From the IMG/VR virus record IMGVR_UViG_3300040770_000079, positions 1 through 39,701 of that record: DNA of 39,701 bases; one strand, given 5' to 3'. Position 1 is the first letter of the stretch, and every line of letters starts with the position of its first letter. The DNA is from a virus. The position numbers and the translations under genes are program-made. Shown piece by piece: positions 1-39,701 of the stretch. The notes under the pieces are model-generated. The model did no database searches, was not told the DNA's origin, and was given only the letters and a program-made list of their open reading frames with translations.

Positions 1-443
1 TGAAAAAACTAATAAATTTTATAAAAAGTTTATTCAATAAAAAAAGTGAGTTAGTTTATTCTTACAATAGAATGACTAACTCACAAATTGAAATTGAATT
101 ATTACAATTAATAAATGAATATCGCGATAGTTTAGGACTACAAAAACTAAAACCAAACGAACTAATAAACGATGTGAGTTATCGAAATACTCAAAGAATG
201 TTATCTAGTGGATTCAATCATAATGGGGCAGTAGAAAGGTTTAATGAAGTTAGTAAAATTTGTGATTCTGTTTATGAAGCTGAAATATTGGCAAAAGACT
301 TCACGGAACCAAAATCAATTCTAAAAGCTTGGATAAAAAGCGATTCGCATAATATACAAATGATTAAACCTAATATTAATGAGGTTGGCATATCATTTGA
401 AAACAAAACAATATCAGTTATATTTGCTGAAATTAACAATTAA
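1..443 (+). CDS. CAP-domain (SCP/PR1-like) protein, copy 1, start codon cut off by one base
   Basis: The reading frame is open from base 2 and lacks only the A of its ATG, which would lie one base before the window. The first residues (KKLINFIKSLFNKK) match the intact second copy at 38124, so the internal ATG at 72 is not the start. CAP-superfamily features are visible: NHNG, a YEAEILAKDF block where GENIA-type motifs lie, and SDSHNxQMxKPNxNEVGISF resembling the family's HRxNxLxPxFxxVGVG motif. About 147 residues, with no convincing signal peptide. It probably acts at the cell envelope or virion during entry or lysis, which is inference from context: holin-like and endolysin genes follow. The intact copy overlaps a fibre stop codon as TAATG, so a fibre gene probably precedes this one too. 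Confidence 0.75.
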   Translation, partial: KKLINFIKSLFNKKSELVYSYNRMTNSQIEIELLQLINEYRDSLGLQKLKPNELINDVSYRNTQRMLSSGFNHNGAVERFNEVSKICDSVYEAEILAKDFTEPKSILKAWIKSDSHNIQMIKPNINEVGISFENKTISVIFAEINN

Positions 444-453
444 ATAAATAACA

Positions 454-684
454 ATGGAACAATTAAAAAAATGGTGGTTGGTAGTAGTAGGATTCGCAGT
501 AGTAATTCTAGACTTTGGATTCGATGCAATTAACCCATTATTAGAACAAGCTAAATTAGGCGAACATTTAATAAACGGTATTAAAATTGTATTTGGATTG
601 TATGGTATTTACAAACTAAATCAACAACCCGCAGCTAAACTAATAGGTGAACCTAAACCGCCTAAAAGACCAAGTAATGGTTAA
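454..684 (+). CDS. holin-like small membrane protein
   Basis: 76 residues. A hydrophobic stretch (about residues 8-27, WLVVVGFAVVILDFGF) is followed by a second, weaker one (about 41-57) and a charged, proline-rich tail (EPKPPKRP). Size, topology and position directly after a CAP protein and upstream of an endolysin fit a phage holin, which makes timed holes in the inner membrane. The equivalent position after the second CAP copy holds another small two-helix protein (38585), unlike it in sequence. I do not recognise a named holin family, so the role rests on topology and context. Confidence 0.55.
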   Translation: MEQLKKWWLVVVGFAVVILDFGFDAINPLLEQAKLGEHLINGIKIVFGLYGIYKLNQQPAAKLIGEPKPPKRPSNG

Positions 685-697
685 TAGGATATTTTCA

Positions 698-737
698 AAC
701 CTGCCAAAGATTATTATTCTTTGGTGGGTTTTTTTGT
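698..737 (+). terminator. intrinsic terminator after the holin-like gene
   Basis: CCAAAG (704-709) pairs with CTTTGG (719-724), and AACC (698-701) pairs with GGTT (727-730) across a small internal loop. A run of seven T follows. It lies between the holin-like gene and the next membrane-protein gene. Confidence 0.7.
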
Positions 738-745
738 TTGTAATT

Positions 746-1012
746 ATGCATACTGATTTTTATTATTATAATTATATGTTAATTTCTAAAATAGATGTGC
801 CTTTTATAGCTATATCTATTTTACATTTTATCGTTTTTCCTAAATATTATACAATAAAAAAACTTATTTTTGTAGTAGGAATATTTTTTATTTTATTTAT
901 TCAAGTTTTATCAGATTTTATAAGCGAAAAATTATATTACACATTATATATTTCTACATTAATTATTACAATAAACGCACAATTACTTATAAATGGACAG
1001 AGAAGAAATTAG
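746..1012 (+). CDS. small hydrophobic membrane protein
   Basis: 88 residues from the ATG at 746, which is preceded by TAATT and lies just past the terminator. The frame is open further upstream, to an ATG at 647, but those codons run through the previous gene's end and the terminator stem, so the later start is preferred. It has about three hydrophobic segments rich in I, F and L (near residues 12-30, 36-55 and 60-80) and a basic end. No family is recognised. It could be an accessory holin or antiholin. A similar terminator-then-membrane-gene order occurs at 38895. Confidence 0.5.
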   Translation: MHTDFYYYNYMLISKIDVPFIAISILHFIVFPKYYTIKKLIFVVGIFFILFIQVLSDFISEKLYYTLYISTLIITINAQLLINGQRRN

Positions 1013-1307
1013 AGACTTTGGAGTAATAAAAGGGAGTATAGAACGCTTAGAAAATCATTTTAAAGTTTACAAAGACGATATGTTAGACGTAAAAGACGCT
1101 ATAAAAGATTTAAGGACTGCTATTGTTGGCAACAACATAAACGGAAATAAAGGATTTATACATGTTTTAGACAGAATATCTGATAAAGTTGAAGCACTAG
1201 AAAATGAAAACATACTATTAAAAGAACATATGAAGGCGATTAAGTACGTAGCAGGAGTATTATTTACGGCTTTAATTGGTTCTTTATTTATTATACTAAG
1301 AAAATAA
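993..1307 (+). CDS. coiled-coil protein with C-terminal membrane anchor (XhlA-like)
   Basis: 104 residues. The first 80 are charged and heptad-like (RLENHFKVYKDD, KVEALENENILLKEH), followed by one hydrophobic segment (about 84-101) and a short basic end. This is the layout of the haemolysin XhlA group found beside phage holins and endolysins. It overlaps the upstream gene by 20 bases and its stop overlaps the next ATG (TAATGG), so translation is probably coupled. A role in holin assembly is inferred from layout and neighbours. Confidence 0.5.
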   Translation: MDREEIRDFGVIKGSIERLENHFKVYKDDMLDVKDAIKDLRTAIVGNNINGNKGFIHVLDRISDKVEALENENILLKEHMKAIKYVAGVLFTALIGSLFIILRK

Positions 1308-1720
1308 TGGAATTAAAAGAAACAATAAATAAATTCAAAGCTAAACTTATGTTAGCAATGGAGCCTAAAACTATAGATATTAATAGTTTTGGTGAAATTC
1401 CTAAATATTGGTCTTTCTTCATGGATAGTAATAACAAGTGGAAATCTTTATCAATATGCGATAATACTACTACAGTATTATTTAAAGGTTTTAAAGATAG
1501 CGAAGTATCTAAGCATATACATAGTCTTAACGATGAAAGAACTTATGTTTTATCGGGTAATATAGAAGTAGTTTCAAAAGAAGGAGTAAAAAGATATGTA
1601 GAAGGAGAATCTTTTTTTATAGAAAAGAACACTGAACACATAGTTTATTTTATTGAGGATAGTTTATTAATGGCTATATTTACGCCTAAAATGAAAGGTT
1701 TAGAAATTGAATTTAAATAA
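1307..1720 (+). CDS. cupin-fold protein
   Basis: 137 residues. The cupin metal site is visible as H70-x-H72 and E77 in HIHSLNDERTYVLSGNIEV (motif 1), with H111 in the second motif (FFIEKNTEHIVYF). Cupins are small beta-barrels that bind a metal or a small molecule, and substrate cannot be read from the sequence. It lies in the lysis region between the membrane-anchored coiled-coil protein and the endolysin with almost no spacing, so it is co-expressed with them, although a cupin has no known place in lysis. Confidence 0.7.
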   Translation: MELKETINKFKAKLMLAMEPKTIDINSFGEIPKYWSFFMDSNNKWKSLSICDNTTTVLFKGFKDSEVSKHIHSLNDERTYVLSGNIEVVSKEGVKRYVEGESFFIEKNTEHIVYFIEDSLLMAIFTPKMKGLEIEFK

Positions 1721-1727
1721 ATAAAAT

Positions 1728-2204
1728 ATGGAAACATCACAAAAAGGAATTAACCTTATTAAAATGTTTGAAGGATTACACGATGGAGACTTAAAGAAAA
1801 TAGGATTGCAGCCTAAAAAAGACCCTATAGGAATATGGACTGAGGGTTATGGTCATGCAATGAAGGACTCTAAAGGTAGATTTATTAAAAGCGATAAAAT
1901 GCCACTACATACAATAAAAACAGAAGCAGAAGCCGTTAAATTACTTCAAGATGATTTAAAGAAATTTGAGTCAATAGTTAAAAATAAAGTAAAGGTCTGT
2001 ATTAATCAAAATCAATTTGATGCATTAGTTTCTCACACTTACAATACAGGAGGTTCAGATACTTTATTTAAGCTAATAAATAATAACGCATCTAAAAAAG
2101 ATATTGAGAATTGGTTTACGCAAAGGTATATTTCAGCAAGTGGGGTAATACTTAAAGGATTGATTAACAGAAGAAGAACAGAATCGAATTTATACTTTTC
2201 TTAG
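1728..2204 (+). CDS. endolysin, GH24 (T4-type) lysozyme
   Basis: 158 residues. The N-terminal MFEG supplies the catalytic glutamate (E15), and GIWTEGYGH (about residues 35-43) matches the GxxTxGYGH block of glycoside hydrolase family 24. Further family features are INQNQFDALVSHTYNTG and the C-terminal LINRRRTESNLY. It cleaves the glycan strands of peptidoglycan at lysis. There is no signal peptide or membrane anchor, so it needs a holin for release. It is the last gene of this unit and a terminator follows. Confidence 0.92.
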   Translation: METSQKGINLIKMFEGLHDGDLKKIGLQPKKDPIGIWTEGYGHAMKDSKGRFIKSDKMPLHTIKTEAEAVKLLQDDLKKFESIVKNKVKVCINQNQFDALVSHTYNTGGSDTLFKLINNNASKKDIENWFTQRYISASGVILKGLINRRRTESNLYFS

Positions 2205-2212
2205 ATAATATT

Positions 2213-2238
2213 AAAGCTACTTAAAACATAGCTTTTTT
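2213..2238 (+). terminator. intrinsic terminator of the left lysis operon
   Basis: AAAGCTA (2213-2219) pairs with TAGCTTT (2229-2235) around a 9-base loop, followed by more T, just after the endolysin stop. Confidence 0.75.
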
Positions 2239-2288
2239 ATTTATTTAAAAATATATTAAAATAAATTAGTATATAAGTTATTTATTCG

Positions 2289-2296
2289 TATATTTG
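2289..2296 (+). promoter_or_regulatory. -7 element TATATTTG for the 2327 gene
   Basis: A perfect TAnnTTTG element lies 31 bases before the ATG at 2327 and just after a terminator. No TTG sits at the expected -33 distance, so only half of the promoter is convincing. Confidence 0.5.
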
Positions 2297-2326
2297 CTAT
2301 CAGATAACAATTGAAAAATAGAAATT

Positions 2327-2608
2327 ATGCAAAGTGTAAATTTAGAATTAAAAAAGAAAGAAGTTTATTTAGAAGATTTAGATAGTTCAATGCCTGTCGG
2401 TATTATTTGGGATGGTGGAACCAAAGGTTTTTTTCAATACGAAAGTAGTAGAGGTTTTTATATTGTAAATGGTAGTGGAAAATTTTATGATATAGAAAAT
2501 AAAGTATGTGAAAAAACAATTGAAAAATACGTAAAAGAAAACAAAATTAAACAAGTTTATGTTTTTGATAGTGTTAAAGAATTATTTGAATGGTTAGTAA
2601 TTAAATAA
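2327..2608 (+). CDS. hypothetical protein with C-terminal FDSVKELFEW motif
   Basis: 93 residues, soluble, beta-rich by eye (VGIIWDGG, GFFQYESSRGFYIVNGSGKFY). No family is recognised. The last residues (VYVFDSVKELFEWLVIK) resemble the end of the 172-residue protein at 31686 (IYTFNTVKDCYKWMAE). Both genes are first in a cassette with its own TAnnTTTG element. It starts at an ATG preceded by AAATT. Confidence 0.5.
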   Translation: MQSVNLELKKKEVYLEDLDSSMPVGIIWDGGTKGFFQYESSRGFYIVNGSGKFYDIENKVCEKTIEKYVKENKIKQVYVFDSVKELFEWLVIK

Positions 2609-2620
2609 AACAAAAGCATT

Positions 2621-2710
2621 ATGAAAACATTAAAAATAGTTATTTTTTGGTTGGTCGCATTTTTACTCATATGCTTATTCATTCACCTTACACCCGAACA
2701 TTTAAGATAA
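2621..2710 (+). CDS. 29-residue single-helix membrane peptide
   Basis: The sequence starts MKTLKIVIFWLVAF and ends PEHLR, with one membrane helix covering residues 5-22. It lies 12 bases after one gene and 6 before the next, with a typical CATTATG start. It could be a small lysis modulator or simply an unknown membrane peptide. No homologue is recognised. Confidence 0.4.
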   Translation: MKTLKIVIFWLVAFLLICLFIHLTPEHLR

Positions 2711-2716
2711 AAAATT

Positions 2717-3049
2717 ATGATACAAGCAAATGAATTAAGAATTGGTAATTACTTTAAAGATAGTATTGTAAGAATATTTATAGTTGAAGGTATAAAACTT
2801 GAATATGTTTATTTTTTATTAAGCAATGGTACTAAAATGAAATACAAAAAAAACACTTTGCAGCCAATACAATTAACAGAAGAAATAAAAGAAAAAATGA
2901 ACGAAGATGAATTAATATTAGTAGATAAGTTAGGTTTTGTTATTTTCAAAAATAGTTATGCGTATCAATTTGTATTTGAAGATTACCCATACTTACACCA
3001 ACTTCAAAACTTATACTTTGCATTAACTGGTAAAGAATTAACAATATGA
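2717..3049 (+). CDS. ANELRIGN-family phage protein
   Basis: 110 residues. It begins MIQANELRIGNY, the hallmark start of a small family common in Bacteroidota phages and mobile elements. A second member is on the reverse strand at 25959-26261. The two share ANELRIGNY, a PIxLTE block, LGF near the middle and Y(L/V)H(Q/E)LQNL near the end. Function is unknown. It may regulate or bind a partner, but nothing in the sequence says so. Its stop overlaps the start of the next gene (ATGA). Confidence 0.6.
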   Translation: MIQANELRIGNYFKDSIVRIFIVEGIKLEYVYFLLSNGTKMKYKKNTLQPIQLTEEIKEKMNEDELILVDKLGFVIFKNSYAYQFVFEDYPYLHQLQNLYFALTGKELTI

Positions 3050-3456
3050 AAAAAATTTTAATAATACCTTTTATATTGTTTTCTTGCGGTGGTAGTCGTT
3101 CGGTTAAACAAGAACGTTTAAACATCAAAACAGACACTTTAAGCGTTGATAATTCAATTAGCATAAAACAGAACACAATTTTAAAAGATGTAGGTAAATT
3201 GACTCCTTTTGACAATTCAAAACCTATGGTTATAAATGGAATCACCTACTATAACACAATAATAGACTACGATAAAAGTAAATTTAATGACTTCGAGATA
3301 GAGCAAAACGAAAATTTAAGTCAAGGTTCTACCAAATTAAGCGAATCAAAAAAAGATACAGAAAAAACAGATTACACTATAGCGATTATTGGAGTTGCAA
3401 TAGTTTTAGTTGGAGGTTATATTCTGTATAAAAAATTACCTAATTTAAATAAATAA
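3046..3456 (+). CDS. candidate unimolecular spanin (lipoprotein with C-terminal membrane helix)
   Basis: 136 residues. A short signal ends in the lipobox LFSC, with C14 as the lipidated residue. About 95 polar residues follow, then one membrane helix (about 110-128, TIAIIGVAIVLVGGYILY) and a basic end. An outer-membrane lipoprotein that also spans the inner membrane is the defining layout of a u-spanin such as T1 gp11, which is close in length (131 residues as I recall it). Spanins fuse inner and outer membranes in the last step of lysis of Gram-negative hosts. No Rz/Rz1-type nested pair is seen elsewhere. The call rests on topology, not on a sequence match. Confidence 0.6.
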   Translation: MKKILIIPFILFSCGGSRSVKQERLNIKTDTLSVDNSISIKQNTILKDVGKLTPFDNSKPMVINGITYYNTIIDYDKSKFNDFEIEQNENLSQGSTKLSESKKDTEKTDYTIAIIGVAIVLVGGYILYKKLPNLNK

Positions 3457-3460
3457 TATT

Positions 3461-3811
3461 ATGGAATACTCTAAAGAATTTAAATCTAGGCACGGTTTTG
3501 CAAACTTTGAAACCAAAACATTCCAAATAACAAATAAAAAAAATAGCGAAAATGTAATTTGCGAACTATTAAAAGTTCCTTGCAATGAATACATTAGGAC
3601 TTATAAAGAAGTGTTATGTGAAGGTGGTGGATGGTATTCAAATAGTGGGAATATAATATCTGAAAAAATAAAAGAAGATTCTTATTGGTTAGTTATTCTT
3701 AATGAAAAATGCTTAGGATTTATAGATAGTAATTACAAAAAAACATTATCGAATAAATTACCAATACTATACTTAGGTATAACTAGAATTATAAAACATT
3801 ATTTAAAATAA
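3461..3811 (+). CDS. hypothetical protein
   Basis: 116 residues, soluble, mixed charge, with four cysteines and a central CEGGGWYSNSGN loop. It starts 5 bases after the spanin candidate stop with an ATATTATG leader and is the last gene before a new promoter, so it is probably co-transcribed with the spanin. No family is recognised. Confidence 0.45.
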   Translation: MEYSKEFKSRHGFANFETKTFQITNKKNSENVICELLKVPCNEYIRTYKEVLCEGGGWYSNSGNIISEKIKEDSYWLVILNEKCLGFIDSNYKKTLSNKLPILYLGITRIIKHYLK

Positions 3812-3824
3812 TTACACTAAACGC

Positions 3825-3854
3825 TTGTTAAACTAAAATATATTACTATATTTG
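3825..3854 (+). promoter_or_regulatory. Bacteroidota-type promoter of the early operon
   Basis: TTG (3825-3827), exactly 19 bases, then TATATTTG (3847-3854), 16 bases before the ATG at 3871. It matches the -33/-7 consensus. The spacer lacks the ATTCAAA box of the other strong promoters. Confidence 0.8.
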
Positions 3855-3870
3855 CTAAAAAATAATAGAT

Positions 3871-4074
3871 ATGAAAATTGAAACACACGAAGTAAAGTAC
3901 GAAGGATTAGAAATAACAGTAACAGGTACTGTAGATGATTCAGACGAAACAACAGGTTACAAAGGAGGATTTAGCTACATAGGTATTTACGTAAATGAAC
4001 AAGATATATCTTGGATGCTTAGACACGAAATAATAGAACAAATAACAGACTTAGTAGTCGAAGAAAATTATTAA
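3871..4074 (+). CDS. hypothetical small acidic protein
   Basis: 67 residues. The N-terminal half looks like beta-strands (VKYEGLEITVTGTV) and the C-terminal half like a helix (RHEIIEQITDLVVEE). It is the first gene behind the strong early promoter, so it should be expressed early and strongly. No family is recognised. Confidence 0.5.
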   Translation: MKIETHEVKYEGLEITVTGTVDDSDETTGYKGGFSYIGIYVNEQDISWMLRHEIIEQITDLVVEENY

Positions 4075-4077
4075 AAT

Positions 4078-4317
4078 ATGATACACAAGTTCAATAAATT
4101 AAAGCATAAAACATTATTCTATACAGAAGTGTCAGTCGAAACTTTAAATAGCTTAAACACGGTTAAAACGGCTTGGTTTAATAAAACAAAAGGGTTTAAT
4201 ATACCAGATTGTAAACTATATATTGTTACCCAAGTTTTAGACAGACGCTTAAAAATAGAAAAGCGACAGAGAGAAATTGAAGAAGTTATAAAGAAATTAG
4301 AACCAATTAAAAAATAA
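4078..4317 (+). CDS. hypothetical small basic protein
   Basis: 79 residues, basic, ending in a probable long helix (RRLKIEKRQREIEEVIKKLE). It follows the previous gene by 3 bases in the same operon. No family is recognised. Confidence 0.45.
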   Translation: MIHKFNKLKHKTLFYTEVSVETLNSLNTVKTAWFNKTKGFNIPDCKLYIVTQVLDRRLKIEKRQREIEEVIKKLEPIKK

Positions 4318-4321
4318 TATT

Positions 4322-4483
4322 ATGACAGATTTACAAGAATTAATAGAAAACAATAGAATTAAATTACAAACAATTGATAATGTAATAAAACAAACAATTG
4401 ACGAAAATGAACTTGAAAAATTACACGCTTGTAGAAGATTTGTAAAGGGTTTTATAGACGAATTAAAATTTTTAGAAAAATAA
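4322..4483 (+). CDS. 53-residue helical protein
   Basis: Begins MTDLQELIENNRIKL and is predominantly helical and charged. The start is preceded by AATATT and the gene fits tightly between neighbours (4-base gaps on each side), which supports it being real. Function unknown. Confidence 0.45.
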   Translation: MTDLQELIENNRIKLQTIDNVIKQTIDENELEKLHACRRFVKGFIDELKFLEK

Positions 4484-4487
4484 TATT

Positions 4488-4691
4488 ATGAGCGAAACAG
4501 TTAATTTTCAAACGCTACAAATACAAGCGTTACAAAGAGAAGTAGAAAGATTAAACAATATTATTTCAGATAAAGATATTGAAATTGAACAATTAAAAGT
4601 AGATGTGTTAGAAGAACGTTCACAATACAATATGTTAGCTAGAAATATTGAAGTAATTGACGAAGTTTATTTACAACCTATTAAAAAATAA
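4488..4691 (+). CDS. small coiled-coil protein
   Basis: 67 residues. The heptad pattern in LQREVERLNNIISDKDIEIE suggests a dimeric coiled coil over about residues 10-50. It has an ATATTATG leader and the same operon as its neighbours. No family is recognised. Confidence 0.45.
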   Translation: MSETVNFQTLQIQALQREVERLNNIISDKDIEIEQLKVDVLEERSQYNMLARNIEVIDEVYLQPIKK

Positions 4692-4696
4692 TTATT

Positions 4697-4906
4697 ATGA
4701 CACCAAAAGAAAAAGCGAGTGAATTAATACAAAAAGCATATGACTTAGACCAAGATAATAAAACACCAATTTATAAATGCAAACAAGTAGCTTTATTAAC
4801 TGTTTATGAGGTTATAAAAACAATATGCGAATGCTACCCATCAAAAGATAAGGATATTTCTTTTGTTGAATTTTGGGAAGAAGTAATAAATGAATTAAAA
4901 AAATAA
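4697..4906 (+). CDS. TPKEKA-type small phage protein
   Basis: 69 residues starting MTPKEKASELIQKAYDL, with KQVALLTVYEVIKTI in the middle. This matches a small helical family frequent in Bacteroidota phages (TPKEKAxELxxK... CALxxVDEII). The gene at 9173 shares the pattern KxKLILEQ... KQALLVVDEVI. Function unknown. Confidence 0.5.
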   Translation: MTPKEKASELIQKAYDLDQDNKTPIYKCKQVALLTVYEVIKTICECYPSKDKDISFVEFWEEVINELKK

Positions 4907-4908
4907 TT

Positions 4909-5421
4909 ATGAAAACAGATTGGAGAAAATACAGAAAATCAACTCACTTAGCAAGTGCTGATTTAGATGCAATGGAAACGGACGGATTGCCTTTAATATT
5001 CAATATTAAGACCGTTAAATACGAAACTGGTGTTGATGTAAGCGGAACAAAACAAGACGGTATATTCTGCTATTTTATGGAGAATGTAAAACCTTTAAAA
5101 CTTAACTCTACTAATAATAAAATACTAGCAGGTTTCGCAAAACAAGACGGTTTAATAGGTAAAGAGTGCCACGTTATAGAGAATTGGCAAGGAATGAAAA
5201 TCGAGTTGTTCGTTGATAGAAATGTTAAAATGATGGGTGCAATTACTGACGGTATTAGAATAAAACCTTTAAGACCTAAAGAAAAAGTAAAACCTACTTT
5301 CAATAAAGAAAACTTTGAAGCAGCTAAAAAAGCAAATGCAACTATAGAAATGATTAAAAAAAGTTACACAATATCAACTGAAATAGAAAAAGAATATGAG
5401 CAATATAGAGCAGAGAAGTAG
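4909..5421 (+). CDS. conserved phage protein next to the recombination exonuclease
   Basis: 170 residues. It resembles a widespread phage family found beside recombination genes, recognised by TDWRKYRKS at the start, LNSTNNKIL in the middle, then WQGMKIELFVDRNVK and DGIRIKPLRP. The pattern suggests a small beta-barrel core (about residues 25-125) and a helical tail. Its role is not established. Overlap with the exonuclease start by 26 bases suggests coupled translation and a part in DNA recombination or repair. Confidence 0.6.
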   Translation: MKTDWRKYRKSTHLASADLDAMETDGLPLIFNIKTVKYETGVDVSGTKQDGIFCYFMENVKPLKLNSTNNKILAGFAKQDGLIGKECHVIENWQGMKIELFVDRNVKMMGAITDGIRIKPLRPKEKVKPTFNKENFEAAKKANATIEMIKKSYTISTEIEKEYEQYRAEK

Positions 5422-6013
5422 CGAATGGTTTGAACAGAGAATTGGAAGGTTTACGGCTTCTGAAATTTATAAATTAATGGGCGTAAAAGGACTTGGTGAA
5501 ACTGGTAAAACTTACATATTAGAAAAAGCAATTGAGCAGCTTTACGGAAAAGAAGAAGATGATTTTGTATCATACGATATGCAAAGAGGTATTGAATTAG
5601 AGCCTTTAGCATTTGCTAAGTTTTACGAATTAATGCAATTAAAGTTTGTAGATGTTGAAAATTGCGGTTTCTTTGTGTTCGGTAAAAGTGCGGGTGCAAG
5701 TCCTGACGGTTTAGTTGGAGATGATGCGATATTAGAAATTAAATGCCCTAAAAAAGAAACTTTCTTTAAATTAGTCGCTACCAACAAAATAGACCAAAAG
5801 TACTACTTTCAAATGCAAAAGCAGATGTTAGCTACTAAACGTAAAAAGGCTTATTTCTTTAACTATTTAATCATTGACGGTGTAGAATATCATCACACTA
5901 TAGAAGTTGAAAGAGATGACGTTGTAATAGATAAAATGAAAGAACGTATTAAAGAAGCAGAACTAGAAAAGAATAAAATAATAGAATTAATTAATAATAA
6001 TAAACAGTATTAA
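5396..6013 (+). CDS. YqaJ-type recombination exonuclease
   Basis: 205 residues. The N-terminal QRSSEWFEQRIGRFTASEI is the typical opening of YqaJ/lambda-exonuclease-like nucleases. The metal site is visible as E67/E69 (GIELEP), D104 (SPDG) and E114-x-K116 (LEIKCP). Such enzymes degrade one strand of a duplex 5' to 3' to leave single strands for annealing. It pairs with the SSB-like protein next door, 1 base downstream. No separate annealing protein is recognised. The start at 5396 gives the full conserved N-terminus. Confidence 0.88.
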   Translation: MSNIEQRSSEWFEQRIGRFTASEIYKLMGVKGLGETGKTYILEKAIEQLYGKEEDDFVSYDMQRGIELEPLAFAKFYELMQLKFVDVENCGFFVFGKSAGASPDGLVGDDAILEIKCPKKETFFKLVATNKIDQKYYFQMQKQMLATKRKKAYFFNYLIIDGVEYHHTIEVERDDVVIDKMKERIKEAELEKNKIIELINNNKQY

Positions 6014-6014
6014 A

Positions 6015-6386
6015 ATGAGCGAATTAAGAGGAACAATTAAAAAAGTACTTACTACAGAATTAGGAAAAACAAAAGAAGGTAAAGACTGGCAAAAACAATT
6101 ATTCGTAGTTGCTAATAACGATGGTTATGAAGGTAAAGAAGCAATCTATTGTTTTGAAATATTTGGAGAAGAAAAAGTACAAAACTTTAATAAGTTTAAC
6201 AAAGAGGGTGATTTAGTAGATGTGAGTTATAATATTTCTACAAATGAGTGGAATGGAAAGTATTACACATCGTTACAATCTTGGAAGGTTTTTAAAGCAG
6301 ATGCAGTTCAATCACCACAACCTGCACAACCTGCGCAACAACTACCAACACAAGAAGAAGAAGAATCTGACGACGTGCCATTCTGA
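6015..6386 (+). CDS. single-stranded DNA-binding protein, DUF3127 type
   Basis: 123 residues. The first 90 (RGTIKKVLTTELGKTKEGKDW, YCFEIFGEEKVQNF, NGKYYTSLQSWKV) match the OB-fold DUF3127 proteins of Bacteroidota. A flexible Q/P linker leads to an acidic end, EEEESDDVPF, like the SSB tail (DDDIPF) that docks partner proteins. It should cover single strands made by the adjacent exonuclease and at the replication fork. Confidence 0.8.
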   Translation: MSELRGTIKKVLTTELGKTKEGKDWQKQLFVVANNDGYEGKEAIYCFEIFGEEKVQNFNKFNKEGDLVDVSYNISTNEWNGKYYTSLQSWKVFKADAVQSPQPAQPAQQLPTQEEEESDDVPF

Positions 6387-6447
6387 TATAAAGGCTTAGA
6401 GCTTTTAATAAAAGAATTTGATTTAGTTATTTAATAAAAAAAAACAA

Positions 6448-6471
6448 AACCCGCTGTTAATTTGGCGGGTT
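6448..6471. terminator. GC-rich hairpin, possible terminator or stabiliser
   Basis: AACCCGC (6448-6454) pairs with GCGGGTT (6465-6471) around TGTTAATTTG. On the + strand no good T-run follows (ATTAAAA). Read on the - strand, a T-rich tract follows. It separates the SSB-like gene from the next group without a new promoter, so it may act as a partial terminator or protect mRNA ends. Confidence 0.5.
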
Positions 6472-6486
6472 ATTAAAAAAAACACT

Positions 6487-6729
6487 ATGAACGAAAATAT
6501 AAAAGAGTACACAGCTAAAATATTAGGTGCATTACAAGAAACTATGAATAATGAAGATAGCGAACACTTCATTGATTTAAGAGAAGCTAACATAACAGAA
6601 TTAATACATGTTATGACAAATATTGTTCCTAACTTATTTTACTCTGAAGTAACAGGCGAAGATATTAATTTTCTTGAATTTAATCACATAGCAAATAAAC
6701 TATGTTTTGATTTTATGGATAAAAAATAA
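6487..6729 (+). CDS. hypothetical acidic protein
   Basis: 80 residues, acidic and helical (KEYTAKILGALQETMNNED, LREANITELIHVMTNIV). It starts 16 bases after the hairpin with a CACTATG leader. No family is recognised. Confidence 0.45.
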   Translation: MNENIKEYTAKILGALQETMNNEDSEHFIDLREANITELIHVMTNIVPNLFYSEVTGEDINFLEFNHIANKLCFDFMDKK

Positions 6730-6734
6730 TTATT

Positions 6735-6986
6735 ATGACACCAAAAATTAAAAAAGTTAAAATGCATTTATTCTATTGCTTATGTCAATTGATGCTCGAG
6801 TGCTTAGATGAATTACAAGTGACTACTCCGCGAATGTTACTATTAAAAGAACAATTAATTGAGTTTTGCGAATTACTAAATGAAGAAGTAAAAGATACTT
6901 ACACTATCCAAAAAAGCACTTACTTTCAAGAGTTGACAAATAAAATCAACACGGTATTACGTAAAAACTTTAACGAAAACATGTAA
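6735..6986 (+). CDS. hypothetical helical protein
   Basis: 83 residues, four cysteines, helical throughout (CLCQLMLECLDEL, LKEQLIEFCELLNEEVK). Five bases separate it from the previous gene and one from the next. No family is recognised. Confidence 0.45.
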   Translation: MTPKIKKVKMHLFYCLCQLMLECLDELQVTTPRMLLLKEQLIEFCELLNEEVKDTYTIQKSTYFQELTNKINTVLRKNFNENM

Positions 6987-6987
6987 A

Positions 6988-7230
6988 ATGGTTTTAAATT
7001 CAGTAGAAGTTGGCGAAATGTTAAAGATAACTAACAAAACAGTAGCTAATAGAGCAAATAAAATAGGGATTAAAAAAAAAGGCAATCATTGGTTGTTTAA
7101 TGAATCTGAAATTGAAATGTTAAGAAATTACAGAACACCAAAAAGATTTCAAGCTAATTTTTATTTCTCAGCAGATGGTGAGTTTTTAATAGTAAACTCT
7201 AGAATGAATCAATATCAACGATTAAAATAA
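6988..7230 (+). CDS. helix-turn-helix DNA-binding protein (MerR/excisionase-like)
   Basis: 80 residues. Residues 4-47 (VEVGEMLKITNKTVANRANKI, then an aromatic WLFNESEIEML turn) have the winged-helix pattern of MerR or excisionase-type domains: first helix, turn, recognition helix, wing. The C-terminal 30 residues are unlike known domains. It could regulate phage promoters, although no target can be assigned. Confidence 0.55.
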   Translation: MVLNSVEVGEMLKITNKTVANRANKIGIKKKGNHWLFNESEIEMLRNYRTPKRFQANFYFSADGEFLIVNSRMNQYQRLK

Positions 7231-7236
7231 AATATT

Positions 7237-7560
7237 ATGAGTTATTATGATGAAGTACTAATAAAATTGCATAGAGATTACGGCAAAGATGAAATGGTTA
7301 AATTTGCAGTAACAAAAATAAAAGAGTTACAAGTCGAAAGAGGTAAAAATGAATCTTATATTTACGAATTGACTAAGGAATTATTGGATTTAAAAGCTAA
7401 TATTAGAAACAATAAGCTAAAGGAGTTTGAAACAGAAAAGCAACGTTATGGTTTAGAAATAGAAAAACTAAAAAAAGTATTAACTAAACGAAATTCAGAA
7501 ATAAAAGAAAAAAATATTTTAATAACTAAGCTAAAAAAAATAAAGAATTATGAAAGTTAA
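7237..7560 (+). CDS. coiled-coil protein
   Basis: 107 residues, nearly all helical and highly charged, with long heptad stretches from about residue 30 to the end (KQRYGLEIEKLKKVLTKR). It overlaps the dUTPase start by 11 bases, so its translation is probably coupled to it. No family is recognised. Confidence 0.45.
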   Translation: MSYYDEVLIKLHRDYGKDEMVKFAVTKIKELQVERGKNESYIYELTKELLDLKANIRNNKLKEFETEKQRYGLEIEKLKKVLTKRNSEIKEKNILITKLKKIKNYES

Positions 7561-8023
7561 AATTAAAAAATTACACAAAGATAGCGTTTTACCCTCTTAC
7601 GCTAAATATGGAGACGCTGGAATGGATTTAACAGCTGTTTCAAAAAGTGTAGATTATGATGGTAATTCTGTTTACGGAATAGGATTAGCATTTGAAATCC
7701 CATTCGGATATGTAGGTTATATTTTCCCACGTTCAAGTAATTCAAAAACAAACCTAAGGCTTACAAATTCTGTAGGCGTAATAGATAGCGGTTACAGAGG
7801 TGAAGTTATGGTTAAATTTAGAAACGATAATTTTGCTAATTGTAATTATACTTTAAAAAACGATATTGTCATGGGTACTTTAGGACTACCTAAAGAATAC
7901 GATATAGGAGATAGAGTAGCGCAATTAATAATAATGCCTATACCTACAATAGAATTTGAAGAGGTAAACGAATTAAACGAAACAGAAAGAGGTACAAATG
8001 GGTATGGCAGTACTGGGAACTAA
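7550..8023 (+). CDS. dut: dUTP diphosphatase (trimeric dUTPase)
   Basis: 157 residues carrying the five dUTPase motifs in order: YGDAGMDLTA, PRSSNS, GVIDSGYRGEV, DRVAQLII and the C-terminal glycine-rich arm ERGTNGYGSTG. It hydrolyses dUTP to dUMP and pyrophosphate, which keeps uracil out of DNA and supplies dUMP. Together with the ThyX encoded downstream it forms a complete dUTP-to-dTMP route. Confidence 0.95.
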   Translation: MKVKIKKLHKDSVLPSYAKYGDAGMDLTAVSKSVDYDGNSVYGIGLAFEIPFGYVGYIFPRSSNSKTNLRLTNSVGVIDSGYRGEVMVKFRNDNFANCNYTLKNDIVMGTLGLPKEYDIGDRVAQLIIMPIPTIEFEEVNELNETERGTNGYGSTGN

Positions 8024-8034
8024 AAACTAAAATT

Positions 8035-8400
8035 ATGGAAATATCAGAATTAAACGAAAGCGACAGATTAAAGGCGTTGGAGTATCAGAGGAATGAGAAA
8101 GACCTAGCCTATGATAAAAAAACAGATATATTAATAAATGCCTTTAATTGGTCAGAAACAAATGAAGGACATTGTTATTGGAATAAATTACACGAATTGC
8201 CATCTAAAGAAATAACGAAAGACGAGAATGTGCAAAATGTAATTAATCAATTAAAATCACGTTCAGAAGTTGGATTTAAAAAATACGGTGTTACAACTGA
8301 AAGAAAAGATATTGATTTACTAGGATGGTTACAACATTTGCAAGAGGAATTAATGGATGCAACAATTTATATTGAACGATTAAAACAAGAAATAAAATAA
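8035..8400 (+). CDS. two-part protein with MazG-like C-terminal region
   Basis: 121 residues. The C-terminal 55 (SRSEVGFKKYGVTTERKDIDLL, WLQHLQEELMDATIYIERL) match a phage family related to MazG-like nucleotide pyrophosphohydrolases, and the acidic EE-x3-D pair fits metal binding. The first 55 residues (MEISELNESDRLKALEYQ onward) are shared almost exactly with the protein at 13539, which has a different C-terminus. It sits between dUTPase and ThyX, so a role in nucleotide pools is plausible. Confidence 0.6.
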   Translation: MEISELNESDRLKALEYQRNEKDLAYDKKTDILINAFNWSETNEGHCYWNKLHELPSKEITKDENVQNVINQLKSRSEVGFKKYGVTTERKDIDLLGWLQHLQEELMDATIYIERLKQEIK

Positions 8401-8402
8401 TT

Positions 8403-9062
8403 ATGAGCAAAATCCAATTAGTTAGCAAAACACAAGGAGTAGGTAAATACAAAGGACTTACAAGTGAAGAAATAGTTTCAGCAATATCAAGGCACGGAAT
8501 TATAAAAGAGGACGGCGGCAAGCTTGTAAAATACCTTATGATGCATAAACATTTATCACCTCTGGATATGATTAACTTTACTTTTGAAATTGAAACAAGT
8601 AGGGCAATAGGTAGACAGATTTTAAGGCACGCATCAATAAAATTTCAAGAACACTCACAACGTTATTCTGATAAAGTAGAATTTGAAGAAATAGAGTTAA
8701 GAAAAGAACACCCAACGAATAGACAGAGTAGTTTAGAAGTTTTTAATCCTGATTTTAATGGCATTATTTATGCGAAAGATGCTATACAATTACATTTAAA
8801 AGAAACGGAAAATTTGTATAAATCTTTAATAGAAGCAGGAGTAGCAAAAGAATGTGCTAGAATGATATTGCCAGAATGTACAAAAAGTACAATTTCAGCA
8901 AATGGAACGCTTAGAAGTTGGTTGTCCTTCCTGAATGTTCGTGTAGATAATCACTCACAATTAGAACTTCAACAATTAGCCTTGAAAATTGGCGAAGAAT
9001 TAGAGAAAGAAATGCCAAACGTTTTTAGTCAATTAGATTGGAGAAACGGAATGTTTATGTAA
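8403..9062 (+). CDS. thyX: FAD-dependent thymidylate synthase
   Basis: 219 residues. The ThyX signature appears as R75-H-A-S-I-K-F-Q-E-H-S-Q-R-Y88, close to the RHRxxSxNxxSxR form, followed by conserved PECTKSTISANGTLRSWLSFL and RVDNHSQLELQ. The enzyme makes dTMP from dUMP with methylene-tetrahydrofolate and FAD/NADPH. It is last in the early operon and directly followed by a terminator. Confidence 0.93.
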   Translation: MSKIQLVSKTQGVGKYKGLTSEEIVSAISRHGIIKEDGGKLVKYLMMHKHLSPLDMINFTFEIETSRAIGRQILRHASIKFQEHSQRYSDKVEFEEIELRKEHPTNRQSSLEVFNPDFNGIIYAKDAIQLHLKETENLYKSLIEAGVAKECARMILPECTKSTISANGTLRSWLSFLNVRVDNHSQLELQQLALKIGEELEKEMPNVFSQLDWRNGMFM

Positions 9063-9068
9063 ACCCAC

Positions 9069-9102
9069 AACACACTAGATTAATTTTTAGTGTGTTTTTT
9101 TG
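9069..9102 (+). terminator. intrinsic terminator of the early operon
   Basis: AACACACTA (9069-9077) pairs with TAGTGTGTT (9088-9096), loop GATTAATTTT, followed by a T-run, 6 bases after thyX. Confidence 0.85.
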
Positions 9103-9111
9103 TTTAAAATA

Positions 9112-9141
9112 TTGCGTAATTCAAATTTATGTGTATCTTTG
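9112..9141 (+). promoter_or_regulatory. Bacteroidota-type promoter with ATTCAAA spacer box
   Basis: TTG (9112-9114), 19-base spacer containing AATTCAAA (9118-9125), then TATCTTTG (9134-9141). It drives the 9173-11130 unit and lies right after the thyX terminator. Confidence 0.85.
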
Positions 9142-9172
9142 AAGAAAATTAATAATTAAAAAATATAATATT

Positions 9173-9451
9173 ATGGAAGCTAAATACAAAGCAAAGTTAA
9201 TTTTAGAACAAATAAATAATAGTGAAATAACATTTTATTTGTGGAATGGTTCTACTTCATACGTTCAAGAATCTTTAAAAAAACAAGCCTTATTGGTGGT
9301 TGATGAAGTTATAAATACGCTTACGGATTTAGGTTTGGAAATGTATAATAAAAGTGGTGGTGGTTCGTATAATGAAAGGTGCATCACATTTGATAAAAGA
9401 ATGTTTTACAACAATGTAAAAGAGTGTATAATTAATTTTAATGGCGAGTAA
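9173..9451 (+). CDS. small helical protein of the TPKEKA-like group
   Basis: 92 residues. It shares KAKLILEQ and KKQALLVVDEVINTL with the pattern of the protein at 4697. It is first gene behind a strong promoter and starts with ATATTATG. Function unknown. Confidence 0.5.
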   Translation: MEAKYKAKLILEQINNSEITFYLWNGSTSYVQESLKKQALLVVDEVINTLTDLGLEMYNKSGGGSYNERCITFDKRMFYNNVKECIINFNGE

Positions 9452-9453
9452 CT

Positions 9454-9531
9454 ATGAAAACACAATTTAAAGAATACATTAACGAGCTGAAAACTAAACA
9501 TAATTTTTGGCTAAAATATTTTATATTATGA
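9454..9531 (+). CDS. 25-residue peptide
   Basis: Begins MKTQFKEYINELKTK and overlaps the next ATG by 4 bases (ATGA). The spacing suggests a translated leader that feeds ribosomes to the next gene. No domain. Confidence 0.3.
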   Translation: MKTQFKEYINELKTKHNFWLKYFIL

Positions 9532-9713
9532 AAAAAGAAATTATAATGTTCAAAATAGGTAAAAAAACAGTGAAATTTACACTAGAACATAATTCAGAAG
9601 ATTTAAATATACCGCTTAACAGTTGGTTAAATAGAACGGAAAACTACACCGTTAACAATTTTATTAAATACGTAAAAAGTAAAGATAGTTCAGTAATTAT
9701 AAAAAGAGCTTAA
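9528..9713 (+). CDS. hypothetical small basic protein
   Basis: 61 residues from the ATG at 9528, which has a TATATTATG leader. The in-frame TTG codons upstream lie inside the preceding peptide and are not used. It is basic, with an N-terminal beta-hairpin-like stretch (FKIGKKTVKFTL). No family is recognised. Confidence 0.45.
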   Translation: MKKEIIMFKIGKKTVKFTLEHNSEDLNIPLNSWLNRTENYTVNNFIKYVKSKDSSVIIKRA

Positions 9714-9774
9714 CATTACCAATAAAAGTAATAAAACAGAATATTACACATTTTAAAATCAATAAAAATATATT

Positions 9775-10977
9775 ATGAACAAAAGATTTAGATTAAAAAA
9801 ACACGAAGCAATAGCGTTAGGTTTTGAAGTGAAAGACGCATATTCAAAAGGAAATTCAAAATATCAATTAAACGAAAGCCAAGTTGTATCTTTGGAATTA
9901 ATAAGAAAGCAATATGACACCAGTTTCATTGAAGTTAAGCGTACTTTAGATAAAAAAGGTCATGTTATATCAAAGATAGAAAAACTCGCCCCTAACGCCT
10001 TAATTGCAATACCCGAAAATCACGAAATTAAAAGAGTTAGTACAAATGTATCTACAAAACAACAATGGGTAATTACGGAGCCTGTAAAAGAATCGTTAAT
10101 TGATGAAGATAATTTTTTAGATATAAAATATATATTAGAAAATGAGCTACAAAAAGTTTATGATGGCAAATTTATTCATACAGATAGCAATGAAGTTGAT
10201 AATTTAATAATTGCTGATTTACATGTAGGTTCTTACATTGACGGTTTAGTAAAAACAAAAGATTATTCTATTCCTATATTAATTCAATACTTAGAAAAAA
10301 CCGCAATAACAGTAAATAGGAACAATTCAAAAGAGGTTAATGTTCTTTGTCTTGGCGATTTAATTGAATCTTTTACTGGTTTAAATCATAAAAATAGTTG
10401 GAAAGGTTTACAAAAAGGGATGATAGGAGCAGAAGTTATTAAATTTACAGCTAAAATACTTCACGAAAAACTACTATCTAAAATAAATAATTTGAATAAA
10501 GTTAAGATAGTAGCGGGTAATCATGATAGATTAACAAGTGATAAATCAGAAGATGTTGACGGTGGAGCAGCTGATTTAATAGCTTATTCACTTGAATTAA
10601 TGGGTTATAATGTAGAATTTCACCCTACAGTAATAAGTACTGAAATAGATGGCATTAATTACATTATGCTTCACGGACATAAAGGTATTTCTAGTAAATC
10701 TACAAAAGATATATGCTGGGATTATGGAGTACAAGGTATGTTCAATGTTGTTCTAGAAGGTCATTTACACTCACTTATACAAAAGTTAAGTCTATCGCAA
10801 AGAAAAGCATTTAAGACATTAAAAGACGATTGCACCGATACGTTAAGAATGAATTGCAGAAGCTTTTTTACAGGAAATGGTTTTAGCGAAGATTTAGGAT
10901 ACACTTCTAACGCAGGGTTCACTATAATAAGAAATAATGGAAACGGATTGCCAGATATTGACAATAAAATGCTATAA
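9775..10977 (+). CDS. calcineurin-like metallophosphoesterase
   Basis: 400 residues. The metallophosphoesterase motifs are all present: D148-x-H150 (ADLHVG), GDLIE (194-198), GNHD (248-251), HGH (300-302) and GHLH (329-332). These residues bind two metals for hydrolysis of phosphoesters. The N-terminal 110 residues are separate and basic, perhaps for DNA binding. The insertion NSWKGLQKGM after GDLIE and the phage context suggest a DNA nuclease or repair phosphatase (SbcD-like), but the substrate is not visible. A 60-base gap without a gene precedes it. Confidence 0.8.
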   Translation: MNKRFRLKKHEAIALGFEVKDAYSKGNSKYQLNESQVVSLELIRKQYDTSFIEVKRTLDKKGHVISKIEKLAPNALIAIPENHEIKRVSTNVSTKQQWVITEPVKESLIDEDNFLDIKYILENELQKVYDGKFIHTDSNEVDNLIIADLHVGSYIDGLVKTKDYSIPILIQYLEKTAITVNRNNSKEVNVLCLGDLIESFTGLNHKNSWKGLQKGMIGAEVIKFTAKILHEKLLSKINNLNKVKIVAGNHDRLTSDKSEDVDGGAADLIAYSLELMGYNVEFHPTVISTEIDGINYIMLHGHKGISSKSTKDICWDYGVQGMFNVVLEGHLHSLIQKLSLSQRKAFKTLKDDCTDTLRMNCRSFFTGNGFSEDLGYTSNAGFTIIRNNGNGLPDIDNKML

Positions 10978-10983
10978 TAAACC

Positions 10984-11130
10984 ATGAAAGAAGAAACTAA
11001 AATACAACTGCAAATATATTACGGTGAATTAATGCAAATGTACGAATCATCACATTGTTATATTGAGAAAAAAAATATAATGCGTAAAAAAAGAGCTATT
11101 GAAGAATTGTTAAATTTAAACATTTTTTAA
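10984..11130 (+). CDS. 48-residue hypothetical protein
   Basis: Begins MKEETKIQLQIYYGEL; helical and basic in the middle (KKNIMRKKRAIEELL). It starts 6 bases after the phosphoesterase stop, so it is co-transcribed. No family is recognised. Confidence 0.4.
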   Translation: MKEETKIQLQIYYGELMQMYESSHCYIEKKNIMRKKRAIEELLNLNIF

Positions 11131-11160
11131 AATAACTATTTCAAATCAAATAAATAACAC

Positions 11161-11168
11161 TATATTTG
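11161..11168 (+). promoter_or_regulatory. -7 element TATATTTG of the replication operon
   Basis: Perfect TAnnTTTG with only a weak -33 (TTT at 11139). The predicted transcript starts near 11172, about 140 bases before the first ATG (11313), leaving a long structured leader. Confidence 0.6.
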
Positions 11169-11182
11169 TAGAAATAAATGAA

Positions 11183-11264
11183 GTGAGACGCATTTATAAC
11201 CCGAAAATATTATATAAATCCAATCTGGAAGGCTCGTCTCACATTAGCCAACTTGATTGGATTT
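11183..11264 (+). ncRNA. structured 5' leader, predicted H-type pseudoknot (copy A)
   Basis: GTGAGACG (11183-11190) pairs perfectly with CGTCTCAC (11235-11242). AAATCCAATC (11216-11225), inside that loop, pairs perfectly with GATTGGATTT (11255-11264) beyond it. The interleaved order is an H-type pseudoknot with stems of 8 and 10 bp and loops of 25, 9 and 12 bases. The second stem runs into a T-rich tract (TTTTGTCTTTT), so alone it would also look like a terminator, which hints at attenuation. It precedes the replication operon. The same topology recurs at 18950. Confidence 0.6.
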
Positions 11265-11312
11265 TGTCTTTTATTAAAGTTTTGTTTGTTTTAGCAAAAA
11301 CATTCATAAATT

Positions 11313-11540
11313 ATGGCAAACGTCAAATTAATATTTCAAGGTTCTGAAAAGAGCGAAACTACAGAAACAGAATTACAGGTTTTTCACAACACTTTAGATG
11401 AAATTTATATTTCTATAAATTCAGAAGGTAATTATCCTGCTTTTATTTGTCTTAACAAATCAACAGCGATAAAATTTCATAGAGAATTAAAGAAAAATAT
11501 TTCATTCATAGGAGAGGAGGTCGGAAATGGCAAAAGATAA
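11313..11540 (+). CDS. hypothetical protein, first gene of the replication operon
   Basis: 75 residues. A beta-rich N-terminus (VKLIFQGSE, TETELQVFHN) is followed by FICLNKSTAIKFHRELKKNI. I associate this pattern with small proteins found before DUF6291 genes in Bacteroidota phages, function unknown. It overlaps the next gene by 14 bases. The GGAGAGGAGG run near its end resembles a Shine-Dalgarno site for the next start, unusual in this genome. Confidence 0.5.
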   Translation: MANVKLIFQGSEKSETTETELQVFHNTLDEIYISINSEGNYPAFICLNKSTAIKFHRELKKNISFIGEEVGNGKR

Positions 11541-12300
11541 AAAATCATTCCTTATTTATTGCGACTTAATCCATACAGTTAAGAAATTGTCTAAAGAAGA
11601 TGCAGGAGAATTATTTATGCATATGTTAGAATATACTAACGACTTGAATCCCGAAACGGAAAACGCAATTGTCGATATTGTATTTGAACCTATAAAACAA
11701 CAGTTAAAAAGAGATTTAAAGGCTTATGAGAAGTCGCTAGACGATAGAAGTTATAACGGCAGACTTGGTAATTTAAAACGTTGGAATTTAGATCTTTATA
11801 ATTTAGTATTAACAGAAGTTAACACTTTAGAAGAAGCTGAAAAAATCGCTATAAGTCGCAAAGCATCGCTACCTGATAGTTCACTATCGCCAACCATCGC
11901 AAACATCGCTGTAAATGATACAGTTAATGTTACTGTAAATGATACAGTAAAAGAAACTATTAAAACAAAAGATGAAGCAGAAATTATTTATTTTTCATTT
12001 GATGATTTTTGGAATATTTACCCAACTAAAAGCGGTAAGGTAAAAGCAAAAGAATCATTTGATAAAATACCAAAATCAGATTTAGAAACTTTAGAAACGC
12101 ATTTAAATCATTTTGTAAATAATAAACCTTTCAAAGAATATTCATACCCACACGCAACAACTTATTTAAATCAAAAAAGATACAAAGACGAAATAATAAT
12201 TAATCAACAAAAAACTTTAAACAATGGAACATCAATTATCGACTCAGAAGAATTTAAACAACTCACTCAGGCAATTAGAAACTCAGGAGAGCGTAGATGA
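11527..12300 (+). CDS. replication protein with DUF6291 N-terminal domain
   Basis: 257 residues. Residues 1-80 (KKSFLIYCDLIHTVKKLSKED, GELFMHMLEYTNDLNP, EPIKQQLKRDLKAYE) match DUF6291, found at the N-terminus of phage replication proteins. A low-complexity linker follows (VNDTVNVTVNDTVKETI). The C-terminal FDDFWNIYPTKSGKVKAKESF and YPHATTYLNQKRYKDE resemble DnaD/O-like initiator tails. It probably recognises the origin and recruits the RepA-like ATPase at 13893. Confidence 0.75.
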   Translation: MAKDKKSFLIYCDLIHTVKKLSKEDAGELFMHMLEYTNDLNPETENAIVDIVFEPIKQQLKRDLKAYEKSLDDRSYNGRLGNLKRWNLDLYNLVLTEVNTLEEAEKIAISRKASLPDSSLSPTIANIAVNDTVNVTVNDTVKETIKTKDEAEIIYFSFDDFWNIYPTKSGKVKAKESFDKIPKSDLETLETHLNHFVNNKPFKEYSYPHATTYLNQKRYKDEIIINQQKTLNNGTSIIDSEEFKQLTQAIRNSGERR

Positions 12301-12535
12301 TATAAAAATATCACTAGCAATGGTTATGGAGCGTTTAGGAATGGAATTAAAAGACGTAAATATGACATCTTTAGATATTCATCAAGAATTTAAGTATGTT
12401 ACATTACTTCAAATTAGAGAAGCTTTAAGAATTGGCTCGCTTGGTGGTTACGGTAGAACATACAAATTATCTACACAAGAGGTTTGTATATGGATTAGAA
12501 GCTATTTAAACGATAAAAAACCTAAAATGATATAA
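12224..12535 (+). CDS. conserved small replication-associated protein
   Basis: 103 residues, overlapping the upstream gene by 77 bases in another frame. The second half (HQEFKYVTLLQIREALRIGSL, GGYGRTYKLSTQEVCIWI) is a conserved phage pattern found next to replication initiators. It may help load the helicase, but that is inference from position. Conservation of the C-terminal half supports it being real despite the long overlap. Confidence 0.6.
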   Translation: MEHQLSTQKNLNNSLRQLETQESVDDIKISLAMVMERLGMELKDVNMTSLDIHQEFKYVTLLQIREALRIGSLGGYGRTYKLSTQEVCIWIRSYLNDKKPKMI

Positions 12536-12537
12536 GT

Positions 12538-13035
12538 ATGAGTTGGACGCAAGATAATGCCTTAAAACGAATATTTAACGTATTTAAAAGGTCAAAGGAT
12601 AAAGTTTACAAAGAAGATATAGAAGCATTGAAACTTTTAAGCGAAGAAATAGAAGCTAGAAGAATGATAATAGGGCAAGATAATTTATTATTCGCAAAAC
12701 TTTTATGTTACATTTTAAACGCTAAATTGCACGACAAAGGAAATATGAAAAGTGCAATTATAATGGTTAGTAAAGTATTAAAAGAACCTTTAAATCATCA
12801 AATAGAATTACTTAGGGTTAATATTAATTCACAAGAATTGAATGTTTATTTATCTAGTATAGGTATTGATAATAATTTTCCTTTGCATGATTCAGATAAA
12901 AACTTAGATATTTTAAATAAATCAGATAAAGAAATAATTGATAAAATACAAAAGAATTGGGATTTTAAAACGGTTCAATCATCATTTTTAAAGACCGCAA
13001 ACGAATTTTTAACAGAAACAGAAAATTATATTTAA
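12538..13035 (+). CDS. hypothetical protein in the replication operon
   Basis: 165 residues, helical and mildly basic, beginning MSWTQDNALKRIFNVFKRSK. No motif is recognised. It follows the previous gene by 2 bases. A helicase-loader or accessory replication role is possible from context only. Confidence 0.5.
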   Translation: MSWTQDNALKRIFNVFKRSKDKVYKEDIEALKLLSEEIEARRMIIGQDNLLFAKLLCYILNAKLHDKGNMKSAIIMVSKVLKEPLNHQIELLRVNINSQELNVYLSSIGIDNNFPLHDSDKNLDILNKSDKEIIDKIQKNWDFKTVQSSFLKTANEFLTETENYI

Positions 13036-13046
13036 AAAAGAATATT

Positions 13047-13286
13047 ATGAAAATAGAATTTGAAACTTTTAGACAACTAAACGACAGTTATACTGTCAAT
13101 CAGTTAAAGGTAAATGAACCTAGCGTAATCAACTTTTTAAGCTATAGAAAATATAGTGTTAATATAGAATTGGTAGAAGAAACAAAAGAAGTTCTAATCG
13201 AAAGGCTTGAAAAACTATTAATAGAAAATACTGGGTTTAATAGAAGGCGTGTAATACAACAAGAAATAGAAAAACTTAAAAAATAA
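13047..13286 (+). CDS. hypothetical small protein
   Basis: 79 residues. The C-terminal helix (ERLEKLLIENTGFNRRRVIQ, ending in EIEKLKK) resembles that of the protein at 4078. It has an ATATTATG leader. No family is recognised. Confidence 0.45.
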   Translation: MKIEFETFRQLNDSYTVNQLKVNEPSVINFLSYRKYSVNIELVEETKEVLIERLEKLLIENTGFNRRRVIQQEIEKLKK

Positions 13287-13290
13287 TATT

Positions 13291-13533
13291 ATGAGTGAAA
13301 TGAATTTGATATTTATATTAATTATAATATATGTTATAAGTGTTTTTGTTAATAGAAAATTAAATATGTATTTATTTAAAAAATTTAATTATGATGTTTA
13401 TATTGGATTATGGTTTGCCCATATTCCAGTCACAGTATTGTTTTTGTTAATTATTTTTGAAGAAAATATGAAATTAGATAGATTTATTAGTAATTGGTTT
13501 AGAGGTGAAAATTGTAAAATAAATAAAAAGTAG
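13291..13533 (+). CDS. small two-helix membrane protein
   Basis: 80 residues with hydrophobic segments at about 5-21 (LIFILIIIYVISVFV) and 39-59 (IGLWFAHIPVTVLFLLIIF), and a charged C-terminus. It is a membrane protein inside the replication operon. It could be a host-modulating or superinfection-exclusion factor, but nothing specific is visible. Confidence 0.45.
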   Translation: MSEMNLIFILIIIYVISVFVNRKLNMYLFKKFNYDVYIGLWFAHIPVTVLFLLIIFEENMKLDRFISNWFRGENCKINKK

Positions 13534-13538
13534 TAATT

Positions 13539-13883
13539 ATGGAAATATCAGAATTAAACGAAAGCGACAGATTAAAAGCGTTGGAGTATCAGATTAATGC
13601 AAAATATGATTTCGATAAGGATACAGATGTTATACTAGATGCATTTAAATGGCGTGATACTAAAGAAGGAGATGATTATTGGGGTGATTTACATAACTCA
13701 ATATCGCAAATAAAATTAAGTAAAGAGCAAACATCGGTAATACCGATATCAGGTAATTTTGAGTTTAAAGAAGAAGTTTTAAATAATGAAAATTATTGTT
13801 TGAAATATTTGTTAAGTATTGATAATTATATAGAATCTAATATAAATCAGAGAATAAACTCTAAGGAGATATATTTTAAATAA
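13539..13883 (+). CDS. protein sharing the N-terminal domain of the 8035 gene
   Basis: 114 residues. The first 55 or so are nearly identical at the start (MEISELNESDRLKALEYQ) and similar after it to those of the gene at 8035, and the first 54 bases differ at one position. The C-terminal 60 residues are unrelated and lack the MazG-like region. Function unknown. The shared part may be an interaction module. Confidence 0.5.
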   Translation: MEISELNESDRLKALEYQINAKYDFDKDTDVILDAFKWRDTKEGDDYWGDLHNSISQIKLSKEQTSVIPISGNFEFKEEVLNNENYCLKYLLSIDNYIESNINQRINSKEIYFK

Positions 13884-13892
13884 AATTAAATT

Positions 13893-14729
13893 ATGAGCCT
13901 AAACTTTGAAGAATTAGAAGATAAAGCAGTTGAAAGTGATGTTATAGACTTTCTTAAAATGCAATCAGATTGCTATGTAGATTTATCAGAAGAATTACAA
14001 CCTCCTGAAATTTTACTTTCAATAGGACAACATAGATATAAAGATAAATACTATCCAACTGCCGTAATGACTGCGGGTGAATTTAGTGCGATAGTAGCTG
14101 TATCAAAAGCAAAGAAATCATTTTTAAAATCTGCTTTTCTTGGTTGTTATATCGGTGGTGATTCTAACTTACTATTTGGTAATATTAAAAGCCATAGAAA
14201 CGATGATTATACTATTTTAGACTTTGATACAGAACAAGGTAATTACTACGCACAAAGAACATTTAGACGTGTGCAGGATATTACTAACAGAAGTTACGAG
14301 CATTACAAATGTTATGCGACTAGAAATCTAAGTAGTAAAAATAGATTATTACTTATAGACTATTGCTTAAAAAATCAAAGTGAATTATACTCGAAGCCAG
14401 TTAAATTAATATCTATTGATGGGATAGCTGATTTAGTCGATAATACAAACGATATTGTAATGAGTAAAGAAGCTTCTGATTATATTTTAAAATGGACTTT
14501 TGATTATAACATACACATTACAACTGTTATACACAAGAGTGGAACTACTGGGAAACCTTTAGGGCATCTTGGAACATACGTGTTAAAAAAAGCAGAGAGT
14601 GTTATTGAGTTAGAAGTTAACGAAGATAAAAGTATAACAGTATCGAATCCTTATAGTCGTGGAAATTCTTTCGAGTCATTTGTATTCGACGTTAATACAG
14701 ATTCTTTGCCTTACTTAATAGAAAACTAA
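13893..14729 (+). CDS. RepA-like hexameric helicase/ATPase (RecA fold)
   Basis: 278 residues. A degenerate P-loop (AVSKAKKSFLKS, about 69-80), a Walker B strand (KLISIDGIADLV), the sensor-like HITTVIHKSG and the DFDTEQGNYYAQRTFRRVQ block place it with AAA_25/RepA-type ATPases used as phage or plasmid replicative helicases. It probably unwinds DNA at the origin with the DUF6291 protein. The P-loop lacks the usual glycines, as in some Bacteroidota phage members of the family. Confidence 0.75.
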   Translation: MSLNFEELEDKAVESDVIDFLKMQSDCYVDLSEELQPPEILLSIGQHRYKDKYYPTAVMTAGEFSAIVAVSKAKKSFLKSAFLGCYIGGDSNLLFGNIKSHRNDDYTILDFDTEQGNYYAQRTFRRVQDITNRSYEHYKCYATRNLSSKNRLLLIDYCLKNQSELYSKPVKLISIDGIADLVDNTNDIVMSKEASDYILKWTFDYNIHITTVIHKSGTTGKPLGHLGTYVLKKAESVIELEVNEDKSITVSNPYSRGNSFESFVFDVNTDSLPYLIEN

Positions 14730-14739
14730 AAAATAGATT

Positions 14740-15066
14740 ATGCAATACAAACTAAATATAAAAGGATTAAGTGTAAATATGGCTTTTAAAGGGAAAAAAG
14801 TACGCACACATAAGTATAACTCATTTATTAAAAATTGTCTATTATTACTACCTGAAAATATTCTCATTCCAGATAAAACAAATGTAAAGCTAGCTATTGA
14901 ATTTGGATTTAGTTCAAAACTTAGTGATGTAGACAACTGTATAAAAACATTCGTAGATTGTTTAGTTAAAAAATATGGTGTAGATGATAGGTACATATTC
15001 GAGTTACACGTGTTTAAATCAATCGTTAAAAAAGGTGATGAATATATTAAGTTTAAAATTTATTAA
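14740..15066 (+). CDS. RusA-like Holliday junction resolvase
   Basis: 108 residues. The RusA pattern is visible: an N-terminal beta-strand, VKLAIEFGFSSKLSDVDNCIK (D63 and D65) and KKYGVDDRYIFEL (D82/D83), the acidic residues that bind metal. It cuts four-way junctions made in recombination and replication. It is last in the replication operon, and the next promoter begins 19 bases later. I see no clear terminator between them. Confidence 0.85.
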   Translation: MQYKLNIKGLSVNMAFKGKKVRTHKYNSFIKNCLLLLPENILIPDKTNVKLAIEFGFSSKLSDVDNCIKTFVDCLVKKYGVDDRYIFELHVFKSIVKKGDEYIKFKIY

Positions 15067-15084
15067 TCTTTTTTAATTAAGCTA

Positions 15085-15114
15085 TTGTTTTATTCAAATA
15101 ATAAACTATCTTTG
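15085..15114 (+). promoter_or_regulatory. Bacteroidota-type promoter with ATTCAAA spacer box
   Basis: TTG (15085-15087), 19-base spacer with TATTCAAA, then TATCTTTG (15107-15114). It closely resembles the promoter at 17281, including the downstream leader (AATAACnnCTAAAA type). Confidence 0.85.
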
Positions 15115-15151
15115 TAACAGCAATAACGCTAAAAGATAAAAAATAGTAATT

Positions 15152-15313
15152 ATGACAACATCAAACTCTTTAGAATCAGTAAGAATAGAATTAATTGAAA
15201 TGTTTAACAATGGAGTTACTTTAACTAACATAAAAAGAAGTTTGACAAACAAAGGAGTTACAAACGAATTAGCTGATATGCTTGTTAGAATAGTAGAATT
15301 AAACACTAAGTAA
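15152..15313 (+). CDS. 53-residue hypothetical protein
   Basis: Begins MTTSNSLESVRIELIEMFNN. Two helices and a (L)TNKGVTNELADMLVRIVEL end that resembles the end of the 56-residue protein at 18104 (DLADAMVRMYKHN). First gene of its unit with a TAATTATG leader. Confidence 0.5.
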   Translation: MTTSNSLESVRIELIEMFNNGVTLTNIKRSLTNKGVTNELADMLVRIVELNTK

Positions 15314-15338
15314 AACCGATAATTAACTGGACAAATAA

Positions 15339-15368
15339 ATAGCCTTATTTTAGATATAGTAAGGCTTA
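15339..15368 (+). other. hairpin between two small genes
   Basis: AGCCTTA (15341-15347) pairs with TAAGGCT (15360-15366). It is followed by TAATAAAAT, not a T-run, so it is more likely an mRNA-processing or protection element than a terminator. The flanking 70 bases contain no gene. Confidence 0.4.
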
Positions 15369-15383
15369 ATAAAATATCACCTA

Positions 15384-15593
15384 ATGATGAAAAAATTTAT
15401 ACTTAAATACAGAGCTTTAGATTGTAATTATAAATTAGAATTAGAAGCTGAAAGCTTAAATGATGTTTTATTAACTTTTTCAAGAAACTTTAATTATGTA
15501 GAAAAAGTATATTGCATCAGAGAAAAGAAATTTTCTGACACTGTTAATAATTCTGAATATAGAAAATTAATGAACATTATAAAACCAAGATAA
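15384..15593 (+). CDS. hypothetical small protein
   Basis: 69 residues. The N-terminal beta pattern (KKFILKYRALDCNYKLELEA) suggests a small alpha/beta fold. Two adjacent ATGs (15384, 15387) could start it in overlapping frames, and the first keeps the frame. Function unknown. Confidence 0.45.
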   Translation: MMKKFILKYRALDCNYKLELEAESLNDVLLTFSRNFNYVEKVYCIREKKFSDTVNNSEYRKLMNIIKPR

Positions 15594-15767
15594 ATGACAC
15601 AAGAGGAAATAGTTAAATTAGCAAATGAATTAAGCGACAAAGAAGCTGATAATATAATTAATGGTTTTAACGAAAAAGAAGAAAGACTTTTTAATTGCTT
15701 TTTAGAATATGATAATAGTAATAAAATAGCTATTTTTAAAGTTATAGCAGAAAAATATAAAAAATAA
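15594..15767 (+). CDS. 57-residue helical protein
   Basis: Begins MTQEEIVKLANELSDKEADN and is helical and acidic. It starts directly at the previous stop. Function unknown. Confidence 0.4.
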   Translation: MTQEEIVKLANELSDKEADNIINGFNEKEERLFNCFLEYDNSNKIAIFKVIAEKYKK

Positions 15768-15771
15768 CATT

Positions 15772-15936
15772 ATGACAAAAGAAGATTTAATAAAAGCGTA
15801 CGAGAGTAAGCTGGAGAAGTTGAAAAGAGAATTAAAACACTGTATAGAAATAGAAGCTTTCATTCCTGCGCACGATAGAGTAAACGAAATATTTTTAGTA
15901 GAGCAATTTTTAGAAAACTTAAACGAATTAAAATAA
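15772..15936 (+). CDS. 54-residue helical protein
   Basis: Begins MTKEDLIKAYESKLEKLKRE. It has a conserved-looking IEAFIPAHDRVNEI turn between two helices. The stop overlaps the next start (TAATG). Function unknown. Confidence 0.45.
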   Translation: MTKEDLIKAYESKLEKLKRELKHCIEIEAFIPAHDRVNEIFLVEQFLENLNELK

Positions 15937-16121
15937 TGAAAAAAGAAGAAAAGAAAGCAGGCGGTAAAAGAATAGGAGCAGGACGACCAACAAGCCACAG
16001 ACACACAAAAGAATACGGAAAAATTCAAATTGAGTTTATGCCTAGAGAAAAATGGAATGAAATAAGAATTGAAGCCAAAAGAATTAGAGAAAATTGGGAA
16101 AACGAACAAAAAAATAAATAG
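15936..16121 (+). CDS. GGKRxGAGRP small basic protein
   Basis: 61 residues with AGGKRIGAGRP near the start, the motif of small basic phage proteins often related to ribbon-helix-helix or terminase-small-like proteins. A helical basic C-terminus (REKWNEIRIEAKRIRENWE) follows. Two more GG(K/N)xxxxGRxP proteins occur in the window: the remnant at 17908 and the TerS-like protein at 18642. Nucleic-acid binding is likely by charge. Confidence 0.5.
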   Translation: MKKEEKKAGGKRIGAGRPTSHRHTKEYGKIQIEFMPREKWNEIRIEAKRIRENWENEQKNK

Positions 16122-16123
16122 TT

Positions 16124-16333
16124 ATGGCAAAGACAAACTGCAAACAATGTTCTTTAAAATGCAAAACTAGCGATGTTTTTGATTGCGATAAATACCTATC
16201 TAAAGCAGACGAACCAGAGCGATTAAAAGCCGAAATAAGCGAACATTATAAAAAAGAGGAATATACACTAGCAAGAGATAAACAAAGGACTTTAGACGAG
16301 TTTAATTACGGTTCTATGGTTGGTAAAAAATAG
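16124..16333 (+). CDS. cysteine-rich small protein, possible zinc binder
   Basis: 69 residues. C6-x2-C9-x3-C13 and C21 in TNCKQCSLKCKTSDVFDC could bind one metal. The rest is helical and charged. Function unknown. Confidence 0.45.
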   Translation: MAKTNCKQCSLKCKTSDVFDCDKYLSKADEPERLKAEISEHYKKEEYTLARDKQRTLDEFNYGSMVGKK

Positions 16334-16338
16334 AAATT

Positions 16339-16569
16339 ATGAACAATAAAAATATATCACATTACTTCGACAAACAAGGAGATTGTTTAGCTGATAAAGA
16401 TACTTATTTTGATATAGATGGAGATTTAATTGAATGGATTTTAATAGGTGAATATTATGCTTTATATCCCGCAAATAGCGATATTGTTAAAATGCATTAT
16501 GCCGAAAGTTACGCAGGTGAAACAAAAAGTAATTATTCTGCTAGGACTTTGTTCTATAGAGCTTATTAA
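16339..16569 (+). CDS. hypothetical acidic protein
   Basis: 76 residues, aromatic-rich and acidic (DTYFDIDGDLIEWILIGEYYALYP). Another frame is also open over part of this gene, but that frame's proper start is at 16571. Function unknown. Confidence 0.45.
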   Translation: MNNKNISHYFDKQGDCLADKDTYFDIDGDLIEWILIGEYYALYPANSDIVKMHYAESYAGETKSNYSARTLFYRAY

Positions 16570-16570
16570 C

Positions 16571-16702
16571 ATGAGACGAGCGTACAGACCGAACCACCTA
16601 AGAGAAACAATTGCAAAGGAACAATGGAGACTTAAACAAGAAGCTAAAGAACTAAAAATATTAAACGATGAAAACGAGAAAAATAACAGAAGACCAAATT
16701 AA
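16571..16702 (+). CDS. 43-residue basic helical protein
   Basis: Begins MRRAYRPNHLRETIAKEQWR; very basic, then helical. It starts 1 base after the previous stop. The open frame reaches back to 16448 but that part lies inside the upstream gene. It overlaps the next start by 35 bases. Function unknown. Confidence 0.4.
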   Translation: MRRAYRPNHLRETIAKEQWRLKQEAKELKILNDENEKNNRRPN

Positions 16703-17159
16703 AGGAATCGAAAACGGAACAATAAATATAAAAGAATTGTTTAAAGATGTTTTTGAAGTAAAAATAGAAGTTAGTAAGGTTTATAAAAATTTAAAGACAT
16801 TATTTTTATGCACAGGGTTTTCAGAAAATTTAAAGCCTTACGGATATGGTTTTTCTTGTGATAATTTATTTTTAGAAGATTCCCGTAAATATACTTGGGG
16901 CATTGATTTCGTTAAAGAAGCTACTACAAAAGAATGGAAAGATGCGTTGATTAAAGAAGCTGAAATGAGAGGTTTTAAAGAAAATGTATATGTAGCAGGG
17001 CTTGGTAATACACAAGACGGAAGGTTTCATTATAGTAGTGATTATAAAATACTATACTGTGGTAGTTTTGCCGTTTTTAATAAAGGTATTTGGGCTGAAA
17101 TAATACCAACAATGACAATTAAAGAAGCTGAGGAAAAATTAAACTGTAAAATTGTGTAG
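16668..17159 (+). CDS. hypothetical protein
   Basis: 163 residues, starting MKTRKITEDQIKGIENGTIN. Mixed alpha/beta, with YGYGFSCDNLFLEDSRKYTW in the middle and a helical WKDALIKEAEMRGFKENVY segment. It is last in the 15152-17159 unit. No family is recognised. Confidence 0.5.
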   Translation: MKTRKITEDQIKGIENGTINIKELFKDVFEVKIEVSKVYKNLKTLFLCTGFSENLKPYGYGFSCDNLFLEDSRKYTWGIDFVKEATTKEWKDALIKEAEMRGFKENVYVAGLGNTQDGRFHYSSDYKILYCGSFAVFNKGIWAEIIPTMTIKEAEEKLNCKIV

Positions 17160-17217
17160 TATAATTTGTTTTTTTAAAATTAAATCCATTTCTTTACGAC
17201 TTCATAATAATATTTTT

Positions 17218-17257
17218 ACCCTCCTAAAGTTATCATTCGCTTATGGAGGGTTTTTTA
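17218..17257 (+). terminator. intrinsic terminator
   Basis: ACCCTCC (17218-17224) pairs with GGAGGGT (17245-17251), followed by TTTTTA, about 60 bases after the 17159 stop. Confidence 0.8.
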
Positions 17258-17280
17258 TTTAAAATAATTTAATAAAAGTA

Positions 17281-17310
17281 TTGTTTTATTCAAATGTATT
17301 CGTATCTTTG
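17281..17310 (+). promoter_or_regulatory. Bacteroidota-type promoter with ATTCAAA spacer box
   Basis: TTG (17281-17283), 19-base spacer with TATTCAAA, then TATCTTTG (17303-17310). From 17301 to 17331 it is nearly identical to 18065-18095. A 120-base leader follows before the ATG at 17431; it holds a hairpin TTGCT/AGCAA (17389-17410) and a seven-codon open frame at 17340. Confidence 0.85.
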
Positions 17311-17430
17311 TAAAAGTAATAACAACTAAAAAATATATTATGAACTTCAGCTTAAAACCATAGGTAAATATCTAAAGACTGTTGTTGTTTGCTGGGCGGT
17401 TTATTAGCAATAATTTAATTTTAAAATAAA

Positions 17431-17682
17431 ATGGAAAAGTCAAAAATACAGGTTGGGGGAATATATAAAACTAAAGGCGGATGGAATGCTTTTATTTACA
17501 CACAAATTAACGGAAAACCTCAAGGTTGGTGTAAAGATAGTTTTGGTAATGAAGAATTATCTATGGGTACATGGGATGAAGATACTGGTAAATGTTTAAA
17601 AAGAGGTGATTCAACAAATATTATGAATACCGAACCTTACGATATAATTAGTTTTGAAAACGTATCGTATCCTTGCACATAA
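17431..17682 (+). CDS. hypothetical protein, single-gene unit
   Basis: 83 residues, starting MEKSKIQVGGIYKTKGGWNA. A small beta-rich fold is likely (YTQINGKPQGWCKDSFGNEE, then PYDIISFENV). It is alone between a strong promoter with a 120-base leader and a terminator, the arrangement of an accessory gene. No family is recognised. Confidence 0.5.
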   Translation: MEKSKIQVGGIYKTKGGWNAFIYTQINGKPQGWCKDSFGNEELSMGTWDEDTGKCLKRGDSTNIMNTEPYDIISFENVSYPCT

Positions 17683-17728
17683 CTGTCAGCTAGTCGAAGT
17701 GTTTTCGATTTTGACTATCGCAAGTTAT
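17679..17728 (+). other. long imperfect hairpin at the end of the 17431 gene
   Basis: Nested pairs: ATAACT/AGTTAT (17679-17684 with 17723-17728), TAGTC/GACTA (17691-17695 with 17713-17717) and TCGAA/TTCGA (17694-17698 with 17704-17708, partly sharing bases with TAGTC). It covers the stop codon. It could protect the transcript end ahead of the terminator. Confidence 0.4.
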
Positions 17729-17750
17729 AATCACATTACCCAATAAATAT

Positions 17751-17777
17751 AACCTAAATTAATTTATAGGTTTTTTT
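17751..17777 (+). terminator. intrinsic terminator
   Basis: AACCTA (17751-17756) pairs with TAGGTT (17767-17772), followed by T, ending the 17431 unit. Confidence 0.7.
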
Positions 17778-17830
17778 ATTATTTATATTAAATAGTTTTG
17801 TATCTTTCAATTTAAAGATTTTATTATATT

Positions 17831-17914
17831 ATGGCAAGACCTAGCGAGTACAATTACGAGATGTGCGAGGATATTTGCGGCACTATAACCGCATACCCTT
17901 GTAAATATTGTTAA
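17831..17914 (+). pseudogene. truncated TerS-like N-terminus
   Basis: 27 codons: MARPSEYNYEMCEDICG, then a short unrelated end rich in cysteine. The opening matches the start of a terminase small-subunit-like family common in Bacteroidota phages (MARPxxYNxExCxxIC), which normally continues for over 100 residues. Here it stops at once, so it looks like the remnant of a deleted gene. A TATCTTTC near-match to the -7 element lies upstream, near 17801. Confidence 0.45.
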
Positions 17915-18093
17915 TTATTAAATATAAAAGAGGAGGTAAACGTGAAGGATATGGAAGACCTAAAGGAATCAAAACAAAGATACTTATTATTCGTGTCGCT
18001 GCTGCTATCCATTACGAACTAAAAGCACTCGTTAAACGTAAATATTATGAGTATGAAAAGTACTCGTATCTTTGTACAAGTAATAACAACTAA
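17908..18093 (+). pseudogene. remnant of a GGKREGxGRPK protein
   Basis: The frame encodes KRGGKREGYGRPKGIKTK followed by IRVAAAIHYELKALVKRK, the pattern of a small basic DNA-binding family (RGGKREGAGRPKGxxTKxxxIRVP). There is no ATG at its head, only a TTG, and its last 10 codons are simply the copied promoter at 18065-18093. It therefore looks like a gene that has lost both ends through recombination at repeated promoter sequence. Confidence 0.45.
18067..18074 (+). promoter_or_regulatory. TATCTTTG element, partial promoter copy
   Basis: TATCTTTG with the same downstream leader as the promoter at 17281 (one mismatch in 31 bases) but without the TTG and ATTCAAA parts, which are replaced by the decayed gene. 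It may still drive the 18104-18555 genes weakly. Confidence 0.5.
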
Positions 18094-18103
18094 AACAAAA
18101 ATT

Positions 18104-18274
18104 ATGACAACTACAATTTACGAAATGGTATCAACAGGAAATTACGATGAAAAAGCAATTACTAAGTTTCACGCCAAACAAGTAAAAGTTAATAATGGGA
18201 ATATTGACTTAGCTGATGCAATGGTAAGAATGTATAAGCATAACTTCTTAATAAAAATTAAAAAAAAATATTAA
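18104..18274 (+). CDS. 56-residue hypothetical protein
   Basis: Starts at the ATG at 18104 (AAATTATG leader): MTTTIYEMVSTGNYDEKAIT. The frame reaches back to 18047 but that part is promoter and remnant. The end (DLADAMVRMYKHNFLIKIKKK) resembles that of the 15152 protein, which lies behind a related promoter. Function unknown. Confidence 0.45.
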   Translation: MTTTIYEMVSTGNYDEKAITKFHAKQVKVNNGNIDLADAMVRMYKHNFLIKIKKKY

Positions 18275-18276
18275 TT

Positions 18277-18555
18277 ATGAAACATATAACCACTGGAATC
18301 TATAAAGATACTTTTCACTGTGAACATTATTACCCACCATTTAATAAAAAAGGAGTAATTGATAGATGTGTTTTTTGTAAAAGAGAAAAAGAAATAATAT
18401 CTGCGGAAAGTGTTTTTAACAAAGAAGCTTATTTATTAGGTCAAAAAACAGAAGAACCAAACAAAAATCCTTTTTTTAAAAACACTAATAGTTGGTACAA
18501 TTGGAATAGAGGTAAGAACGAAAGACTTATAAATAAAACAAAACATACACTTTAA
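18277..18555 (+). CDS. small protein with possible zinc-binding cysteines
   Basis: 92 residues. FHCEHYYPPF followed by RCVFCKREKE gives Cys-x-His and Cys-x2-Cys, a plausible single zinc site (about residues 13-40). The C-terminal half is basic and asparagine-rich. Its stop codon lies inside the terminator stem. Function unknown. Confidence 0.45.
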   Translation: MKHITTGIYKDTFHCEHYYPPFNKKGVIDRCVFCKREKEIISAESVFNKEAYLLGQKTEEPNKNPFFKNTNSWYNWNRGKNERLINKTKHTL

Positions 18556-18570
18556 ACAAGTGTGTTTTTT
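18547..18570 (+). terminator. intrinsic terminator
   Basis: ACACTT (18547-18552) pairs with AAGTGT (18558-18563), then GTTTTTT. The stop codon of the previous gene lies in the hairpin. Confidence 0.75.
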
Positions 18571-18586
18571 ATTTGGTTATTTTTAG

Positions 18587-18594
18587 TATATTTG
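18587..18594 (+). promoter_or_regulatory. -7 element TATATTTG before the TerS-like gene
   Basis: Perfect TAnnTTTG directly after a terminator and 19 bases before an ATG. No good TTG at -33. Confidence 0.5.
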
Positions 18595-18612
18595 TGATTA
18601 AAATATAGTGAT

Positions 18613-18645
18613 ATGAAATCATTAATTAAACTTTATGATTTATGA
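18613..18645 (+). CDS. 10-residue leader peptide overlapping the TerS-like start
   Basis: MKSLIKLYDL, whose TGA overlaps the next ATG as ATGA. Position directly behind a -7 element suggests a coupling leader. It may equally be chance. Confidence 0.25.
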   Translation: MKSLIKLYDL

Positions 18646-18938
18646 AAGAGGACGGAAGAAAGAACAACGGAGGTAATAAAAACGCAGGAAGAAAGCCTAA
18701 AGCAGACGAGATAAGAACTATTGAAACAATGGACGCTGTAATGGCACCAATTGAAGCGTGGCAAGCATTAGCTACTAAAGTTAAAGATGGTGACGTACAA
18801 GCTCAAAAAACATGGTTAAATTACCGTTATGGATTACCAAAGCAAATAGTAGAGCAAACAAATATTAATATAGAAGAAAAAGATTTAACCTCAGAGGAAA
18901 TAAAGTTGATTAAAGATAATATAACCGTTAAATATTAG
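18642..18938 (+). CDS. terminase small subunit-like protein
   Basis: 98 residues. A basic N-terminus (NNGGNKNAGRKPKADE) is followed by a helical core with WQALATKVKDGDVQAQKTWL and RYGLPKQ, a pattern of short TerS-like proteins in Bacteroidota phages. TerS proteins recognise phage DNA and hand it to TerL. Location just upstream of terL (separated by the HNH gene) supports the call, but the protein is shorter than most TerS proteins. Confidence 0.6.
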   Translation: MKEDGRKNNGGNKNAGRKPKADEIRTIETMDAVMAPIEAWQALATKVKDGDVQAQKTWLNYRYGLPKQIVEQTNINIEEKDLTSEEIKLIKDNITVKY

Positions 18939-18946
18939 TATCTTTG
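18939..18946 (+). promoter_or_regulatory. TATCTTTG element before the HNH/terL leader
   Basis: Perfect TAnnTTTG starting at the base after the TerS-like stop. The predicted transcript start (about 18950-18953) coincides with the first stem of the pseudoknot leader. No TTG at -33. Confidence 0.5.
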
Positions 18947-18949
18947 AAT

Positions 18950-19002
18950 CTCACCACAACTAACTTATTAATCCCTTTCGTTCGTGGTGAGCGTTTGGGA
19001 TT
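18950..19002 (+). ncRNA. structured 5' leader, predicted H-type pseudoknot (copy B)
   Basis: CTCACCAC (18950-18957) pairs perfectly with GTGGTGAG (18984-18991). AATCCC (18970-18975) in its loop pairs with GGGATT (18997-19002) beyond it. Stems are 8 and 6 bp and loops 12, 8 and 5 bases. The second stem runs into TTTTATT. The ATG of the HNH gene is 10 bases further on, so folding could hide its ribosome site. The topology matches the leader at 11183 although the sequences differ. Confidence 0.6.
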
Positions 19003-19011
19003 TTATTCATT

Positions 19012-19497
19012 ATGGAAGAATTTATAGAAATAAAAGGATATGAAGGTATTTATTCTGTTAGTAATTTAGGTAACGTAAAAAGAATTACTAGCAATAAATT
19101 ATTAAAATTAACTACTTTTAAAAACGGTTACAATTATGTCAGTTTGTCTAAAGAGGGTAAAGTTACTAAATACACTATTCACGGATTAGTTGCTAATTCG
19201 TTTTTATGTCATATAAACGACGGAACAAATAAATTAGTAATAGACCATATCAATGCGGTAAAAACAGATAACAATGTTTTAAACTTACAATTAGTTACAA
19301 ATAGAATTAATTGTTGTAAAGATAAAGATAAAAGTAATTGTACTAGTAAATATATAGGCGTAAGGCTTAATAAAGGTAAGTTTGAAGCTAATATAAGGTT
19401 AAAGGGTACTAGAAAGTATATAGGTCGTTTTGATAATGAGATAGATGCTTATAACGCCTATAAATTTGAATTAAATAAAATAAATGAGCTTAACTAA
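19012..19497 (+). CDS. HNH homing endonuclease with NUMOD4 and AP2-like domains
   Basis: 161 residues in the classic order: NUMOD4 (FIEIKGYEGIYSVSNLGNVKR, residues 4-24), HNH core (H57 in TIHGLVANSF, then D78-H79 in VIDHINAVKTDNNVLNLQLV) and an AP2-type DNA-binding end (SKYIGVRLNKGKFEANIRL, RKYIGRFDNEIDAYNAY). Such enzymes cut specific DNA and spread by homing, often beside terminase genes. It lies between the TerS-like gene and terL and overlaps the terL start by 14 bases. No intron is visible, so it is free-standing. Confidence 0.9.
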   Translation: MEEFIEIKGYEGIYSVSNLGNVKRITSNKLLKLTTFKNGYNYVSLSKEGKVTKYTIHGLVANSFLCHINDGTNKLVIDHINAVKTDNNVLNLQLVTNRINCCKDKDKSNCTSKYIGVRLNKGKFEANIRLKGTRKYIGRFDNEIDAYNAYKFELNKINELN

Positions 19498-20878
19498 TAA
19501 CGAAAAGGTTTTAAAGGTTATGTGTGAGGAGGACTTTATGTTTTTCGCACGATATATCTATAAAGAAAATCACAATAGGTTATTTAAAAACGCTGAGCAT
19601 TTAAATATAATAGCAAATAAATTAAGGGATGTTTTTGACGGAAAGTGTAAAAGGCTTGTCATTAACATCCCTCCGTAGCTTAGATACGGTAAGACAGAGT
19701 TAGCAGTTAAGTGCTTCATTGCTTACGGTTTAGCCATTAACCCACAATCAAAATTTATTCACCTTAGTTACTCAGACGATTTAGCATTAGATAATTCAAG
19801 TCAAACAAAGGAATATGTAGAAAGTGAATCATTCCAAAAGTTTTGGCAAATGAAGCTAAAAAAGGACGCTTCTGGTAAAAAGAAATGGTTTAATGAAAGT
19901 GGAGGCGGTGTATACGCTACTGCTTCGGGTGGTGCAATTACTGGATTTGGTGCAGGTGTAGCAGATAGTAAAATATTCAGTGGCGCAATTATAATAGATG
20001 ACCCTTTAAAGCCAGATGATGCCAATTCTGAGGTAAAAAGAAGTGCAGTCAATGAAAGATACAACTCTACAATAAGAAGCCGTGTAAATGACCGTGATAC
20101 GCCTATCATAGTAATTATGCAAAGATTGCACGAAGAAGATTTAAGTGGTTTTCTTTTAAATGGTGGTAGCGGTGAAGAATGGGAACATTTGTGTTTGCCC
20201 GCATTGGATGAAGAAAATAAACCGTTATGGGAAGAAAAGCACAACTTTGATGAATTAGAGCAGATTAGACAAGCGAACCGTTATAACTTTTCTGGACAAT
20301 ACATGCAAACTCCTTCACCTGCTGAGGGTGGTGAATGGAAAAAAGATTGGTTTCAGTTTGTAGATAAATCAGAAGTGCCAATAGGTAAATTAAAGTGGGA
20401 ATTAATAATTGATGGTGCGTATACTAAAGATACAAAGAATGACCCTAGTGGTTTTCAAATTGGTGCTAAATGGGATAATAACTATGTTATTTGGTCTAGT
20501 ATCGATAAATACTTAGAAATGCCAGAACTATTAAAATTCTTGCCTAATCATATTATTTCAAGCGGTCTTGACGTTGTAATGTCATTAGTAGAGCCTAAAG
20601 CTTCTGGAAAGTCTTTAGTTCAGTTAATTAGGCAACAGACAAAGTTAAATATATCAGAAATAAAAAGTACATTTGTAAATAGTTCTAAAATAGATAATGC
20701 ACGTACTTGTTCGCACTTTATTGAAGGTGGTAGGGTTATATTGGTTAAAGGCGCTTGGAATGAAGCGTTTTTAAACCAAATAGCTATGTTCCCAAATGGT
20801 AAACACGACGAACACATAGATTTAACATGCTATGGTATAGAGCGTAATTTGATAGGTAGTGACTTTTTCTTTTTCTAA
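19484..20878 (+). pseudogene. terL: terminase large subunit, interrupted by an in-frame amber codon in the P-loop
   Basis: The frame gives a 464-position TerL. The N-terminal part ends VINIPP, then TAG (19676-19678), then LRYGKTELAV, so the stop sits just before the Walker A lysine. Relatives read IPPRxGKTE, so TAGCTT looks like a two-codon insertion. Walker B follows (GAIIIDDPLKPDD, about residue 170), then the nuclease domain (IIDGAYT, DVVMSLVEPKASGKS, HDEHIDL). The rest of the frame is intact. Without readthrough no ATPase is made: the first downstream ATG (19850) lies beyond the P-loop. It may be a defective gene, an assembly error, or a leaky amber codon (TAG-C context). Confidence 0.85.
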
Positions 20879-20892
20879 AATAAATACATAAT

Positions 20893-22278
20893 ATGGGTAA
20901 TATAATTAAAGACTTTCTTAACTATAGAAAGAACGGACAGCAAGGAATAAACGCATTTAATCAAGCGTTTTATAGCTTGTTAGGTAATGGTTGGACTAAG
21001 TACGACAGTAACAAAGAAACGTATCTTGACAAAGGATATAACATTAATCCTGATGTTTACTCTATTATAAACAAACAATCCGTTAAAACAGTATCCGTTC
21101 CTTATGCTGTAAAGAAAGTAAAAGATAAAAAAGCATTAAATGAATTGAATAAAATTAAATTAGCGACTAAAGGGAACCTGTCTTACCATCAATTTGTAAA
21201 AAGTATTAAATTACAAGTCAAAGCCTATTCAGATGAAACGCTAGATTTTCCACTAGAACAGCCAAACCCTACTCAAACTTGGTCTGACGTGTTCGCATTA
21301 TACAAAACATATATGAAAATATGCGGTGAGTTTTATATGTATTTTGTCGCACCAGAAGAAGGTATGAATAAAGGTGTACCGATGCTAGTTTATGTATTAC
21401 CTTCGCATTTAATAAATATCGTGCTTAAAAAAGACGCAAACTTATTAGAAGATGAAAACCCTATTGACTATTATATTCTTACGCAAGGGCAATCATTTAT
21501 ACAATTCCCCGCTTCAAATGTTATACACGTTAAATACGCTAACCCTAACTTTGATATGCAAGGCTCTCACTTATACGGATTTTCTCCATTAAGAGCAGGT
21601 TTGCGCAATATTAACAGTCAAAACAGTATGATTGATAATAACATCAAAATAGGGCAAAATGCGGGTGCGTTTGGTTTTGTTTATGGTAAAGGAACGCCTT
21701 GGACGCCAGACCAAGCTACTGCAATGAAAGAGAAGTTAATCGAAATGGATAGAGATAACGGTCGTTTAGGTAAAATAGCGGGTGCTAGTGGTGAGGTTGG
21801 ATTTCAAAGAATTGCATTAACTACAGATGAATTAAAGCCATTTGACTATTTATCTTGGGATAGAGAAACAATATGCAATGTACTTAATTTCCCTAAAGAG
21901 TTGTTAGGTTCTAAAACTTCGGGTGGTTTGTCTAGCAATGAATCTAGCGACGCAAGAAAAGACCTTATAACGAACGATATTCAACCAGACCTTACGCTAT
22001 TACAAGACGCACTTAATAAGTCGTTTATTCCATTGTTTAAAGGTTATGAAGATGCTGTAATTGAATGGGATGTTAGTGAATTGCCAGAGATGCAAGATGA
22101 TTTAGTTAAGCTATGGGAATGGGTTAAGGATTTCCCAATGACAGAAAACGAAAAGAGAGTAGCGTTTAAATACGAAACTTTAGACACTGATGGAATGGAC
22201 GTTGTTTGGGTACCTAATAATAAAGTAAGAGTTGATGATGTCAGTGCAGGAATGTTTGATAATGCAAATAATATTTAA
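20893..22278 (+). CDS. HK97-type portal protein
   Basis: 461 residues. Family features: KQSVKTVSVPYAVKKV near the start, PASNVIHVKYANPNFDMQGS, LYGFSPLRAGLRNI, and the late FDYLSWDRETICNVLNFPKE with SGGLSSNESSDARK. Twelve copies form the ring through which DNA enters the head and to which the connectors bind. It follows terL by 14 bases, as usual in HK97-like gene order. Confidence 0.9.
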   Translation: MGNIIKDFLNYRKNGQQGINAFNQAFYSLLGNGWTKYDSNKETYLDKGYNINPDVYSIINKQSVKTVSVPYAVKKVKDKKALNELNKIKLATKGNLSYHQFVKSIKLQVKAYSDETLDFPLEQPNPTQTWSDVFALYKTYMKICGEFYMYFVAPEEGMNKGVPMLVYVLPSHLINIVLKKDANLLEDENPIDYYILTQGQSFIQFPASNVIHVKYANPNFDMQGSHLYGFSPLRAGLRNINSQNSMIDNNIKIGQNAGAFGFVYGKGTPWTPDQATAMKEKLIEMDRDNGRLGKIAGASGEVGFQRIALTTDELKPFDYLSWDRETICNVLNFPKELLGSKTSGGLSSNESSDARKDLITNDIQPDLTLLQDALNKSFIPLFKGYEDAVIEWDVSELPEMQDDLVKLWEWVKDFPMTENEKRVAFKYETLDTDGMDVVWVPNNKVRVDDVSAGMFDNANNI

Positions 22279-22290
22279 TAATATATTTAA

Positions 22291-23055
22291 ATGAATTGGG
22301 AAAAGCAACAAAGAATATACGAACGTAAAGCTTACAGAATCATTCAACGACACTTAAAAATGTTGTTGGGTGATTTACCTATTAATAACATCTCCGAGTT
22401 AACATATCCTTATATCGTTTCAGCTAGTATAACAGACGAAAAGATAAAAGCAATGTTGTTAGATGTTTATACGAATATCGGTTTTGATTACGCTAAAAAA
22501 GTCAATTCTACCATTGAAAATACAAAAAAAGATAATATTTTATTTAATGATGCTTTATTAAAAGAAATTTTACTATTTTTGACTAATAAAGGAGGAATTA
22601 AAATAACTTCAATTAAAGATACGTTAACAGAAAATGTTATTGATGCTATTAAGCAAGTTATAGGCGAAAATGGCACGCTAATAGATATTCAAAACGTAAT
22701 TTATAATATAACAAGACGTTCACAATCATTTTATAAATGGCAAGCTTTAAGGATAGCTAGAACTGAAACAACATTTTCGGCTAACTTTGCAGCAATTGAA
22801 ACAGCTAAGAATAGTACATTTGAAATTGAAAAGACTTGGATATCCGCAAAAGACGATAGAACAAGGCACGACCATTTAATTGAAAACGGTAAAAAAGTTG
22901 ATTTTGACAAGCCGTTTAAACTTGACGATGGTACTTTAATGATGTTTCCAGGCGATACAGATGCACCTGCTAAACAAGTTATTAACTGTAGATGTACTGT
23001 AGGATTTAAAGGTAAACGTGATGCAGATGGATTTTTGATAATGAAAAAACAATAA
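22291..23055 (+). CDS. phage Mu F-like head morphogenesis protein
   Basis: 254 residues. The C-terminal half is diagnostic: ALRIARTETTFSANFAAI, WISAKDDRTRHDHLI, the LMMFPGDTDAPA loop and VINCRCTVGF. MuF/gp7-like proteins bind the portal and enter the head in a few copies. The position between portal and protease matches. Confidence 0.88.
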   Translation: MNWEKQQRIYERKAYRIIQRHLKMLLGDLPINNISELTYPYIVSASITDEKIKAMLLDVYTNIGFDYAKKVNSTIENTKKDNILFNDALLKEILLFLTNKGGIKITSIKDTLTENVIDAIKQVIGENGTLIDIQNVIYNITRRSQSFYKWQALRIARTETTFSANFAAIETAKNSTFEIEKTWISAKDDRTRHDHLIENGKKVDFDKPFKLDDGTLMMFPGDTDAPAKQVINCRCTVGFKGKRDADGFLIMKKQ

Positions 23056-23059
23056 CAAT

Positions 23060-23284
23060 ATGGATTATACAGTAGATTATATTAAAACAGGATTAGCACA
23101 TCAGGATAGAGTTATTGATGAAGTTACAGAACTATCCAAAAAACTTACAGATTTATCTAAGTTTATTTATGAAAATAAATTTTTCTTAAATTTAGATATT
23201 GAAGAGCAAAAAAGAATGATTAGACAATCGGTTTTTATGGAACTTTATTTTGGAGTATTGTGCGAAAGAATTAATAACTTTTAA
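23060..23284 (+). CDS. small helical-hairpin protein, possible Acb2/Tad1-like or crAss001_48-like protein
   Basis: 74 residues in two long helices: HQDRVIDEVTELSKKLTDLS, FIYENKF as the turn, then EEQKRMIRQSVFMELYFGVL and CERINNF at the end. The spacing RVIDE-x-EL...KL...L..FI...F...EQ.R..RQ...M..Y..VL.ERI..F fits small phage proteins named crAss001_48-related, which to my recollection fall close to the Acb2/Tad1 hairpin group of cyclic-nucleotide sponges that block CBASS and Thoeris. The assignment is pattern memory, not a search. It sits between the MuF-like and protease genes, an unusual place for a structural protein of this size. Confidence 0.45.
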   Translation: MDYTVDYIKTGLAHQDRVIDEVTELSKKLTDLSKFIYENKFFLNLDIEEQKRMIRQSVFMELYFGVLCERINNF

Positions 23285-23294
23285 TAATAACAAT

Positions 23295-23945
23295 ATGGAG
23301 TTTAAACAACTATCGTATAATTTGAAAGAGTTAGACGAAAAAAAAGGAGTGGTTACGGCTTATGCTAACGCTTACAATTTTGAAGATTCAGATAAAGATA
23401 TTTCTGCTTACGGCTCTTTCAATAAATCAGTAAGTGAAAACTTCAAAAGAATAAGAGTGTTAAAAGACCATAACCCTACTATGATGGTAGGTGTCCCTTT
23501 AATTATAGATACTAAAGATACTTATGGATTGCTTACAACTACTCAATTTAACATGAATAAACCGTTAGGTAAAGATATGTTTACAGATGTGCAATTAATG
23601 CATGATAACGGCTTAAATGCGGAATTATCTATAGGTTACCAAGTTTTACAAAGAGACCAAAAGAACAAAAGCATTATTACAGAATATAAGTTAATGGAAT
23701 ATTCTTTTTTATCTTCTTGGGGTGCAAATGAACTAAGCACGGTACAAGGGATTAAGTCTATTAAAAGTGCTTACGGAATATTAGAACTTATTGAAAAATC
23801 ATACAATCTAGATTACTCTGATAACAGATTAAGAGAGATTGAACAACTATTAAAAGCACTATCTAAAGAGCCGCAAGAAGAAAGCACTCCAAACGAACAG
23901 CCGCTTATTGACGCAATTAAAAACTTTAGAAAAACACTAAACTAA
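23295..23945 (+). CDS. HK97-family prohead protease
   Basis: 216 residues from the ATG at 23295. The frame opens earlier (23250) but that part lies in the previous gene. Catalytic residues are visible: H59 in VLKDHNP and S112 in AELSIGY. VVTAYANAYNFEDSDKDI is the usual opening of the domain. The C-terminal 45 residues are a helical tail. It processes capsid and scaffold during head maturation. Confidence 0.9.
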   Translation: MEFKQLSYNLKELDEKKGVVTAYANAYNFEDSDKDISAYGSFNKSVSENFKRIRVLKDHNPTMMVGVPLIIDTKDTYGLLTTTQFNMNKPLGKDMFTDVQLMHDNGLNAELSIGYQVLQRDQKNKSIITEYKLMEYSFLSSWGANELSTVQGIKSIKSAYGILELIEKSYNLDYSDNRLREIEQLLKALSKEPQEESTPNEQPLIDAIKNFRKTLN

Positions 23946-23954
23946 AACAAAACA

Positions 23955-25163
23955 ATGGAAGATTTTACAAAAGAATTAGAAGGATTAAAAAACGATATCC
24001 TTAAGAACTTTGAAACTAAGTCAAAGACTGATATTCAAGACGCTTTAAACGCATTTGAGGCTAAATCAGAAGGTAAGCACAAAGAAGATATTATCGCTTT
24101 GAAAAGTGAATTTGAAACTAAATCAATGGCTATGCAAGCTCATTTAGATGGTTTAGACGTTCGTTTACAAAAAGCAAAAGGAGAACAAAAACTTGAAACT
24201 AAAACATTCAATCAAATTTTAGGTGATGTTATTAAGGAAAATGCAGAAGCTATTAAGTCATTTAGAAAAGGTGATGATTTAGCACTTGAATTAAAAGCAG
24301 TTGGTGATATGTCTATTGCTGCTAACTTTCCAAACTCTACACCTTTTAACCAAGACGTTAGAAACGCAATTATTCAAAATCCTTACGACCGTGTTTGGTT
24401 ATCTGATTATTTACCACAAGGTAGTACAACTAAAGGTTCAATTATCTATCCAAAAGAAAACGGTGGAGAAGGTGGAGCTGCAACTTGGGTAACTGGTTCG
24501 GGTTCAAAACCACAAATGGATTTCGATTTAACATCACAAAGTTCATTCGTTAAATGGATTGCAGGACACGTTATCGTTGACCGTGAAATGTTAGATGATA
24601 TTGATTGGGTTGCTTCTTACATTCAGTCTAAAATGCTTATTTCTTTGAAAGTAGCTGAGAATGATTTCATCTTAAACGGTACTACAGATGCAAACCCAGT
24701 AACAGGATTATTAACTGCTGCTACTGCTTACAACGGAACATACACTGCTGCTGTAGATAAAATTGTAGATGCTGCTTACGGACAAGTTCCAGAGGAAACG
24801 TTTGAGTTTTATCAAGGTAATACGGCTATTTTAAACGTACGTGATGCAGTTAAAATTGGATTGAATAAAGCAGGAGGTTCTGGCGAGTATGATTTACCAG
24901 CAGGAACTGTTATGTTTGAAAATGGAGCTTTAAGAGTTGCAGGATTAAATATGGCGACAACTACACAATTACCAGCGGATAACTTCTTAACATTTGATAG
25001 AACAGCTACTTTGTTAGTTAACAGATTAGCACCTGAGTTAAGAATGTTTGAAGATGCTACTTTAGCTAAACAAAACAAAGTAATGTTTAGAATTGAGGAA
25101 AGAATTACGTTGGCTATCTTTAATGATAACGCTATTGTAAAAGGTTCTTTTGCTACAGTATAA
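23955..25163 (+). CDS. HK97-fold major capsid protein
   Basis: 402 residues. The first 100 are a coiled-coil delta/scaffold domain (KSEFETKSMAMQAHLDGLDV), cut off by the protease in this family. The rest is the HK97 fold: PYDRVWLSDYLPQG, SSFVKWIAGHVIVDREMLDD, NDFILNGTTDANPVTGLLT, and the C-terminal FRIEERITLAIFNDNAIVKG. It forms the head shell. Base composition is richer in GC than its neighbours, as expected for a strongly expressed gene. Confidence 0.93.
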   Translation: MEDFTKELEGLKNDILKNFETKSKTDIQDALNAFEAKSEGKHKEDIIALKSEFETKSMAMQAHLDGLDVRLQKAKGEQKLETKTFNQILGDVIKENAEAIKSFRKGDDLALELKAVGDMSIAANFPNSTPFNQDVRNAIIQNPYDRVWLSDYLPQGSTTKGSIIYPKENGGEGGAATWVTGSGSKPQMDFDLTSQSSFVKWIAGHVIVDREMLDDIDWVASYIQSKMLISLKVAENDFILNGTTDANPVTGLLTAATAYNGTYTAAVDKIVDAAYGQVPEETFEFYQGNTAILNVRDAVKIGLNKAGGSGEYDLPAGTVMFENGALRVAGLNMATTTQLPADNFLTFDRTATLLVNRLAPELRMFEDATLAKQNKVMFRIEERITLAIFNDNAIVKGSFATV

Positions 25164-25183
25164 TTAAACATTTATATTAAATT

Positions 25184-25219
25184 AAAAACCCGATGCATTA
25201 AGTTGTATCGGGTTTTTTT
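25184..25219. terminator. bidirectional terminator between capsid gene and reverse cassette
   Basis: AACCCGAT (25187-25194) pairs with ATCGGGTT (25207-25214), flanked by A before and T after, so it can stop transcription from both sides. The loop GCATTAAGTTGT closely resembles that of the terminator at 31581. Confidence 0.9.
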
Positions 25220-25221
25220 AG

Positions 25222-25956
25222 TTATTTAATAATCCTTTCTTTAGCAATTTCAAAATATTTATCATCTTGTTCAATGCCTATAAAATTACGGTTTGTATTT
25301 ACACAAGCCACTCCAGTTGAGCCACTACCCATAGTAAAATCCAATACCGTTTCGTTTTCGTTGGTATATGTTTTTATTAGATATTCCATTAACCCTATTG
25401 GTTTTTGTGTTGGGTGTAATCCTTTCTTTTCTGACCTTGTATTATAAAATACAATGCTCTCTGGTTGTTTAGTATCGTAAACTTTTTTATTATATTCTGG
25501 CTTTGCACAATGTAAATTAGACGCACCTTTTTCGCTTCTATTTTTACCCATAGTAATTGGCTTATCTCTTTTTGTTAATTGTGGGTAGTAATTATGGCTT
25601 TCAATACTAAATACACAAATATCTTCGTGTATTTTTTGAGGTTGATATTTAGACAAAGAAAAGTTTCCTGCAAATCTTTTATTCCATATCCAACAATAAC
25701 GAAAACCTTTAGGATTACTCATGATTAAGTTACTTGTAAAAGGTTGTGAACCAAATAAAACAATCGCCCCTTTAGGCTTTACTACTCTATTTAACTGCTC
25801 CCACATTAAATCAAAAGGAATAACTGAATCCCATTTACAAGCCGTTGTACCATAAGGCGGGTCTGTAATAATTGCGTCAACGCTTCCATCTGGAATCAAC
25901 TTCATTAATTCTAAACAATCCCCTTTTAATAATTGTATTTTTTCTGTAATTTTCAT
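25222..25956 (-). CDS. DNA adenine/cytosine-N4 methyltransferase
   Basis: 244 residues. DPPY (residues 32-35) in IITDPPYGT is the catalytic motif of N6/N4 methyltransferases. The AdoMet-binding LDFTMGSGSTG is near the end, so the order is the beta class, with HPTQKP between them. It would methylate phage or host DNA and protect against restriction. It is on the opposite strand to all head genes, flanked by its own terminator and promoter, so it is an inserted accessory cassette. No partner restriction enzyme is seen. Confidence 0.92.
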   Translation of the reverse strand: MKITEKIQLLKGDCLELMKLIPDGSVDAIITDPPYGTTACKWDSVIPFDLMWEQLNRVVKPKGAIVLFGSQPFTSNLIMSNPKGFRYCWIWNKRFAGNFSLSKYQPQKIHEDICVFSIESHNYYPQLTKRDKPITMGKNRSEKGASNLHCAKPEYNKKVYDTKQPESIVFYNTRSEKKGLHPTQKPIGLMEYLIKTYTNENETVLDFTMGSGSTGVACVNTNRNFIGIEQDDKYFEIAKERIIK

Positions 25957-25958
25957 AT

Positions 25959-26261
25959 TTAATTATTTGTTAAATAATAGCATAGATTTTGTAATTCATG
26001 AACGTATTTTAAATACTTTATACCATAAAAATAATTAAATATAAAATGATTGTCAATAACTTCTATTTTAATGCCTTTTCTTTCGAAAACATATGTTTCT
26101 TGGTCGTATGTAAAACCTAATTTTAATAGCCAATTTTCAGTTAAAGTTATTGGATTCCAATTTTTTAGCATTACATAATCTTTATAAATTATATCTACCT
26201 CATATTCTAAACCACTTGGAAATTGAACATAATTACCAATTCTTAATTCGTTTGCTTTCAT
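25959..26261 (-). CDS. ANELRIGN-family phage protein, reverse cassette
   Basis: 100 residues from the ATG at 26261 (AATATTATG leader). The frame opens 13 codons earlier, but the extension precedes the leader-bearing ATG. It starts MKANELRIGNYV and shares PIxLTE, LGF and Y(L/V)H(Q/E)LQNL with the protein at 2717. It lies 2 bases upstream of the methyltransferase in the same transcript. Function unknown. Confidence 0.6.
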   Translation of the reverse strand: MKANELRIGNYVQFPSGLEYEVDIIYKDYVMLKNWNPITLTENWLLKLGFTYDQETYVFERKGIKIEVIDNHFIFNYFYGIKYLKYVHELQNLCYYLTNN

Positions 26262-26297
26262 AATATTTATTTTTAGTGTTTCGCTTTTTTGTTGATA

Positions 26298-26327
26298 CAA
26301 ATATACAACTTAATTTGAATTACACAA
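26298..26327 (-). promoter_or_regulatory. reverse-strand promoter of the methyltransferase cassette, with ATTCAAA box
   Basis: On the - strand: TTG (26327-26325), 19-base spacer starting TGTAATTCAAA, then TATATTTG (26305-26298). It matches the promoters at 9112, 15085 and 17281 and gives the cassette its own expression. Confidence 0.85.
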
Positions 26328-26374
26328 TAGTTTTATAAAAATATATTTATTTTATTTTGTTGTATTATTTTTTG

Positions 26375-26382
26375 TATATTTG
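26375..26382 (+). promoter_or_regulatory. TATATTTG element before the head-tail connector genes
   Basis: A + strand TAnnTTTG, 24 bases before the ATG at 26406, back to back with the reverse promoter. It restarts late transcription after the reverse cassette. The -33 is unclear: TTG occurs at a spacing of 15. Confidence 0.5.
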
Positions 26383-26405
26383 CTTTGTAATCAATATTTA
26401 ATACT

Positions 26406-26543
26406 ATGGAAATTAAGATAATCAAAGACCATCACGCATATAAACTAGATGATGTTGTAAATATACCAAATGAACAAGCTAATTATTTAATTAGATGTGG
26501 AATAGCAGTAGAATATATTGTTAAGAAAAAAAGCAAAAAGTAA
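26406..26543 (+). CDS. 45-residue head-completion-associated protein
   Basis: Begins MEIKIIKDHHAYKLDDVVNI and continues NEQANYLIRCGIAVEYIV. Small proteins of this pattern (hydrophobic strand, KxGDVV, EAxYLIxxGxA) commonly lie just before the gp6-like connector gene. Its stop overlaps the connector start (TAATG), so translation is coupled. Exact role unknown. Confidence 0.6.
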   Translation: MEIKIIKDHHAYKLDDVVNIPNEQANYLIRCGIAVEYIVKKKSKK

Positions 26544-26989
26544 TGAGTTATTTAGATGTCATATCATTAGAACGTGCTAAAAACTATCTTAGAATAGATG
26601 AAGATTTAACAGAAGATGATTCTGAAATTACATCTATGATTAATGCTAGTTGTATGCACATTGAAAAGAGAACTAATCATATACTATATGCTAGAGATAA
26701 AGATTATAAAGGAGTTTGTCAAGTAAAAGTATATGACTATCCAATTAATTCTATTGTAACAAGTCCAGAGCCGTTTAATTTAGATTATGCAATGTTTAGT
26801 ATATTTCCGAATGACAAAGCGGTAACTTTGAATGTAGGTTATGAAGCAGGAGAAGCACCAGATGATTTAATACAAGCGTGTTTACAAATGATTGATGTTT
26901 GGTATTATTCAAGCGAGAAACAAGTCAATACAACGTTAATACCTATGTCAGTTGTTGAGGTTGTGGATATAAATAGAAGGTTTATTTAA
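26543..26989 (+). CDS. head-tail connector protein (HK97 gp6-like)
   Basis: 148 residues. The opening YLDVISLERAKNYLRIDED and the helical MINASCMHIEKRTNHIL are characteristic of gp6-like connector proteins, and the end APDDLIQACLQMIDVWYYSSE also fits. It forms a ring under the portal to close the head and receive the tail. Confidence 0.85.
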   Translation: MSYLDVISLERAKNYLRIDEDLTEDDSEITSMINASCMHIEKRTNHILYARDKDYKGVCQVKVYDYPINSIVTSPEPFNLDYAMFSIFPNDKAVTLNVGYEAGEAPDDLIQACLQMIDVWYYSSEKQVNTTLIPMSVVEVVDINRRFI

Positions 26990-27004
26990 TTAAAAATTAT
27001 TATT

Positions 27005-27259
27005 ATGAAAAAATGCACATTAAAAGTGAATGAATTTGAGTATGTTCAGTATCTAGAATGGGGTGATGAGTTTATTCTTCATTTATTAGATTTTAAAGGT
27101 ATTGACTACAATTATGAATGTGGCGGTATATTTTTTTATGACAAAGATGAAAATTGTACTTTTATAGCTGATAAAGGAGATTATATTATTTTCTTAAGAA
27201 ACAAACAAGTTGATGTGGTGAAAGAAAAAGTATTTAATAATCTGTATAATACAATATAA
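27005..27259 (+). CDS. hypothetical inserted protein
   Basis: 84 residues starting MKKCTLKVNEFEYVQYLEWG. Acidic and aromatic-rich, with three cysteines. It sits between two conserved connector genes where most relatives have none, and its 23-base start region is identical to that at 28110. No family is recognised. Confidence 0.45.
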   Translation: MKKCTLKVNEFEYVQYLEWGDEFILHLLDFKGIDYNYECGGIFFYDKDENCTFIADKGDYIIFLRNKQVDVVKEKVFNNLYNTI

Positions 27260-27260
27260 A

Positions 27261-27590
27261 ATGCGAGCGAGAGAATATACACGAAAGATAAAGATATTTG
27301 AAACGGAAACTATTTCGGATGGTTTCGGTGGGAATATAGCACAAGATGTTTTAATAGGCTCTTATTGGGCAAGAGTTAAACAAAACTCAGCTTATAAAGA
27401 TAATTCAATTGGTAAATCTGATATTAAAAAGAATTACACGTTTAACATTAGAGCGAACGATAAAATAACAATCGAACCAACTGAAAATAATCTATCTATA
27501 GAATATAAAGGAGTTAAATATTTTGTAAACGATATTCGATACAGTGATGAACTATTTAGATTTATAGATATAACGGCAAACGCTAATTAA
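27261..27590 (+). CDS. head closure / head-tail adaptor protein
   Basis: 109 residues. MRAREYTRKIKIFETETISD, GGNIAQDVLIGSYWARVKQN and YKGVKYFVNDIRYSDELFRF are the usual features of the SPP1 gp16/HK97 gp7-like joining proteins, an all-beta fold. It follows the connector and plugs the channel. Confidence 0.8.
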   Translation: MRAREYTRKIKIFETETISDGFGGNIAQDVLIGSYWARVKQNSAYKDNSIGKSDIKKNYTFNIRANDKITIEPTENNLSIEYKGVKYFVNDIRYSDELFRFIDITANAN

Positions 27591-27592
27591 TA

Positions 27593-28099
27593 ATGGCTAG
27601 AAATACAAATATAAATCAAGTAATAAATAGACTTAGGAATGAAGTCGCTAATATAACAGATGAAATAGAAGCAGTTACTAGAGATAATGCATATTTAATA
27701 GAGCAAAAATCAAAGCAACTTGCACCTAAAAACTTCGGTAAGTTGGCACAGAGCATATCTAATTATAAAAGTGGAGAACTTCAATATACCATTACAGTAA
27801 ATGAAACTTACGGTGCTTATATGGAATTTGGAACAGGAACTAAAGTTCAAGTTCCAAACGATTTTAAAGAAATAGCAGAATCATTTAGAGGTAAGTCAGG
27901 AGGTACTTTTGACGAAGGCTTAGAAAGTATAAAAGCTTGGTGCAGAGCTAAAGGAATCGATGAAAAGGACGCAAAATGGATTTTTATAAACATACTCAGA
28001 AACGGTATAGACCCTCAACCATTTTTATACCCTGCTTATGTTGAAGGTAAAGAAAGATATTTAAACGATTTAAAAGCTTTATTAAGAAGAAATCGTTAA
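27593..28099 (+). CDS. tail completion protein (HK97 gp10-like)
   Basis: 168 residues. The key pattern is KSKQLAPKNFGKLAQSISNY, then YTITVNETYGAYMEFGTGTK, typical of HK97 gp10-like neck proteins, with a helical N-terminus. An extra GGTFDEGLESIKAWCRAKGI segment before GIDPQPFLYPAYVEGK is common in Bacteroidota relatives. Confidence 0.85.
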   Translation: MARNTNINQVINRLRNEVANITDEIEAVTRDNAYLIEQKSKQLAPKNFGKLAQSISNYKSGELQYTITVNETYGAYMEFGTGTKVQVPNDFKEIAESFRGKSGGTFDEGLESIKAWCRAKGIDEKDAKWIFINILRNGIDPQPFLYPAYVEGKERYLNDLKALLRRNR

Positions 28100-28123
28100 A
28101 TTAGCAGAATAAAAATTATTATT

Positions 28124-28198
28124 ATGAAAAAACTAAATAGCATACTAAAAGAAGCAAACACAATATTTTTAATGTTAGCTAAAATAATGATTCGTTAA
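28124..28198 (+). CDS. 24-residue peptide overlapping the tail terminator start
   Basis: Begins MKKLNSILKEANTIFLMLAK. Its start region (28110-28132) is identical to that of the inserted gene at 27005. The stop overlaps the next ATG (TAATGG). It may be a small inserted gene or the remnant of one that keeps translation coupled. Confidence 0.35.
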   Translation: MKKLNSILKEANTIFLMLAKIMIR

Positions 28199-28626
28199 TG
28201 GCAATAATTAACCCAGATAAATACGTAAGACTATCAGTTTACACGAAATTAAATAATATCGTTGTAGATGGTAAAATTATACCTTGTTATGACACACGTG
28301 TAACTGGTAATAGTTCGATTAAGCATTATATTTTAATGACTTCGCAAACTAAGAATGTAGACAAGGCGACAAAGTGCGGTAATCGTTGGGACACGTCATT
28401 ATTAATTGAAATATATACTAGCTATCCAACAAGTGGGAATACAGGCTCTAGAGTGTTTTTAAACAACATAGAAGAAGCGGTTTACAATTTATTAGATAAC
28501 ATATCAATTAATAATTTTGAAGTCGTTAAGCAAACATTAAATACAGAACAAAGCAACTTAGAAACAGTTACAAATACAGAAAACATCTTTCGTTCATTCG
28601 TGAGATTAAATTTAACACTAATATAA
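28198..28626 (+). CDS. tail terminator protein (putative)
   Basis: 142 residues. The position between gp10-like and tail-tube genes, the size and the pattern (RLSVYTKLNNI, WDTSLLIEIYTSYP, FRSFVRLNLTLI) fit tail terminator proteins that cap the tail tube and set its end. The family match is weaker than for its neighbours. Confidence 0.65.
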   Translation: MAIINPDKYVRLSVYTKLNNIVVDGKIIPCYDTRVTGNSSIKHYILMTSQTKNVDKATKCGNRWDTSLLIEIYTSYPTSGNTGSRVFLNNIEEAVYNLLDNISINNFEVVKQTLNTEQSNLETVTNTENIFRSFVRLNLTLI

Positions 28627-28638
28627 AACAATAAACAA

Positions 28639-29079
28639 ATGGCATTACCAATTAAAGGAGAAGTAGGGATTATATCTGTCTACGATGGAGCAATTTTTAG
28701 ACCAGTAGCGTGTCTAACATCAAACAGCCTTAGTGCTACAGTATCGGTTATAGAATCGAATACAAAATGTAATCCTGGCGTTACAATTAAACAAGGAGGA
28801 ATGTCTAATTATAGTATTCAAGCCGATGGTGAGTACATTGATACAACCTCAGTTGGTGGGGAAACTACTAAAGCATCTCACGACTTTTTATTCAAAAGAT
28901 TGCAAACTAAAGAAATGCAAATTTGGAAATTAGATACAGGCGTGGTTGGTGCTACTTACTACGGTAACGGTATCATTTCAGATTTATCTTTAGACCAAGG
29001 AGCAGGTGACGAATTAAGTACTTTTTCTATGACAATTGACGTATCAGGCGAAGTTGTATTTACAGACCCAACAGTATAA
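28639..29079 (+). CDS. major tail tube protein (TP901-1-like)
   Basis: 146 residues, an all-beta pattern with VACLTSNSLSATVSVIES, KQGGMSNYSIQADGEY, MQIWKLDTG and ISDLSLDQGAGDELSTFSMT. These are typical of TP901-1-type tube subunits, which stack as rings around the tape measure. It comes just before the gpG/gpGT-like pair. The protein at 34585 has the same fold pattern. Confidence 0.8.
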   Translation: MALPIKGEVGIISVYDGAIFRPVACLTSNSLSATVSVIESNTKCNPGVTIKQGGMSNYSIQADGEYIDTTSVGGETTKASHDFLFKRLQTKEMQIWKLDTGVVGATYYGNGIISDLSLDQGAGDELSTFSMTIDVSGEVVFTDPTV

Positions 29080-29083
29080 AACT

Positions 29084-29419
29084 ATGAACAATAAAATAAA
29101 TTTATTAGATATTGATTTTCATTTCGGAATCGGTTTTTTATCTACTTTATTAGAAGGTACAGGCTTAAACTTAGTTGATTTAGGTAAAACAGAAGATGCT
29201 ATATTGATTCCTAAGTTGATGTACTATTCACGTGTTTACGCTACACAAAGAGAAGGTAAAGAGGTTGATTTTAATATGGGTGATATATTCGACTTAATCG
29301 ACAATAACGGCGGTATTGGTGGCGAATTTTGGAATAGTTTCTCATTAGCTTTTAGTGCATCAATGCACAAAGACGTACCGAAAGACGAAACTAAAAAAAA
29401 AGCGACGGTAAAAAAGTAG
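29084..29419 (+). CDS. tail assembly chaperone, short form (gpG-like)
   Basis: 111 residues from the ATG at 29084. The frame extends upstream into the tube gene but the ATG after that stop is the natural start. It is acidic and helical (LLDIDFHFGIGFLSTLLEGT) and its end KKKATVKK covers a run of nine A. It binds the tape measure during tail assembly. The longer frameshift product is described next. Confidence 0.75.
   Translation: MNNKINLLDIDFHFGIGFLSTLLEGTGLNLVDLGKTEDAILIPKLMYYSRVYATQREGKEVDFNMGDIFDLIDNNGGIGGEFWNSFSLAFSASMHKDVPKDETKKKATVKK
29393..29401 (+). promoter_or_regulatory. -1 frameshift site (nine A)
   Basis: ACT-AAA-AAA-AAA-GCG in the gpG-like frame. The -1 frame has a stop (TAA, 29392-29394) exactly at the left edge of the run and is then open to 29745. 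The frames therefore join only by a -1 slip here, as in lambda G/GT. Confidence 0.8.
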
Positions 29420-29745
29420 ATTTCTCAAAAGACGTAATCTCATTTGCATTAGGCGAACTTGGAATTTCTGATATTAGATATGTATATGATATGTCTTTTG
29501 CAGAGTTTCAGATTCGCCTATTTGCGTATGAACGTATGCAACTTAAAGAATGGGAAAAAACAAGATTTATTGCTTGGAGTGCATTTATTGGTAGCCATCA
29601 AGACCCTAAAAAATCACCTAAAACAATTGATAAATTTTTACCTTTAGGAAACAAACCAAAAGCAAGCGTAACAGAAGAACAAAGACAAAGATTTTTAGAA
29701 GTTACAGAACAATATTTAAAAGAAAAAAACTATGGCAGGACTTAA
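29401..29745 (+). CDS. gpT part of the frameshifted chaperone gpGT
   Basis: No ATG occurs in this frame before 29491. From the slip it reads SDGKKVDFSKDVISFALGEL, then FAEFQIRLFAYERMQLKEWE and WSAFIGSHQDPKKSPKTI. The fused product would be about 220 residues. The order (tube, G, GT, tape measure) is the classic arrangement in long-tailed phages. gpT parts bind tube subunits while the G part holds the tape. It overlaps the tape-measure gene by 14 bases. Confidence 0.75.
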   Translation, partial: SDGKKVDFSKDVISFALGELGISDIRYVYDMSFAEFQIRLFAYERMQLKEWEKTRFIAWSAFIGSHQDPKKSPKTIDKFLPLGNKPKASVTEEQRQRFLEVTEQYLKEKNYGRT

Positions 29746-31573
29746 CATACCTATAGGGGCAGATATAACTGATTTAGAAAATCAAATTTCAGTTGCGGAA
29801 AGACAGCTTAGAACACTAGAGCAAAGGAGAGAAACTAGGGTTAGATTAGGGATGGATACTTCTAATATAGACCAAAGGTTATCAGCTGTAAATTCAAATT
29901 TAAATACACTTAGAAATAACTTAAATAGTACTACACCGTCTTTAACAAATTTCAATAGACAAGCAGGTAACGGTGGTAACACCCTCATGCAATTCTCACG
30001 TATTGCGCAAGACGCACCGTTTGGAATAATGGGTATAGGAAATAACCTTACCGCAACTGCCGAAGCTTTTTCTCATTTAAGCAGAACTTCTGGTGGCGCA
30101 GGAAATGCTTTAAGGTCTGTAGCTTCTTCATTATTAGGTAGCGGTGGTATATTATTAGCGGTTTCTTTGGTTACAACCGCTTTAACTATAATGAGCCAAA
30201 ACGGTATAACTGTTGGCGATGTATTCGACAAGCTAACAGGTCAGTTTGACGAAACGGCTAATTCTATTAAAAAGATAGGTCAAGAAGCAACAAAAACCGC
30301 AGGAGAAGAAATTTCATCAATAAATTCGTACTTATCAGTAGCTAAAAATAGAGAATTATCAGATAAACAAAGATTATTAGCAGTAAAACAATTGCAAGAT
30401 GCTTATCCAGCATATTTCGGTAATCTTACAAAAGAACAAATATTAAACGGTAAAGTAGGCGATGCAGTAAGAGATGTGTCAAAAGCATTGAGAGAAAGAG
30501 CTATAGCCTCAGCATTAGACGGAAAACTAGGAGAACAAGCTGTAAAACGTTTAGAATTAGAAGAAAAAAGAGAAAAAGCTATATTATTTATTCAACAATC
30601 TCAAAAAGCATTAAAGGATAAAATAAACGGTAACGGCTCTATTTTTACAAATGAAGAAGGGCAGTTAGAAATGGCTGGTAAACTTTACAAGTCAGTAGTT
30701 AAAGATATATTAGCACTAGATGCCGTATCTAAGAAATACAGCGATAGAGCTTCTAAAGCAACCGAGAAAAGTATTGATTTATTACAAGAAGAAGAAAAAG
30801 CAGCAGGAAAAGCAAAAACTAAAAAAGTAAAGTTACCAAATAACACGCCACAAACTCCAGAATTAGATGTATTGTTAAAACCTATTGGGTTAGCTGATAC
30901 TTCAAATGTAGGGTTAAATAATGGAACTAAAGACCAATTTGGAAACCAAAATCAATCTTTCGGTGGTGCTGAATTTGCAATAGCTAACATTAAAGCAACT
31001 ACACAAGCTGTAAGTGAAGAGACCGCATTAATGCAAGAATTGATGTTGGGTTTTAATGAAAACATGAATAACATAATAAGTGATTCTATTGCTAGTACCT
31101 TCATGAATTTAGGTAGTGTTATTGGTGAAGCATTTGCAAATGGTGGTAATGCGTTAGAAGCTGCGGGAGGTGCTTTATTAGGTGATATAGGTGGTTTATT
31201 GTCTGCTATGGGTGGAGAATTAATTAAGTTAGGTACTGCTGCTATATTAGCTGGAACGGTTACAAAAACATTCGGTTCTATATTAGGTATTGGTGCGGGT
31301 ATTGCTGCCATTGCGGGTGGTACTTTATTAAGTGCTGCGGGTTCGGCTATTTCATCAAAAGCAAATAAATCTGTTAGCGGATATGACGGTCAAGGAGGTG
31401 GATTATCAACAGGAGCAAACTATTCTACTCCAAATACTTCAAATTATGGAACATCTAGCTCTAGCGGTGGAACAGTAGTGTTTGAGATTAGCGGACAATC
31501 TTTAATAGGTGTGTTATCAAATACTTTAGATAAAAATTCACGTTTAGGTGGTAGTTTATCGATTGGTAATTAA
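29732..31573 (+). CDS. tail tape measure protein
   Basis: 613 residues. The N-terminal half is coiled coil (ISVAERQLRTLEQRRETRVR), then a glycine/alanine-rich hydrophobic stretch (SSLLGSGGILLAVSLVTTAL, about 138-157), helical repeats, and a second hydrophobic domain near the end (AAGGALLGDIGGLLSAMG). Its length sets tail length. At about 0.15 nm per residue, a rule of thumb, the tail would be roughly 90 nm. It is short for a tape measure and carries no obvious lysozyme or peptidase domain. Confidence 0.88.
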   Translation: MAGLNIPIGADITDLENQISVAERQLRTLEQRRETRVRLGMDTSNIDQRLSAVNSNLNTLRNNLNSTTPSLTNFNRQAGNGGNTLMQFSRIAQDAPFGIMGIGNNLTATAEAFSHLSRTSGGAGNALRSVASSLLGSGGILLAVSLVTTALTIMSQNGITVGDVFDKLTGQFDETANSIKKIGQEATKTAGEEISSINSYLSVAKNRELSDKQRLLAVKQLQDAYPAYFGNLTKEQILNGKVGDAVRDVSKALRERAIASALDGKLGEQAVKRLELEEKREKAILFIQQSQKALKDKINGNGSIFTNEEGQLEMAGKLYKSVVKDILALDAVSKKYSDRASKATEKSIDLLQEEEKAAGKAKTKKVKLPNNTPQTPELDVLLKPIGLADTSNVGLNNGTKDQFGNQNQSFGGAEFAIANIKATTQAVSEETALMQELMLGFNENMNNIISDSIASTFMNLGSVIGEAFANGGNALEAAGGALLGDIGGLLSAMGGELIKLGTAAILAGTVTKTFGSILGIGAGIAAIAGGTLLSAAGSAISSKANKSVSGYDGQGGGLSTGANYSTPNTSNYGTSSSSGGTVVFEISGQSLIGVLSNTLDKNSRLGGSLSIGN

Positions 31574-31580
31574 AAATAAT

Positions 31581-31616
31581 TAAACCTTTGCATTAGTTTG
31601 TAAAGGTTTATTTTGT
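31581..31616 (+). terminator. intrinsic terminator after the tape measure
   Basis: TAAACCTTT (31581-31589) pairs with AAAGGTTTA (31602-31610), loop GCATTAGTTTGT, then TTTTG. The loop matches 10 of 12 bases of the loop at 25195. Confidence 0.8.
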
Positions 31617-31626
31617 TTAAAATAGT

Positions 31627-31655
31627 TTGTAATTCAAAATATATTAGTATATTTG
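31627..31655 (+). promoter_or_regulatory. promoter of the 31686 cassette, with ATTCAAA box
   Basis: TTG (31627-31629), 18-base spacer with AATTCAAA (31631-31638), TATATTTG (31648-31655). It belongs to the same class as the promoters at 9112 and 26298. Confidence 0.75.
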
Positions 31656-31685
31656 CGTATGTTTAATTTAAAAAATAGAAATGTT

Positions 31686-32204
31686 ATGAAAGAAAATTTA
31701 AAACCAACTTTAGAAGAAGTTAAAGAGTATTTTAAAGATGCTGAGATTGTAGAGTGTATAAGTAATAGTATAGATGTATGTATATCTAAAAATGTACAAA
31801 GAGAAATACATTATGAGAATTATGATTATTGGGTAGAAGTTGTAGGTTATAAAATTAAAAATGTTAATTTATGGAGCGAAAAAATAGGCTACGCAAAAAT
31901 AATTAAATACAAAGAAACAATGAATTACAAAGAAGTTATTTTATCAGAAAGACCTAAAGACGAACAAGTTTATTTAGATGATTTGAATTATGATAGTATT
32001 GTGGGATATATTACCGATGAAGGAGATAAAAGGATGATTAGGTATTACGGAGACACTTTATTTTCTCTTAGTGACGAATCAAAAATAATGGATAAGTTGG
32101 CAAGTACAAGAGTAAAAGAGTTTTTTAAATGGAATGTTGAATTTATAAATAAAATATACACATTCAACACGGTAAAAGATTGCTATAAATGGATGGCAGA
32201 ATAA
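31686..32204 (+). CDS. hypothetical accessory protein (tail-region cassette)
   Basis: 172 residues from the ATG at 31686 (GTTATG leader). Codons upstream to 31653 lie in the promoter and are excluded. The C-terminal IYTFNTVKDCYKWMAE resembles the end of the 2327 protein. The fold looks alpha/beta with several Y, K and E. It has its own promoter and is followed by a terminator, so it is an accessory gene inserted between the tape measure and the hub. No family is recognised. Confidence 0.5.
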   Translation: MKENLKPTLEEVKEYFKDAEIVECISNSIDVCISKNVQREIHYENYDYWVEVVGYKIKNVNLWSEKIGYAKIIKYKETMNYKEVILSERPKDEQVYLDDLNYDSIVGYITDEGDKRMIRYYGDTLFSLSDESKIMDKLASTRVKEFFKWNVEFINKIYTFNTVKDCYKWMAE

Positions 32205-32268
32205 TAATTTTTACTATATTTGAATAAATAATTCTATCACTAACTAAAACCAAAGGAGACCAAAATCT

Positions 32269-32302
32269 AAGCCATTATGCAATTTGTGTAATGGTTTTTT
32301 TT
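32269..32302 (+). terminator. intrinsic terminator before the hub gene
   Basis: AAGCCATTA (32269-32277) pairs with TAATGGTTT (32289-32297, one G-U), followed by a run of T to 32302. It ends transcripts from 31627. A TATATTTG at 32215-32222 could also start a short RNA of about 75 bases that ends here. Confidence 0.75.
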
Positions 32303-32303
32303 G

Positions 32304-32311
32304 TATCTTTG
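32304..32311 (+). promoter_or_regulatory. TATCTTTG element just before the hub gene
   Basis: TAnnTTTG with a TTG 17 bases upstream (32284-32286), only 5 bases before the ATG at 32317. Transcription from here would give an almost leaderless mRNA. Confidence 0.4.
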
Positions 32312-32316
32312 AACCT

Positions 32317-34581
32317 ATGGCAAAAAAGATTATAATATCGTTTGATAATTTACCAAATATTGGTAACGCATTCAGCTATACTATTTATATTAATGGTATA
32401 AAAATAATATATAATAGCGGTGTAGATATTGTAGCGACTTATTTTAAGAACAGATTAACGCCTGCTGAACCACCACAATCAATACAATTAAAAGACACGT
32501 TAAACGAGGCTATTTCAGAAGCAGTTTATACACTAACTACTTACTTTCAAAATCAATCAATAAGCTATAAAGTTATTGGCACAAGTATTGAAATTTTAGT
32601 AAATGCAGATAATGTTAATATAGAGTTATTAGGCAGTAACGAAAACATTACTTTAACTCAAGAAGAAGTAGTTACAACTTTAGGACTTAAATATTTAGTT
32701 GAATATAAAAATATAGTTGGGGATTTATACAAATGCCAAATACTACAAAAAAACTATGTTGGTGATTCTAAAGTTATTTTAGGTGACATTATTATTGATA
32801 AAAGTTCAAGTAAAGACCATTTAGAGCCTATAAGAGGAACAGGAATAACTTTAAATTTACTCGCTACTAAAGACTTAACCTTAGAAGATTTGTACACGGA
32901 AGATGAACAAGAATTTACCGTTAAGCTATACAAAAATAATAAAATATACTTTGTTGGTTACTTAAAGCCAGACGGTGTATTTCAAGATTACGTTAACGAA
33001 CAATGGTACATTACTTTAGATTGTATTGATGGCTTAGGAGCGATTAAAAACCTATCTTTTGTAAAAGAAAACGGTACTTACTACGTTGGTAAAATGACAG
33101 TAAGCGAAATTATATATATTTGCTTAAGAAGAACAGGAATTTTATTAAATATAAACACTTCTGTTAATATAATCTATGAAGGTTTATCACAAACTGATTC
33201 TTTAGATATTTTTACTAAAATAAATTTTAACACTGACAGATTTGTTAAGACAGACAATCAAACTATAATGTCATGCGAAGAAGTTTTAACATCTATTTTA
33301 GATATATTTTGTGCAGTTATAACGCAAAAAGATGGTGAATGGTATATCTATAAACCTAACGAATTATATTTAAATAGCACACCTTTATTTAGACAATACG
33401 ATAGTTTAAATAATTACTTAGGTATTAAAAAAGTAGATTTAAGAAGTAGATTAGGTTCACAAATAGATAACTTTTATCCTCACCATTCAAACTCTAACCA
33501 AAAGATAACTATTAAAGGAGGGGTTAACGCTTTTCGTTTAGCTTATCAATACGGATTTTTGGAAGGGTTAGTTAATAATAATAACCTACAACACGGTGCA
33601 AGTGAAAATTATGATAAATGGGTAACTAATCCTGCACAATATAATTATCTTACATTAGGTGGTTATATACCTAGTATAATAGTTAACGACCCTATTTCTA
33701 TAAACGGTGTTAGAATGTTACCACTATTGTTTAACTTTGCTACTCCTTTAGTTATTTTAACAAACGAGAATATACCATTACTTAAAGGGGATTCTTTTAG
33801 TTTTAAAACTTCTGTTTTCTATCCTTATAGTGATGATATATTAAATTTTACAGACCCTATTTTCTTTAATTTTAGAGTTAAAATAGGTGATTATTTTTTA
33901 AGTGAAGATGGAAAGTGGTATCAGCAAGGTCAAATAGGAAATAATTATTTGACTTTTTCAGTAGTTGGAGACCAAACAATTGAAGTAAATGCAGAGCCTT
34001 TGCCAATTAGTGGTAATGTAGTTGTTGAAATACTAGCAGTAAGTTATAATGAAATAGATAGAAACAATTTATTTTTAGCGACTGTTAAAAGCGTGGACAT
34101 AATTAACAATTCACAAATAAATCCTAAACAAGGTGAATTTCACACAGTTGAAAGACAAAATAAAATTTCATCTATTATTAAAGAAAATAAAGAAGTTTAC
34201 AACGGTGATAATATTGGTATTGTTTTTTACGGTGCGATATTCAAAGAAAACAAAGACGATTTAACAACGGTTTGGCAAAGAAAAGGAATAACAGAAAGTA
34301 AAACAATACTTCAAATATCAGCAGAAGAAGAATTAAGAATTTCGCAGAAACCATTAAAAATATTTAATGGCTCAGTTTACGGATATATTGACTATCTTAC
34401 AATATGTGATATTAAGAATATAGGAAATAAATTTATGCCTATAGATTGGAGTTATGATACTAAAAACAACATTACAAACGTTAGTTTTTTAGAATTATAC
34501 GCACCCGAAATAGCAGATATTAAATACACATTAACATACGATTACGGAAATGATACAGTTAAACCCACCATCACAGGATAG
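32317..34581 (+). CDS. tail hub / tail tip-like protein (putative)
   Basis: 754 residues from the ATG at 32317. The pattern EPIRGTGITLNLLATKDLTL, YTEDEQEFTVKLYKNNKIYF and GYLKPDGVFQDYVNEQWYIT is shared with large tail proteins that follow the tape measure in Bacteroidota phages and resembles hub or tail-associated proteins that form the base of the tail. The middle and end are beta-rich. No enzymatic domain is visible. It is placed after the accessory cassette and before the fibres. Confidence 0.65.
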   Translation: MAKKIIISFDNLPNIGNAFSYTIYINGIKIIYNSGVDIVATYFKNRLTPAEPPQSIQLKDTLNEAISEAVYTLTTYFQNQSISYKVIGTSIEILVNADNVNIELLGSNENITLTQEEVVTTLGLKYLVEYKNIVGDLYKCQILQKNYVGDSKVILGDIIIDKSSSKDHLEPIRGTGITLNLLATKDLTLEDLYTEDEQEFTVKLYKNNKIYFVGYLKPDGVFQDYVNEQWYITLDCIDGLGAIKNLSFVKENGTYYVGKMTVSEIIYICLRRTGILLNINTSVNIIYEGLSQTDSLDIFTKINFNTDRFVKTDNQTIMSCEEVLTSILDIFCAVITQKDGEWYIYKPNELYLNSTPLFRQYDSLNNYLGIKKVDLRSRLGSQIDNFYPHHSNSNQKITIKGGVNAFRLAYQYGFLEGLVNNNNLQHGASENYDKWVTNPAQYNYLTLGGYIPSIIVNDPISINGVRMLPLLFNFATPLVILTNENIPLLKGDSFSFKTSVFYPYSDDILNFTDPIFFNFRVKIGDYFLSEDGKWYQQGQIGNNYLTFSVVGDQTIEVNAEPLPISGNVVVEILAVSYNEIDRNNLFLATVKSVDIINNSQINPKQGEFHTVERQNKISSIIKENKEVYNGDNIGIVFYGAIFKENKDDLTTVWQRKGITESKTILQISAEEELRISQKPLKIFNGSVYGYIDYLTICDIKNIGNKFMPIDWSYDTKNNITNVSFLELYAPEIADIKYTLTYDYGNDTVKPTITG

Positions 34582-34584
34582 CAT

Positions 34585-35097
34585 ATGGATTTTACATTAG
34601 GAGAGGATAGATTATTGTACATAAAAATAAACGGCAACTATATTCCAGTTGGTTGTTTAACAGATAGTTCTATTTCAGAAGGTAGCAACTTTATAGATAC
34701 AATGACAAGAGATAATGAAGGTTGGGATACTTCACGCCCTATAAGTCAATCTTATAGCATATCTTTTAACGGATTGCAAGTTAACACGACCTTAGCTGGA
34801 GGTAATTTTAATATCGCTTCTTACGATAAACTAAGGGATTTAAAGAGAAGCGGGACGTTATTAGAGTGGAAATTACAAGGCGATAAATATCCTTTAGTAG
34901 ATTTTGGAAGTTTTTACATTGATAACATTTCAGATAGCGAAGTTGTAGGCGAATTACTTTCATTTAGCGTTAGTGCTAGAGGCTACGGAAAACCACAACA
35001 AATAGGATTAGCTTCTGTACTACTTAACAATGGAGACCCTAACGTTATAGTAAACAACGGACAGCCAGACATTTTAATCAGAATAGGCGAAAACTAA
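34585..35097 (+). CDS. second tail-tube-like protein (putative)
   Basis: 170 residues with a tube-like beta pattern: GNYIPVGCLTDSSISEGSNF, RPISQSYSISFNGLQV, LRDLKRSGTLLEWKLQG and FGSFYIDNISDSEVVGELLS. It resembles the tube protein at 28639 in motif order (VxCLT...S, Y-S-I, helix, W-K-L, I-S-D). It lies after the hub gene, so it may form a distal ring or a variant at the tail tip. The C-terminal VIVNNGQPDILIRIGEN is extra. Confidence 0.55.
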   Translation: MDFTLGEDRLLYIKINGNYIPVGCLTDSSISEGSNFIDTMTRDNEGWDTSRPISQSYSISFNGLQVNTTLAGGNFNIASYDKLRDLKRSGTLLEWKLQGDKYPLVDFGSFYIDNISDSEVVGELLSFSVSARGYGKPQQIGLASVLLNNGDPNVIVNNGQPDILIRIGEN

Positions 35098-35109
35098 AAT
35101 ATATATAAT

Positions 35110-35679
35110 ATGGCAATAGACCCACAATTAATTACAACAGTAAGTGTTGACGAATTACCACCATCACCATTTAACCTAGATGATAAATTAGCTCATTCTA
35201 TAGGTGGCGATTTATACAGCGGAACAGTAGAAGATTTAGTTAATATCATTCGTTTAAATTCAAATTCTTTTCAGTATGAAATCAAAATGTTATCCGTTAC
35301 TAATCAATATGTTTTAGATAACTTTGACAGCACTGGTTTAGGTAAAAATCTATGCTTAGGTTGGGCAATATGTAACGGAAACAACGGAACAGATAACGAT
35401 GACGGACGTATGTATATGGCTTACGGAACGACTAACAACGTTTTAAAACAAACAGGAGGAAGCAAAGATGCGGTTATTGTAGAACACACACATTCAACTA
35501 GAATTTCAAACGCTACAGGTAGCAATACAAATACTATGACTGCCACAAATGGTGGAAGTAATGGAGGAACAACCTCAAATAATGGAAGCGGAATAGTTAG
35601 CGTTTCAACAACAGGAGTAAGCGGAATAAACAAAAACTTACCACCGTTTAAAGTAATATTAGCAATTCAAAAATTATAA
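35110..35679 (+). CDS. tail collar-type fibre protein
   Basis: 189 residues. The N-terminus (VSVDELPPSPFNLDDKLAHS, GGDLYSGTVEDLVNII) is shared with the next gene and is probably the attachment part. The middle has GWAICNGNNGTDNDDGRMYM and GGSKDAVIVEHTHSTRI, the tail-collar pattern with HTH. A glycine/serine/asparagine-rich stretch leads to NLPPFKVILAIQKL. It likely sits on the tail tip or fibre and touches the host. Confidence 0.75.
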   Translation: MAIDPQLITTVSVDELPPSPFNLDDKLAHSIGGDLYSGTVEDLVNIIRLNSNSFQYEIKMLSVTNQYVLDNFDSTGLGKNLCLGWAICNGNNGTDNDDGRMYMAYGTTNNVLKQTGGSKDAVIVEHTHSTRISNATGSNTNTMTATNGGSNGGTTSNNGSGIVSVSTTGVSGINKNLPPFKVILAIQKL

Positions 35680-35682
35680 AAT

Positions 35683-38124
35683 ATGGCAGATATAATTAGC
35701 GTTAGAGTAGGTCAATTACCTAATGAAGTATTTAATTTAACGGATAAAATACCGCACGAAATAGGTTCAGAACTTTATAGCGGAACAGTAGAGCAATTAG
35801 CTGATTTTATTTCAGCTTATGCGAGTACTACTATAGGAGTAGGTTTTAGAGCAGTTAGTGTTGCAGATGGTCAAACATTACCAACAACAGATAAACAAGA
35901 GTTTATTTTAGTGGGTAAAGGAACGTATCCAAATGTGAACGGAGGTCAAACTTTAGTTTTAACAGAAGAATTAAATGCGTTGATTTCAAACGGTTCTTTT
36001 TGGACTATTGGTGTAGAAATACCTATTGATTTAGAACTTTCAGGAATTACACAAAATATTCGTTCGGGTTATTTAGAAACCGCACCAAGTGAAAATTCAG
36101 TTTATAACGCACTATCTTTAAAGTTAGATGTCGCTAATTTACCAAGTCATAACGAATTGCAAGGTTTAAATAGTGGAGATTTTCAACATTTAACATCTAC
36201 TGAGAAGGCTAATTTAGAATTTATAACTAATAAAAAAGATACGGTTACAAATTCAAGTACTGATTATACTTCGGGTAAAGCGGTAACAGATTCTTTATTA
36301 TTAAAAGAGGACAAGGCTAACAAGGGAGTTGCAAATGGGTATGCAGGACTAGATGATAATAATAAGTTTTTTTTAGATAATGTGCCAGAAGCTCTATTAG
36401 GTTCAGTTAACTATAAAGGTAATTATAACGCTTCAACAAACACACCAGCTTTACCTACGCCAAAAACAAGCAACAAAGGCTGGTATTATACTATTAATGG
36501 AGAAGGAACTTATTTAGGTATATCTTATAAAAATGGAGATTGGATTATTTCTAATGGTGTGATTTGGGATAAAGTACTTAATAACAACAACGTTACAAGC
36601 GTAAACGGTAAAGTTGGTGCGGTTGTTTTAAGTACCGCAGACGTAGCAGACACAACCGACAAACGCTACCAGACAGACGCACAGAAAGCTAATAATGATG
36701 CAACTAGTTCTATTCAAACGCAATTGAATGATAAAGTTAGCGGGAGTGGGGTTAGTGGGCGTGTTTCTTTTTGGAATGGTGCAAAATCTCAAACAAGTGA
36801 CGGAGGTTTATTTTGGGATAATACTAATAAAAGATTAGGGGTTGGAACTTCTACACCTAGTAAATCTTTTGAATTAAGTTACTCTGGCTCAACAAATGGT
36901 TTTGTGTCAAAAAATACAGGCGGAGGTTATGCTAATATAGACATAGAATCTAATAGGGGATTGTTAGGGTCTCCTATAGGTGGATTAAGATTTAAATCAA
37001 CCTCTGATTCTTTTACTTCCTCTGAAATCTCAGCATTAATCGGAGGAGGGATACAATTCTGGTTTAGTGATGGAACTTTTAATCCTACTAAGAGAACATC
37101 TTTTTTTAATAACGGAAATGCTTCTTTTGGAAGTGATACAGACAACCTAACAGACAAGCTACAAGTCAACGGAACAATCTCAGCATCACCCGCAACACTA
37201 TCTAATCAAGTGGTTGTTAAGTCGCAGTTAGATGCAATAACTGTAGCAGATGCAACAACAACGGTTAAGGGTAAACTAAAACTAGCGGGTGATTTAGGTG
37301 GTACGGCTGATTTGCCTACAACGCCAACGGCTTTGCATAAGACAGGGAATGAGACTAAAACAGGTCAGTTAAAATTACAAGGAAATCAAGGAGATACATT
37401 TAATCTACTTCAAATATCATCTGGCTCAACTAGCGGGTCTGCAATTAATATAATTACTCAATCTAACGACAACACAATAGACATATTGCATCAAGGGATA
37501 GGGGATGCGATATCAATTAATGATGGGAACATAATAGAAAAGAAATACTTTCACGCAAAAAATTTCGGTCAAACTAAAGCGTACATAACTAATTTAGGTA
37601 AAATAGAAGGAACATCACACGTAAAATCAGGCGCACCTACAACTAACTTACTTTTAGCGGGTGGTGGGGATATTGCTCAGAGCAGTTTTGCTACGTCATC
37701 AACTGTTAATTTAAAACAAAATTTACCTATTAAGAAAAGCGCAAATTTTACGGCTGCAATTAATGAGTATTATGTTGTTACAGCTGATAATGTTAATATC
37801 ACATTACCCGCAACTAGCACTAAAGGAGACGGTTTTATGGTTTTGTGCATAGGCGATAACGTAAGTATAGGAGGTGATGATTATTACAAAACAGGAGAAT
37901 TAATATATGTTTATAATTTTGGAGGCTATTGGTTATCTCAACCTATCACTTTCGACCCGAGAGATTTTGCTGCCGTTTATGATGGCGTAATTCAAGGTGA
38001 TAATATTAATTTAAATGGAGTGCCAACTTACACAACTGATGTTTTAGCCGATGCAGATACGGCTTTAAATAGCGGTGAATTTTACAAACTAACAGGCTCT
38101 AGGGCTATTTTTCAAAAACCGTAA
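35683..38124 (+). CDS. large tail fibre / receptor-binding protein
   Basis: 813 residues. N-terminal anchor shared with the previous gene (VRVGQLPNEVFNLTDKIPHE, GSELYSGTVEQLADFI). Then a long repetitive shaft with several NG, TTD and SVNG turns (VTSVNGKVGAVVLSTADVAD, NKGWYYTINGEGTY), a region of shared fibre type (KRLGVGTSTPSKSFEL), and a C-terminal beta domain (FTAAINEYYVVTADNVNITL). It probably makes trimeric fibres that bind the host. Its stop overlaps the CAP start (TAATG). Confidence 0.8.
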   Translation: MADIISVRVGQLPNEVFNLTDKIPHEIGSELYSGTVEQLADFISAYASTTIGVGFRAVSVADGQTLPTTDKQEFILVGKGTYPNVNGGQTLVLTEELNALISNGSFWTIGVEIPIDLELSGITQNIRSGYLETAPSENSVYNALSLKLDVANLPSHNELQGLNSGDFQHLTSTEKANLEFITNKKDTVTNSSTDYTSGKAVTDSLLLKEDKANKGVANGYAGLDDNNKFFLDNVPEALLGSVNYKGNYNASTNTPALPTPKTSNKGWYYTINGEGTYLGISYKNGDWIISNGVIWDKVLNNNNVTSVNGKVGAVVLSTADVADTTDKRYQTDAQKANNDATSSIQTQLNDKVSGSGVSGRVSFWNGAKSQTSDGGLFWDNTNKRLGVGTSTPSKSFELSYSGSTNGFVSKNTGGGYANIDIESNRGLLGSPIGGLRFKSTSDSFTSSEISALIGGGIQFWFSDGTFNPTKRTSFFNNGNASFGSDTDNLTDKLQVNGTISASPATLSNQVVVKSQLDAITVADATTTVKGKLKLAGDLGGTADLPTTPTALHKTGNETKTGQLKLQGNQGDTFNLLQISSGSTSGSAINIITQSNDNTIDILHQGIGDAISINDGNIIEKKYFHAKNFGQTKAYITNLGKIEGTSHVKSGAPTTNLLLAGGGDIAQSSFATSSTVNLKQNLPIKKSANFTAAINEYYVVTADNVNITLPATSTKGDGFMVLCIGDNVSIGGDDYYKTGELIYVYNFGGYWLSQPITFDPRDFAAVYDGVIQGDNINLNGVPTYTTDVLADADTALNSGEFYKLTGSRAIFQKP

Positions 38125-38564
38125 TGAAAAAACTAATAAATTTTATAAAAAGTTTATTCAATAAAAAAAGTGAGTTAGTCTATTCTTACACTAAAAGGAC
38201 TAACTCACAAATTGAAATTGAATTATTAGACTTAATTAATGTGTATCGTATTGGTTTAGACTTACAAATTTTAAATCCAAACGAATTAATTAACGATATA
38301 AGCTATCGAAATACCCAGAGAATGTTATCTAGTGGATTTAATCATAACGGAGCAGTAGAGCGATTTAATGAGGTTAGAAAGGTTTTCAATTCAATATACG
38401 AAGCTGAAATTTTAGCAAAAGACTTTACGACTGCTAAATCGGTTTTAAATGGATGGATAAAAAGCGATTCACATAATAAGCAAATGACTAAACCAAATAT
38501 TAACCAAGTTGGCATATCATTTGAAAATAAAATAATATCGGTTATATTCGCAGAAATAAATTAA
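38124..38564 (+). CDS. CAP-domain (SCP/PR1-like) protein, copy 2
   Basis: 146 residues, complete. It is about 83% identical by eye to copy 1 at the left edge (some 25 differences over the aligned length), with the same conserved blocks (FNHNGAVERFNEV, YEAEILAKDF, IKSDSHNKQMTKPNINQVGI). The first 20 or so residues and bases are nearly identical. It starts at the overlap with the fibre stop. It may act on the envelope or be a virion protein. No enzymatic residue can be assigned. Confidence 0.75.
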   Translation: MKKLINFIKSLFNKKSELVYSYTKRTNSQIEIELLDLINVYRIGLDLQILNPNELINDISYRNTQRMLSSGFNHNGAVERFNEVRKVFNSIYEAEILAKDFTTAKSVLNGWIKSDSHNKQMTKPNINQVGISFENKIISVIFAEIN

Positions 38565-38584
38565 CAATTAAATAAATAACAGAA

Positions 38585-38842
38585 ATGAAATTAAACAAAT
38601 CTCAAGTGATTAGCTGGCTTATAACAATAGGAGCTACTTTTAGCACGGTTTACGGATTTATTCAAGGTAATATGGGGATATTAACCGAGTTCGGAATAGA
38701 CCAAAAATGGGCGCAATTGATAATGTTAATAGGTCTTATCGCAACTGCTTTAAGTTCAAGCTTAGCGAAGGAAACTAAACCAGTAGAAATCAACTCAATC
38801 TTAGGAAGTTCAAGCGCACCAGCATCAAAAGATGAAAAGTAG
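38585..38842 (+). CDS. holin-like protein, second cassette
   Basis: 85 residues with two hydrophobic segments (about 9-27, ISWLITIGATFSTVYGFI; and about 43-61, AQLIMLIGLIATALSSSL) and a polar tail. It is two-helix, small and directly after a CAP gene, as in the first cassette. Holin role inferred. Confidence 0.55.
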   Translation: MKLNKSQVISWLITIGATFSTVYGFIQGNMGILTEFGIDQKWAQLIMLIGLIATALSSSLAKETKPVEINSILGSSSAPASKDEK

Positions 38843-38848
38843 TATTCA

Positions 38849-38884
38849 AAGGTATCTAGCTGAAAATGTTAGATACCTTATTTT
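38849..38884 (+). terminator. intrinsic terminator in the second lysis cassette
   Basis: AAGGTATCTA (38849-38858) pairs with TAGATACCTT (38870-38879), 11-base loop, then ATTTTAT. It lies right after the holin-like gene, as in the first cassette. Confidence 0.7.
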
Positions 38885-38894
38885 ATACGCCTTA

Positions 38895-39224
38895 ATGCCA
38901 CTATCTGAGATAAAATCAATATTTTATTACTCGGATATTAAAGTTAGATATTCGTTGTTTTCAAGCGAAACAAAATACTTGTGTAATGTTCTTGAGGATT
39001 ATTCAAATATAATTATAATTGGAGTGTTATGCTATTACGTTGTTTTTGTAAAAATTAACAACAAAATACGAAATATATTCCTATTTTTGTTTATAATTAA
39101 TGCGCTTGACCTAGTATTTATTGGATTGATGGCAAATTATTTATATCTTTTAAAATTACCCATAACAGCAGTAATATACAGCCGATGCCGATGCAGACAA
39201 TCAAATCAATTTTTAACGCGATAA
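38895..39224 (+). CDS. membrane protein of the second cassette
   Basis: 109 residues if it begins at the ATG at 38895, just past the terminator. An ATG at 38832 is in frame but its codons span the hairpin. It has two or three hydrophobic segments (NIIIIGVLCYYVVFVKI, IFLFLFIINALDLVFIGLMA). It parallels the 746 gene in position but not clearly in sequence. It overlaps the next gene by 40 bases. Function unknown. Confidence 0.45.
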   Translation: MPLSEIKSIFYYSDIKVRYSLFSSETKYLCNVLEDYSNIIIIGVLCYYVVFVKINNKIRNIFLFLFIINALDLVFIGLMANYLYLLKLPITAVIYSRCRCRQSNQFLTR

Positions 39225-39523
39225 ATTACATTTTCTATGTGTTTTATAGCTTTACAATTATTGATGTTGTTAAGAAAGTTACTTTTGGCGAGTTCTATTT
39301 GTCAAATGCAACTAATTTAGTTCAGTTTGGACTTACTGTTATAGGTTTGTTTTTTGGGTATTACAAGCTTTTAGCCTACAAAAGAGATAGTAAAATAAAG
39401 AGCGAAATATTAGAGCAGGAACTAATCGCTAAGAAAAACGCTAATTTCGAGCTGAATTGGAAACGTGAGTTTTTAGACTTAGGCAATAAATTGGAGGACT
39501 TGGGAAAAACCGATTCAAAATAA
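39185..39523 (+). CDS. membrane protein with coiled-coil end
   Basis: 112 residues. Two hydrophobic segments (about 13-29 and 46-66), then a charged helix (RDSKIKSEILEQELIAKKNA). It is comparable in place to the XhlA-like gene of the first cassette, with the order of membrane and coil reversed. An alternative start at 39191 (second M) cannot be excluded. Function unknown. Confidence 0.45.
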   Translation: MPMQTIKSIFNAINYIFYVFYSFTIIDVVKKVTFGEFYLSNATNLVQFGLTVIGLFFGYYKLLAYKRDSKIKSEILEQELIAKKNANFELNWKREFLDLGNKLEDLGKTDSK

Positions 39524-39553
39524 AATAACTATATTTACAAAAAAAAATATTCA

Positions 39554-39701
39554 ATGGCTTTACCAGTTCCAAATTTTATAGATAGAGACGCCACCACCAT
39601 TATTTCAGAAATGGTTGCAGATTACGAGGTTAGAACTGGGCGTGCGCTAGAGCCTGCACAAGTTGAAACGCTTCTAATTAATGCATTCGCTTACCGTGAA
39701 T
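39554..39701 (+). CDS. baseplate J-like protein, N-terminal fragment cut by the window end
   Basis: 49 residues visible: MALPVPNFIDRDATTIISEM, then DYEVRTGRALEPAQVETLL and INAFAYRE. This is the opening of baseplate J-like proteins, which form baseplate wedges in contractile tails and in some complex siphovirus baseplates. The local base composition is richer in GC than that of the preceding genes. A TATATTTA near-match to the -7 element lies upstream at about 39530. Confidence 0.8.
   Translation, partial: MALPVPNFIDRDATTIISEMVADYEVRTGRALEPAQVETLLINAFAYRE

Follow-up and report, generated by a model that had tools for sequence, protein, structure and literature searches.

An interleaved-stem leader ahead of a phage HNH gene as a candidate transcription attenuator

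RNA hairpins are known to control the T4-type homing endonucleases I-TevI, I-TevII, I-TevIII, segB and the Aeh1 mobE (PMC2988022, PMC3014915). In the T4-type arrangement, read-through transcripts fold into a single hairpin that masks the ribosome-binding site, and transcription from an internal late promoter avoids it (PMC2988022, PMC3014915). A pseudoknot in the T4 gene 32 leader serves as a protein-binding translational operator that lies 67 nt from the AUG (PMC3014915). Bacteroidota are without Shine-Dalgarno sites (PMC6847099).

The leader considered here, at 18950-19002, lies in a window of 39,701 nucleotides (the whole stretch of DNA that was analysed), which comes from a virus record with Bacteroidota-type promoter boxes. 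Like the T4-type hairpins, it gives a mobile endonuclease gene a structured 5' region that closely precedes the start codon and would restrain or time the nuclease. Leaders of this kind differ from them in that the promoter precedes the entire structure, the stems interleave or kiss, a U-tract closes the hairpin, and replication genes have leaders of this type as well. The resemblance to T4 gene 32 is that a pseudoknot of interleaved stems lies in the phage mRNA leader, ahead of the gene, although the leaders of the family described below have a terminator-like tail, a variable sequence and several types of downstream gene.

Loop-loop contacts between RNA hairpins occur in pT181-type attenuation and in ColE1, and in pT181 they are tied to a terminator hairpin. 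The partner loop there sits on a separate antisense RNA, whereas both loops of the family leaders are on one RNA. The put element of HK022 is a structured RNA directly behind phage early promoters that has a conserved sequence and causes antitermination; the family element, by contrast, includes a terminator-like hairpin and varies in sequence. A literature search, with most subscription papers outside its reach, found no such leader. The combination of features and their distribution appear new; a structured leader, an attenuator and kissing loops are known principles.

The HNH gene and its leader between terS and terL

The features of the locus are as follows:
18642..18938, plus strand: probable terminase small subunit gene (terS), upstream of the insertion, so named because it precedes terL and resembles the ORF that immediately precedes terL in L002 and other relatives
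18939..18946, plus strand: sigma-A type -7 box TATCTTTG (TAnnTTTG), from the sequence and the box position in F. psychrophilum
18950..18957, plus strand: 5' arm of stem S1, CTCACCAC, at the predicted RNA 5' end, from stem pairing; without a flanking P1 hairpin
18970..18975, plus strand: 5' arm of S2/P2, AATCCC, of the terminator-like hairpin, from stem pairing and fold
18979..18983, plus strand: 5' arm of P3, CGTTC, the inner stem of hairpin 2, in the MFE and centroid folds
18984..18991, plus strand: 3' arm of S1, GTGGTGAG, made up of the apical loop GTGGT (18984-18988) and a GAG common to P3
18989..18993, plus strand: 3' arm of P3, GAGCG, from the fold
18997..19002, plus strand: 3' arm of S2/P2, GGGATT, from pairing and fold
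19001..19007, plus strand: U-rich tract TTTTATT at the hairpin end, from the sequence; a T-rich tail is kept across the family
19012..19497, plus strand: NUMOD4/HNH_3 free-standing homing-endonuclease-like gene, of which the leader is the 5' UTR
19484..20878, plus strand: terL, with its start overlapping the HNH 3' end and a TAG interruption at 19676-19678

In the nearest relatives (e.g., L002, with a terL that is 91% identical) terS leads straight into terL, without leader or HNH gene, and this empty site means that the two are an insertion, most simply read as a mobile cassette that carries the endonuclease gene under a promoter of its own. The original prediction had the leader heading the packaging operon, which had to be given up, as terS precedes the leader and the terS of relatives runs into terL. 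A packaging-operon leader conserved among terL relatives was likewise ruled out, since the relatives are without such a leader there. A Pfam search with the probable terS gave no match.

Two other candidates were set aside. Rfam gave no match to a group I intron around the HNH gene, which moreover is flanked by two genes and does not interrupt one; an RNA of an RNA-guided nuclease (HEARO/omega-like) was dropped as the main reading, since replication genes have the same leader in front. As a separate observation, the Walker A region of terL (19670-19690) has a 6-nt insertion, TAGCTT, giving PP*LRYGKT against PPRYGKT in relatives. The resulting in-frame TAG splits terL into ORFs 19484-19678 and 19850-20878, and its origin may be a mutation, a variant of the assembly or a scar left close to the HNH insertion.

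Both stems, their interleaving and the TAnnTTTG box are exactly as originally claimed: S1 has eight Watson-Crick pairs and S2, which is the same stem as P2, has six. S1 starts 3 nt past the TTTG end of the box, which lies just upstream as in the family, and the middle loop is 8 nt. Behind GGGATT, TTATTCAT has 5 T in 8 nt, again in keeping with the family U-tract, and the tract itself (TTTTATTC) is short. The element had also been said to lie close to the ATG, and so it does, with 9 nt between the end of S2 and the start codon at 19012. From the position of such a box in F. psychrophilum, at -12 to -5 (PMC9723704), transcription is predicted to start around 18951.

The best nested fold of the leader is hairpin 2 alone, AAUCCC-UUU-CGUUC-GUGGU-GAGCG-UUU-GGGAUU, at -13.9 kcal/mol. 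Its stability is high for its composition (z of -3.95 for 18964-19011, with 0 of 200 shuffles as good), and S1 on its own is worth about -10.9 kcal/mol. The inner stem CGTTC/GAGCG, present in this MFE fold and missed by the original prediction, overlaps the S1 arm by the 3 nt GAG; the full S1 takes GAG out of P3, which puts the two stems in partial competition, while a contact of 5 bp (ACCAC/GUGGU) would suit both. In the fold of 18948-19011, which stops just before the AUG, nucleotides 19003-19011 are unpaired, unlike a T4-type hairpin with the start region or ribosome-binding site in a stem.

A hairpin with an A-rich 5' side and a U-tract, close to a promoter and ahead of a gene, reads as an intrinsic terminator used as an attenuator, and we lean slightly towards the proposal that the element leads the message of a mobile HNH cassette and acts as a promoter-proximal transcription attenuator. 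The RNA would start at about 18951, and its first bases (the CUCACCAC segment) would be complementary to the apical loop of the P2 hairpin at 18970-19002 with its inner stem P3. Together with the U-rich tract, this P2/P3 hairpin resembles an intrinsic terminator located immediately ahead of the start codon. S1, in pairing the RNA 5' end with the loop, would compete with the inner stem, or else lock the hairpin in a pseudoknot, and would thereby set the frequency of polymerase read-through into the endonuclease gene, limiting the endonuclease. Inferred in this proposal are the point at which the RNA begins, the termination event, whether S1 favours or hinders it, and any factor behind the control.

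A family of leaders behind TAnnTTTG boxes

The second leader of the window belongs to the canonical group of the family, and its features are these:
11161..11168, plus strand: promoter box TATATTTG of the canonical leader
11174..11197, plus strand: P1 hairpin, ATAAATG (11174-11180) with CATTTAT (11191-11197), the loop being the 5' arm of S1, GTGAGACG (11183-11190)
11216..11275, plus strand: hairpin 2, with P2 (AAATCCAATC/GATTGGATTT), P3 (GGCT/AGCC) and the 3' arm of S1, CGTCTCAC (11235-11242), followed by a U-tract
11313..11540, plus strand: conserved 75-aa gene behind the canonical leader, adjoining the replication gene at 11527

Among 1949 TAnnTTTG sites scanned (113 loci, 1.08 Mb), 36 interleaved pairs scored at least 40, against 2.5 expected from shuffles. 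The common plan that emerged is a P1 hairpin at the predicted start, with a loop of 7-10 nt that is the 5' arm of S1, then an A-rich linker, hairpin 2 and a U-tract; hairpin 2 consists of P2, an internal loop and P3, and its apical loop holds the 3' arm of S1. P1, on which the search did not depend, was seen in 42 of 47 elements (8.3 expected), and P3, also outside the search criteria, in 28 of the 47 (10.1 expected). Since both arms of S1 lie in hairpin loops in the canonical members, S1 is a loop-loop kissing helix, and the P1 and P3 of the leader at 11183, which the original prediction had missed, make it so there as well. In terms of the attenuator, the canonical members, including that at 11161-11275, would present the 5' segment in the P1 loop and form S1 as a kissing helix.

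The tail was unscored in the search, and all 24 elements scoring at least 42 have 5 or more T among the 8 nt that follow P2; across the 47 elements, the mean is 4.55 T among the 6 nt after P2. P1 starts a median of 4 nt after TTTG, that is, at the predicted +1. This last feature, shared by the leader at 18950 in that S1 lies at the predicted first nucleotide, is what one would look for in a 5'-end stabiliser, a structured terminus that shields the phage transcript from 5'-dependent decay. We consider that function improbable, as it leaves the U-tract, the A-rich linker and the loop complementarity unexplained.

Apart from a GA-type internal loop (31 of 47 elements, against 4.8 expected), which is the sole conserved loop, the sequence of the family is hypervariable. 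This variability, and the terminator-like hairpin built into the module, speak against a put- or nut-like element that would act in cis on RNA polymerase as an antiterminator with a terminator within the module. That reading draws on the position of the leaders, immediately behind promoters at replication operons and HNH genes, and we hold it to be very improbable. Rfam release 15, a collection of curated families of structured RNAs that covers bacteria and phages, had no family at its gathering score, either in the window or among 18 loci that mostly contain the element, and with lax thresholds gave just chance-level matches at both window leaders.

Alignment with related phages, put forward as a check along with the original prediction, bore out the canonical leader. 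In the 8 alignable relatives every cell of S1 is paired, and four of the eight pairs have changed on both sides. For the whole canonical structure, 0 of 500 shuffles match on pairing plus covariation and all slid controls are beaten. The leader at 11161 scores 110.9 bits against the canonical-group model, and most relatives of the 75-aa gene retain the entire leader structure with differing sequences. Between this leader and the 75-aa gene, at 11276-11312, lies a conserved short inverted repeat that comes in two exchangeable versions (TGTTTGTTTTAGnAAAAACA or GGTTATCTTTAAACC); the repeat is at the same place in many of the loci L088-L109 and is possibly a regulatory site.

Leaders of this family are also found ahead of HNH genes. 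In a first set, 17 of 63 upstream regions score at least 36 against 0.16 expected; a later set of 65 further regions, under identical scoring settings, gave 18 against 0.12 expected. The MAFFT alignment of these diverse leaders was too poor for pair counts, so that the stems were tested element by element. The element occurs at two places in the isolated Flavobacterium phage tooticki6-1, ahead of an HNH gene and ahead of a 75-aa-type gene, and interleaved stems lie ahead of the HNH genes of Polaribacter phages P12002L and P12002S. Genes downstream of family leaders, as named from sequence, also include replication initiators, a helicase and a methyltransferase. A single-sequence search with the HNH protein of the window found no relatives, while alignment-based searches succeeded; a genome scan gave few HNH genes, with no obvious leader upstream of the best two.

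Several side observations concern other HNH genes. In L020 (1648-1764), terL is directly followed by an HNH gene that has a leader of this kind, so that this gene lies on the opposite side of terL from the insertion in the window. The NUMOD4/HNH genes of L127, L134, L135, L141 and L149 are without such a leader and are probably expressed from the transcript of the gene upstream, in the manner of the promoterless seg/mob genes of T4. A second class of HNH leader has S1 right at the promoter, then the U-tract, with the 3' arm of S2 beyond the U-tract. It is found at L224 (2378-2497), L236 (2381-2500) and L254 (2378-2497), and also in L238, L261, L110, L111, L222, L218 and L275. In L236, for example, it reads TGGAG..CACGTT..CTCCA-TTCTTTTTTT-AACGTG, and it looks like a terminator with a loop complementary to downstream sequence.

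The HNH leader of the window as a family member

The two leaders of the window had been described as alike, with the same pseudoknot topology. The order of the stems and the middle loop (8 nt at 18950, 9 nt in the canonical leader) do agree, S2 differs in length (6 against 10 bp), and the shared topology holds for S1 and S2 only, the leader at 11183 being a P1/P2/P3 kissing complex and that at 18950 lacking P1. No P1 hairpin surrounds the 5' arm of S1 at 18950, where the best flanking stem is 3 bp and is matched by 23% of shuffles. The linker is 12 nt, against about 17-28 in canonical members, the internal loop is UUU/UUU in place of the GA type, and the canonical-group (R1) covariance model gives only 8.4 bits (E of 0.53 in 351 bases). 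The leader differs from the family in its 5' half, and shares with it the promoter box, S1, P2, the U-rich tail, the 8-nt middle loop and the position before an HNH gene. It is filed as a compact, atypical member of the kissing-terminator leader family, not a proven canonical one. No relative with an HNH gene at the 18950 site was found, and the covariation figures given above are those of the canonical-leader relatives, not of this leader.

Shuffled leaders had been named as a possible refutation, and their outcome is divided. In a free search for interleaved stems behind the 18950 promoter, 9 of 300 dinucleotide shuffles are equal or better, which makes the pair mildly unusual, so that sequence statistics by themselves are too weak to carry the claim. 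Under the family geometry (middle loop of 4-14 nt, T-rich tail, 6-30 nt to the ATG), with limits that were chosen after the family and this leader had been seen, 0 of 3000 shuffles reach its score. The free search, the weak model score and the missing P1 speak for a chance S1 pairing in an ordinary UTR with a terminator-like hairpin. We give this little credence in view of the 0 of 3000 and of a position and 3' half like those of dozens of HNH leaders.

The main rival to the attenuator is translational control, which had been suggested from the nearness of the ATG. A pseudoknot or hairpin by the start codon would block ribosomes, and would be switched by formation of S1/S2 or by upstream read-through transcripts. 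In HNH leaders P2 mostly ends 8-24 nt ahead of the ATG, a range into which the leader at 18950 fits, and initiation in F. johnsoniae is sensitive to structure at about -20 to +20 (PMC6847099). There is also the precedent of the homing endonucleases (PMC2988022, PMC3014915), and a U-tract before the AUG could affect translation too. Against this, the start codon and the preceding 9 nt are outside the stems, the same leader lies 42-54 nt from the ATG of the 75-aa gene, and translational control has no need of a conserved U-tract. In favour of the attenuator, T content at -16..-7 is 0.61 ahead of leader-bearing HNH genes and 0.30 ahead of 1808 ORFs of the same loci. We rate control of translation as unlikely; the U-tract conserved in the best elements points first to transcription termination.

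The further suggestion of one regulatory logic used twice is supported, with the same leader family before a replication-operon gene and before HNH genes, both in the window phage and in tooticki6-1. We would put at about even the chances that these are undescribed, widespread riboregulators of Bacteroidota phages, in which an RNA's 5' end captures, in cis, the loop of its terminator hairpin (through a kissing hairpin in the canonical form), with fast compensated sequence change, and which are common to replication operons and mobile homing-endonuclease cassettes. Gene control in Bacteroidota phages is poorly known, and one structural definition now covers leaders of replication operons and of homing endonucleases in many of them. 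As the element is present in phages of cultured hosts, such as Flavobacterium phage tooticki6-1, it can be put to the test. The leaders suggest a second way, beside the T4 hairpins, for mobile nuclease genes to carry their own control RNA.
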